NCBI GenBank assembly: GCA_017938285.1
Contig: JAGBBW010000124.1
Span: 1-40,956, forward strand
From: Lachnospiraceae bacterium
GTDB lineage: Bacteria; Bacillota; Clostridia; Lachnospirales; Lachnospiraceae
DNA length: 40,956 bases
Direction of reading: 5' to 3'
Each line of letters begins with the position of its first letter. Position 1 is the first letter of the stretch. The notes beneath the pieces are model-generated. The model was not told where the DNA came from. It ran no database searches and worked only from the letters and a program-made list of their open reading frames with translations. The position numbers and the translations under genes were made by a program. Of the stretch, positions 1-40,956 are shown in pieces.

Positions 1-99
1 TACATAGAGGGTTGGTATAACCGTAAGCGGATTCACAGTGCCATTGGTTATATGACGCCTCAGCAGAAGGAGGATGAGGAACTAAAAAAAGCTGGATAA
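1..99 (+). mobile_element. IS3-family transposase, C-terminal fragment cut by the window edge
   Basis: Frame 1 is open from the first base to a TAA at 97-99 and encodes 32 residues. They include WYNRKRIHSAIGYMTPQQ, the typical end of the DDE integrase (OrfB) of IS3-family elements, just after the catalytic glutamate. The rest of the element lies outside the window, so intactness cannot be judged. A probable right terminal repeat follows at 115-139. Confidence 0.85.
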
Positions 100-114
100 C
101 CTTTCAACTTTTTT

Positions 115-139
115 TGTCCAAAGTATTGACATAAGTCCA
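115..139. repeat. Probable right terminal inverted repeat of the IS3-family element
   Basis: The segment starts TGTCCAAAGTATTGACATAA and ends in CA. Read on the minus strand it begins TGGACTTATGTCAATACTTT, which looks like the tip of IS3-family elements (TG...CA ends). It follows the transposase stop by 15 bases. The left end is outside the window, so the exact boundary and any target duplication cannot be checked. Confidence 0.6.
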
Positions 140-261
140 TAAATCACAAACAGCTTACCCCATCTGTCTTCGTATGTACCATTCGGAAAAACACTTTGAA
201 AACTCTCCATTTCTTCTTTGTTTCTCATATTCTTTCACTTCCAAACATGCACAGAATTCAT

Positions 262-897
262 CTATTTCTTCCTGTATATCTCGTAACCCTCCGCAAATAA
301 TCCAGCAACATGTTCTGTTCTTTGTGATACCTTTCCCGTACTTCTTGTTGAATCAATTACAATTACTTCCTTTTTTTCATCATCTACAAATTCTTTAAAA
401 AACATCACATGACTTCCAATTTTAGCAAAAACATCCCCTTGTTGTATCTCATCCAGACATTCTACTACCGTTGCGTATTCAGGAATATCTCTTGTCGCTA
501 TTTTTTTAGGCAGCTCCCAACATACTGTCAGTAGTCCTGAACAGTCTACCCCTACCGAATTATAACTACCATATCTTTTTGTATCTTCGGGAACATTTCC
601 GGCATATTTTCCTTCTCTGATCCCACGTTCAAACTCCTCTATTGTGGAAGCATTTCCCCAACCATAGGGAATTCCAACATTCACTTCGCCAACTTTCCAC
701 CAGCCACAATCAAGGATTTCACCCTTCCACGTTATATCTGGTGTATCAACAAAACGACCATTCCCATCAGTCCCATGCTTCACATTTTTCTCATGCGCAA
801 TCCATTTATAATCAGCATATTCCAAGGCTTTTTCTATCACTTTTTTACCCCATATATCCGAAGTAGTATTCACCGATTTTGCCTCCGTCAAGTTCAA
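262..897 (-). CDS. NlpC/P60-like (CHAP-type) cysteine hydrolase, cytoplasmic form
   Basis: This 211-residue protein has the layout of papain-like NlpC/P60 amidases or peptidases. A nucleophile Cys119 lies in VDCSGLL, a histidine (His163) in GSHVMFF, and an acidic third residue (Asp182) in IDSTR. There is no signal peptide or membrane segment, so an extracellular wall-hydrolase role is doubtful. The only start with a ribosome binding site is TTG at 897, preceded by GGCAGGAG that overlaps the end of the upstream gene. It lies 11 bases after the YwaF-like gene and is probably co-transcribed with it. The 3' end abuts IS debris. The substrate is unknown; the fold assignment is fairly safe. Confidence 0.7.
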   Translation of the reverse strand: MNLTEAKSVNTTSDIWGKKVIEKALEYADYKWIAHEKNVKHGTDGNGRFVDTPDITWKGEILDCGWWKVGEVNVGIPYGWGNASTIEEFERGIREGKYAGNVPEDTKRYGSYNSVGVDCSGLLTVCWELPKKIATRDIPEYATVVECLDEIQQGDVFAKIGSHVMFFKEFVDDEKKEVIVIDSTRSTGKVSQRTEHVAGLFAEGYEIYRKK

Positions 898-908
898 AGT
901 CTCCTGCC

Positions 909-1679
909 TTACCCCTCACGCCCTGTTCGCTTAACAGCAAAATAAATCACATACACCAGCAGTTCTGCCACAAAAAATACAATGACGTTTAAAAATGGCA
1001 TAATATATGGCGCAATATGTTCCGGAACCAGGTAAAACGGGTCCTGCGTTACAAAGAACCAGTTGAACTGATTCGTATGCCCCCACGCCTGACCATTATA
1101 TAAAGTATTTCCAAGCAGTGCCCAGAGAGTCATGCAAACAAGGACTGCCAGATCCCTGTAGCACCGTTTCCAGGCAAATCCTGCCTCATCAAACAGTAAC
1201 ACCAGTAATCCATATATTGTCATCAGACCATGAAACAGCAGCGTCTGAATCACCCGGTAAGAAAACGGCTGCACCTGATACCACATCAAACCAGCCGGAT
1301 AAATCAGATACACCAGATTGGAGAGGAATCCAAGCAGTGCAAACTGCCGTCTGTAGCGTCCTAAAAACGCACTATGCCTGCTCCAGAAACACATGACACA
1401 CATTGCAGTGCAGACATGAAAAGGCAGCTTTTCCACATCAATTTTCCCATAGGCAAACGGCATAAGGAAAAAATCAGCAATATACAAGCCAAATGCAGCA
1501 TTGATAAACAGGGAGCTTACCTTCTGTTTTGTTTCTCTGTCTTTCTTTTTTACACATACAATAACGGTAACAGCCACAACAACTGCCACAAACATATAAC
1601 ACAAATGCCAGAATCCAAAACACGAAAATATCGCTCCGCCCTTTTTATCCGACAACAATTCACTTAAAAAAGCATACAT
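909..1679 (-). CDS. YwaF-family (TIGR02206-like) integral membrane protein
   Basis: This 256-residue protein has about six or seven hydrophobic helices, e.g. near residues 22-42, 58-75, 85-100, 112-130, 140-165, 172-190 and 225-250. It resembles the YwaF-type membrane proteins of Firmicutes, including the features LPFHVCTAMC and the late DPFYLVPEHIAPYIMPFLNV. Function in this family is unknown. The ATG at 1679 follows GGAGGGAATC. It is transcribed divergently from the penicillin-binding protein gene and is followed closely by the NlpC/P60-like gene. Confidence 0.65.
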   Translation of the reverse strand: MYAFLSELLSDKKGGAIFSCFGFWHLCYMFVAVVVAVTVIVCVKKKDRETKQKVSSLFINAAFGLYIADFFLMPFAYGKIDVEKLPFHVCTAMCVMCFWSRHSAFLGRYRRQFALLGFLSNLVYLIYPAGLMWYQVQPFSYRVIQTLLFHGLMTIYGLLVLLFDEAGFAWKRCYRDLAVLVCMTLWALLGNTLYNGQAWGHTNQFNWFFVTQDPFYLVPEHIAPYIMPFLNVIVFFVAELLVYVIYFAVKRTGREG

Positions 1680-1739
1680 GATTCCCTCCGGCTTATTTTC
1701 CTGTAAACAATGATTACCGCTTTCCAGACAACACCTATT

Positions 1740-1769
1740 ATCATATCACATGAAAAATAAAATGTCCAA
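1740..1769 (-). promoter_or_regulatory. Probable sigma-A promoter of the YwaF-like gene
   Basis: On the minus strand TTGGAC (1769-1764) is followed after 18 bases by TATGAT (1745-1740), about 60 bases ahead of the start codon. The match is decent but the spacer is one base long. Confidence 0.5.
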
Positions 1770-1850
1770 TTCAAGTTTAAAACCCTAAATATTGTATCAT
1801 ACTTTTTATAAGTGAAACACTTTTGTAATAAAAACTACACAGTCTTTTCA

Positions 1851-1879
1851 TTGAAATATGTCAGGCTTTCTGATATACT
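1851..1879 (+). promoter_or_regulatory. Sigma-A promoter of the penicillin-binding protein gene
   Basis: TTGAAA (1851-1856), a 17-base spacer and TATACT (1874-1879) form a near-consensus vegetative promoter. The start codon is at 1951, behind an AGAGAGGG ribosome binding site, giving a leader of roughly 65 bases. Confidence 0.75.
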
Positions 1880-1950
1880 ACATACTGGATAGATATGAAA
1901 ATAATAGAAAATAATACCTGACTACTATATAAACAAAGAGAGGGATATCT

Positions 1951-4818
1951 ATGGATTACAGCAAATCCGCCGTAAACAAAAAACTGCGGCAGTTAAAAAC
2001 AACTACAACCAGACTGTCTACCAAGGTGAAGGTTTCCTCCTTCCGCCTGTTTCTGGTCTGCATCGTATTTCTGGCGGTCACCGGAGCCATGGCAGCCTTT
2101 GGTACATTAGAGGGTCTGATTTCGTCTGCCCCGGACATTAACAATATTAATGTGGTTCCGACGGGCTACACGACCAAGTTCTATTACAGTGACGGCACTC
2201 TGTCCCAGACACTGGTCGGTGCCGGCAGCAACCGGGAATATGTAACCATTGATGAAATTCCGATTCATGTCCAGAATGCATTCATTGCCATCGAGGATGA
2301 ACGTTTCCGGGAACATGACGGTATTGACGTCCGCAGTATTTTCCGTGCTGCGGTAGAAATGCTGACGTCCGGCGACTTACAGAGCGGTGCCAGCACCATT
2401 ACCCAGCAGTTGTTAAAAAACCAGATTTTCGGCGGTGGTAATGAGTCCAGTGACTTTGATAAGATTATCCGTAAGCTTCAGGAACAGTATCTTGCCATCC
2501 AGCTGGAAAATACCCTGGACAAAAATACCATTCTGGAATATTACTTAAACACCATTAACCTTGGTCAGGGTGCTTATGGTATCCAGATGGCCTCCCGGAC
2601 CTACTTCGGCAAAGATGTTGGCGAACTGACCATTTCTGAAGCGGCAGTGCTGGCCTGTCTGCCAAAGTCCCCGACCAATATGAATCCTCTTACCAATCCG
2701 GAAGAAAACATGGAACGCCGGGATACCGTCCTTTACATGATGGATAAACTGGGATTCATTACTGAAGAAGAATACCAGACTGCTTTGAACGATACCGAAT
2801 CCGTTTATCTGCGGATTGCCTCCCATGTGGAAGAAAATTCCGAAGTTTCCTACTACAGCTACTTTACGGACGAGGTAATCAACCAGCTGATGAACGATCT
2901 GCAGACAGAGCTTGGCTATAGTGCTTCCCAGGCTTCTTCCATGATTTACACCAGTGGTCTCCGTGTATTTACCACCCAGGACCGCCAGATTCAGGACATT
3001 TGTGATGAAGTGGTTGCCCGACCGGATATGTATCCGGAAATCGGAAAGGGGTCCTATTATGATGTTTCTTACGCTCTCTCTGTACTGAAAGAGGATGGTA
3101 CTACCATCCACTACCAGCTGGCAGACTTTATTAAACATCATAATTCCTTTAAAAATTCCAGTTCTGTCATTGTACGGATCAGCAATGGTCTTTACAACCT
3201 GCTCTGTACGGACCTGGATTATCTGACCCAGTGTATTGATGAGTTCCGTACTGCCCATGTGGCAGAGGGGGATACGATTCTTGGCGAACGTTTCATCCCG
3301 ACCCTGCAGCCGCAGATTTCCCTTTCCATTATGGACCAGTCCAATGGAGCGGTGGTTGCGTTAGTCGGCGGTCGTGGTGAAAAAACCGGTAACCGTACCT
3401 TAAACCGTGCCACCTCCACCATTCGTCAGGTAGGTTCCACCTATAAGGTTCTGGCCGCGTTTCTGCCTGCCCTGGATACCGGCGGCATGACACTGGCTAC
3501 CCCGATTGATGATGCCCCGTTCTTCTACCCTGGTTCCACCAAGGAAGTCCAGAACTGGTATAAGCGCAATCCTCCGTTTTTGGGACTTTCCACCCTGCGT
3601 TATGGTCTTTCCTACTCCATGAATATCGTGGCAGTAAAAACATTGCAGGCCGTTACCCCACCGGTTGGTTTTGACTATTTAAAGAAGCTTGGCTTCACCA
3701 CCCTGGTGGATTACCAGGTTGCTGCGGATGGCTCTATTTATACGGATATTGGGTTACCCCTTGCCCTGGGTGGTCTGACCAATGGTGTTTCCAACATTGA
3801 AATGACTGCCGCATTTGCCTCTATTGCCAATGGTGGCGTATACAATGAACCATACTATTACACCAAGGTTCTGGATCACGAAGGAAATGTTCTGCTGGAG
3901 CACGAACCTTCCTCCCGCCAGGTAATGAAAACTTCCACCGCCTATCTGCTGACCAATGCCATGCAGGATACATTTAAGGCTTCCCGTGGTACTACCACGC
4001 AGCCGGTTTTCGTTGATTATGAAATGCCGATTGCCGGAAAGACTGGTACTACTACCAACAGTGTGGACTTGTGGCTCTGTGCCTACTCTCCATATTATAC
4101 CTGTTCCATCTGGTCCGGTTTTGATAACAACTATGAAGTAACCAACTCCAAACACAACTATATCTGGCGTGATATTATGGAAGCCGTACACAGGGAAAAA
4201 CAGCTTGCGTATAAGGACTTCGCCATGCCGGATTCCATTCTGACTGCCAGTATCTGTACAAAATCCGGACTTCTGGCAAAACCAGGTGTCTGCGATGCCT
4301 ACGAGGCAGGTTCCACTGTCCGTACGGAATACTTTGCCAAAGGTACGGTTCCAACGGAATACTGTGACTGTCATGTTATCGCCACCATCTGTCTGGATAC
4401 CGGACATCTGGCTACCGAATATTGTACTAACGTAGAAGAGAAAGTGCTGTTAGTCAAAGATGAACCGGTTATTTATATCCCGACCGAAACGGACCCTACC
4501 ATGGCTACACCAACTCCGGTACCGGAGGGTTACGTTATACCAAAGAATGAGGAAATCAAAAAAGAGTACCATTACATTACTTCCGATACCAAGTATATCC
4601 TGCCATCGGAATACTGTACGGTCCACACATTTGTAGAAGTGCTCCCTCCGGAACAGACCGGACCGTTTGACCCATCTGAGCCTGGAACCGGAGACACTGG
4701 AGAGGAACCAGACCAGTCCGGCTCTCCTCAGCCCCCTTATGTACCGGCCGTCCCAACCCCTACCCCATTGCCGGATACCACCAATCCGTTTTCCAACGGA
4801 GGATTCCAGTCTCATTAG
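1951..4818 (+). CDS. Class A penicillin-binding protein (glycosyltransferase/transpeptidase)
   Basis: This 955-residue bifunctional enzyme polymerises lipid II and cross-links peptidoglycan on the outer face of the membrane. One membrane anchor spans about residues 30-52. The glycosyltransferase (GT51) domain shows EDERF at 115-119 with the catalytic Glu115, GASTITQQL at 146-154, and the RKLQEQYLAIQLE block near 174-186. The transpeptidase domain shows STYK (nucleophile Ser496, Lys499), SMN at 556-558 and KTGT at 697-700. The last 80 or so residues are a Pro/Thr/Glu-rich tail, probably extracellular and disordered. The gene is monocistronic, with its own promoter at 1851-1879 and a terminator at 4855-4903. 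All catalytic motifs are intact. Confidence 0.95.
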   Translation: MDYSKSAVNKKLRQLKTTTTRLSTKVKVSSFRLFLVCIVFLAVTGAMAAFGTLEGLISSAPDINNINVVPTGYTTKFYYSDGTLSQTLVGAGSNREYVTIDEIPIHVQNAFIAIEDERFREHDGIDVRSIFRAAVEMLTSGDLQSGASTITQQLLKNQIFGGGNESSDFDKIIRKLQEQYLAIQLENTLDKNTILEYYLNTINLGQGAYGIQMASRTYFGKDVGELTISEAAVLACLPKSPTNMNPLTNPEENMERRDTVLYMMDKLGFITEEEYQTALNDTESVYLRIASHVEENSEVSYYSYFTDEVINQLMNDLQTELGYSASQASSMIYTSGLRVFTTQDRQIQDICDEVVARPDMYPEIGKGSYYDVSYALSVLKEDGTTIHYQLADFIKHHNSFKNSSSVIVRISNGLYNLLCTDLDYLTQCIDEFRTAHVAEGDTILGERFIPTLQPQISLSIMDQSNGAVVALVGGRGEKTGNRTLNRATSTIRQVGSTYKVLAAFLPALDTGGMTLATPIDDAPFFYPGSTKEVQNWYKRNPPFLGLSTLRYGLSYSMNIVAVKTLQAVTPPVGFDYLKKLGFTTLVDYQVAADGSIYTDIGLPLALGGLTNGVSNIEMTAAFASIANGGVYNEPYYYTKVLDHEGNVLLEHEPSSRQVMKTSTAYLLTNAMQDTFKASRGTTTQPVFVDYEMPIAGKTGTTTNSVDLWLCAYSPYYTCSIWSGFDNNYEVTNSKHNYIWRDIMEAVHREKQLAYKDFAMPDSILTASICTKSGLLAKPGVCDAYEAGSTVRTEYFAKGTVPTEYCDCHVIATICLDTGHLATEYCTNVEEKVLLVKDEPVIYIPTETDPTMATPTPVPEGYVIPKNEEIKKEYHYITSDTKYILPSEYCTVHTFVEVLPPEQTGPFDPSEPGTGDTGEEPDQSGSPQPPYVPAVPTPTPLPDTTNPFSNGGFQSH

Positions 4819-4854
4819 CAGATGGAGGATGTCCTAAAAAATCATTAATTACTG

Positions 4855-4903
4855 AAAAAACTGGAACAAATTTCTCTTAAGAAAAACTTGTTCCAGTTTT
4901 TTT
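4855..4903. terminator. Bidirectional terminator between the PBP gene and spoVAE
   Basis: CTGGAACAA (4861-4869) pairs with TTGTTCCAG (4888-4896), extended by A/T pairs. A run of seven T follows on the plus strand and a T run also follows on the minus strand. It can end both converging transcripts. The plus-strand T run ends at the spoVAE stop codon. Confidence 0.9.
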
Positions 4904-5270
4904 ATTTCTCTCCTGCCGTTTTAATCTTCGGCTTAAACAACAACGAAGCAACATAACCAAAAATCAGTGCTGCACAGATTCCGACTGCGGAAGAAGTAAA
5001 ACCTCCCTTAAAAATACCAAGGAACCCATCTTCCTGAACCGCCGTCTTTACTCCATCAAACAGGTTGTGGCCAAAACCAAGCAGCGGAACCGTTGCCCCG
5101 GCTCCGGCAAACTCCTTCCATGGTCCATAGAGTCCCAAAAAGCTTAAGACAGAACCACTGATTACCAGAAGCACCATAACATGACCCGGCTGCAGTTTTG
5201 TCCGGTCCATTAAAATCTGGACCAGGGCACAGGTACCACCTCCGGCCAGAAATGCAATTAAATAGTCCAT
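4902..5270 (-). CDS. spoVAE: Stage V sporulation protein AE (SpoVAE/AEb)
   Basis: This 122-residue, four-helix membrane protein shows the SpoVAE hallmarks LIAFLAGGGTCALVQIL, QPGHVMVLLVISG, and a late FKGGFTSSAVG block. SpoVA proteins sit in the spore inner membrane and carry dipicolinic acid (DPA) in during sporulation and out during germination. The ATG at 5270 follows GGAGAGGAAA. A longer reading upstream would run back into spoVAD and has no such site. The gene lies 10 bases after spoVAD and should be expressed with it in the forespore. Confidence 0.9.
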   Translation of the reverse strand: MDYLIAFLAGGGTCALVQILMDRTKLQPGHVMVLLVISGSVLSFLGLYGPWKEFAGAGATVPLLGFGHNLFDGVKTAVQEDGFLGIFKGGFTSSAVGICAALIFGYVASLLFKPKIKTAGEK

Positions 5271-5280
5271 TTTCCTCTCC

Positions 5281-6312
5281 TTACTCCTTCCATTCCAGTG
5301 CAACCGCATGGGCAATTCCAGGTACGGTATCACCTTCATTGGAGCTGACGGTTGACAATAAGGCTCCGGTTGGCACAAATAAAATTTTTTTCCACTTTCC
5401 TTCTCTCATATTCTGGAGCAGATAGCCTGCCAGAGTTACTGCTGCACAGCCGCAGCCACTGCCGCCGCTGTGAACATCCTGAAACTTCTGGTCATAGATG
5501 GTCATTCCACAGTCCATATGCTGCTTTGTAATATCATATCCTTCCGCCTTTAACAAATCCAGAAGAATATCACTTCCTACATTTCCCAAATCTCCGGTTA
5601 CTATTTTATCGTAATACTCCGGTTTCCGGTCCAGGTCTTTCAAATGGGTGGAAATGGTATCTACCGCCGCCGGTGCCATACAGGCTCCCATATTCGCCTT
5701 GTCGGTAATACCATAATCCATAATTTTTCCCGGTGTTGCCGCGGTCACATAAACTCCCGGCTTCTGTTCTTTGTCCCGCTTCAGTACAACTGCACCACTG
5801 CCGGTCACTGTCCAGGTAGCACAGGGTGGACGCTGGTTACCATAACTTAATGGAAAGCGGAATTCTTTTTCTGCTGTGGCATAATGGCTGGAAGTTGCTG
5901 CCACAACATGCTCTGCCAGTTCTGCTTCCAGCAGAACTGAAGCCAGCAGTAATGACTCTCCCATGGTCGAACAGGCTCCATATACACCAAACACCGGTAT
6001 TCCTAACGACTTAACCCCAAACGAGCTGGCAGTCATCTGACGGAGCAGATCCCCACAAAACAGATTTTCCACATCCTTTATAGTCAGACCAGCTTTTTCC
6101 ACTGCTTTCTCTATTGTCTGACGCTGCAGATGACTTTCTGATTCTTCCCAGTTTTCTCCATCAAACTTTCCTGTTTCATCATAACCATCCAGATATCTTC
6201 CCAATGGTCCCTGCTGCTCCATGGCGCCGCCAAAGCAGGCACTGGAAAGAACCCGGACAGGCTGGGTAAAACGGAAGGTCTGCCTGCCCTGTTTCTTTTT
6301 TGTGTGTTCCAT
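5281..6312 (-). CDS. spoVAD: Stage V sporulation protein AD (SpoVAD)
   Basis: This 343-residue thiolase-fold protein is soluble and, in Bacillus, binds dipicolinic acid for the SpoVA channel. Diagnostic stretches are the N-terminal SACFGGAMEQQGPLG, the middle VFGVYGACSTMGESL and GNQRPPCATWTVTGSGA, and the late HSGGSGCGCAAVTLAGY. The ATG at 6312 follows an AAAGGAAA site and fits the family start. The gene is first in a two-gene unit with spoVAE. The usual neighbour spoVAC is not present here. A sigma-G type promoter lies 27 bases upstream of the start codon. Confidence 0.93.
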   Translation of the reverse strand: MEHTKKKQGRQTFRFTQPVRVLSSACFGGAMEQQGPLGRYLDGYDETGKFDGENWEESESHLQRQTIEKAVEKAGLTIKDVENLFCGDLLRQMTASSFGVKSLGIPVFGVYGACSTMGESLLLASVLLEAELAEHVVAATSSHYATAEKEFRFPLSYGNQRPPCATWTVTGSGAVVLKRDKEQKPGVYVTAATPGKIMDYGITDKANMGACMAPAAVDTISTHLKDLDRKPEYYDKIVTGDLGNVGSDILLDLLKAEGYDITKQHMDCGMTIYDQKFQDVHSGGSGCGCAAVTLAGYLLQNMREGKWKKILFVPTGALLSTVSSNEGDTVPGIAHAVALEWKE

Positions 6313-6338
6313 TACATGTTTCCTTTCTTTTTTTGGAA

Positions 6339-6368
6339 TAGTATGTGTAAAAAAAAGACGAAGTATAC
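6339..6368 (-). promoter_or_regulatory. Sigma-G (forespore) type promoter of spoVAD-spoVAE
   Basis: On the minus strand GTATA (6368-6364) is followed after exactly 18 bases by CATACTA (6345-6339). This matches the forespore sigma-G pattern known from Bacillus (-35 G-x-A-T-R, -10 C-A-T-x-x-T-A). The position about 27 bases before the spoVAD ATG fits. The same -10 box also suits sigma-F, which is known to overlap in specificity. Confidence 0.75.
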
Positions 6369-6468
6369 ACAAAAGAAGCCAGCTTGTCCAGCAGTTTTAT
6401 TTCTCCAGCTGATATAGTCAGTTCCTGAATTCCGCAAGAATTATATCAGATAGCAGCATCCTACTATT

Positions 6469-7788
6469 TTACTCTTCCATCAACCAATCAATAATGTTTA
6501 TCGATTTAATTCCTTCATAAGAGGAATCCAGCCCCGGATTCAATGATAATACTATCTTTTCATAATTATCGTTGATTTTCTCTAATGGTGCCAATTCCCT
6601 GGTACGTACATCCTCACTTGTCATAGACTCCGTTACTTGGACATAAAGCTTATTATCCGCTTTTGTCGCAATAAAATCCACTTCTGAATTATCCACCTTT
6701 CCTATTGCAACATTGTAACCACGGCGAAGCAGTTCAAAATACACAACATTTTCTAATGCGTGACCACTGTCACGATTGCGAAAACCGAGAAGATAATTTC
6801 TAAGACCAATATCTACGATATAAAATTTTCCAAGTGTACGTAAAAACTCTTTGCCTTTCACATCAAAACGCTTGATATCATAGAAGAAATAGGACTCTAA
6901 CAAAGCATTCACATAAGCCTGCACTGTATGTGCACTTGGCATTCCTTTTCGCTTCCCATCTTTCAGCAGCCCTTCGTTCACGAGTACATTGCCAATGGAA
7001 GAAATAGAAATATTACTACCGATATTATCTGCTAAATATAGTACTATCTTACGCAGTAACACCGGGTCAGTAATCTTTTTCTGCCCCCTCCGATTTTCTC
7101 TCTCCAAAATATCACGCACAATCACAGTGGAATAAATACCTTCCAACAGCATCAGAGTTTTTTCCTGTTCCAGTCCCACATCAGCAATTCCTGGCATTCC
7201 ACCAAATCGCATATATGCATCAAACACTTCCCTCAGCTCATAATTTACCCCTGCTATATCATACACCTGCTTGCGGACACCACCCAAAGTACTTTTCGCT
7301 TCTTTTACCTCAAAGTTATGAAAATACAAAAATTCAGTAAATGAGAGCGGCAACATCTTGATTTCCACACATCTGCCGGACAAGTACGTAGAGTACTCAG
7401 AAGAAAGCAAATACACATTCGAACCGGTTATATAGATGTCACAATTAAAATCTACACGAAATGAATTTATAGCATCTTCCCAGTTCGGCACCCTCTGTAC
7501 TTCATCAAAAAAGAAATACATTCTCTTTTGTGGAAGCACATGCTCTTTTACATAATTGTAAAACTCATCCGCTGTCATCTCTTTAAATACATAAGATTCA
7601 AAGTTCATTTCCACTATCTGTTCATCCGAAATACCACTATTCTTCAAATGCTCCGCCATCAACTTTAGTAAACTTGATTTTCCGCATCTTCGTATTCCTG
7701 TCACTACCTTTACCGGTTCTGTGTCCTGAAAAGCAATTAGTTTTTTTAAGTATATATCTCTTTTTTTGAGTTCATGTGTATCTATCAT
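6469..7788 (-). CDS. AAA ATPase with C-terminal DUF4143 domain
   Basis: This 439-residue protein belongs to the widespread ATPase family with an N-terminal P-loop and a C-terminal DUF4143 nuclease-like region. The Walker A motif GIRRCGKSS is at about 31-39, and the Walker B motif YFFFDEVQRV carries Asp95-Glu96. The tail contains KFYIVDIGLRNYLLG and VDFIATKADNKLYVQV. The latter resembles the D-x(n)-E-x-K core of PD-(D/E)XK nucleases. The start chosen is ATG at 7788, seven bases after AGGAGG. The TTG two codons earlier is too close to that site. These genes are often solitary and strain-variable; their biological role is not settled. Confidence 0.85.
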   Translation of the reverse strand: MIDTHELKKRDIYLKKLIAFQDTEPVKVVTGIRRCGKSSLLKLMAEHLKNSGISDEQIVEMNFESYVFKEMTADEFYNYVKEHVLPQKRMYFFFDEVQRVPNWEDAINSFRVDFNCDIYITGSNVYLLSSEYSTYLSGRCVEIKMLPLSFTEFLYFHNFEVKEAKSTLGGVRKQVYDIAGVNYELREVFDAYMRFGGMPGIADVGLEQEKTLMLLEGIYSTVIVRDILERENRRGQKKITDPVLLRKIVLYLADNIGSNISISSIGNVLVNEGLLKDGKRKGMPSAHTVQAYVNALLESYFFYDIKRFDVKGKEFLRTLGKFYIVDIGLRNYLLGFRNRDSGHALENVVYFELLRRGYNVAIGKVDNSEVDFIATKADNKLYVQVTESMTSEDVRTRELAPLEKINDNYEKIVLSLNPGLDSSYEGIKSINIIDWLMEE

Positions 7789-7814
7789 CCACAAGCCTCC
7801 TTCCTGATAGGTGT

Positions 7815-7853
7815 ATTATAGCAAAAACTTATGATATGTGCAAGTTTTTGCAC
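7815..7853 (-). promoter_or_regulatory. Promoter of the DUF4143 ATPase gene with an overlapping inverted repeat
   Basis: On the minus strand TTGCAC (7843-7838), 17 bases and TATAAT (7820-7815) form a strong sigma-A promoter. The -35 box is one arm of the inverted repeat GTGCAAGTTTTTGCAC (7838-7853). A dimeric repressor bound there would block RNA polymerase. No regulator is assigned. Confidence 0.75.
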
Positions 7854-7895
7854 TCAAATGCAGAAACTTTTATTATTTGACATTTTTTGTACCAC

Positions 7896-7930
7896 AAAAA
7901 AGCACCTACCATTTTCTGATAAGTGCTTTT
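7896..7930 (-). terminator. Terminator at the end of the signalling operon region
   Basis: An imperfect hairpin pairs AAAAGCAC (left) with GTGCTTTT (right). Six T follow on the minus strand. It would stop transcripts arriving from the kinase operon and gene debris just before the DUF4143 promoter. Confidence 0.7.
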
Positions 7931-7990
7931 GCAATATTTTATCCTTCCGACAACCAACCGGTTCTCTCTTACTTCTTAGCCAGCCATCCT

Positions 7991-8196
7991 CTAAAATACC
8001 GCCCTGAAAGATGGAAATAACCACAAAGAATATATCTGCCTGGTCTTTTTATTAATGGCATTCCGTTCCACCATATACCGGAATGTTTCCTCTAAGTCAT
8101 GGATTAAAAGTTTCATTTCACTGCTCCTTTTCGGTCTTCTTTAAAATATACAGCGCATCTTCCGCCGTACCGGATAACCAGACTAAACCTCTGTTC
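7991..8196 (-). pseudogene. Debris of two overlapping genes downstream of the HD-GYP kinase
   Basis: The 408 bases between 7789 and 8196 hold a promoter, a terminator and these remains. First comes an open stretch without a start codon that ends at 8118, with the C-terminal sequence GLVWLSGTAEDALYILKKT. Second, one base later, comes an ATG at 8116 behind AAAAGGAGCAGTGAA. It opens MKLLIHDLEETFRYMVERN but stops after 41 codons at 7991. The good ribosome binding site and tight coupling suggest a former gene pair now truncated. The second start resembles small flavodoxin-like proteins of Lachnospiraceae, but this is only an impression. Confidence 0.35.
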
Positions 8197-11100
8197 TTAC
8201 ATTTCCCTTAACAAATACTCCTTGTCTTCCTCCATCAATTCCAGCATTAGCTTCGCATAATGAGGGTCAAACTGTGTTCCTGCCCCCTTTTTGATTTCTT
8301 CATACACCTCTTTCTGTGGCAGTACATCCCGGTAGCTCCGCCTGGAAGCCATAGCGTCATACGCATCTGCCACGGCAATCAGGCGGGCCTCCTCTGGAAT
8401 CTGCTCTCCTGACAGTCCATCCGGATATCCTTTTCCGTCATACCGCTCATGGTGCCATCTCGCACCGACATCCAGCTTTGGAATCTCAGAAATATTCTGC
8501 AGAATTTCTGCACCAATCACCGGATGGGAACAAATCAGGGCGTATTCTTCGTCCGTCAGTCCTGACTGCTTTGTAATGATGGTATCCGGAATACCAATTT
8601 TTCCAATATCATGCAGCATTCCCATAAAATAAATGCGCTCCTGCTCTTTTTCCTCTTTTCCAGCCTTTTTCGCCAGTTCCAGGGAATACTGTGCCACACG
8701 GACAGAATGACCGTTGGTATACTTGTCTTTCGCATCGATGGTGCCTGCCAGTGTATGCATAATCTGCTGGGAAAGACGCTCTACCTTTTTCCGGCGTTCT
8801 TCTGCCCAGCGTGTCTGCTTTGCAACCTCTTTCTGTAAATCCTTCTGCAGGCTGGACAGCTCCAGAATACGGCTGACACGCTGTATCATGATTTCAGCAA
8901 TAAACGGCTTGGTAATAAAATCCTGGGCACCTTCCTTAAATCCCCGGACTTCTACCTCCCTGTCATTGTCTGCCGTCAGAAATACCACAGGAATATCCTT
9001 CCACTCCTCTCTTTCCCGGAGCAGGTCCATCATCTCAAAACCATCCATTCCCGGCATATGTAAATCCAGCAGAATCAGATCCGGAATTCTGCGTTCCAGT
9101 AATTCCAGTGCATCCTTTGCTGAATCCATCAGACTGACTTCAAAATACGGTGCCAGCATATGCTCTGCAATTTTTAAGTTCATGGCATCATCATCCACCA
9201 CTACAATATGCCCGGAAATCTCCTGTACTTCCTGTGGTGTATCTTCTTCCTTTTTCTCCAGCAGCACCTGGGAAATCTGATCCAGCATATTGCGGTACAG
9301 CTTCATTGCGTCAGCATGATGACTGTCAATATAATAATGATTTTCTTCTTTTGCCGCCAGTTCCAACTGCTTCGCTTCTTCTGATAAAGTAACAGCTCCG
9401 ATGGAAAGGGAAGTACTTTTCAGGGCATGCACTAGAATCCGGTAATTATTCCAGTCTTTAATTTCATAAAATGCCTGAATATCCTCCAGCTTTTCCTTCT
9501 TCAAAAAGGTCAGCAGCATTTCTTTGTAGAACTCTTCATTTTCTGCACAATAACCCATTCCTGTCCTTGTATCAAACAGCGTCAGCTGTTCCAGAATGCT
9601 TTGCGGTTTTGCTGTAATTCCAGGAACTTCCTGTACTTCCAGTTTCCCGGAACTGCCCGGATTTTCCGGCTTCTGCTCCGTTTTCTCTCCTACTAATACC
9701 GGAGAAAGATATTTTCCGATGGCAGCAAACAACATTTTTCCAGTCACTGGTTTCGACAGATAGTCATCAAAACCAGCCTCCAGATACATTTCCTTGGCTC
9801 CGGATACCGCATTGGCTGTCAGTACCACAACCGGTACTCCGGAACAAAGATTTTCTTTTTCTATTACTTTCATGGCTTCCATGCCATCCATCACCGGCAT
9901 CATGTGGTCCATCAGAATCAGGTCATATTCTTTTTTCTTAATACACTCGATGGCCTCTTCCCCATTCATGGCAAAATCCGGTTTTATTCCCACCTTTTGC
10001 AGCATTCCCCGCAGCAGGTCCAGATTCATCATGTTATCATCTACCGCCAGAATCTTCGCCTCTGGTGCCCAGAACAATTTCTCTTCCTGTTTTTCCTCCT
10101 GGTTCTGCTGTTCCTTCCAGTTACCAACCACACCTGCTCCGGCATCTTCCTGCTCCAGTGCGAAAGAAAAAACAGAACCTTCCCCATAAACACTTTCTAC
10201 CTGCAGGCGGCTTCCCATCATGTCCAAAAGTCTGGTAACCAGTGGAAGCCCCAGACCAATGCCCTGTACATGCTTTGTCTTACGTTCATCCACTCTGGTA
10301 AAACTGTCCAGAATTTTCCCCAGTTCTTCTTTCCTGATACCAATTCCGGTATCCTTGACATGGACAAGCAGGATTCCTTTCTTCTCTCCGGTGCTTTTCC
10401 AGTCAAATGCAAGTTCTACATATCCTGTATTGGTATATTTAATCGCATTGGAAATCAGATTGTTACAAACCTGTGATAAGCGCATTGCGTCACCAATCAG
10501 TTTCTGCGGCAGCGTCTCGCTCATTTCAAAACGAAACTCCAGTTTTTTCTTCTCTGCATGATAAGTGCCATAGGCAACCAAATCCTGCAGCACGGACATA
10601 ATAGAATATGGCTCTTTTTCCAGATACAGTGTACCTTCCTGAATATTTACAAAATCCAGAGTATCATTAACAATGGACAACAGCACACGTCCCGCCGTCT
10701 GAATATTCGTGGCATTGGAAATCGTATTGCTTTCCTGGGATTCCTTTAATATCATTTCATTAAAACCAAGAATGGAATTAATCGGCGTTCTGGCCTCATG
10801 GGACATATTACTCAGGAAAATCCCCTTGGCAGAATCTGCTTCCTCCATTCTCCGGTATGCTTCTTTCTGCTTCTTTCCCGAAATCCATAACCTGTACTGT
10901 GTTACCAGACTAATCACCATATCTGCCAGATACACTACCGGGAAACGAATCAAATACGTTTCTGTATATTCATACCCCAGTTCATGCAGCGGAGTCCACA
11001 TATAAACCATCGTCAGAATCCCCAGTGCAATGCTGAACATTCCTCCATAATACATCTGGAAAATACTGCACGCCACGGGAGGAACCAGCAAAAGCCAGAT

Positions 11101-11406
11101 GGCACTAAATCCATTTTCCCCACCACTTATCAGAAAATACGCCATCATCAGAAACACAACCGATGCCATACTGCCCAACACCGGCACAATTTGTTTTGTC
11201 TTACGATACAGCAGCAGGATGCCCAGCATAAATACTGCCATTCCTCCCGTAATCCCTGCCATGTGATAGGACTGTGCCAGACAATTGACCAAGGACATCA
11301 GGGAACCCACTACTGCAAAAACAATACAGAACCCGCACAGCAGCTTCCCATCCAGTTTCAGAGCTTCCTCTTTTATTTCTTTTAATATCTTCTCAAAGGT
11401 TTCCAT
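8197..11406 (-). CDS. Hybrid histidine kinase with two receivers, HPt and HD-GYP phosphodiesterase
   Basis: This 1069-residue membrane signalling protein has an unusual domain order. About six N-terminal helices (residues 20-175) carry no large outside domain. HisKA follows with His203 in MSHEART, then a HATPase with DTGIGI and GIGLGLPL. REC1 has phospho-acceptor Asp500 in LILMDHMMP. HPt has His660 in VHALKSTSLSIG. REC2 has Asp781 in LILLDLHMP, then a coiled coil. The C-terminal HD-GYP has His900, His932-Asp933 and GYP at about 993-995. The output should be c-di-GMP hydrolysis. The ATG at 11406 follows GGGAGAAGT; an upstream ATG at 11460 has no site. It is last in the operon with the BMP-like proteins. 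Confidence 0.93.
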   Translation of the reverse strand: METFEKILKEIKEEALKLDGKLLCGFCIVFAVVGSLMSLVNCLAQSYHMAGITGGMAVFMLGILLLYRKTKQIVPVLGSMASVVFLMMAYFLISGGENGFSAIWLLLVPPVACSIFQMYYGGMFSIALGILTMVYMWTPLHELGYEYTETYLIRFPVVYLADMVISLVTQYRLWISGKKQKEAYRRMEEADSAKGIFLSNMSHEARTPINSILGFNEMILKESQESNTISNATNIQTAGRVLLSIVNDTLDFVNIQEGTLYLEKEPYSIMSVLQDLVAYGTYHAEKKKLEFRFEMSETLPQKLIGDAMRLSQVCNNLISNAIKYTNTGYVELAFDWKSTGEKKGILLVHVKDTGIGIRKEELGKILDSFTRVDERKTKHVQGIGLGLPLVTRLLDMMGSRLQVESVYGEGSVFSFALEQEDAGAGVVGNWKEQQNQEEKQEEKLFWAPEAKILAVDDNMMNLDLLRGMLQKVGIKPDFAMNGEEAIECIKKKEYDLILMDHMMPVMDGMEAMKVIEKENLCSGVPVVVLTANAVSGAKEMYLEAGFDDYLSKPVTGKMLFAAIGKYLSPVLVGEKTEQKPENPGSSGKLEVQEVPGITAKPQSILEQLTLFDTRTGMGYCAENEEFYKEMLLTFLKKEKLEDIQAFYEIKDWNNYRILVHALKSTSLSIGAVTLSEEAKQLELAAKEENHYYIDSHHADAMKLYRNMLDQISQVLLEKKEEDTPQEVQEISGHIVVVDDDAMNLKIAEHMLAPYFEVSLMDSAKDALELLERRIPDLILLDLHMPGMDGFEMMDLLREREEWKDIPVVFLTADNDREVEVRGFKEGAQDFITKPFIAEIMIQRVSRILELSSLQKDLQKEVAKQTRWAEERRKKVERLSQQIMHTLAGTIDAKDKYTNGHSVRVAQYSLELAKKAGKEEKEQERIYFMGMLHDIGKIGIPDTIITKQSGLTDEEYALICSHPVIGAEILQNISEIPKLDVGARWHHERYDGKGYPDGLSGEQIPEEARLIAVADAYDAMASRRSYRDVLPQKEVYEEIKKGAGTQFDPHYAKLMLELMEEDKEYLLREM

Positions 11407-11474
11407 ACTTCTCCCTGTCTTTTTCTGAACTACCGGCTTCTTCCCCTCTCTTCCGGGCATTCGAAAATAGTAAC

Positions 11475-14063
11475 TTACGGAACGAGATATTTCTTAGCCT
11501 CCTGTGCCGTCTTTTCATATAAAGTCATCAGTTTTTCCTGATTTTCGTGGATAAATGCAATTTTTTCTTCTGCATTTTCCCCTTTTTGAATTGCCTTTCC
11601 GGCTTCTTCCATCTGACGGGCCAGTTCGGATACGGTCTCCCCACCAATACTTAGCGAAGTGGATTTTAACGCATGAACGTAAACCGTATACGTCTTCCAG
11701 TCTTCTTTTTCCAGACATTCTGCGATATTTGCTGCTTTCTCCTTCTGCATATCCGCATACATGCGAAGCATTTCCTTATACAGTTCTTCCGCATTGCAGC
11801 TGTATCCCAGCCCCAGAGTAGTATTTAGAAGGCTTTCCGGCTCATCTTCTTCCTTCCGGCTGCTTTCCACAGACTGCGCAGGTTGTTCTGACCCATCCTT
11901 CTTCTTTTCTTCACATATGACTGCCTCCGCTTTCTGCGCAGCTGCCTCCTCCGGCTCGCAAATTGCAATCTGGTGCAGTTCCAGATACTTTCGTATCATC
12001 TCTTCCAGTACCGCACCATTAATCGGTTTGCTCAGGTAATCATCAAATCCTGCCTTCAGATACTTTTCCTTCATTCCAGAAATCGCATTCGCCGTCAGGA
12101 CAATAAATGTCGTGTGTTCACATGGATTTCCCCGCAGTTCTTTTGCCAGCTTTAACGTTTCCATGCCATCCAGCCCCGGCATCATATGGTCAAGCAGGAC
12201 AATATCAAAATGTTCCTTTTCCAATAACTTTAAGCAGGCTTCCCCACTCTCACAGGTGGCAATCTGCATCTGTAACTTTTTCAACAGATTTGTAGCTACC
12301 AGCAGATTCATTTCGTTATCATCTACCACAAGAATCTTTGCATCCTTTGCCGTAAAGCTTTCCTTATACCGCTTCATTTCCCTTGCGGCCTGCTTCATCC
12401 GCTCATTGAAATCACCCATTGGCTGTGGGTCCTTCACTACCTGCGGCAACAGGACGGTGAAGGTCGTACCTTCCCCATAAACACTGGATACCAGAATATC
12501 TCCCTCCATCATGGCAGCCAGTTTTTTGGTAATGGCAAGCCCCAGTCCCGTTCCTTCCACATTACGGTTCTTTGTGCGGTCCAGACGCTCAAAATCTTTA
12601 AACAGCTTTGGCAGATCTTCTTCTTTAATACCAATCCCGGTATCCGCAACCATAATTTCCAGCAGAAGTCTGTCCCCGTCCATTGTACCATTTACGGTAA
12701 AGCTTACACTTCCTGCCCTCGTATACTTTACTGCATTATTCAGAATATTTATCATAATCTGGCGGATACGTCCTTCGTCGCCAAACAACTTATCCGGAAT
12801 GGACTCCTGTACATGCACATGAAACTCCAGATTTTTCTGTTCTGTTTTAATCTGAATCATATTAACTACATCATTTAATAAAGCACTGAACCGGTACTCT
12901 GTTTCTACCAGTTCCATCTTTCCCGACTCGATCTTGGAAAAATCCAGAATATCATTAATCAGTCCCAGCAGATTCTGGCTGGCACTCTGGATATTCAGGG
13001 CATACGTGCGGATTGTTTCATCCTCACACTCCCTGAGCACCATTTCATTCATACCCATAACCGCATTAATCGGAGTCCGGATTTCATGGGACATACTGGC
13101 AAGAAAATCACTCTTTGCCCTGTTTGCCTGTTCTGCAGCCTGCTTTGCCTCCCGCAGGGCAGCACTTTCTTTTGCTTTCGCCTCAATACCAAGCAGATAA
13201 ACCGTTCCAATGGCAAATAACAGAATCAGCAATCCAAATACCCAGAAAACAAGCTGGCTGATTACCAGGGATTCACCGGAAATTGCGGCTTCTTCCACAG
13301 TTCCAATCAGATACAGCCCATACTGCCCAATATCCGAAACAAAGACAAACTGCTCTCTGCCATTCACACTGTGATATACCGCGGCAGATTTTGCAGAATA
13401 CATTTTTTTATCAATTTCATCAAAAGCAGTCTGATATGCTTCGCTGAATAAAAGCTCCAGTTCTTCCTGCTCCCAGGTCTGGAACGGAATCACTTCCTGG
13501 TCGTTCTGTTCTGCTATCAGAAGTTTTCCTGCCTCTCCGTAACAGGATACCTGATATATTTTCCAGAATGTTTCCATGTCATATAAACGGTAAATTACAT
13601 ATTTTACATTACTTCCCTTATATACCGGAACCGTAAACAAAAAACCTTCCGTCTGGTTATAGCATACCGATGCATTACCATGGAACGCCTCTTTAATCCC
13701 GGAAAATTCAGGAAACGGCAGCTGCCGTCCATATACTGCATTTCCGTTTAATTCCAGAATTCCGGTTTCGCCTGTATTCCATACACTGTTTACTGATGCT
13801 ATTACAGAACCAATATCTCCTTCTTCTTCCATCTTCGAGGATACGTAGACCGAAATATTCTGCAGCCGTTCCAGTTCCATCCCCAGCTTGTCCTCCAGCT
13901 GATCTGAAACCACTTCTGCCTGTCTTGCCACCTGTTTTTCCATATTTTCCGTAAGAAGAGACTCCAGTCTGCCCATCAGCAGCAGCCAGATTAACACCAG
14001 AACCATCAAAAATAACAGGATTCCTGACACAATTTTCAAATTGAATTTACGTTTATTCTTCAT
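11475..14063 (-). CDS. Hybrid sensor histidine kinase (HK-REC-HPt) with extracytoplasmic sensor
   Basis: This 862-residue protein has a membrane helix at about 12-30, an outside sensor of about 235 residues, and a second helix at about 267-292. It then has HisKA with His326 in MSHEIRTP, a HATPase with DTGIGI and GTGLGLAIT, a receiver with Asp625 in IVLLDHMMP, and an HPt domain with His797 in VHALKSTSLSIG. All phosphotransfer residues are present, but there is no DNA-binding or enzymatic output. Phosphate must leave through the HPt, most simply to a receiver of the next protein. The start (14063) overlaps the end of the upstream BMP-like gene by 11 bases, which suggests translational coupling. 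Confidence 0.93.
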   Translation of the reverse strand: MKNKRKFNLKIVSGILLFLMVLVLIWLLLMGRLESLLTENMEKQVARQAEVVSDQLEDKLGMELERLQNISVYVSSKMEEEGDIGSVIASVNSVWNTGETGILELNGNAVYGRQLPFPEFSGIKEAFHGNASVCYNQTEGFLFTVPVYKGSNVKYVIYRLYDMETFWKIYQVSCYGEAGKLLIAEQNDQEVIPFQTWEQEELELLFSEAYQTAFDEIDKKMYSAKSAAVYHSVNGREQFVFVSDIGQYGLYLIGTVEEAAISGESLVISQLVFWVFGLLILLFAIGTVYLLGIEAKAKESAALREAKQAAEQANRAKSDFLASMSHEIRTPINAVMGMNEMVLRECEDETIRTYALNIQSASQNLLGLINDILDFSKIESGKMELVETEYRFSALLNDVVNMIQIKTEQKNLEFHVHVQESIPDKLFGDEGRIRQIMINILNNAVKYTRAGSVSFTVNGTMDGDRLLLEIMVADTGIGIKEEDLPKLFKDFERLDRTKNRNVEGTGLGLAITKKLAAMMEGDILVSSVYGEGTTFTVLLPQVVKDPQPMGDFNERMKQAAREMKRYKESFTAKDAKILVVDDNEMNLLVATNLLKKLQMQIATCESGEACLKLLEKEHFDIVLLDHMMPGLDGMETLKLAKELRGNPCEHTTFIVLTANAISGMKEKYLKAGFDDYLSKPINGAVLEEMIRKYLELHQIAICEPEEAAAQKAEAVICEEKKKDGSEQPAQSVESSRKEEDEPESLLNTTLGLGYSCNAEELYKEMLRMYADMQKEKAANIAECLEKEDWKTYTVYVHALKSTSLSIGGETVSELARQMEEAGKAIQKGENAEEKIAFIHENQEKLMTLYEKTAQEAKKYLVP

Positions 14064-15156
14064 AAAACCCGACACCCTCAACAAACCAGTCAAACTGCTC
14101 CAGCAGCCGTTCATCACTAATCAGTTCATTTTCTCCACACTGCAGTTTCCCGTTACTGTCATAGATTACACCAGAAAAAACTTCTTTTCCGTCCAGCAGT
14201 TCCTTCTCTGCCTTTTTTACTGCCTTCTGTACATTTTGGGGCACTGCATCCGAAAATTCAGCCAGACCAACCGCTCCGGTTTCCAGACCGATCCAGAAAT
14301 TCTCTGTGGAATTTGCCTTGCCTTTTAAAAATTCCTGCAAAAGTTCCCGATAGACCTGCTCCCAGTCACATTTGACACAGGTCAGGTACCGGTCTGAAAA
14401 CTGCTGGGCAGACTCATGGTAGCCAATGGAATAAATCCCCGCCATTTCCGCTGCTTCCACTACATAGGTCTGGTTCTGGTGATACGTAATGACATCCACT
14501 CCCACATTGTCAATCAGTTTATTGGCAGCTTCTTTTTCCCTTGCTTCATCATCCCAGGTATTCGTAAAAATTACGGTTACCACCGCTTCAGGATTTGCTT
14601 TCCGTACCCCCAGCGTAAAGGCACTGATTCCCCGGTTTACTTCATTATTATTCATGGCAGCCACATAACCAATCCGGTTACTCTCCGTCATACTGCCTGC
14701 CACAATTCCTGCCAGATATCTGGCCTGATACATCTTTACAAAATAAGAAGTTAGATTTTCTTCATGATATTCCGATGAATTTCCATAAAACACCACTTCC
14801 GGGTACTCCCTGACCAGTTCATGTACCTCTTCCGAATATCCATAACTGCTCAGTACTACCATCTCACAACCTGCTTCTACCAGTTCCCGCACAGCTGTTC
14901 CACACTGCCCACTGCCTTCCAATACATATTCTTCTATCAGTAAATCAGCTTCTGCGGTTTCACAGGCTGACTTCATTCCCCGGTAGTGCATTCCATTCCA
15001 TCCGTCTTCCGTAGCTCCTCCGGATAAAATAAAACCTACCTTATGCTTTTCTCCTTCCCTGTCGGACAGAATTCCACTCAGCAAAAGAAAAATGACAACC
15101 AGAACCAGTGTAGCGGCAACCAGAAGCAGCCACCTGTATTTTTTACTCTTCTCCAT
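14053..15156 (-). CDS. BMP-family (basic membrane protein) ligand-binding protein, copy 2
   Basis: This 367-residue protein has one uncleaved-looking N-terminal helix (about 9-30) and a periplasmic-binding fold of the BMP/PnrA type. The family includes nucleoside- and purine-binding lipoproteins. Family-like blocks are KVGFILSGGATEDGWN, YLAGIVAGSMTESNRIGYV and AFTLGVRKANPEAVV. No lipobox cysteine follows the helix, so it is probably anchored by the helix. No ABC permease or ATPase is nearby. It overlaps both neighbours (14 bases with copy 1, 11 with the kinase gene), so it is likely a sensing subunit rather than a transporter part. It ends in an FDWFVEGV motif shared with copy 1. Confidence 0.85.
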   Translation of the reverse strand: MEKSKKYRWLLLVAATLVLVVIFLLLSGILSDREGEKHKVGFILSGGATEDGWNGMHYRGMKSACETAEADLLIEEYVLEGSGQCGTAVRELVEAGCEMVVLSSYGYSEEVHELVREYPEVVFYGNSSEYHEENLTSYFVKMYQARYLAGIVAGSMTESNRIGYVAAMNNNEVNRGISAFTLGVRKANPEAVVTVIFTNTWDDEAREKEAANKLIDNVGVDVITYHQNQTYVVEAAEMAGIYSIGYHESAQQFSDRYLTCVKCDWEQVYRELLQEFLKGKANSTENFWIGLETGAVGLAEFSDAVPQNVQKAVKKAEKELLDGKEVFSGVIYDSNGKLQCGENELISDERLLEQFDWFVEGVGFYEE

Positions 15157-16231
15157 GAATCTTCACTCCCTCGACATACCAGTCAAACTCATTCAGCATT
15201 GCTTCATCCGACATACTCTCCCCTGCCGGAATCCTAAGCGTTCCATTCCTGTCGTAAATCGGTCCATAAAATACATCAAACGTACCACTGCTGATTTCCT
15301 GCATTTTCTCTTCCACAATTACTGCAATGCCTTCTTTGACATGCTCTGTCAGGGGAGCCAGGGAAATCATCCCGGATTCAGCTCCTTCCCAATAGTTCCG
15401 GCCAACAAACTTTCCCTGCTGGACTTCTTTAATACGTGGTGTATAAAAATTCTCCCAGTTCCAGACAGGTGCTGTTAAAAAGAAATCATCACAGCGTCTG
15501 CTGTTGTCCATGTTATAACCAATGGACCATATGCCCTCTTCCTCCGCAATCTCCAGAGGACGCAGGGAATCCGTATGCATGGCAAGCACATCTATGTCAT
15601 AATTCGTAATCAGTGTCCGGGTTGCCTCTCCAGCCTCCTTATCATCGGTCCAGGAATTACACCATTCCACATAAACCACTGCCTCCGGATTCACGGAATG
15701 CACTCCCAAAGTGAATGCATTAATCCCTCTGTTCACCTCGGAAATCGGAAATGCTGCCACATAACCTATCTGGTTAGTTTCTGTCTGCAGCCCTGCCACA
15801 ATGCCGCTCAAGTAACGCATTTGGTACATTCTTCCAAAATAAGTAGAGAGATTCTCTTTCTCTTCCACACCGGATGCATGAAAAAAATGTACCTCCGGAT
15901 GCTCTTCTGCTGCCTCCTGTATATAGGTTCCATAATTAAAAGAATTACAGATAATAATGTTGCAACCTTCTGCAATCATCGCCTCCATCCGTGCAACACA
16001 TTCCTCAGATTCCGGAACTGCTTCCTCATACACCAGTTCCAGACCAAGTTCCTGTACTGTCCGGCAGATTCCCTCATAGTGGGACTGACTCCAGCTCTGG
16101 TCATCCACCTGTCCATTCAAAACTATTCCAACCTTTAGTGATTCCTTTTTTTCCTCCCGCCCGGAGATATAGAAAATCCCGACAATAATTACTGCTAAAA
16201 TAATTGCGGCGGTAATTACTATTTTCTTCAT
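15143..16231 (-). CDS. BMP-family (basic membrane protein) ligand-binding protein, copy 1
   Basis: This 362-residue paralogue of the next gene has the same plan: an N-terminal anchor helix (about 4-23), then a BMP/PnrA-like binding domain. Shared blocks are KVGIVLNGQVDDQSW, YLSGIVAGLQTETNQIGYV and AFTLGVHSVNPEAVV. Both end in an FDW(Y/F)VEGV motif. There is no lipobox cysteine. The ATG at 16231 follows AAAGGAGGATACC, the strongest ribosome site of the operon, so this is the first gene of the tight cluster. The nfo gene ends 92 bases upstream with no clear promoter between, so read-through from nfo is possible. The ligand is unknown; a nucleoside is a family-based guess. Confidence 0.85.
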   Translation of the reverse strand: MKKIVITAAIILAVIIVGIFYISGREEKKESLKVGIVLNGQVDDQSWSQSHYEGICRTVQELGLELVYEEAVPESEECVARMEAMIAEGCNIIICNSFNYGTYIQEAAEEHPEVHFFHASGVEEKENLSTYFGRMYQMRYLSGIVAGLQTETNQIGYVAAFPISEVNRGINAFTLGVHSVNPEAVVYVEWCNSWTDDKEAGEATRTLITNYDIDVLAMHTDSLRPLEIAEEEGIWSIGYNMDNSRRCDDFFLTAPVWNWENFYTPRIKEVQQGKFVGRNYWEGAESGMISLAPLTEHVKEGIAVIVEEKMQEISSGTFDVFYGPIYDRNGTLRIPAGESMSDEAMLNEFDWYVEGVKIHGEE

Positions 16232-16323
16232 GGTATCCTCCTTTTTCCTGTACTTTCCTGTCTCCCCTCTTCCGTCTGTTTCCTTTTTTCACTGTCTGGT
16301 TATTTTCCTGTTATTTCCGATTC

Positions 16324-17229
16324 TCAGCGTTTTTCCCTGATTTCCGAAATTAACCCTGCATGGAATTTTTCTTCTTTCAGCATACGGATTTCCTGCAGAT
16401 ATGGCGGCAGAGTCTTTTCTTTTACTCCTTCTGCCACAGTTACATACGGTGTCTCCAGAATCTTCGGCACCTGTTCAAAGTCTTTGTGATGTACAATATA
16501 ATTTAATGCTTCAAAACCAATCTCGCCAAAACCCAGATTTTCATGCCGGTCTTTTGCTGCTCCCTGCACATTTTTACTGTCATTAATATGGAATACTGCA
16601 ATCTGGTCCTTGCCAATCAATCGGTCAAATTGTCCAATTACACCATCAAAATCATGAACGATATCATAACCTGAATCATGGGTATGGCAGGTATCAAAGC
16701 AGACCCGGAGTTTTTCACTGTAAACAACTCCATCATAAATTGCCGCCAGTTCCTCAAAACTTTTTCCCAGCTCGCTGCCCTTGCCCGCCATGGTTTCCAG
16801 TGCTACAGTAAGCTTCATGTCCTTCGTCAGCACTTCATTCAGACCTTTGATAATCTGGGCAAGACCTGCCTGCTCCCCTGCTCCCACATGGGAACCCGGA
16901 TGCAGTACGATGGTAGAAGCCTGCATTGCCGTGGAACGTTCGATTTCTTTCGCCAGAAATTCCACCGCCAGGGAAAAAGTTTCCGGCTTCTCTGTATTTC
17001 CAAGATTAATAATATATGGGGCATGGATAACAAATTCTGAAATACCATGCTCCTTTGCCAGAGCCAGTCCGGCTTCAATATTTAATTCTGAAATTTCTTT
17101 TCTTCTTGTATTCTGAGGCGCACCTGTGTACACCATAAATGTATTTGCTCCATAAGAAATGGCTTCCTCCACGGAACCCAAAAACATTTTCTTTCCGCTC
17201 ATCCCAACATGGGAACCAAGTTTTAACAT
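16324..17229 (-). CDS. nfo: Endonuclease IV (AP endonuclease, Nfo)
   Basis: This 301-residue TIM-barrel metalloenzyme cuts DNA at abasic sites in base excision repair. The family signatures are all present: [11 protein letters not shown] at the N terminus, [14 protein letters not shown], the zinc-binding block [22 protein letters not shown], and a final ETPY. The ATG at 17229 follows GAGAGG with a five-base gap; the GTG two codons earlier is too close to that site. It sits between nfeD and the BMP/kinase operon, all on the same strand. Confidence 0.95.
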
Positions 17230-17332
17230 AAACACCTCTCACTTTTTTTCGTTAATTTATTAAAGTGTCAGTATCACCAACAACTTATCACTATTCTCTG
17301 TTTATTTAAGCTGCCGCACAACAAAGCATCTT

Positions 17333-17367
17333 CTGTTTTTCTTATTCTGTTTTTCTTATTCTGTTTT
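17333..17367. repeat. Short tandem repeat over the nfeD stop codon
   Basis: The unit CTGTTTTTCTTATT occurs twice and then half again. The last part encodes the QKTE end of the NfeD-like protein. Slippage here could change the C-terminal tail length. Otherwise it looks like a simple pyrimidine-rich repeat. Confidence 0.6.
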
Positions 17368-17808
17368 CTGTTCTGTTTCTACATACGGCTCTACTATCAG
17401 CTTTACACCTTCAATGGCGGCTACCTTAGCCAGAGTATCCTTCTCCATCGTCACAGTATCCTCTGTGGAACGCGCCGTCCATTCTTTTCCATCTACAAAA
17501 GCAGCACCGGTCTGGTTGTAATTATCAATCTTTTCTGTCACCTTTGCCACCATGCCAATCACACTCTGGTAATTCGTCTTTTCTTTTCTGCTGTTAAAAT
17601 ATCTCACTGCAATCGGTCTGGTCAGTACAAGAAGCAGTCCGGATACTACCAGAAATATGATATCCTGCCAGATAGCCTCTGCTCCTGCCAGGGCAAACAG
17701 CATGGCTGCCAGCGCACCGCCTGCAAACCAGATGGACACCAGGCCAACGGTAAAACATTCCACAACAACAAAAATAATAAGTAATGCAAACCAGAAATAT
17801 TGAAACAT
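17356..17808 (-). CDS. NfeD-like membrane protein
   Basis: This 150-residue protein has two or three helices in the first 75 residues (FWFALLIIFVVVECFTVGLVSIWF, then DIIFLVVSGLLLVL). A C-terminal soluble OB-fold-like domain contains GMVAKVTEKI and GKEWTARS, as in short NfeD proteins. NfeD proteins usually pair with SPFH/stomatin proteins at membrane microdomains; here no SPFH gene is adjacent. The ATG at 17808 is eight bases after AGGAGG. The 3' end, including the stop codon, lies in a short tandem repeat of a 14-base unit (17333-17367). Confidence 0.85.
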   Translation of the reverse strand: MFQYFWFALLIIFVVVECFTVGLVSIWFAGGALAAMLFALAGAEAIWQDIIFLVVSGLLLVLTRPIAVRYFNSRKEKTNYQSVIGMVAKVTEKIDNYNQTGAAFVDGKEWTARSTEDTVTMEKDTLAKVAAIEGVKLIVEPYVETEQKTE

Positions 17809-17884
17809 ACTCACGTCCTCCTGTTCTTTCATTCCATATATATGAGAGTTGGAACGAAAATTTTTATTAGATTCTCCCACTATT

Positions 17885-17913
17885 AGATTACATGATTCGA
17901 CAGAAGGAATCAA
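17885..17913 (-). promoter_or_regulatory. Possible promoter of the nfeD-like gene
   Basis: On the minus strand TTGATT (17913-17908), 17 bases and TAATCT (17890-17885) lie about 75 bases before the start. The match is moderate. No better pair is visible upstream of nfeD. Confidence 0.4.
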
Positions 17914-17956
17914 TAGGAAATGCAAAAAAACATGAAAAATATTTTAACAATTACAA

Positions 17957-17992
17957 AAGTCTTCCTCGAACAATACAGTCCAAAGAAGACTT
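17957..17992 (-). terminator. Probable terminator after rloB
   Basis: AAGTCTTC (17957-17964) pairs with GAAGACTT (17985-17992) around a 20-base loop. A T-rich tract follows on the minus strand. It lies 25 bases after the rloB stop. Confidence 0.5.
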
Positions 17993-18016
17993 CTGCTTTA
18001 TACCATGGAATTTCGA

Positions 18017-18700
18017 TTATTCCTCCAAATAACGTTTTAACTCTTCCACCAGTTTGTAAACCGTCGTTCCCGGATCATATTCCGATGGTTTATCTTTATT
18101 CTCATCAAACTTATTCATCCTGCGTTTTGCGTGCTTTATTGCTGTATTTACGCCATCATACCTATCCACTATAGTATAAATATTCTCATAATTCTTACGA
18201 TATTTCCCATCACCTAGCGAATATTCATTAAAAATTTTATCTAATTTCTCCTGCCATTTTTCTCTATGCAATGCGGAATCACTGTAATTAAAATGAAGAT
18301 ACAGCCAATATTCAAAGGACTGATTACTCCAGGCAATATTGTATCCTTTCTTCTCTCCCAATTGTATTGCCTCGTCAAAGTCCTCAAAATCATCTTTATC
18401 AAATACTACCCATACATTTTGATACAGTATTTTTGCTCCACGAACAATCTGCTCTGTGGTTTCAATCAGCCTGCTGGTAGCACATCCTTCTCCATGAATA
18501 TCTATTATCGGACACTCGACTACATTCACTACACCGCCTATTTTTTCAATAATTAACTTTTTTAATCCCTTAAAGTAATATGGCTCTGTGCACTCTCCTT
18601 CCGTCACAATCAAAAAGGAATTAGCTTTAGGATTCTTTGTTTCATACTTCCTTTGTTTTCTGGCTTCTCTCCGTTTTTTAAATAAATCATCTGTTCCCAC
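18017..18700 (-). CDS. rloB: RloB-family protein (AbiL-like defence pair, effector-type partner)
   Basis: This 227-residue protein shows the RloB/TOPRIM-like pattern. An early acidic loop FLIVTEGECTEPYYF carries Glu34. A strand VWVVFDKDDF carries Asp101, Asp103 and Asp104. The family motif NQSFEYWLYLHF lies at about 127-137. RloB proteins are thought to be metal-dependent nucleases that act with an SMC/ABC-like ATPase in abortive infection (AbiL, RloAB). The GTG start at 18700 lies immediately after the rloA stop, with AAGGTGA as ribosome site, so translation is coupled. The basic N terminus (KKRREARKQRK) is common in the family. The defence role is inferred from family and neighbour. Confidence 0.85.
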   Translation of the reverse strand: MGTDDLFKKRREARKQRKYETKNPKANSFLIVTEGECTEPYYFKGLKKLIIEKIGGVVNVVECPIIDIHGEGCATSRLIETTEQIVRGAKILYQNVWVVFDKDDFEDFDEAIQLGEKKGYNIAWSNQSFEYWLYLHFNYSDSALHREKWQEKLDKIFNEYSLGDGKYRKNYENIYTIVDRYDGVNTAIKHAKRRMNKFDENKDKPSEYDPGTTVYKLVEELKRYLEE

Positions 18701-19894
18701 CTATTCACCTTCCCTCATTGCAAATTCCTTAATAAGTGGAATTCCGCCATATACCCCTGCTAAATAATCTTTTTCAAAAGAAGCATCAGATCTGACTTTA
18801 AAATCTGATAAAGCGACTAATTCAGAATATCCAAATTCATCTTTCTGTACAAACCAGATCTGGTCTCTTCTAAAGAATTTCTTATCCATCAAGGTTGTAT
18901 CATGTGTTGTATAAATCAATTGCGCTTTAGACCCTTTTTCATAGAACAAATCAATAATAAATTTCAACAGCAGTGGATGCAGTTTAATATTTAATTCATC
19001 TACAAACATGGAACAACCCTGTGAAATAACAATTTTTGCATATATATACAGCATAATGCTTTTTATCGTACCTTCCGATTCACAATACAAGCCCAGTGGA
19101 TACTTTTTACCATTCTTCCCTACATGAATTGTAGAAAAGACCACCTGCTTATCACTGTCATCATACCGTATATCCTTAATTCCCGTATCAATCGCTGTTA
19201 AAAATTCCAGTAAATTTTCCTTCTCTTCATCAATCACTTTTGGCAATAATGCTTCCAGTATATCGCGGTCTTCGCAAAAATCTATTGGAATCACGAATGT
19301 GTCCATTATGCCGGAATACACTTCTTTAAAAATTTCTGTTTTCATCTTAAGCTTATTAAAAAAAGATAAGACTAATGTTTCTGCAGGAATCTGCTCCTTA
19401 TATGCATCACATTCTTTTCTAACAGATGGACCAAATGCCACGAAATAAGTTGTTCTTTCAAAAATTACCGTTAATCGGTTTGTCTCTATATTCTTTCGAT
19501 ATAACCATTCTGATACAATACATTCTGCATTATATTCAAATCCATAGCGGTATTCATACTGCCCAATCATTACAACAATCTGAAACTCCGAATTTTCTTT
19601 ATTATCTTCAAAAGAAAATGGTACAAAGTACTGCGCAATTGCAGTTTTATCACCATCCTCCACATTATTTAAGGATTTCATAATGATTTTTTGGAAATAG
19701 TCCATCGCCAGATATAAATTTGACTTTCCACTTGCATTCGCACCATAAACAGCTGCCACTTTTAAAAACTTTTCTTTAGTTCCAATATCAATCAAATTGC
19801 ACTCGTGTTCCTTATATGCATTAATTGCGGTCATATCTAATATGGTTTCGTCTTTAAATGATAGTACATTTTTTATTGTAAATTGTACAAGCAT
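18701..19894 (-). CDS. rloA: RloA-type ABC/AAA ATPase (AbiL-like defence pair)
   Basis: This 397-residue ATPase has an N-terminal strand pattern typical of the OLD/SMC-like AAA_15/AAA_21 group (VQFTIKNVLSFKDE). Walker A is GANASGKSN at 51-59, a signature-like SEGT lies at about 273-276, and Walker B is MFVDELNIKLHP with Asp299-Glu300. A switch histidine, His331, lies in IYTTHDTTLMD. Such ATPases sense phage triggers and control a partner nuclease (compare PARIS AriA, AbiLi, RloA). The ATG at 19894 follows AGGGAGGCGAAATA. It is the first gene of a two-gene operon with rloB, with a strong promoter at 19922-19950. Confidence 0.87.
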   Translation of the reverse strand: MLVQFTIKNVLSFKDETILDMTAINAYKEHECNLIDIGTKEKFLKVAAVYGANASGKSNLYLAMDYFQKIIMKSLNNVEDGDKTAIAQYFVPFSFEDNKENSEFQIVVMIGQYEYRYGFEYNAECIVSEWLYRKNIETNRLTVIFERTTYFVAFGPSVRKECDAYKEQIPAETLVLSFFNKLKMKTEIFKEVYSGIMDTFVIPIDFCEDRDILEALLPKVIDEEKENLLEFLTAIDTGIKDIRYDDSDKQVVFSTIHVGKNGKKYPLGLYCESEGTIKSIMLYIYAKIVISQGCSMFVDELNIKLHPLLLKFIIDLFYEKGSKAQLIYTTHDTTLMDKKFFRRDQIWFVQKDEFGYSELVALSDFKVRSDASFEKDYLAGVYGGIPLIKEFAMREGE

Positions 19895-19921
19895 ATTATT
19901 TCGCCTCCCTTTACAATATAT

Positions 19922-19950
19922 AATATATCTATTTTTTAATATTATGTCAA
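19922..19950 (-). promoter_or_regulatory. Sigma-A promoter of rloA-rloB
   Basis: On the minus strand a perfect TTGACA (19950-19945) is followed after 17 bases by TATATT (19927-19922), 28 bases before the rloA start. It is strong, suggesting constitutive expression. Confidence 0.8.
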
Positions 19951-20016
19951 TGTTTTTACGGATTTTTCACAAAATCCTTGACATAGCATATTATCTATGA
20001 TAGATGTTATCAACAA

Positions 20017-20043
20017 TTAGCACTCACTCTTCGTGACTGCTAG
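20017..20043. promoter_or_regulatory. CIRCE-like inverted repeat (possible HrcA site) without a chaperone gene
   Basis: TTAGCACTC (20017-20025), nine bases, then GACTGCTAG (20035-20043). The HrcA operator CIRCE is TTAGCACTC-N9-GAGTGCTAA, so the left arm is perfect, the spacing exact and the right arm 7 of 9. A TTGACA (-35-like) lies upstream at 19977-19982, but a good -10 is missing. No groES, hrcA or dnaK gene follows. It may be a relic or chance. Confidence 0.35.
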
Positions 20044-20060
20044 CACTAAGTTTTAAAAGA

Positions 20061-20103
20061 AAAAGATCTTGAAAACGATACATACCGAATATCAAGATCT
20101 TTT
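20061..20103. terminator. Perfect 12-bp hairpin in the rloA / small-gene intergenic region
   Basis: AAAAGATCTTGA (20061-20072) pairs perfectly with TCAAGATCTTTT (20092-20103) around a 19-base loop. A/T ends on both sides make it a possible bidirectional terminator. The 415 bases from 19895 to 20309 otherwise hold the rloA promoter, the CIRCE-like repeat and no gene that I can support. Confidence 0.5.
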
Positions 20104-20309
20104 CAAAAATCAACAATCCCTCATACAAGGTTGTTAATTCCTCAACAGTTTTATATTACCTTGTTTCAGAAGATTCGTCAATGATTTTTGGCAAAATTAC
20201 TAATAGGAAAGGAGTTTTTGAAAAATAAATTGCTCTTTTGACTTAGTTTTATATAAAGAAACTAATAATTATAATCACAGTATGCACAACATACAGAAAA
20301 GAGGTAATC

Positions 20310-20522
20310 ATGAAACTGTACTATATCAATCATAAAACAACTAATCCTAATGGTAACAATGAAGTTCATTCTGAAGATTGCAGATATCTTCCATCTCCTG
20401 AAAACCGTACCTTTCTCGGCTGTTTTTCCAACGGTATCGAAGCAAAGAAGGCTGCAAAAGATAACGGTTTCTCCAAAGCAGATGGATGCATTCACTGTTG
20501 TTCTGAAGCACACACTGAATAG
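20310..20522 (+). CDS. Small Cys/His-rich hypothetical protein
   Basis: This 70-residue protein begins MKLYYINHKT and carries EVHSEDCRYLP, RTFLGCFSNGIEAKKAAK and a C-terminal CIHCCSEAHT. Four cysteines and a nearby histidine could bind a metal. I recognise the type, a small orphan family in Firmicutes and Bacteroidetes with the pattern HxxDCxYLP...GCxxC, but no function is known to me. AAAAGAGG precedes the ATG by six bases. It is the only rightward gene in the accessory island. It lies between rloA and the SPFH operon and ends at a long hairpin. Confidence 0.7.
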   Translation: MKLYYINHKTTNPNGNNEVHSEDCRYLPSPENRTFLGCFSNGIEAKKAAKDNGFSKADGCIHCCSEAHTE

Positions 20523-20567
20523 AAGTTTCAGAAACTTTGAAATACTTTTAGATAACAGATAACTAAA

Positions 20568-20617
20568 CTCCTGTGTTGTTGCCGAATAATTACAGTTATT
20601 CAGCAACAATACAGGAG
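20568..20617. terminator. Long hairpin between the small gene and the SPFH gene
   Basis: CTCCTGT, TTGTTGC and GAATAA on the left pair with TTATTC, GCAACAA and ACAGGAG on the right, with single mismatches between blocks. That gives about 20 paired bases and a six-base loop. Only a loose pyrimidine tract follows, but convergent genes on both sides fit a bidirectional terminator. Confidence 0.75.
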
Positions 20618-20645
20618 CTTTCTATCTTTTACTAATTTTATTATC

Positions 20646-21998
20646 CTACTGTGGTATAGGAGGCATCACAACAAACATTCCCTTCAACTCGTCTACTATT
20701 CCTGCTTTCACCCATTCAGCCATTCCAGCTTTCCAAACCAGACTATCCGCTGTGAACTGACCAGCAACTGCCATCTGCTTTAAAACATTAACATCAAATG
20801 GTCCAGTAGCCTGTCCGTTTACTGCTACATTATATACTGATACTGGGATAGGTGGGATTGCGTTGTTAGCCTGTGCATTTGTACCAGACATCATACCGCT
20901 CATTGTACCAGCAATGTTCTGTCCAACAACTCCACCAACAGCCATGCTTGCCATCATTGCAGCTGGGTTGAATCCTGTGTTTCCTCCCAAGTCAACACTT
21001 CCTGCACCGTTTGCCCCCATCTGTCCGAGTGCCTGTGCTCCTGCAACACCAACCTCTGCCTGCTTTTCTGTCTGGTATGCCGCATAGTTTGCAGACTGGG
21101 TTGCCTTATGCTGCGCATACTGACCTTCTTCACGCTGAATCCTTAATGTTTCCTCATAATTTTCAGCTTCAATCCGTTGCATATCGTGAATATTTTTAAT
21201 GTTAGCCTCTGTTTGCGCCTGTACCGTTCTTGTAGTAACATTCTGGGTGATTGCCATAAGTTTAGCATAACCATCACTTGTCTTGTCAATTTCGATTGTT
21301 CCAACATCGACACCGGAAACAACTACTCCGAAGTCCTCTTTTAAGCGTTCTTTGAGATCATATTCCAAAGCGTCATTTATCTGTGCTACTCTGCTTTCAA
21401 TCTGAATTACTGGAATGTCATTTGCGGCTGGCGCATTGGTCACTGCATCCTTGACATATCGACAAACCACATCTCGAATCTGTTTCTGAAAGTCATCCAG
21501 ATTAAAGGTACTAAGTCTATGTAATTTTATGAATTCTCTGTAATCATCAATTTTAAAACTGATTGTACCTCTGACAGCAACGGGTACTCCAAAGTCTGCA
21601 TGTCTAGGGTCATACACATCAAAAAATGGCACACCAAATTTCACCTGTATGATACGAGCCAGATTAACAAAGTATACCTCAGCCTGGAAAGGAGTCCCTC
21701 CTTCATAGGCAAGTCCTACAATACTTGCAAGCACTGGAAAGTTTGCTGTCTTAATCATCTGATCAAATGGACCAACAATAAAATCCTGCATTACCCCATT
21801 CTTCTGCCTGTACACAAATACTGCAACTTCACCATCTTTTACTCTTAATGATGAACCCCAACGAATAGAGTTTTCCCGTACATTCTCCCCAGGTTGTGAA
21901 CCTGCCGGTTGCCACTTCCAAATCAAATACGATGGTTCATCACAACGAATTTCATCCATGAAACCTCCTGTTCTTTTACTTTTCTCAAATATTCTCAT
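20646..21998 (-). CDS. SPFH (band 7) domain protein with C-terminal GYF-like domain
   Basis: This 450-residue protein begins with a short basic tip and GGFMDEIRCDEPSYLIWKW. An SPFH core runs to about residue 275, including FGVPFFDVYDPRHADFGVPV and EDFGVVVSGVDVGTIEIDK. A charged coiled-coil stretch follows (IKNIHDMQRIEAENYEETL). Then comes a Gly/Ala/Met-rich linker with MMASMAVGGVVGQNIAGTM, and a C-terminal GYF_2-like domain (NVAVNGQATGPFDVNVLKQM, then LVWKAGMAEWVKA). The type is related to Bacillus YdjI and the so-called virion-core-like proteins. SPFH proteins scaffold membranes. The ATG at 21998, after GGGGGT, fits the family start. It follows the zinc-ribbon membrane gene by 13 bases. Confidence 0.88.
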   Translation of the reverse strand: MRIFEKSKRTGGFMDEIRCDEPSYLIWKWQPAGSQPGENVRENSIRWGSSLRVKDGEVAVFVYRQKNGVMQDFIVGPFDQMIKTANFPVLASIVGLAYEGGTPFQAEVYFVNLARIIQVKFGVPFFDVYDPRHADFGVPVAVRGTISFKIDDYREFIKLHRLSTFNLDDFQKQIRDVVCRYVKDAVTNAPAANDIPVIQIESRVAQINDALEYDLKERLKEDFGVVVSGVDVGTIEIDKTSDGYAKLMAITQNVTTRTVQAQTEANIKNIHDMQRIEAENYEETLRIQREEGQYAQHKATQSANYAAYQTEKQAEVGVAGAQALGQMGANGAGSVDLGGNTGFNPAAMMASMAVGGVVGQNIAGTMSGMMSGTNAQANNAIPPIPVSVYNVAVNGQATGPFDVNVLKQMAVAGQFTADSLVWKAGMAEWVKAGIVDELKGMFVVMPPIPQ

Positions 21999-22011
21999 AC
22001 AAAATACCCCC

Positions 22012-23667
22012 TTAATCATCATCACTTGCATATATAGAAATACGCATAATATTATTTCCTACATATTCAACCCTCAATGAATCTCCTTTTTTATTATCAG
22101 CACTAAATACAGTATCACTCCTACTATAATCGATAGTAAATCCTTTTTCTATGCAAGCATCAACATATGTCAAATAATCATCTTTACTTGTTTCACCAAC
22201 ATAAACACATAATTGACTATGATTTTCAATCTCAATTTTTCCTTTTGTCCCATTAGGTTTTGGAATTAATTTTGCCAAACCAATAGATGGCCAAATTAAC
22301 TCTTCGCTAGCTCTAGGTACAGTTATATGTATATCCAATTCTTCCCAAGAATCTAAATACATCAGACATAAATAATACCCTTCTTCATTGTAGGCTTCAT
22401 ATTGCATATTTGTCTTCGTTCCATCTACTGTAAAACCTTTTTCTTTACATTCTTCAATATAACATTCATATTCTGATTGTGAAATACCCTCAATATCCAC
22501 CCAAAATTCTTCATCATCATTAAAATGTATTTCCCCATTATTTGTATCTAACTTAGGCAATAACAAGCTCAAACCACTATTCGGCCATTCAAAATAATTT
22601 TGTTTTTCAGTCTGCAATGAAGAATCAGATGAAGCTGTAGAATCGCCTTTATTTGTTGTATTACTTTTTCTTAATGAAACAAACAATCCACTTACTAAAT
22701 ATGTTATAATCAATATTATCAATACACCAATGGTTACTACAACTGACGTACTGCCATGCTTCATGGTCATTTCCGGTTTATTCCTAAGCATTTTTCTAAC
22801 AATCAGTATACTACAAACGATATCTACAAAGATAATTATCCCATGTCCACCGCTTCCGTCGCTAATTTTATGTAATATCACTAAAAGCAGTAACAATAAT
22901 GTTAAACCTGTAATTGTAACTATTCTTGGTAACTCTGATTTACTTTTAATAAATGGTGGAATTAAAAATACTCCAATTATTAAATCCAACAAAAGCACCA
23001 TTTTATATCCCGTACTCTCTATTCCAGCAAAGGCCAATCCACTTAATGGAATTAAGATAAAAATACTGATCATCCATACAATAATCACCAGCAAATTAGG
23101 CATAACAGGCATCAAAGCTGAAATTCTCTTTCGAACATCTCTCATATTTTTTATTTTTTTGTTTTTTATAATTTTTTCATTAGTCGTATCATATATTTTT
23201 TGAATTTTTTCAAATATAGCCTCATTTTTAAATAACATATCAGCTTTCTGATATGCCTGTTCGAATTTCACCTGCCATGCTACTGATATTTCACCCTCTA
23301 CATCACTTTCAATATTTGCAGATGCTAACACAATAAATTCAAGAATATCTTCTTTTGTATTAGGAATAGGAAAACTACGTATTATTATTTCCTTCTGACT
23401 TTCAGAATCAGTACTTGATAATTGTTGAGAAAACTCTCTCACGGAATTAGCTACTTTTGCTCCTCTCAATTCATATCCACAGGAAGGACAATGTGACGTA
23501 AAAGAGTTCAATATTTCTCCACAACTCGGACATTTATGAACTTCTCCTTCATATACTATTTTCCTTCCTTTTTCACTTTCATTTTCAGATAGTGTTTTTG
23601 CTCCACACCCACTGCAATACTTTGCACCTTCCTCTAGTTCTTTCCCACACTGTAAACAATATGCCAT
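22012..23667 (-). CDS. Zinc-ribbon multi-pass membrane protein with two repeated extracytoplasmic domains
   Basis: This 551-residue protein begins with two zinc ribbons (Cys4, Cys7, Cys18, Cys21, then HKCPSCGE...HCPSCGYEL). A helical region of about 100 residues follows. About five membrane helices (near 190-335) come next. The tail carries two related domains that start at WPNSGLSLLLPK and WPSIGLAKLIPK. Each contains a Y-x-x-Y-(I/V)-(E/D)-x-C-x-(E/K)-K-GFT(V/I)D motif, as in DUF6591-type modules. The role is unknown. The ATG at 23667 follows GGGAGAGACGAGA. A TTG 13 codons earlier has no ribosome site. It lies between an HTH gene and the SPFH gene, in one operon. Confidence 0.8.
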   Translation of the reverse strand: MAYCLQCGKELEEGAKYCSGCGAKTLSENESEKGRKIVYEGEVHKCPSCGEILNSFTSHCPSCGYELRGAKVANSVREFSQQLSSTDSESQKEIIIRSFPIPNTKEDILEFIVLASANIESDVEGEISVAWQVKFEQAYQKADMLFKNEAIFEKIQKIYDTTNEKIIKNKKIKNMRDVRKRISALMPVMPNLLVIIVWMISIFILIPLSGLAFAGIESTGYKMVLLLDLIIGVFLIPPFIKSKSELPRIVTITGLTLLLLLLVILHKISDGSGGHGIIIFVDIVCSILIVRKMLRNKPEMTMKHGSTSVVVTIGVLIILIITYLVSGLFVSLRKSNTTNKGDSTASSDSSLQTEKQNYFEWPNSGLSLLLPKLDTNNGEIHFNDDEEFWVDIEGISQSEYECYIEECKEKGFTVDGTKTNMQYEAYNEEGYYLCLMYLDSWEELDIHITVPRASEELIWPSIGLAKLIPKPNGTKGKIEIENHSQLCVYVGETSKDDYLTYVDACIEKGFTIDYSRSDTVFSADNKKGDSLRVEYVGNNIMRISIYASDDD

Positions 23668-23692
23668 TCTCGTCTCTCCCTCGTACAATAAA

Positions 23693-23905
23693 CTATTCTT
23701 TTTCAACCTTCACGGCGTCACATATATCCCCAATATTGCAATCCAGATACTCACATATACGCAAAAGAACGGATAGTGCAACTTCTTCATTTTTACGCAT
23801 TTTCGTCATAGTTCCTGTAGCAATATTCAAATCTTTTCTAAATGTTGCTTGAGATATTTCTTTTTCAATCAGTAATATCCAGAGTTTTTTATAACTAATC
23901 TTCAT
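23693..23905 (-). CDS. Small Cro/CI-type HTH regulator
   Basis: This 70-residue, single-domain HTH protein of the HTH_26 type contains YKKLWILLIEKEISQATFRK, the recognition helix region IATGTMTKMRKNE, and VLLRICEYLDCNIGDICD. It is first in the operon with the zinc-ribbon and SPFH genes (gap of 25 bases), so it probably regulates that operon. The ATG at 23905 follows AAAGGAAGAAGC. A start at 23926 would lack a site. Confidence 0.87.
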   Translation of the reverse strand: MKISYKKLWILLIEKEISQATFRKDLNIATGTMTKMRKNEEVALSVLLRICEYLDCNIGDICDAVKVEKE

Positions 23906-23958
23906 GCTTCTTCCTTTCGCAAGCACATTCTGTCCTTATGACTTAACAACATATTAAC

Positions 23959-23987
23959 ATCATATCTCCAAATCGTACATATGTCAA
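23959..23987 (-). promoter_or_regulatory. Sigma-A promoter of the HTH / zinc-ribbon / SPFH operon
   Basis: On the minus strand a perfect TTGACA (23987-23982), 17 bases and TATGAT (23964-23959) lie about 54 bases before the HTH start codon. No obvious dyad operator is visible around it. Confidence 0.8.
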
Positions 23988-24118
23988 TCACTTTCAGCAA
24001 TTTCTAATCACATTTTCGCAACTTCTTGCTAATTTTATTTGAGTAATTCTTCTTTTACTCCTTTTAGTAATACTCATTCCTTGTCTCAAAAGCACCTAAT
24101 CAGACACTCATTAAACCC

Positions 24119-24161
24119 AAGAGCCCCACTGAGTTTGTTTAATAAACTCAGTGGGGCTCTT
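24119..24161. repeat. Perfect 18-bp hairpin, possible dispersed repeat or terminator
   Basis: AAGAGCCCCACTGAGTTT (24119-24136) pairs perfectly with 24144-24161 around a seven-base loop. There is no T tract on either side, so it is not a classic intrinsic terminator. It lies in the 353-base gap 23906-24258, which otherwise holds only the HTH promoter. The minus strand here reads as a short coding-like stretch (VVKVLNFTENFSVK) without a clear start, so this may be the remnant of a mobile or dispersed element. Confidence 0.45.
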
Positions 24162-24258
24162 AACGCTAAAGTTTTCCGTAAAATTGAGTACTTTCACCAC
24201 TTCAATAAATATACGTTTTCAGTAATCCCTGTTCAGCCGACCCAGGAACTATTCCTTA

Positions 24259-24444
24259 TTACTTGTGCCTATGTTCTACTTTATCCGTTACACTTCCATC
24301 TTTGTTAATTTTTCTCGTTGCTTTAATAACAGAACCATCCGGCTGGTTAAAAATCTTTGTAACACGTGCAGTTTGTTTTCCAGCCCATGTTTCTGTTTTA
24401 TCTGGACTACTAGCAGGCAGTGTTAAAACATTATTTTGTTTCAT
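24259..24444 (-). CDS. Small basic hypothetical protein
   Basis: This 61-residue hydrophilic protein has the middle IFNQPDGSVIKATRKINKDGSVTDKVEH, two similar D-G-S-V strands that suggest a small beta hairpin repeat. I do not recognise a family. GGGGAG lies seven bases before the ATG at 24444. It may be co-transcribed with the zinc-ribbon gene 118 bases upstream. Coding status rests on the ribosome site and strand context only. Confidence 0.5.
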   Translation of the reverse strand: MKQNNVLTLPASSPDKTETWAGKQTARVTKIFNQPDGSVIKATRKINKDGSVTDKVEHRHK

Positions 24445-24562
24445 TAACATTCTCCCCTTTCTTACATGTTATGCTATACCCTTCCAGTTTCTCTACTTCA
24501 CTATTTACACATTCCATATCTTAATTTAAAGAACAATATTCCCTAATTACATTCTCAATGCT

Positions 24563-24760
24563 TTACTCATGAGAACCACAGTTATTACATCGTCCATTAA
24601 ACCATGTATATTTTCCACAAACAGGGCATTTTTTTCCTTTACCACCCATTCCCTGATTAGGCGGAATGATAATAGTATATTCACAACGTGAACAAACCAA
24701 CTTATTCCCTTTATTCCATAACGTCTGTTCTCCACATTTTGGGCAAATCTTTCCAGCCAT
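24563..24760 (-). CDS. Small double zinc-ribbon protein
   Basis: This 65-residue protein has four CxxC-type knuckles: KICPKCGEQ, LVCSRCEYT, KKCPVCGKY and GRCNNCGSHE. That makes two zinc ribbons with a Gly-rich linker (NQGMGGKGK). It could bind nucleic acid or protein; no function is known. GAGGAGATGGCGTT precedes the ATG at 24760. Longer readings begin in the promoter region. Confidence 0.7.
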   Translation of the reverse strand: MAGKICPKCGEQTLWNKGNKLVCSRCEYTIIIPPNQGMGGKGKKCPVCGKYTWFNGRCNNCGSHE

Positions 24761-24800
24761 AACGCCATCTCCTCTCACACATATATATTTATATACACAT

Positions 24801-24829
24801 ATAATGGCGCAAAATTTAGAATAAGTCAA
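24801..24829 (-). promoter_or_regulatory. Probable promoter of the double zinc-ribbon gene
   Basis: On the minus strand TTGACT (24829-24824), 17 bases and CATTAT (24806-24801) lie about 40 bases before the start codon. Confidence 0.6.
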
Positions 24830-24891
24830 GACTTTTTTCTTAAAATCAATTTAAAGATTATAATAAACTGGTCAGATTTTTTAACTTTCAT

Positions 24892-24924
24892 AAAAAAAGC
24901 CGCCACAGATTTCTCCGTAGCGAC
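24892..24924 (-). terminator. Terminator of the mntA-hepT operon
   Basis: An 11-pair stem (24899-24909 with 24914-24924, including G-U pairs) with a four-base loop is followed by seven T on the minus strand. It starts 23 bases after the hepT stop codon. Confidence 0.9.
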
Positions 24925-24946
24925 CACAAAATTCATATGCATTCCA

Positions 24947-25276
24947 TCAATCTGCTATTAATTCCAACAATCCCGGAATGTCATTTTTTAAAGTATCAAA
25001 AACAACATTCAAGTCCACATTCCCATAATCATGCACGATACGATTTCGCATACCCCCCAGTGCACTCCATGGAATATAACTATGTGTTCCCCTATATGCT
25101 TCTGACAGCCTCTTTGCATTTTCGGATATCTGAATCATACGAAACAGCATTGAGTCCAGCAGTATTTCATTTTCGTTCAGTTCCTCTATATCAACATCCC
25201 GCATGTGTTCTACAATAAACGCTAAATCTGTTCTGATTTTCTGAATGTAATAAGAATCATTTTTTATATTATCCAT
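24947..25276 (-). CDS. hepT: HepT-like HEPN RNase toxin
   Basis: This 109-residue all-helical HEPN (DUF86) protein carries the catalytic R-x4-H-x-Y motif as RNRIVHDY at about 77-84. HepT toxins cleave RNA. They are neutralised by MntA, which in studied pairs adds AMP units to the tyrosine of that motif. The start overlaps the end of the upstream antitoxin gene by eight bases, the usual arrangement. Toxin residues are intact, so the pair is probably active. Confidence 0.9.
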   Translation of the reverse strand: MDNIKNDSYYIQKIRTDLAFIVEHMRDVDIEELNENEILLDSMLFRMIQISENAKRLSEAYRGTHSYIPWSALGGMRNRIVHDYGNVDLNVVFDTLKNDIPGLLELIAD

Positions 25277-25742
25277 ATATTTTTATTCCATCCTTAAAAA
25301 TTTCTTCGGTTAATTCCAGGTTATCCTTCAGTTGGTTCATGTCTAATACATCTACCCGCTTCCGAAGTGTCACTCTTAACTCCTCCACCAAACCATAGAA
25401 TTTAAGACCTTTCACGTCAGTAGAAACAAGAAGATCCACATCACTGACAGGTGTCGCTTTCCCCTTGGCATACGAGCCAAACAAATAACAAAATTTCACA
25501 TTGTAGTGTTCCAGAACCCTTGTACATTTTCTGGTTATATCCTCAATGGTTAATAATCCATGTTCTTCATCAACAAAGTTAATTTTTAACAGTTGCTCCA
25601 TAATATATTTATATTTTAATGTACCACACTTTTCTACATCATTCTCATATGATTTATATGAACGCAATGAAATACCAACTAAATCTGCCACTTCCTGCTG
25701 CGTCATCTTTTTTTCAATTCTTAAATCTTTTAATTCGCCCAC
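25269..25742 (-). CDS. mntA: MntA-like minimal nucleotidyltransferase antitoxin with N-terminal HTH
   Basis: This 157-residue protein joins a Cro/CI-like HTH (about 1-55, KKMTQQEVADLVGISLRSYKSYE) to a minimal nucleotidyltransferase domain. The active site GS-x10-D-x-D is seen as GSYAKGKATPVSDVDLLV. The start is GTG at 25742, behind GGAGGTGCAACT. Longer readings would extend into the promoter and operator. MntA modifies and silences HepT. The fused HTH makes it its own likely repressor, and a matching inverted repeat lies in the promoter. Confidence 0.9.
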   Translation of the reverse strand: MGELKDLRIEKKMTQQEVADLVGISLRSYKSYENDVEKCGTLKYKYIMEQLLKINFVDEEHGLLTIEDITRKCTRVLEHYNVKFCYLFGSYAKGKATPVSDVDLLVSTDVKGLKFYGLVEELRVTLRKRVDVLDMNQLKDNLELTEEIFKDGIKIYG

Positions 25743-25760
25743 AGTTGCACCTCCATAGAT

Positions 25761-25810
25761 ATAATAATGCAATATTTGCACCTTGTCAATATGATAGTGC
25801 AAATATTGCA
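25761..25810 (-). promoter_or_regulatory. mntA-hepT promoter with paired operators
   Basis: On the minus strand TTGACA (25789-25784), 17 bases and TATTAT (25766-25761) form the promoter. The spacer contains GTGCAAATATTGCA read inverted (25768-25781). A second, exactly complementary copy lies upstream of -35 (25797-25810). Each arm is itself nearly palindromic (TGCAA...TTGCA). The layout fits autorepression by the HTH-MntA protein. Confidence 0.85.
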
Positions 25811-25890
25811 CTTATTTACTCTATGTATTATTTGCTACAGATTCTATCGTATACTTACACTATTAACTTTTTTTCATGAACCCAATACAG

Positions 25891-25945
25891 CAAAAAATCC
25901 TCACGTCAGTATACTGCTCTCCAATAAGCAGCACACCAACGTGAG
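25891..25945 (-). terminator. Terminator of the fatty acid synthesis operon
   Basis: CCTCACGT (25898-25905) pairs with ACGTGAGG (25938-25945), with a second small stem TGCT/AGCA inside. A run of six T follows on the minus strand. It begins 54 bases after the accDA stop codon. Confidence 0.85.
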
Positions 25946-25999
25946 GTTGCTGATATCCTGTATCACTCAGACCAATTTTTATGCATCATCAGTACTTCC

Positions 26000-27670
26000 T
26001 TAGAACTTACGGAATCTGTTATAGCGGTCCTTCGCAATATCCTTTCCGCTCATTCCGCTGTATTTCTTAAAGAACGCCTTCATGATTTCCTTCATGTTAT
26101 CTGCAATCTCGTCCGCATTTTCACTGGTTGCTCCGCCAAACTCCGGTAAAATACGGTCAATCACTTCCAGCTTATAAAGTTCCTGGGCAGTCAGCTTCAT
26201 TACGGAAGCTGCTTCTTCTGCTCTCTGCTCTGTTTTCCACAGAATGGAGGAATAGCCTTCCGGAGAAAGGATTGCATACGTGGAATTTTCCAGCATCCAT
26301 ACTTCATTACCGACAGCGGTCGCCAGGGCACCGCCGCTTCCGCCTTCCCCGATCAGAATACAAAGCACTGGAACTTTCAGCGCAGACATTTCCATAATAC
26401 TTCTTGCGATTGCTTCACCCTGACCACGTTCTTCTGCATCCACACCGCAGAACGCACCGGATGTATTAATAAATGTCACTACCGGTCTGCCAAACTTTTC
26501 TGCCTGCTTCATCAGACGGACAGCCTTACGGTAACCATCCGGCATTGGCATACCAAAGTTTCTCTCAATACGGTCTGTAAAGTCTGTACCACGCAGGTCC
26601 GCCAGTATCGTCACCGGCATTTTTTCAAACATTGCCAGACCTCCAACCAGTGCACGGTCATCACGGAAACAGCGGTCTCCATGCAGTTCATAGAAATTTT
26701 CAAAAATATGCTCAATATAATCCATGGCAGTCGCACGTTCGGTACTGCGGCACATCTTTACTTTTTCCCAGGCAGACTTTTCTTCTTCGGTTGTTCCCGG
26801 AACCGGAGGAACTTCCCAGCTCACTTCCAGTTTCTTTCCCGCTGTTTTGTCCAGTCTGTGTATTTTTAACAGATATGCCAATGTTTCTCTGGCATCTTTA
26901 CGCTCTAAAATACCGTCAATCATACCATGCGCCAGTAAGAATTCCGGTGTCTGGAAACCATCCGGCAGGGTCTGTCCGATGGTCTGCTGGATAACTCTTG
27001 GACCGGCAAATCCAACACGGGCCCCCGGCTCTGCCAGGATAATATCACCCAGAGTTGCAAAGCTTGCAGTAACACCGCCCATGGTCGGGTCTGTTAAAAC
27101 GGAACAGTAGAACAGACCTGCTTCCGAATGAAGCTTTACTGCCGCTGCCGTCTTTTCCATCTGCATCAGGGAAATAATTGCTTCCTGCATTCTTGCACCA
27201 CCGGAACAGCAGTACAAAACAACCGACAGCTTTTCTTCAATCGCGCGTTCGAATGCCGCAGTAATACGCTCACCCATTTCATGACCCATACTACCAATCA
27301 TAAAGCTAGGATCACAGACACCAAGAACTACGTCCTCACCCTGAATCTTTGCTTTACCAATCGTTACCGCTTCAGAAGCACCACTTTTCTTTCTTGCAGC
27401 TTCCAGTTTTTCCTCATACCCCTCTAACTGCAATGGATTTTCATCCTTTGGCTTTTTAAACCATGGCTCAAAGGTGCCCTCATCCACCAGCATGGTAATA
27501 CGTGCCTTTGCGCTGACGTTCATATACGCACCGCATTCCGGACAAATATAAAGCGTCTCCAGCGCTGCTGCACCATCAAAGACCTGTTTACATTTTGGAC
27601 AGGTCACATGCATCTTCTTTACCTTCTCTGTGTAATCCTTTTTTACTGTTTTCTTGCCAATTCCAAACAT
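26000..27670 (-). CDS. accDA: Acetyl-CoA carboxylase carboxyltransferase, fused beta (AccD) and alpha (AccA) subunits
   Basis: This 556-residue protein joins the two carboxyltransferase subunits that make malonyl-CoA. The N-terminal half is AccD-like. Its zinc finger has Cys24, Cys27, Cys43 and Cys46 (CPKC...CPEC), followed by YCCSGGARMQEAIISLMQM and DPTMGGVTASFA. The C-terminal half, from about residue 310, is AccA-like, with ELHGDRCFRDDRALVGGLA and IGEGGSGGALA. Separate accD and accA genes are the norm in many bacteria; fused forms occur in some clostridia. The ATG at 27670 lies 15 bases after the marR stop; a GTG three codons earlier is less well placed. Partners accB and accC are not in this window. 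Confidence 0.95.
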   Translation of the reverse strand: MFGIGKKTVKKDYTEKVKKMHVTCPKCKQVFDGAAALETLYICPECGAYMNVSAKARITMLVDEGTFEPWFKKPKDENPLQLEGYEEKLEAARKKSGASEAVTIGKAKIQGEDVVLGVCDPSFMIGSMGHEMGERITAAFERAIEEKLSVVLYCCSGGARMQEAIISLMQMEKTAAAVKLHSEAGLFYCSVLTDPTMGGVTASFATLGDIILAEPGARVGFAGPRVIQQTIGQTLPDGFQTPEFLLAHGMIDGILERKDARETLAYLLKIHRLDKTAGKKLEVSWEVPPVPGTTEEEKSAWEKVKMCRSTERATAMDYIEHIFENFYELHGDRCFRDDRALVGGLAMFEKMPVTILADLRGTDFTDRIERNFGMPMPDGYRKAVRLMKQAEKFGRPVVTFINTSGAFCGVDAEERGQGEAIARSIMEMSALKVPVLCILIGEGGSGGALATAVGNEVWMLENSTYAILSPEGYSSILWKTEQRAEEAASVMKLTAQELYKLEVIDRILPEFGGATSENADEIADNMKEIMKAFFKKYSGMSGKDIAKDRYNRFRKF

Positions 27671-27685
27671 CCGGTTCACCTACCT

Positions 27686-28153
27686 CTATTCCTCTGCGGA
27701 AATTAATTCTGATTTAATATTTTCTACCTCCGGCATCAGCTCGTTGGACATAATCAACAGAAGACGGTCAATCAAATTCATTTCCTCTTCTGTGAAACGT
27801 TCCTTCATCCGTGCTGCAACCTTTTTAATATATATTGCATTTATATTATAATAATTGTAATATTTATCTGTAACTTCCAGATAATATTCTCTCTTATCAT
27901 CCTCCGACTGCACTTTTTTAAGGTATCCTTTTTTTATCAGCGAATTTACCTTGTAAGCCGCATTTGGTGAGGAAATCTGAATAAAGGAAGCAAATTCTCC
28001 TATGGTCGGCGTCCCCATTGCATGAATAATTTCAATACAATAGGTCTCCACCGTCGTCAAAGATGTTTCCCTGCTCTGAATCTTCTCAAATAAGGACCTG
28101 TAAAAATGCAATTTGAACTTTGTATACACCTGAATAAACGCTTCCTCTACCAT
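27686..28153 (-). CDS. MarR-family regulator, probable FabT-like repressor of the operon
   Basis: This 155-residue winged-helix protein has the MarR plan: a recognition region GEFASFIQISSPNAAYKVNSL and a wing KKVQSEDDKREYYLEVTDK. It is coded inside the fatty acid operon between fabZ and accDA. FabT, the MarR-type repressor of fatty acid synthesis in streptococci, is likewise linked to the fab genes, so a FabT-like role is the best guess. The likely operator is the palindrome at 35193-35230. The ribosome site before the ATG at 28153 (GTGGG) is weak, which would keep levels low. Confidence 0.85.
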   Translation of the reverse strand: MVEEAFIQVYTKFKLHFYRSLFEKIQSRETSLTTVETYCIEIIHAMGTPTIGEFASFIQISSPNAAYKVNSLIKKGYLKKVQSEDDKREYYLEVTDKYYNYYNINAIYIKKVAARMKERFTEEEMNLIDRLLLIMSNELMPEVENIKSELISAEE

Positions 28154-28188
28154 TTATATTCCCACCATTTCTAAACCATCACAAAAAC

Positions 28189-28614
28189 TTACTGAATTGC
28201 AAAGGTCAGTTCGGCAGTGACTGCCACTTTTCCGTCCACAGTTGCTGTTGCCTTGCCGACACCAACCGGTCCTCTTCTGGAAATGATTTCACAGGAAAGC
28301 TCCAGTACGTCTCCCGGTACCACCTGCTTACGGAATCTTGCATTTTTAATACCACCGAAAAATGCAATTTTTCCTTTGTTTTCTTCTTCGCTGAGCAGTG
28401 CCACCGCACCAGTCTGGGCAAGAGCTTCAATAATCAGCACACCCGGCATAACATGAAGCTGCGGAAAATGTCCCATAAACTGCATTTCATTGGCAGACAC
28501 ACACTTAATACCTTTTGCAGATTTTCCTGGTTCCATATCTACAATTTTATCTACCAGCAGAAACGGATAACGGTGAGGAAGAATCTGCTGGATCTCATTT
28601 GAATTTAATTCCAT
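28189..28614 (-). CDS. fabZ: 3-hydroxyacyl-ACP dehydratase FabZ
   Basis: This 141-residue hot-dog-fold enzyme removes water from 3-hydroxyacyl-ACP. The catalytic His14 lies in [11 protein letters not shown] and Glu63 in [11 protein letters not shown]. The ATG at 28614 follows GGAGGTTATC, 16 bases after fabF. Longer readings overlap fabF. Because the usual accB and accC neighbours are missing, fabZ is followed directly by marR. Confidence 0.95.
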
Positions 28615-28630
28615 GATAACCTCCATCGGC

Positions 28631-29860
28631 TTATTTATACTTCTTAATAATGATACTTGCATTATGACCACCAAATCCAAGGGAATTGGACATGGCGTAT
28701 TCGATTTTCACGTTTCTTCCTTCATTTGGTACGATATCCAGATCGCATTCTTCATCCGGCTGCTGATAATTAATGGTTGCCGGAGCGAAATCGTTCTGAA
28801 CTGCCAGTGTGGTGATAATCGCCTCGACCGCACCGCTGGCACCCAGCAGATGTCCGGTCATGGACTTTGTGGAGCTCATCATCACATTCTTTGCATTATC
28901 ACCGAAAGCAAGCTTCACAGCTCTAGTCTCACCCTTATCGTTTAAAGGTGTGGAAGTACCATGGGCATTGATGTACTGAATCTGGGATGGGTCTACATTA
29001 CCATCCTTCATGGCAAGCTGCATACACTTTGCTGCACCGCTGCCATCTTCTAACGGAGCTGTAATGTGGTGGGCGTCGCAGTTTGCACCATAACCAATTA
29101 CTTCACCATAAATCTTTGCACCTCTTGCAAGGGCATGTTCCAACTCTTCCAGCACAAGAACACCTGCACCCTCACCCATAACAAAACCGTTTCTTTCCTT
29201 ATCGAACGGAATGGAGGCTCTCATTGGATCTTCTGTTCTGGATAATGCACTTAAGGAAGTGAAGGCACCAATACCAAGCTCTGTAATGCTTGCCTCGGAG
29301 CCGCCGCAGAGCATAACCTCTGCATATCCGTCACGAATCAGACGGAAACCGTCACCCACCGCATTGGTACCGCCGGCACAGGCAGTAACCACACTGTTAC
29401 ACATACCATGAAGACCATGTTCAATCGCAACTCTTCCTGCTGCCATATTGCCGATACATCCTGGGATGAAATATGGAGAAACACGGTCAAAGCCCTTGGC
29501 TCTTCCCACATCCTGTCCATCAGCAATCGTTTCCAGTCCGCCAATACCACTGGAGATAATTGCGCCACAACGGTCAGAATCTGCCTCAAAGGAAATGGCT
29601 GCATCCTGTACTGCCTCTCTTGCTGCAATCAGGGCAAACGCACAGAACTTATCCATCTTACGAAGTTCCTTCTTATCCAGGAACTGCTCCATATTCAGAT
29701 TCTTCACTTCACCGGCTACCTTTACCTTACGGTCTGTTGTGTCATAGTAAGTAATTGGTGCGATACCGCACTTTCCTGCCTTTACACTTTCCCATGTTTC
29801 CGGTACTGTATTTCCAATCGGTGTCACTGCACCAAGTCCTGTAATTACTACTCTTCTCAT
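28631..29860 (-). CDS. fabF: 3-oxoacyl-ACP synthase II FabF
   Basis: This 409-residue condensing enzyme extends acyl-ACP with malonyl-ACP. The catalytic triad is complete: Cys161 in [11 protein letters not shown], His300 in [11 protein letters not shown] and His337 in SMTGHLLGA, with Lys332 nearby. The nucleophile loop reads CAGGTN rather than the common CASS. The ATG at 29860 overlaps the fabG stop as ATGA, preceded by GGAGGAATG. Confidence 0.96.
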
Positions 29861-30600
29861 ACGCCCATTCCTCCATCTACACTAACGACCTGGCCGGTCA
29901 TATAAGCAGCTTCCTCACTTGCAAGGAAAGCAACTACATTTGCCACATCTTCCGGCTTTCCGGCACGTCCTGCCGGAATACTGGAAAGCATTGCTTCCTT
30001 TGCCTTATCGGAAATCACCGCTGTCATATCAGTATCAATCATCCCCGGAGCCACTGCATTTACTGTAATATTTCTGGAAGCCAGTTCCTTTGCTGCGGAC
30101 TTTGTCATACCAATAACGCCCGCCTTGCTGGCTGCATAATTTACCTGACCTGCATTTCCATGAAGTCCCACTACACTGCTTAAGTTAATGATTCTTCCGT
30201 ATCTCTGCTTAATCATAAGCTTGGAAACCATCTGCATGCAGAGGAAGGAACCCTTTAAGTTGGTATTAATGACATCCATAAAGTCTGCCTCGCTCATACC
30301 AATCATCAGCTTATCCTTTGTAATACCTGCATTATTTACTAATATATCAATCTTGCCAAAGGTATCCTTTACCTGGTCAATCATTGCCCTGCAGTCTTCT
30401 GCATTGGATACATCTGCCTTAATTACCAGAGTCTTTACACCACATTCTGCACAAAGAGTCTCTGTCTCCTTTGCCGCAGCTTCATTGCCTGCATAGTTGA
30501 TTGCCACATCTGCACCAGCCTTAGCCAGCGCTACCGCAATGGCTCTGCCGATTCCTCGTCCCGCTCCGGTAACCAGAGCGCTTCTACCTGTTAAATTCAT
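29857..30600 (-). CDS. fabG: 3-oxoacyl-ACP reductase FabG
   Basis: This 247-residue short-chain dehydrogenase reduces 3-oxoacyl-ACP with NADPH. The cofactor motif TGAGRGIG lies near residue 12, NNAG in the middle, and the catalytic Ser/Tyr/Lys in NLSSVVGLHGNAGQVNYAASK. The ATG at 30600 follows GAGGATAACA. Its stop overlaps the fabF start. Confidence 0.96.
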   Translation of the reverse strand: MNLTGRSALVTGAGRGIGRAIAVALAKAGADVAINYAGNEAAAKETETLCAECGVKTLVIKADVSNAEDCRAMIDQVKDTFGKIDILVNNAGITKDKLMIGMSEADFMDVINTNLKGSFLCMQMVSKLMIKQRYGRIINLSSVVGLHGNAGQVNYAASKAGVIGMTKSAAKELASRNITVNAVAPGMIDTDMTAVISDKAKEAMLSSIPAGRAGKPEDVANVVAFLASEEAAYMTGQVVSVDGGMGV

Positions 30601-30622
30601 TGTTATCCTCATTTCATATTTT

Positions 30623-31555
30623 TTACTTACGAAGTGCTTCCAGCGCTGCATTCAGGCTGTCCACATCTTCAATTGTATAGGATGTCATACCGGAAGCCGT
30701 TCTCTTTACAAAACCGCTCAGCACCTTGCCCGGACCGATTTCCACAATCGTATCCACGCCCTTTGCTTCTAACAGCTTAATGGTATCTTCCATATAAATA
30801 CTGCTCTGTACCTGCGCAACTAACAGCTCCTGAATGGTGGTACCGGCCGGAAGCTCATTTGCCACGGTATTGAAAATAACCGGAACCTGCATTTCACCAA
30901 AGGAGATTTCTGTAAACTTCTGCTTTAATGCTTCTCCTGCCGGCTGCATGAACTTTGTATGGAACGGACCACTTACCTTTAACGGCATGCAGCGCTTTGC
31001 ACCTGCTTCTTTCGCCAGACCTTCCGCTGCTGCCACTGCCTCTTCCTCACCGCACACCACATACTGTCCGGTGCAGTTGAAATTGGAAACAGTTACGTAC
31101 TTGCCGGTCTCTGTACAGACCTTGTCGCAGATTTCCTGTAATGCCCTGCTTTCCAGACCCATCACAGCACTCATCCTGCATTCAATGCCCTTTGCAGCGT
31201 CTTCCATCGCCTTGCCGCGGAATGCCACCAGCTCTACCAGTGTCTTTGCGTCAAACACACCTGCGGAATGCAGGGCGCTGTATTCGCCCAGACTCAGACC
31301 GGCTACATAATCCGCCGTAATGCCTTCCTTCTTTAAAATTGCAGTTACACCAGCTGCAAATGCTGCCATACAAGGCTGGGTGTATCTGGTCTGGGATAAC
31401 TGCTCCTCCGGACCATTAAACATTAAATCCTTTACATCAAAATCCAGTGCCACAGCATCTAAAACTTCGGCAAATTCCGGGCGGGTTTCATATAAATCCC
31501 TGCCCATACCTGTTTTCTGGCTGCCCTGTCCTGCATATAAAAAAGCTATTTTCAT
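30623..31555 (-). CDS. fabD: Malonyl-CoA:ACP transacylase FabD
   Basis: This 310-residue acyltransferase loads malonate onto ACP. The nucleophile Ser88 lies in GLSLGEYSAL, where a leucine replaces the frequent histidine before the serine. The catalytic His199 lies in SGPFHTKFM, and QGSQKTGMG is at the N terminus. The ATG at 31555 follows GGAGGATACA. It is spaced 22 bases from fabG. Confidence 0.95.
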   Translation of the reverse strand: MKIAFLYAGQGSQKTGMGRDLYETRPEFAEVLDAVALDFDVKDLMFNGPEEQLSQTRYTQPCMAAFAAGVTAILKKEGITADYVAGLSLGEYSALHSAGVFDAKTLVELVAFRGKAMEDAAKGIECRMSAVMGLESRALQEICDKVCTETGKYVTVSNFNCTGQYVVCGEEEAVAAAEGLAKEAGAKRCMPLKVSGPFHTKFMQPAGEALKQKFTEISFGEMQVPVIFNTVANELPAGTTIQELLVAQVQSSIYMEDTIKLLEAKGVDTIVEIGPGKVLSGFVKRTASGMTSYTIEDVDSLNAALEALRK

Positions 31556-31579
31556 TGTATCCTCCATTTTATCCCAAAA

Positions 31580-32665
31580 TTACTCTGTGGCTTCTTTTCC
31601 TGCGTCTGCCCACTCTTTTTTTATTTTCTCCATCAGCTCTTTCACTGTGGTCATCTGTTTTATCCGTCCGATGTTACTTCCACAAAACACCAGACCTTCT
31701 TCTATATTACCTTTTACTGCTTCAATCAATGCCCGGCTGATACAGTAAATGGTCTTCGATCCGCCCGGACAGGCTTTCAGACAGCGGTTACAGATTAACG
31801 GAGGATATGGAATTCCTTCCTTCAGCCGTTTCAAAAACGGCGTGTTGACTGCCCTTGCCGGCATTCCTACCGGACTCTGGATCAGAACGGCGTCCTCTTC
31901 TTCCGCTTCCAGAAATACCTGTTTAAAACCATCACTGGCATCACACTCTTCTGTCGTAATAAACCGTGTACCAATCTGGACTCCGCTGGCACCAAGACGT
32001 TCTGCCCTGGCTGCATCCCGTCCGTCAAAAATCCCGCCTCCGACAAAAACCGGAATTTTTCTTTTGTATTTTTCTTCGTAAGGCCGGACTGCCTCCAGCA
32101 CTTCCGGAAGAATATCGCAGACATTTTTTTTACTGTCCTTCTGCAATTCCTCCATGGAAAACCCAAGATGACCTCCTGCCATCGGCCCTTCGATGACAAA
32201 GAAATCCGGTATCGTGCCTTCCCGTTTATCCCAGCTTCTGCAAAGGAGTTCTGCTGCCTTTCCACTGGACACAATCGGCGCTGCCGCCGTTTTCGTCCCC
32301 TTGGTCAGTTTAGCCAGATTCAGCGGAAGCCCTGCTCCGGAAATAATTGCATCCACACCTTCCTCCACAGCAGCTTTCACCAGTTCTTCATAATGGTTTA
32401 CCGCCACCATGGCATTAATGGCAATCATTCCTCTGCCCTTTGCAATCTCATAAGCCCGCCGGATCTCCTGTTTCAATGCCCGGATGTTGGCTTCCAGCGG
32501 TTTTTTCATAAAATCCGGTTCCTTATAACCCGGATTTGCCATACTGATGACACCCATACCACCACATAAAGCCACATTTCCTGCCAGACGTCCAAGAGAA
32601 ACACCAATGCCCATGCCGCCCTGAATAATCGGAACCTCCAGTTCCTTACCTGAAATTTTAACCAT
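31580..32665 (-). CDS. Second FabK/nitronate monooxygenase-like flavoprotein
   Basis: This 361-residue TIM-barrel FMN protein of the 2-nitropropane dioxygenase / FabK superfamily has PIIQGGMGIG, INAMVAVNHY, IEGPMAGGHLG, PVFVGGGIFDG and GASGVQIGTRF. It is about 50 residues longer than the FabK next to it. Its tail is Cys-rich (LICNRCLKACPGGSKTIYC, then VFCGSNIGR) and might bind iron-sulfur or zinc. It could be a second enoyl-ACP reductase, an isomerase-like flavoenzyme that allows unsaturated chains, or a detoxifying nitronate oxidase. Its position between fabK and fabD favours a fatty acid role. The ATG at 32665 follows GGGGGATAAA. Confidence 0.85.
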   Translation of the reverse strand: MVKISGKELEVPIIQGGMGIGVSLGRLAGNVALCGGMGVISMANPGYKEPDFMKKPLEANIRALKQEIRRAYEIAKGRGMIAINAMVAVNHYEELVKAAVEEGVDAIISGAGLPLNLAKLTKGTKTAAAPIVSSGKAAELLCRSWDKREGTIPDFFVIEGPMAGGHLGFSMEELQKDSKKNVCDILPEVLEAVRPYEEKYKRKIPVFVGGGIFDGRDAARAERLGASGVQIGTRFITTEECDASDGFKQVFLEAEEEDAVLIQSPVGMPARAVNTPFLKRLKEGIPYPPLICNRCLKACPGGSKTIYCISRALIEAVKGNIEEGLVFCGSNIGRIKQMTTVKELMEKIKKEWADAGKEATE

Positions 32666-32787
32666 TTTATCCCCCATTCCGAGACACATGCTGTCCAAAA
32701 AATACTCTGCAGTCCATTCCTGCATGTAACCATTCCCATAGCTGTACAGTTACCCCTGTATTCTCTTTTGGACCTCATGGGAAACAA

Positions 32788-33720
32788 TTATTTCATTGTT
32801 CCAAGTTCTTCATAGGTTCTTCTGGCTCCTGCAAACATATCCTCAAAAATTTCTTCCAGCGTGCGGATTTCCTTTAACTGGCCTGCCACCTGACCTGCCA
32901 TCAGGGAACCGGTCTTTATATCTCCTTCAAATACTGCCCTGCGTAAGGAACCTAAGGTATAACTTTCCAGCTCCATCTTGTCAGCGCCTTCCTTTTCACG
33001 CTTTACATATTCCCTTGCCATCTGATTCTTTAAAATACGAACCGGTGTACCACCAATCCGTCCGGTAACTACCGTGTCATTGTCCTTTGCCTTTAACACC
33101 GCATCCTTGTAGTTTTCGTGAATTGGACATTCCTTGCTGGCAAGTAAGCAGGTGCCTACCTGTACGCCGCTGGCTCCCAGTGCAAATGCTGCCAGCACCT
33201 GTCTGCCGTCTGCAATACCACCGGCTGCAATTACCGGAATGTTCAGTGCATCCACCATCTGCGGAATCATTGCCATGGTAGTCATTTCACCAACATGACC
33301 ACCGCTCTCTGTACCTTCTGCAATGATATAGTCAGCTCCGGCCGCCTCAAGTCTCTTTGCAATCAGTGTACTTGTCATAACCGGCATAACCAGACTGCCG
33401 TTTTCCTTCCACTTTGGTATGTATGCCGCAGGATTACCTGCACCTGTTGTAATTACTGCAATCTTTTCCTCTGCTAACAACTCTGCCATCTGTGGAGCCT
33501 GTGGGTTCATCAGCATAAGATTTACACCAAACGGCTTGTCTGTCAGCTTTCTGCAGACCGCAATCTGCTCTTCCAGCTGCTCTACGCTCATGCCGCCTGC
33601 GCCAATCAGACCGAGCGCCCCTGCGTTGGAAACTGCCGCTGCAAATTCTCCTGTTGCAATGTTTGCCATACCACCCTGGATGAGCGGATAGCGGATTCCT
33701 AATTTCTTATCGATTCTCAT
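32788..33720 (-). CDS. fabK: Enoyl-ACP reductase II FabK
   Basis: This 310-residue FMN-dependent enoyl-ACP reductase does the last step of each elongation round. Features are YPLIQGGMANIATGEFAAAVSNAG, TTGAGNP, AEGTESGGHVGEMTT with the active-site histidine, PVIAAGGIADGRQ and GASGVQVGTCLLASKEC. The ATG at 33720 follows GGAGGATTAC. The type replaces FabI in many clostridia and streptococci. Confidence 0.95.
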   Translation of the reverse strand: MRIDKKLGIRYPLIQGGMANIATGEFAAAVSNAGALGLIGAGGMSVEQLEEQIAVCRKLTDKPFGVNLMLMNPQAPQMAELLAEEKIAVITTGAGNPAAYIPKWKENGSLVMPVMTSTLIAKRLEAAGADYIIAEGTESGGHVGEMTTMAMIPQMVDALNIPVIAAGGIADGRQVLAAFALGASGVQVGTCLLASKECPIHENYKDAVLKAKDNDTVVTGRIGGTPVRILKNQMAREYVKREKEGADKMELESYTLGSLRRAVFEGDIKTGSLMAGQVAGQLKEIRTLEEIFEDMFAGARRTYEELGTMK

Positions 33721-33806
33721 GTAATCCTCCATTCTGGTTTCTTAACAATCAGAGTATGATGTTTTCTGTTGCAAATTCATGCAGCTGCCGTAATAATCAC
33801 TGTTTC

Positions 33807-34745
33807 CTAAAATTCCAGCAGCATGCTTCCCCATGTGAATCCTGCACCAAATCCTACGATAACTACCTTTTTTCCTGGCTCAAGCAGTCCCTGCTCATCC
33901 ATTTCTGTCAGGGCAATCGGAATACTTGCTGCCGATGTATTTCCATACTTTCCTATATTTTTAAAGAACTTTTCCGCCGGAGCCTTGAACTGTTTGCGTA
34001 CATATTCAATAATACGCTCGTTTGCCTGATGGCAGACTACATAATCCACATCTTCCAGCGTAAGCTCTGCTTTTTCCAAAACCTGTTTTACTGCATTGGA
34101 CATATACTGGGTTGCAAAACGGAACACCGTCTGACCATCCATATAAATATATGGGTCTCCCATCACATGTCCCGGACATCCAAGGGACGCTCTGTTTCCT
34201 ACCGTACCCCAGACACCATAAAATTTCTTTTCTGTATTTCTTTTAATTATTACCGCTCCGGCTCCGTCACCAAAAAGTACACAGGTACTCCGGTCCGTCA
34301 TATCCGTCCTGGTAGAAAGCTGCTCACTTCCAAGCACCAGCGCATACGGTCTGGCTTCCTCCTGAAGCAGGGATCCCGCAACCCTCAGTGCATAAATAAA
34401 TCCGGAACAGGCTGCATTAATATCAAATGCCGGAATATCTTCCGGAAGACCTAATTCTTCCTGGATAATACAAGCCATGGACGGCATGATGTAATCCGGC
34501 GTAGCGGTTCCGACAATGACCGCGCCAATCTGTTCTTTTTCAATCCCACCCTTTTCCAGGGCATGTTTCGCTGCCTGACAGGCCAGCTCCCAGTTTTTTT
34601 CTCCATCACAGAAATGTCTCTGTCTGATTCCTGTTCTGGTGGAAATCCATTCATCACTGGTATCCACAATTTTACTCATATCATCGTTGGTTACCAGTTT
34701 TTTGGGCAAAGCCTTTCCTGTAGCTATAATCTGTACTGCATCCAT
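33807..34745 (-). CDS. fabH: 3-oxoacyl-ACP synthase III FabH
   Basis: This 312-residue condensing enzyme starts chains from acyl-CoA and malonyl-ACP. The catalytic residues are Cys113 in NAACSGFIYAL, His239 in VVCHQANERI and Asn269 in KYGNTSAASIP. The ATG at 34745 follows AGAGGTAGACGG. An upstream reading would add a lysine/arginine-rich stretch not typical of FabH. It is separated from acpP by 158 bases that contain a hairpin. Confidence 0.95.
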   Translation of the reverse strand: MDAVQIIATGKALPKKLVTNDDMSKIVDTSDEWISTRTGIRQRHFCDGEKNWELACQAAKHALEKGGIEKEQIGAVIVGTATPDYIMPSMACIIQEELGLPEDIPAFDINAACSGFIYALRVAGSLLQEEARPYALVLGSEQLSTRTDMTDRSTCVLFGDGAGAVIIKRNTEKKFYGVWGTVGNRASLGCPGHVMGDPYIYMDGQTVFRFATQYMSNAVKQVLEKAELTLEDVDYVVCHQANERIIEYVRKQFKAPAEKFFKNIGKYGNTSAASIPIALTEMDEQGLLEPGKKVVIVGFGAGFTWGSMLLEF

Positions 34746-34826
34746 CCGTCTACCTCTTTTCTTCTGCTGCATGCGCCCGCTCTTTCTCTTTCGTGCCGCC
34801 GCATTCTTTTCCTGCTTCTTCACAGG

Positions 34827-34862
34827 AACGGTGCAGGCTGTTATAAAGCAGGCTGCACCGTT
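34827..34862. other. Hairpin between acpP and fabH
   Basis: AACGGTGCAG (34827-34836) pairs perfectly with CTGCACCGTT (34853-34862) around a 16-base loop. There is no T tract, so it is unlikely to be a full terminator. It may be a processing or stabilising element that keeps acpP mRNA more abundant than the downstream genes. Confidence 0.6.
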
Positions 34863-34903
34863 ATATCATGTTACTGTAAAAAGTAACTGTATTTCTAAAC
34901 AGA

Positions 34904-35131
34904 TTACTTGTTGTTTTCGATGTATGCAACGATATCGTTTACTGTCTTGAAGTTAGCAAGTTCTTCATCCGGAATACTGATATCAAATGCTTCTTCCAGA
35001 GCCATGTTTAATTCTACAGCGTCTAAGGAATCTGCACCTAAATCATCACTTAAGGATGCCTCTAATGTTACCTTATCTTCCTCACAGCTTAAAGTGTCCA
35101 CGATAATTTCTTTTACCTTATCAAATGTCAT
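34904..35131 (-). CDS. acpP: Acyl carrier protein
   Basis: This 75-residue acidic helical protein has the phosphopantetheine site Ser35 in [11 protein letters not shown]. It carries the growing acyl chain between the fab enzymes. It is first in the operon, with AGGAG before the ATG at 35131, a leader of about 100 bases, and a large palindrome at the predicted mRNA start. Confidence 0.97.
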
Positions 35132-35192
35132 TGTTTTGTTCTCCTTTTTTTACTTTGCTTTTTTAATTGTTACATTTCTGTTACAAATGTTT

Positions 35193-35230
35193 CAATTATT
35201 TTACTTAAAAATTTTTAACTAAAATAATTG
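35193..35230. promoter_or_regulatory. 38-base palindrome at the acpP transcription start, candidate repressor operator
   Basis: The two 19-base arms are complementary except for one G/G (C/C) mismatch at position 12. The outer part is CAATTATTTTA with its complement; the centre is TTAAAAATTTTTAA. The predicted start of transcription falls at or just before its edge (-10 box at 35236-35241). A dimeric MarR-type protein could bind here. Alternatively the mRNA would start with an A/U-rich hairpin. Confidence 0.75.
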
Positions 35231-35235
35231 AGCTT

Positions 35236-35264
35236 ATTCTATTCTATGATTACGTTCTTGTCAA
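35236..35264 (-). promoter_or_regulatory. Sigma-A promoter of the fatty acid synthesis operon
   Basis: On the minus strand a perfect TTGACA (35264-35259), 17 bases and TAGAAT (35241-35236). No other strong promoter is visible inside the operon, so this one may drive all ten genes. Confidence 0.8.
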
Positions 35265-35394
35265 TACCTTTTTGTTAAAAAATTGGCATTTTTCTTTTTT
35301 CTCTTTGTTACAGCATATTTCAAAACACTTTCTTTTATACCTTTTCCTGAATATTCTTTCTTCTTTTTTCCTGTTTTTCCTTTTATCAAACAAA

Positions 35395-37290
35395 TCATCT
35401 TCCGGAGCTGCCAGCCGCTTCTCTCCTGCGCCTCTGTTTTTCAGCATACATCAGACCATCTGACTTTTCTATCAGTCCTTCAAAATTCAATGTTTCCTGC
35501 TCCCCTGTCACATATATGCCCACACTTGCCTCTACTTTATATTCTTTTCCCGATTTTGCATTAAATTCCTTAAAATATTGTATAAAACGTTCTTTTAACA
35601 CCTCTGGTTCCAATGCTCCACAACATACGCCCAGCATCTCATCACCACCAAACCGGGTAAATAATGCTCCCTCCGGACATACCTTTACCAATGCCTGTGC
35701 CACAGCATAAATAGCGAAATCACCTTCTTTATGTCCAAAGGTATCATTAATATATTTTAACCGGTCCAGATCCGCCAGTACAATGGTTAATGGACCATTC
35801 TCTTTTCTGTTTTCGAGAAGCTTCTGATATTCAGTTTCAAACCCCCGGCGGTTATACAGACCGGTCAGGGTATCCGTCTGATACATGGACTCAATCCGAC
35901 TCATCAGAAACTGCCTGTAACGCAGATTCCGGAATCCGCCAATTCCATTGTTTAATGCATTCACCGTCTGGGGAATTTTCATATAATTTCCCTCATTCAG
36001 TTCACTAAAGAAAAAACAGACATATCCAAGCGGCACATCCGCATGATACAATGCTGTAAAAATCAATGCCCTGCCATGTGCCAGCATATAATCCAGATGC
36101 GGCGTAATCTCCTTTAAGCCAAACTGGTACGGAACAAAATTTTCTTTACTGTCACTGTCAAATAGTACAAGCATTTCCCTGTCTTTTTCCCTATGCTCCC
36201 GCCCACATTCTGCCGGGTTTACCTTTTCATCCACACAGTCCAGTTCCACAATGCAGCACATATCATAAAGAATTTCATGCCGCATTTGTTCCGCCACCTG
36301 CGCCGTCGTTTCACAACGCAGCATCCGGGCTGTCACCTGGGATAATACTAATTCTTCTTCCTGAAAACGATACAGGTTATCAAATGCTGCATTCAAAAAA
36401 CCCGAAATATTCTGTGTCTTTTCTCCCTTGCAGCCACAGGATTCTGCCACACACAGCCGTGTTGGCACAAGAAATGTCTCTGTTTTTCCAATCATCCCAT
36501 CCATCTGCCGCAAAATTTCTGCTGTTTTTGCAGCCAGATCTTCCGCAGCACAAATTACGGATGTAATTCTTGGCGATGTAATTGCTATTTCTGTAATACC
36601 ATCAAAACCGGTAACTGCCACATCCTCCGGCACCCGTATACCATGTCTGCTTAAAACATCACATACCGCAATTGCCATACGGTCATTGGCACAAAGCACT
36701 GCTTCCGGAAGCTTTCCGGAAAGAATCAGTTTTTCCATTTCCGCTTCTGCTATAACAGAATTAAAATCCCCATAACTTACCATATCCTCCCGAAACACTA
36801 TACCATTTTCTTCCAACACTTCCCGAAAAGAATTCAGGCGGTATTCCGAAAACACATTTCCCTTTATTCCTGCCATTAAATGCAGTTTTTTTAAATGATG
36901 GTCCTGAATCATATGCCGGACCACCCCTGCAAACTCATTTTTATGGTCGTACTGCAAATTGATGCAGCCTTCTTTCCGTTCTCCTATTATAATTACAGGA
37001 ATCCCATGGGATTCTGCACGCCGGACCAGTTCATCGGATACGGTTCTGTTCCGCATTACCTCTTCGAACACAATCACAACATCAAGTATTTCATAATCCA
37101 TAATGTCATAGACTGCCATCTGAGGATTCCTGGCCATATCTTCTTCCCCCACTACAGAGCAGGTATTATACACAAACAGACCATATCCAATTTTCTGCAC
37201 TGCCCGGTTTAACGCTGTAATATATTCATTTGTAGCTCCATCCTGTATTCTGGCAATACAGACAGCCGCAATTTTTTTACCATATATCAT
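35395..37290 (-). CDS. LacI-type sensor domain fused to GGDEF diguanylate cyclase
   Basis: This 631-residue protein opens with a LacI/GalR periplasmic-binding-like domain (about 1-300; AVCIARIQDGATNEY, VLCANDRMAIAVCDVLSRHGIRVPEDVAVTGFDG). It lacks the usual N-terminal HTH. A GAF-like or helical linker follows. The GGDEF domain starts at TDTLTGLYNRRGFE, with the active site RFGGDEM at about 546-552. A methionine takes the place of Phe, which is tolerated in active cyclases. No RxxD inhibitory site precedes it. It should make c-di-GMP in response to a cytoplasmic sugar-like ligand. The ATG at 37290 is nine bases after GGGAGGG. Confidence 0.9.
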   Translation of the reverse strand: MIYGKKIAAVCIARIQDGATNEYITALNRAVQKIGYGLFVYNTCSVVGEEDMARNPQMAVYDIMDYEILDVVIVFEEVMRNRTVSDELVRRAESHGIPVIIIGERKEGCINLQYDHKNEFAGVVRHMIQDHHLKKLHLMAGIKGNVFSEYRLNSFREVLEENGIVFREDMVSYGDFNSVIAEAEMEKLILSGKLPEAVLCANDRMAIAVCDVLSRHGIRVPEDVAVTGFDGITEIAITSPRITSVICAAEDLAAKTAEILRQMDGMIGKTETFLVPTRLCVAESCGCKGEKTQNISGFLNAAFDNLYRFQEEELVLSQVTARMLRCETTAQVAEQMRHEILYDMCCIVELDCVDEKVNPAECGREHREKDREMLVLFDSDSKENFVPYQFGLKEITPHLDYMLAHGRALIFTALYHADVPLGYVCFFFSELNEGNYMKIPQTVNALNNGIGGFRNLRYRQFLMSRIESMYQTDTLTGLYNRRGFETEYQKLLENRKENGPLTIVLADLDRLKYINDTFGHKEGDFAIYAVAQALVKVCPEGALFTRFGGDEMLGVCCGALEPEVLKERFIQYFKEFNAKSGKEYKVEASVGIYVTGEQETLNFEGLIEKSDGLMYAEKQRRRREAAGSSGR

Positions 37291-37379
37291 TCCTGTTTCC
37301 CTCCCCATACTTTCCACACATTCTCCATACTGTCACAGCAGCAGTATGTCATACCCTTTCCGGGCCCTGTTTTATCCTA

Positions 37380-37408
37380 ATTATAGCTTTTTCTGAAAAA
37401 CTTAGCAA
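37380..37408 (-). promoter_or_regulatory. Sigma-A promoter of the LacI-GGDEF gene
   Basis: On the minus strand TTGCTA (37408-37403), 17 bases and a perfect TATAAT (37385-37380). The leader holds a small hairpin, CATACTG (37326-37332) with CAGTATG (37342-37348). I see no c-di-GMP riboswitch motif in it. Confidence 0.8.
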
Positions 37409-37468
37409 GCTTTTCCTTTTGTCCATAAACACCACCTTCAAACCTTTCATTTTTTTAGGTAATTTTTG

Positions 37469-37496
37469 TTGACTTTATGCTATTGTATGATATAAA
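37469..37496 (+). promoter_or_regulatory. Promoter of the 177-residue hypothetical gene
   Basis: TTGACT (37469-37474), 16 bases and TATAAA (37491-37496), about 90 bases before the start codon and divergent from the LacI-GGDEF promoter. Confidence 0.65.
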
Positions 37497-37502
37497 ATAA
37501 AT

Positions 37503-37553
37503 CAGGGCTTTCCGTTTCCCGCAGGAACACTTCAAACCTCCGGGACTGCCCTG
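37503..37553 (+). other. Structured leader in front of the hypothetical gene
   Basis: CAGGGC (37503-37508) pairs with GCCCTG (37548-37553), and CCCG (37518-37521) with CGGG (37540-37543). This forms a two-part stem just after the predicted transcription start. No known riboswitch class is recognised. It may be an attenuator or a stabilising structure. Confidence 0.45.
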
Positions 37554-37587
37554 TTATTATACCAATCCAAGTGTTGAGGTAAAACAA

Positions 37588-38121
37588 ATGCAGCAGTATC
37601 AATTTGAAAAAATTTATAGTGAAATGGAAAAAGAATTTGGAAAAATCAAGTCCGGAACGGAAGAAGACTATCTCCTGATGCTTCTGGCAATGGAAGGAAA
37701 TGCTTTAAAAATACGCCGTAAATATCCAGCAGCTAACAGCAGACGTCTTAAAGAGGCGATTACATTGACCTTATTTAAAATTAAAGGCTATTACACCGCT
37801 GCCTCCTATGACACTGACAAATTCCGTGATGAAAATAACGAACGGCTGGAATATGCCATTCTTATGGCATTTGATCCTTTTACCAATCCGGAAATTAAAG
37901 AAAAGATGGAAGCGGAACATATGCTGGATCTGAAAAACCTTGATGAACTTCACAGTTATTTCAAAGAACCAGTCATGTGTTTATTACGCATAAAAGAATC
38001 CATTGAATTTCTTGAAAAGAAAAACGGCTCCGATGGTTATTTTGATTTTATAGAAAATCATATCGGCTATAGGATTACCGGAGAAGAACTACTTTCTGCA
38101 CTGGTAATGCCACATCCATAA
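37588..38121 (+). CDS. Hypothetical helical protein
   Basis: This 177-residue soluble, charged, mostly helical protein has the stretches NALKIRRKYPAANSRRLKEAI, FRDENNERLEYAILMAFDPF and EPVMCLLRIKESIEFLEKK. No domain is recognised, and there is no signal peptide or membrane helix. The ATG follows GAGGTAAAACAA. It has its own promoter and a good terminator (38128-38155), so it is a single-gene unit. Confidence 0.75.
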   Translation: MQQYQFEKIYSEMEKEFGKIKSGTEEDYLLMLLAMEGNALKIRRKYPAANSRRLKEAITLTLFKIKGYYTAASYDTDKFRDENNERLEYAILMAFDPFTNPEIKEKMEAEHMLDLKNLDELHSYFKEPVMCLLRIKESIEFLEKKNGSDGYFDFIENHIGYRITGEELLSALVMPHP

Positions 38122-38127
38122 AAAGAG

Positions 38128-38155
38128 GCCTCCGGTTACTATGGGAGGCTTTTTT
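38128..38155 (+). terminator. Terminator of the hypothetical gene
   Basis: GCCTCC (38128-38133) pairs with GGAGGC (38144-38149) around a ten-base loop, followed by six T. The ATG at 38141 lies inside the loop and is not a real start. Confidence 0.88.
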
Positions 38156-38206
38156 CATTATATAGGAAAGTTCAAAAGACTTTGTACTTACTTTTTGGAG
38201 GAATAT

Positions 38207-39373
38207 ATGGAGCAGAATAAAATCACAGAATTACAGAATTTACTTACCTCTTCCCTTACAGAACTGACCATCAGCAACCCTGTGAAAGAAGAAACCCTGA
38301 CTAAAGTCAAAATCCGTCCCCTGGAATTAAAAGGAACCTCTCTTTTCCAGATCGAAGAATTTACAAAAACCCAGGCATTTCATAAAAATGTTACTCTGGA
38401 TGAACTGCAGAAACTTTTTCCTCTTTATTTTGAAAAACGTTTCCGTCAGGCACTGCTTAAGACACCGGAGGAAGAAGTGCAGATTCTGGTCAGCAAAAAA
38501 GGAGCTGTTTCTGTCTTAAGAAAGAAAACTAAAAACGCACAGCTTCCAAAACTTCCACTTTCCCATAACCGCACAAAGAATTATATTTTAAACGAAGGCA
38601 CTCCGGTGCCATTTCTTGTAGAACTTGGGGTTATGACAAAAGATGGTGCCGTTACCAAGGCAAAATATGATAAATTCCGTCAGATTAACCGGTTTCTGGA
38701 ATTTATCCAGGACATTCTTCCCGCTTTACCAGCTAACCGCACCATTACCATTCTGGATTTTGGCTGTGGCAAGTCCTATCTGACCTTTGCCATTTACCAT
38801 TTCCTGAAAGTGCTGCATGGCCGGAATGTTAAAATCATCGGGCTGGATTTAAAAAAGGATGTCATTACGAACTGTAACCGTCTGGCAGAAAAACTGGGTT
38901 ACGAAGAACTCACCTTTCTGCATGGTGACATTGCAGACTATGAAGGCATGAACCAGGTTGACATGGTAGTCACTTTGCATGCCTGTGATACTGCCACAGA
39001 CTATGCCCTGGCAAAGGCCACTTTCTGGAACGCTTCGGTAATCCTAAGTGTTCCCTGCTGCCAGCATGAATTAAATAAACAAATAACAAACGAAAACCTC
39101 GCTCCTCTTTTAAAATATGGCCTGATAAAAGAACGGACCGCTGCCCTGTTCACTGATGCCATCCGGGGCAACCTGTTGGAAGCAGCCGGATACCAGACGC
39201 AGATTTTAGAATTCATTGACATGGAACACACACCGAAAAATATTCTTCTGCGGGCAGTCCGAAAGCAGAAGCCATCCGAAGAAACCTTGCAGAAAAATCT
39301 GGCAGAATTGAAACCAACACTGGATTTTCTGCATGTGGATCCAACACTATATCACTTATTGATAAAAAAATAG
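38207..39373 (+). CDS. SAM-dependent methyltransferase (Methyltransf_32 type)
   Basis: This 388-residue protein has an N-terminal region of about 170 residues. A class I methyltransferase fold follows with the SAM loop ILDFGCGKSYLTFAIY, an acidic strand end IIGLDLKKDVI, and the family block VTLHACDTATDYAL, then SVPCCQHELN. Homologues with HACD...VPCCQHE are grouped as Methyltransf_32; the substrate is unknown to me, possibly RNA. The ATG at 38207 follows TTGGAGGAATAT. A start 66 bases upstream would begin in the preceding terminator. Confidence 0.88.
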   Translation: MEQNKITELQNLLTSSLTELTISNPVKEETLTKVKIRPLELKGTSLFQIEEFTKTQAFHKNVTLDELQKLFPLYFEKRFRQALLKTPEEEVQILVSKKGAVSVLRKKTKNAQLPKLPLSHNRTKNYILNEGTPVPFLVELGVMTKDGAVTKAKYDKFRQINRFLEFIQDILPALPANRTITILDFGCGKSYLTFAIYHFLKVLHGRNVKIIGLDLKKDVITNCNRLAEKLGYEELTFLHGDIADYEGMNQVDMVVTLHACDTATDYALAKATFWNASVILSVPCCQHELNKQITNENLAPLLKYGLIKERTAALFTDAIRGNLLEAAGYQTQILEFIDMEHTPKNILLRAVRKQKPSEETLQKNLAELKPTLDFLHVDPTLYHLLIKK

Positions 39374-39384
39374 AAAACTGTCAG

Positions 39385-39441
39385 ACAAATAAGCATTGCC
39401 TGCATCTCTTTGAAAGATAGGGACGATGCTTATTTGTTTTT
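39385..39441. terminator. Bidirectional terminator after the methyltransferase gene
   Basis: ACAAATAAGCAT (39385-39396) pairs with ATGCTTATTTGT (39426-39437), followed by T on the plus strand. It separates the methyltransferase gene from the converging toroid-like gene. The outer bases GTCAG and CTGAC can also pair. Confidence 0.85.
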
Positions 39442-39457
39442 CTGACACCAGCAGTTA

Positions 39458-40261
39458 TCAGCCTTTTAATTTATTCAGAATGGCAGTTATCTTTGCTGTA
39501 CAATCTGCTTTTCTGCACTCAGCACTTCTCCAGGAATCGGAAAGTGGAAAATACAGATTATCCTTCGCCTTTGTTCCCAAATCCCATTGACCGTTGCCAT
39601 CCTTATTATCTTCCAGCCATTCTACTACAAAGTTAAGTTTTTCTTTCGCCAGTCTGTACCCTGACAAAATATCAATCGCTTCTATATAGCGACTCGCTTC
39701 CACTGACTGAAATTCTTTTGGCAACTCACTAATCCGCTTTCCGTAAATGTAATAAATACCTTTTTCGTGATGAATCACATAATCCAGCATACGGTCTTCT
39801 GTTTCTTCCCTCAAAAGTCCCTGTAGTAAATTCATCTCATAAAATGTAACAAAATCTACTTCCCCGGTATCTTTTTCATACTTACCCTCTGCAAATTCTG
39901 TTTCTATCCTGGTTACCCAATATCTGGCACACACTAAAGCAGCTTTATTTTCCGGTTCAAATATTTTTACCCATGTGGCTAACATCAGTTTCGTAAACTG
40001 GTCCCAGTCTCTGGATTTTTCACTGTAATTATCAATTCTTCTTTCTCCATTTAAGCAGGATACCATACAATCCACGGCTTTTCTGACAGGTTCATCCTGG
40101 ATAGTAAACCCTAACAGTTTTAAACGACGCAGTGCCTGCTCCGTGGTCAGCGGTTTTTTATTGTTCGGTACCGCAAGCGAATGAAACTCATTTCCCCAGG
40201 TACCATCTTCCTTCTGTGCTGCTATGATCTGCTGTGCTGCTTTTCCATTTTTATAATCCAT
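39458..40261 (-). CDS. Hypothetical protein with alpha/alpha-toroid (terpenoid cyclase-like) features
   Basis: This 267-residue protein has repeated QKEDGTWG / DNKDGNGQWDLG motifs, as in prenyltransferase/squalene-cyclase-type alpha-alpha barrels, and helices in between. It lacks the DXDD acid motif of squalene cyclases, so catalysis is not implied. Similar conserved hypotheticals occur in Lachnospiraceae (my recollection). The C terminus has a conserved-looking FPLSDSWRSAECRKADCTAKI with two cysteines. GAGGTGGCGGT precedes the ATG at 40261. It follows the RidA-like gene by 48 bases and is probably co-transcribed. Confidence 0.75.
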   Translation of the reverse strand: MDYKNGKAAQQIIAAQKEDGTWGNEFHSLAVPNNKKPLTTEQALRRLKLLGFTIQDEPVRKAVDCMVSCLNGERRIDNYSEKSRDWDQFTKLMLATWVKIFEPENKAALVCARYWVTRIETEFAEGKYEKDTGEVDFVTFYEMNLLQGLLREETEDRMLDYVIHHEKGIYYIYGKRISELPKEFQSVEASRYIEAIDILSGYRLAKEKLNFVVEWLEDNKDGNGQWDLGTKAKDNLYFPLSDSWRSAECRKADCTAKITAILNKLKG

Positions 40262-40309
40262 ACCGCCACCTCACTCATCATCTAAGGCATTCCCCATAAA
40301 AGCGTTTTC

Positions 40310-40675
40310 TTATTTACCTGCGTAAGCAATTCCATCCAATTGAAACTGTAAGCCATTCTCACCACCATGATGCGCAAAATTTGTCTGAATGGATTTTCTT
40401 ACCGGGTATTTTCCATGAAAACGTTCTTTTATTACCTTTTCCATAATAGGAATATTCCAGACATCCCGGAACAGACAATCCATCTGGACAACATGTTCCA
40501 GACTCAGTCCCACTAAGGCGAGTCTCTGCTCCATATGGTCAATTGCACCATTGATCTGCGCTTCTACCGGTTGTCCTATGTTTCCAACACAATAACTTAA
40601 AAAGTAAAAATCCCCTGCTTTCATTATCCCCGTGTGGGCCCAGTCTTCATTTACATCAAATCTTTCTATACCCAT
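40310..40675 (-). CDS. RidA/YjgF-family protein
   Basis: This 121-residue Rid-family protein contains GDFYFLSYCVGNIGQPVEAQINGAIDHMEQRL, then VVQMDCLFRDVWNIPIM, and a C-terminal FQLDGIAYAGK. Rid proteins form trimers and typically deaminate reactive enamines or imines. The arginine that binds the substrate carboxylate in RidA is not evident in the expected VQMDCLFRD stretch, so the substrate may differ. The ATG at 40675 is nine bases after AAGGAG; a TTG two codons earlier is too close. A LexA-like box lies between promoter and gene. Confidence 0.82.
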   Translation of the reverse strand: MGIERFDVNEDWAHTGIMKAGDFYFLSYCVGNIGQPVEAQINGAIDHMEQRLALVGLSLEHVVQMDCLFRDVWNIPIMEKVIKERFHGKYPVRKSIQTNFAHHGGENGLQFQLDGIAYAGK

Positions 40676-40713
40676 ATACAATTTCTCCTTCTTAAACCAT
40701 ACGGCAGTTTAAA

Positions 40714-40725
40714 GAACGTATGTTC
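40714..40725 (-). promoter_or_regulatory. LexA (SOS)-type box upstream of the RidA-like gene
   Basis: The minus strand reads GAACATACGTTC, matching the inner part of the Gram-positive LexA site (GAAC-R-N-R-Y-GTTY). The flanking bases are A and T instead of the preferred C and G/C. It lies just after the -10 box (40733-40738), at the expected transcription start, a position where LexA would block initiation. Confidence 0.55.
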
Positions 40726-40732
40726 TATTGTT

Positions 40733-40761
40733 ATATTATCATATTTATCATGGATTTTCAA
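40733..40761 (-). promoter_or_regulatory. Sigma-A promoter of the RidA-like / toroid-like operon
   Basis: On the minus strand TTGAAA (40761-40756), 17 bases and TAATAT (40738-40733), about 58 bases before the start codon. Confidence 0.72.
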
Positions 40762-40800
40762 GAGTTTTTATTTTTTTTCTTTCAACGCAGCGACTGACCG

Positions 40801-40828
40801 GTTACTGTTCACACGCAATGTCAGTAAC
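40801..40828. repeat. Seven-base inverted repeat
   Basis: GTTACTG (40801-40807) and CAGTAAC (40822-40828) surround 14 bases. Function is unknown. It is possibly a repeat element or weak terminator between operons. Confidence 0.35.
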
Positions 40829-40918
40829 TTAAGATATTATTTTTCAAAAAGATATTTTTATTTCTGATACCTTCTTGATATTTTTAAATTAACACTTGAC
40901 AAATATTGCAAAATCTGC

Positions 40919-40950
40919 GGCATTCTTACTGATTCATCAGTAAGAATGCC
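40919..40950. terminator. Perfect 14-bp hairpin at the window end
   Basis: GGCATTCTTACTGA (40919-40932) pairs perfectly with 40937-40950 around the loop TTCA. The plus strand continues with CTTT before the window ends, so the T tract cannot be fully judged. TTGACA stands at 40896-40901 but no -10 box follows. Confidence 0.6.
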
Positions 40951-40956
40951 CTTTGA

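Follow-up and report, generated by a model that had tools for sequence, protein, structure and literature searches.

Two membrane-anchored BMP-family proteins linked to a hybrid histidine kinase in Lachnospiraceae: a predicted receptor for extracellular purine bases

Proteins of the Bmp family (Pfam PF02608) include the PnrA/TmpC binding proteins of nucleoside ABC transport. In the stretch of Lachnospiraceae DNA analysed here (the window; 40,956 nucleotides of contig JAGBBW010000124.1), two such proteins are encoded directly beside two hybrid histidine kinases. This raises the question of what they bind and to which partner they report.

Layout of the operon

The minus strand between positions 8197 and 16231 is occupied by a tight operon of four genes:

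15143-16231, minus strand: BMP1, 362 aa, Bmp family (PF02608), N-terminal transmembrane (TM) anchor at residues 4-22, no lipobox; predicted purine-base receptor
14053-15156, minus strand: BMP2, 367 aa, Bmp family, TM anchor at residues 11-29; belongs to a separate clade from BMP1
11475-14063, minus strand: sensor hybrid histidine kinase (HK), 862 aa counted from the ATG
8197-11460, minus strand: output relay protein, 1087 aa, HisKA-HATPase-REC-HPt-REC-HD-GYP; predicted to be of the c-di-GMP phosphodiesterase type

The BMP1 and BMP2 genes overlap by 14 nt, and BMP2 and HK by 11 nt from the HK ATG (the longest HK frame begins at a GTG at 14117). A gap of 14 nt separates HK from the HD-GYP gene. 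Both BMPs match the Bmp profile of Pfam at 173.0 bits (BMP1) and 164.1 bits (BMP2), the curated cut-off being 24.1. The hydropathy plots show one N-terminal TM segment in each BMP and two in HK, at residues 11-29 and 267-285. From the N-terminus, HK consists of a TM segment, an extracellular part (about 235 aa), the second TM segment, HisKA, HATPase, REC and HPt; the output relay protein has at least four TM segments and lacks a large ectodomain.

HisKA, HATPase_c, Response_reg and Hpt are found above the curated cut-offs in HK, and the same domains, with two Response_reg stretches and HD_5 (113 bits), in the HD-GYP protein. The relay motifs are intact in HK (SHEIRTP from residue 325, DHMMP at 625, HALKS at 797) and in the HD-GYP protein (SHEARTP at 220, DHMMP at 518, HALKS at 678, DLHMP at 799). 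The output motifs HDIGK (950) and HHERYDGKGYP (1003) are also present, and solved relatives include 5z7c (cGAMP-specific), 4mcw and 4r8z. The tight linkage of four genes, the overlaps and the intact relay residues are thus as an earlier note on this DNA had described them.

Among the ten ORFs scanned with Pfam between 5281 and 19894 there are no ABC transporter genes, as the note had claimed, and no DNA-binding regulators. Rfam gave no match within the window. Scans of the window yielded 10 promoter-like sites, compared with 17.0 in shuffled sequence, and 14 terminator-like sites, compared with 7.3. The same genome has 21 GGDEF and 4 PilZ matches.

Conservation and anchoring of the BMP-kinase pair

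A scan of 84,980 species genomes supplied the related loci, of which the best 80 with BMP1 were kept. In 77 of these 80, the sensor kinase gene follows BMP1 at a distance of no more than two genes; the remaining three (L083, L090, L109) stop at a contig edge. The BMP1 and BMP2 genes overlap in 70/70 pairs and the BMP2 and HK genes in 68/68 pairs, measured from the first start codon. Because this gene order recurs in many other species, the arrangement of the operon is not a matter of chance. Among 150 Lachnospiraceae genomes, full-length matches to the kinase ectodomain and BMP1 are confined to the same 10, and all 11 full-length ectodomain copies adjoin a BMP gene. The BMP-kinase gene set, with either one BMP or two beside the kinase, is conserved and carried by many gut and rumen bacteria rather than being an oddity of one strain, and its adjacency and conservation are those expected of a histidine kinase activated by a solute-binding protein (SBP). 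The earlier note had named two findings that would speak against a receptor, linkage unique to this strain and BMPs always accompanied by ABC genes; both were looked for and neither was obtained.

The TM anchor of the kinase-linked BMPs takes the place of the transporter lipobox. The lipobox pattern occurs in 2/81 BMP1 and 0/70 BMP2 sequences, the two proteins of the window not among them, compared with 12/15 BMPs chosen for comparison, whose loci are those of transporters or chemoreceptors or are unassigned. The kinase-linked BMPs form one side of a branch with SH-aLRT support of 94, within which BMP1 (99) and BMP2 (100) are sub-clades. The replacement of the lipobox by an anchor, the conserved pocket described below and the separation from the transporter BMPs all lend support to a receptor function. 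BMPs paired with chemoreceptors were also seen in the same search, suggesting one receptor module for several outputs.

The BMPs might serve an unlinked ABC permease in ordinary purine uptake, with the kinase merely reporting on or controlling transport. In favour of this, their nearest relatives in other families are transporter SBPs encoded with ABC-permease-permease genes at 14 of the 16 loci fetched. However, ABC genes do not adjoin the BMPs themselves, as judged by Pfam in the window and by the recurring gene order in related loci. The neighbouring ATPase and permease genes of a PnrA-type nucleoside transporter are missing, and the lipobox is replaced by a TM anchor. The strict co-occurrence with the kinase ectodomain and the gene overlap also speak against it. 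The sole other Bmp protein found in this genome (about 87% complete; contig C92) is of a different type, adjoins ABC_tran and BPD_transp_2 genes, and has a different pocket. A transport role of this kind is very unlikely.

A receptor built from a binding protein and a kinase has precedent. In the LuxP-LuxQ system, the gene of a type-I binding protein lies beside that of a hybrid kinase with an extracellular domain. As in this and other SBP-activated kinases, the binding proteins of the window would signal through the neighbouring kinase. They differ from LuxP in belonging to the Bmp family, in being present in two TM-anchored copies in a Gram-positive organism, and in a predicted output, in the window, through c-di-GMP enzymes and not a DNA-binding regulator. 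One account of SBP-activated kinases, which mentions 13 SBP families, finds the two genes adjacent for 10 of the 11 pairs characterised (PMC11113362). Adjacency can mislead: for two P. aeruginosa kinases encoded beside SBPs, none of the SBPs tested caused activation (PMC11113362).

The binding pocket and the kinase ectodomain

The best solved relatives of the BMP1 profile are 3s99 (E 7.9e-72) and 6pi5, AtzT (E 6.4e-69). The third is Bacillus 2hqb (E 1.4e-38), annotated "Transcriptional activator of comK gene" and presumably a member of the Med family. The nucleoside-binding TmpC/PnrA (2fqw) is remote (E 3.7e-11). AtzT binds guanine with a KD of about 110 nM, and adenine has been modelled in 3s99 (PMC6834077).

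The equivalents of AtzT Tyr45, Ser97, Glu165, Trp194, Asn218 and Asn220 are W47, S97, E165, W194, H219 and D221 in BMP1 and W53, S104, E172, W201, H226 and N228 in BMP2. The guanine-site Ser, Glu, Trp and aromatic stack are thus kept, and the window BMPs have the pocket of the purine-base binders AtzT and 3s99, although these are periplasmic proteins of the transporter type without a kinase partner. Histidine replaces Asn218 in both BMPs, as it does in 3s99 and in purine-riboswitch-linked transporters; the Asn220 equivalent is Asn in BMP2 and Asp in most BMP1 sequences. Across BMP1, Ser97 is conserved in 79/81, Glu165, Trp194 and His219 in 81/81 each, and Asp221 in 76/81, and the Tyr45 equivalent is W, Y or F in 22 kinase-linked rows. 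The nearest transporter BMPs share this signature; xpt-like genes adjoin them, and a purine riboswitch is present at 5 of the 11 loci scanned.

Since 3s99 and AtzT are the closest solved relatives and PnrA is remote, the predicted ligand is better described as a purine base than as a nucleoside. Of the "nucleosides or purines" suggested earlier, only the second term is retained; a nucleoside ligand of the PnrA type was rejected on grounds of both pocket and sequence.

The BMPs could also be genuine kinase receptors for a ligand other than a purine base, such as a nucleoside, another planar heterocycle or a vitamin-like compound, if the pocket had drifted after co-option. AtzT was recruited to 2-hydroxyatrazine with its site unchanged (PMC6834077), NCBIfam matches both BMPs with ABC_BMP_B6 alone, at a score well short of its cut-off, and BMP1 and BMP2 differ at the Asn220 equivalent. 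Nevertheless, the kinase-linked BMPs keep their pocket positions as strictly as do the transporter BMPs linked to purine riboswitches, and a non-purine ligand appears unlikely.

Of 75 kinase ectodomains, 25 match dCache_1 at E<0.1 (best 2.4e-7), the window's own sequence not being among them. An hhalign comparison with nine dCache domains gave a probability of 1.6%, which is not significant, and against the PDB the ectodomain profile had only kinase-core matches above noise. Purine-binding dCache_1PU receptors follow the same logic as that proposed here, from extracellular purine to c-di-GMP, but they bind the purine through a dCache domain of their own (PMC11245519), whereas in the window separate proteins would do so. 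The existence of such domains and the dCache_1 matches are consistent with an ectodomain that binds its own ligand, the BMPs only modulating it or scavenging nearby. On the other hand, the motif Trp of the purine dCache domains (McpH W140) is missing from the window ectodomain, and Trp does not exceed 8% in any extracellular column of the 75 sequences. Furthermore, as far as full-length matches go, none of the 150 family genomes has the BMPs without this ectodomain subfamily or the reverse; more distant homologues without BMPs do exist (G427, 2.9e-46; L187; L208-L211). An independent ectodomain ligand is quite improbable.

The Med-KinD pair of Bacillus also combines a Bmp-family protein with a histidine kinase of the membrane, the KinD ectodomain being presumably of the dCache_1 fold. 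Med, said to be a lipoprotein, was reportedly needed for KinD to phosphorylate Spo0A in the work of Banse et al. 2011. That system acts on a DNA-binding regulator, Spo0A, through a lipoprotein; the window has a pair of BMPs held by TM anchors, an HPt-bearing hybrid kinase, and c-di-GMP enzymes.

Output partners and the proposed relay

In related loci the same receptor is found beside REC-GGDEF, REC-HD-GYP, both or neither. A c-di-GMP enzyme (HD-GYP or GGDEF) is a neighbour at 39/62 informative related loci, and none is nearby at 23/63 informative loci when the window is included. With partners that vary in this way, whether c-di-GMP would rise or fall differs between loci. The view that the system ends in c-di-GMP hydrolysis thus describes this locus and not the family.

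As a control, 40 non-BMP hybrid kinases from the same 10 genomes were used. They were picked by descending rank, leaving out BMP loci, any hybrid kinase close to one of these on its contig, the HD-GYP gene of the window and rows interrupted by stop codons. A neighbour was scored if HD-GYP or GGDEF lay no more than three operon genes away. Such a neighbour was found for 15/40 controls (11/40 for HD-GYP alone). The frequency at BMP loci with a complete kinase is 39/72 (p=0.115, kinship ignored); with contig-edge loci set aside it is 39/62 (p=0.015, kinship likewise ignored). HD-GYP linkage was consequently rejected as a hallmark of the system: the conserved linkage anticipated earlier holds for the kinase and not for HD-GYP. 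The HK-REC-HPt-REC-HD-GYP protein is not BMP-specific either, as similar proteins occur without a BMP in two genomes (G012, G086). Because c-di-GMP enzymes also flank unrelated hybrid kinases, the specific novelty is the putative BMP-kinase receptor and not its c-di-GMP link.

The absence of a DNA-binding output is likewise true of the ten ORFs scanned in the window and was rejected as a general rule. Fourteen operon genes in 81 loci carry a REC label without an HD-GYP, GGDEF or HK label; of eight run through Pfam, one (L105), which adjoins another HK gene, has Trans_reg_C. The Pfam scans covered a minority of the unlabelled neighbours, of which at least the one at L108 resembles a LacI-type regulator by eye.

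The HD-GYP gene may be a mere neighbour that receives no phosphate from the BMP-linked kinase, the real target lying elsewhere. This would fit the HD-GYP genes beside control kinases, the presence of a kinase within the HD-GYP protein itself, and the several loci that have single-domain REC genes only, or none. Against it stand the short gap to HK in the window and the recurrence of the association in many architectures, the output type switching 17 times along the sensor tree. In addition, in one MAG (L114) the sensor HK-REC is fused to TM-HK-REC-HPt-REC-HD-GYP in a chain of 1842 aa, from which the first HPt is gone so that a single HPt is retained. We consider an uncoupled HD-GYP protein rather unlikely.

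The reading we favour as probable, from the sequence comparisons, is a receptor kinase with two SBPs for extracellular purine bases, which here would feed a c-di-GMP phosphodiesterase and commonly c-di-GMP turnover. BMP1 and BMP2 would be type-I periplasmic-binding folds that an uncleaved TM segment keeps attached to the membrane on its outer side. Each would close on a small ligand, most likely a base of the adenine, guanine, hypoxanthine or xanthine class. We infer that the liganded BMP binds the extracellular domain of the adjacent kinase and shifts its kinase/phosphatase balance. Phosphate would pass from HK His326 to REC Asp625, to HPt His797 and then to Asp799 in the second receiver of the HD-GYP protein, whose own kinase, lacking a large ectodomain, probably relays or integrates. 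Phosphorylation would then switch the HD-GYP domain and thereby the c-di-GMP level nearby. Since the receptor in related loci would feed REC-GGDEF cyclases or both enzymes, it is the fixed element, and the sign of its output varies.

More tentatively, the two diverged BMPs might jointly gate one hybrid kinase across a widespread Lachnospiraceae receptor family. With Asp in one and Asn in the other at a shared pocket position, they would prefer different bases, and the cell would adjust c-di-GMP synthesis or breakdown to the relative amounts of purine bases outside it. BMPs would then form a general-purpose receptor module, taken up independently by ABC transporters, chemoreceptors, SpoIIE-type phosphatases and hybrid kinases; this wider picture is possible but doubtful.

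A BMP-kinase operon is described in no title or abstract opening among the matches listed from the open-licence PMC literature, which offered little on what controls c-di-GMP in clostridia of the gut and rumen. A candidate receptor conserved in 10 of 150 sampled family genomes gains a predicted ligand class, the purine bases. The comparison also outlines a route from a transport protein family to a receptor, in which the lipobox was lost, a TM anchor gained, the gene duplicated and the permease dispensed with. If the prediction is true, purines from host cells, diet or neighbouring microbes would steer the choice between motile and sessile life in common gut bacteria.

The operon and the proposed relay

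Four linked genes lie on the minus strand of the window, spaced by overlaps of 14 nt and 11 nt and one gap of 14 nt, which suggests translational coupling:

15143-16231, minus strand: BMP1
14053-15156, minus strand: BMP2
11475-14063, minus strand: hybrid sensor kinase
8197-11460, minus strand: HK-REC-HPt-REC-HD-GYP protein

Every relay and HD-GYP motif searched for in these proteins was found. The gene order, overlaps and relay residues are as the earlier note had claimed. The flanking genes encode an Nfo-like AP endonuclease, NfeD, an AAA_14/DUF4143 ATPase and SpoVAD, none related to transport.

The window is the entire contig C114 of a genome of 154 contigs that is about 87% complete. The third Bmp protein of this genome, on contig C92, adjoins ABC_tran and BPD_transp_2 genes and has none of the BMP1/BMP2 pocket signature. 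The genome has 21 GGDEF and 4 PilZ matches, and c-di-GMP signalling is therefore active in it. A second binding-protein fold is tied to c-di-GMP at 35395-37317 (minus strand), where Peripla_BP_3, a LacI-type sugar-binding fold, is fused to GGDEF. A candidate anti-phage pair, an RloB-like protein with an AAA ATPase, occupies 18017-19894 (minus strand); its top PADLOC matches are AbiLii and AbiLi.

In the proposed mechanism, an extracellular purine base would close BMP1 and BMP2, which would then dock on the kinase ectodomain. Phosphate would pass from His326 of the sensor kinase through Asp625 and His797 to Asp799 of REC2, the second receiver of the HD-GYP protein, altering c-di-GMP hydrolysis. 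Beyond the anatomy, we infer every one of these steps.

Conservation of the BMP-kinase linkage

Among 150 genomes of the family Lachnospiraceae, close BMP1 relatives were found in nine besides the window's own (46-64% identity, E ≤ 7.3e-111), with the order BMP1-BMP2-kinase in eight of the nine. In the ninth, G135, the genes are split between two contigs, one with BMP1-kinase and the other with BMP2-kinase. In the reverse search, the kinase ectodomain (alignment A4) was compared with the same 150 genomes, no more than 14 candidates per genome being scored. Full-length matches (E < 1e-100) came from the same 10 genomes, window included, and all 11 copies adjoin a BMP gene; the best match below this set has an E-value of 1e-25. 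The receptor and its kinase thus occur or are missing jointly in the sampled genomes.

When 84,980 species genomes were scanned with the BMP1 alignment, 344 pattern matches were obtained; 295 of these were relatives, the best 80 of which were kept (L056-L135). In 77 of these 80 loci BMP1 is followed within two genes by the sensor kinase, and the other three (L083, L090, L109) are cut by a contig edge. The BMP-kinase linkage across Lachnospiraceae, for which the earlier note had proposed a neighbourhood search, is borne out by both surveys. BMP2 follows BMP1 in 69 of the best 80 loci, and a single BMP precedes the kinase in ten (L065, L092, L101, L115, L118, L120, L121, L123, L130, L135); the truncated L109 is outside both counts. 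With the window included, BMP1 and BMP2 overlap in 70/70 pairs and BMP2 and the kinase in 68/68, with medians of 14 and 11 nt, which are upper bounds as lengths were counted from the first start codon.

The best 80 loci come from MAGs, mainly of Lachnospiraceae from ruminants and other herbivores, with a few labelled Oscillospiraceae, Ruminococcus or Fibrobacter. The two BMP1-BMP2-kinase loci from Fibrobacter-labelled MAGs (L119, L128) would reflect mis-binning or horizontal transfer. In one kinase locus, a gene for a protein with an MCP signalling domain (L062:220-1641) lies 22 nt upstream of BMP1.

The BMPs as putative purine receptors

The kinase-linked BMPs are receptor-like in sequence. 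A lipobox pattern occurs in 2/81 BMP1 and 0/70 BMP2 proteins, as against 12/15 comparison BMPs from other loci, and a strong hydrophobic N-terminal segment is present in 78/81 and 70/70, respectively. In a tree of 64 BMPs, built by a quick method and having some long branches, all 37 kinase-linked sequences fall on the same side of one branch (SH-aLRT 94). Their sub-clades, BMP1 with the single BMPs (99) and BMP2 (100), fit a single recruitment, after which the gene was duplicated in tandem and BMP2 was subsequently lost.

A purine base is the probable ligand. For both BMPs, 3s99 and AtzT (6pi5) rank first among solved relatives, followed by 2hqb (Bacillus 'Transcriptional activator of comK gene'); PnrA/TmpC, the nucleoside-binding BMP of ABC transport, is remote in sequence. 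As described in PMC6834077, AtzT sandwiches guanine between Tyr45 and Trp194, with bonds from Ser97, Glu165, Asn218, Asn220 and the Phe98 backbone, and adenine was modelled in 3s99. All 81 BMP1 sequences have Glu165, Trp194 and His219; Ser97 occurs in 79 and Asp221 in 76, with Asn in the other five. All 70 BMP2 sequences have Trp53, Ser104 and Trp201, while Glu172, His226 and Asn228 each occur in 69. The difference between Asp in BMP1 and Asn in BMP2 may point to two ligand preferences.

The pocket signature is common to the nearest BMPs outside the family, for which 16 loci were retrieved, 14 having ABC-permease-permease genes. Eight of the 16 encode 190-204-aa proteins that share a conserved start; the only copy tested (L203) is a xanthine phosphoribosyltransferase above cut-off. 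A purine riboswitch reached the gathering threshold in 5 of the 11 loci scanned among these 16 (L190, L193, L196, L197, L201).

Other BMP-coupled receptors may exist. BMP lipoproteins lie beside methyl-accepting chemotaxis proteins at L049:6049-8978, L052:5848-8758, L053:194-3122, L054:704-3622, L055:4608-7532 (all five Lachnospiraceae, sCache_3_3-HAMP-MCPsignal) and L202:556-4182 (4HB-HAMP-MCP). No permease genes adjoin these pairs, which are candidate BMP-dependent purine chemoreceptors. The ten Lachnospiraceae loci L046-L055 comprise five with an MCP, four with ABC genes and one with three tandem BMPs at a contig end. At L200:6138-8992 a BMP gene overlaps by 4 nt a following 4HB_MCP-HAMP-SpoIIE phosphatase gene, possibly an additional receptor type. 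Many Lachnospiraceae encode a Bmp domain fused to an N-terminal part (L136:4728-6650, minus strand, and similar L137-L143; about 630-680 aa) that is ParB-like by eye, with no Pfam match and no signal peptide. The pocket signature is gone in L138, the sole member checked; these fusions are possibly cytoplasmic BMP sensors.

Ectodomain, output and known systems

The ectodomain, encoded within 13065-14063 and flanked by two TM segments, is about 235 residues long; its conserved residues include P146, N152, Y155 and Y158. Profile search found no solved relative, and dCache_1 matched only 25 of 75 ectodomains. Direct purine sensing by dCache_1PU, through a motif that includes a Trp, raises c-di-GMP according to PMC11245519, whereas that Trp was not found in the ectodomain here. 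A more distant relative in genome G427 (2.9e-46), encoded at a contig end, has no BMP in the preceding 9 kb. Four further distant loci lack a BMP; they include two where the ectodomain is joined straight to GGDEF (L208:5919-8141, L209:6012-8294) and a kinase adjoining REC-HD-GYP. Judged from these BMP-free relatives, the ectodomain lineage was tied to c-di-GMP beyond the BMP loci, and the BMP-dependent branch seems derived.

The SBP gene adjoins the kinase gene at the window operon as in SBP-activated kinases. In Bacillus, the kinase KinD reportedly requires the Bmp protein Med. Kinases, chemoreceptors and c-di-GMP enzymes activated by SBPs are an established kind; SBP and kinase genes were adjacent in 10 of 11 characterised cases, and two tested neighbours turned out unlinked (PMC11113362). 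Searches of the open-licence PMC literature, a limited set, turned up no account of an operon of the BMP-hybrid kinase-c-di-GMP type. Its conservation is strong and its function is a proposal.

The output appears often, yet not invariably, to be c-di-GMP turnover, in no single direction. The earlier note had the relay end in c-di-GMP hydrolysis; this would hold for the window, with its HD-GYP protein, but not for all relatives. Among 63 loci judged on both flanks, window included, 25 have HD-GYP, 7 GGDEF, 8 both and 23 neither. By Pfam, neighbours comprise REC-HD-GYP, dCache-HD-GYP-REC, REC-REC-HD-GYP, HD-GYP-REC, REC-HD-GYP-GGDEF, a Reg_prop-HD-GYP-REC, HK-REC-HPt-REC-HD-GYP and REC-GGDEF, the last exemplified by L133 and L098. 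The output label changes at least 17 times on the tree of 75 ectodomains (62 rows labelled), indicating that c-di-GMP enzymes were repeatedly gained or exchanged.

The best evidence that the sensor kinase and HD-GYP protein share a relay is the fusion in one MAG, L114, where a single 1842-aa open frame, with no N in the locus sequence, runs from the sensor kinase minus its HPt into TM-HK-REC-HPt-REC-HD-GYP. In its near relatives L075 and L097 the two proteins are on separate genes.

A control weighs against this reading: among 40 other hybrid kinases from these genomes, 15 likewise have an HD-GYP or GGDEF gene no more than three operon genes away. For the BMP loci the count is 39/72 (p = 0.115), or 39/62 with contig-edge cases removed (p = 0.015), both uncorrected for kinship. 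The HD-GYP step is thus a habit common among hybrid kinases of Lachnospiraceae, and the specific part of the system is the BMP receptor.
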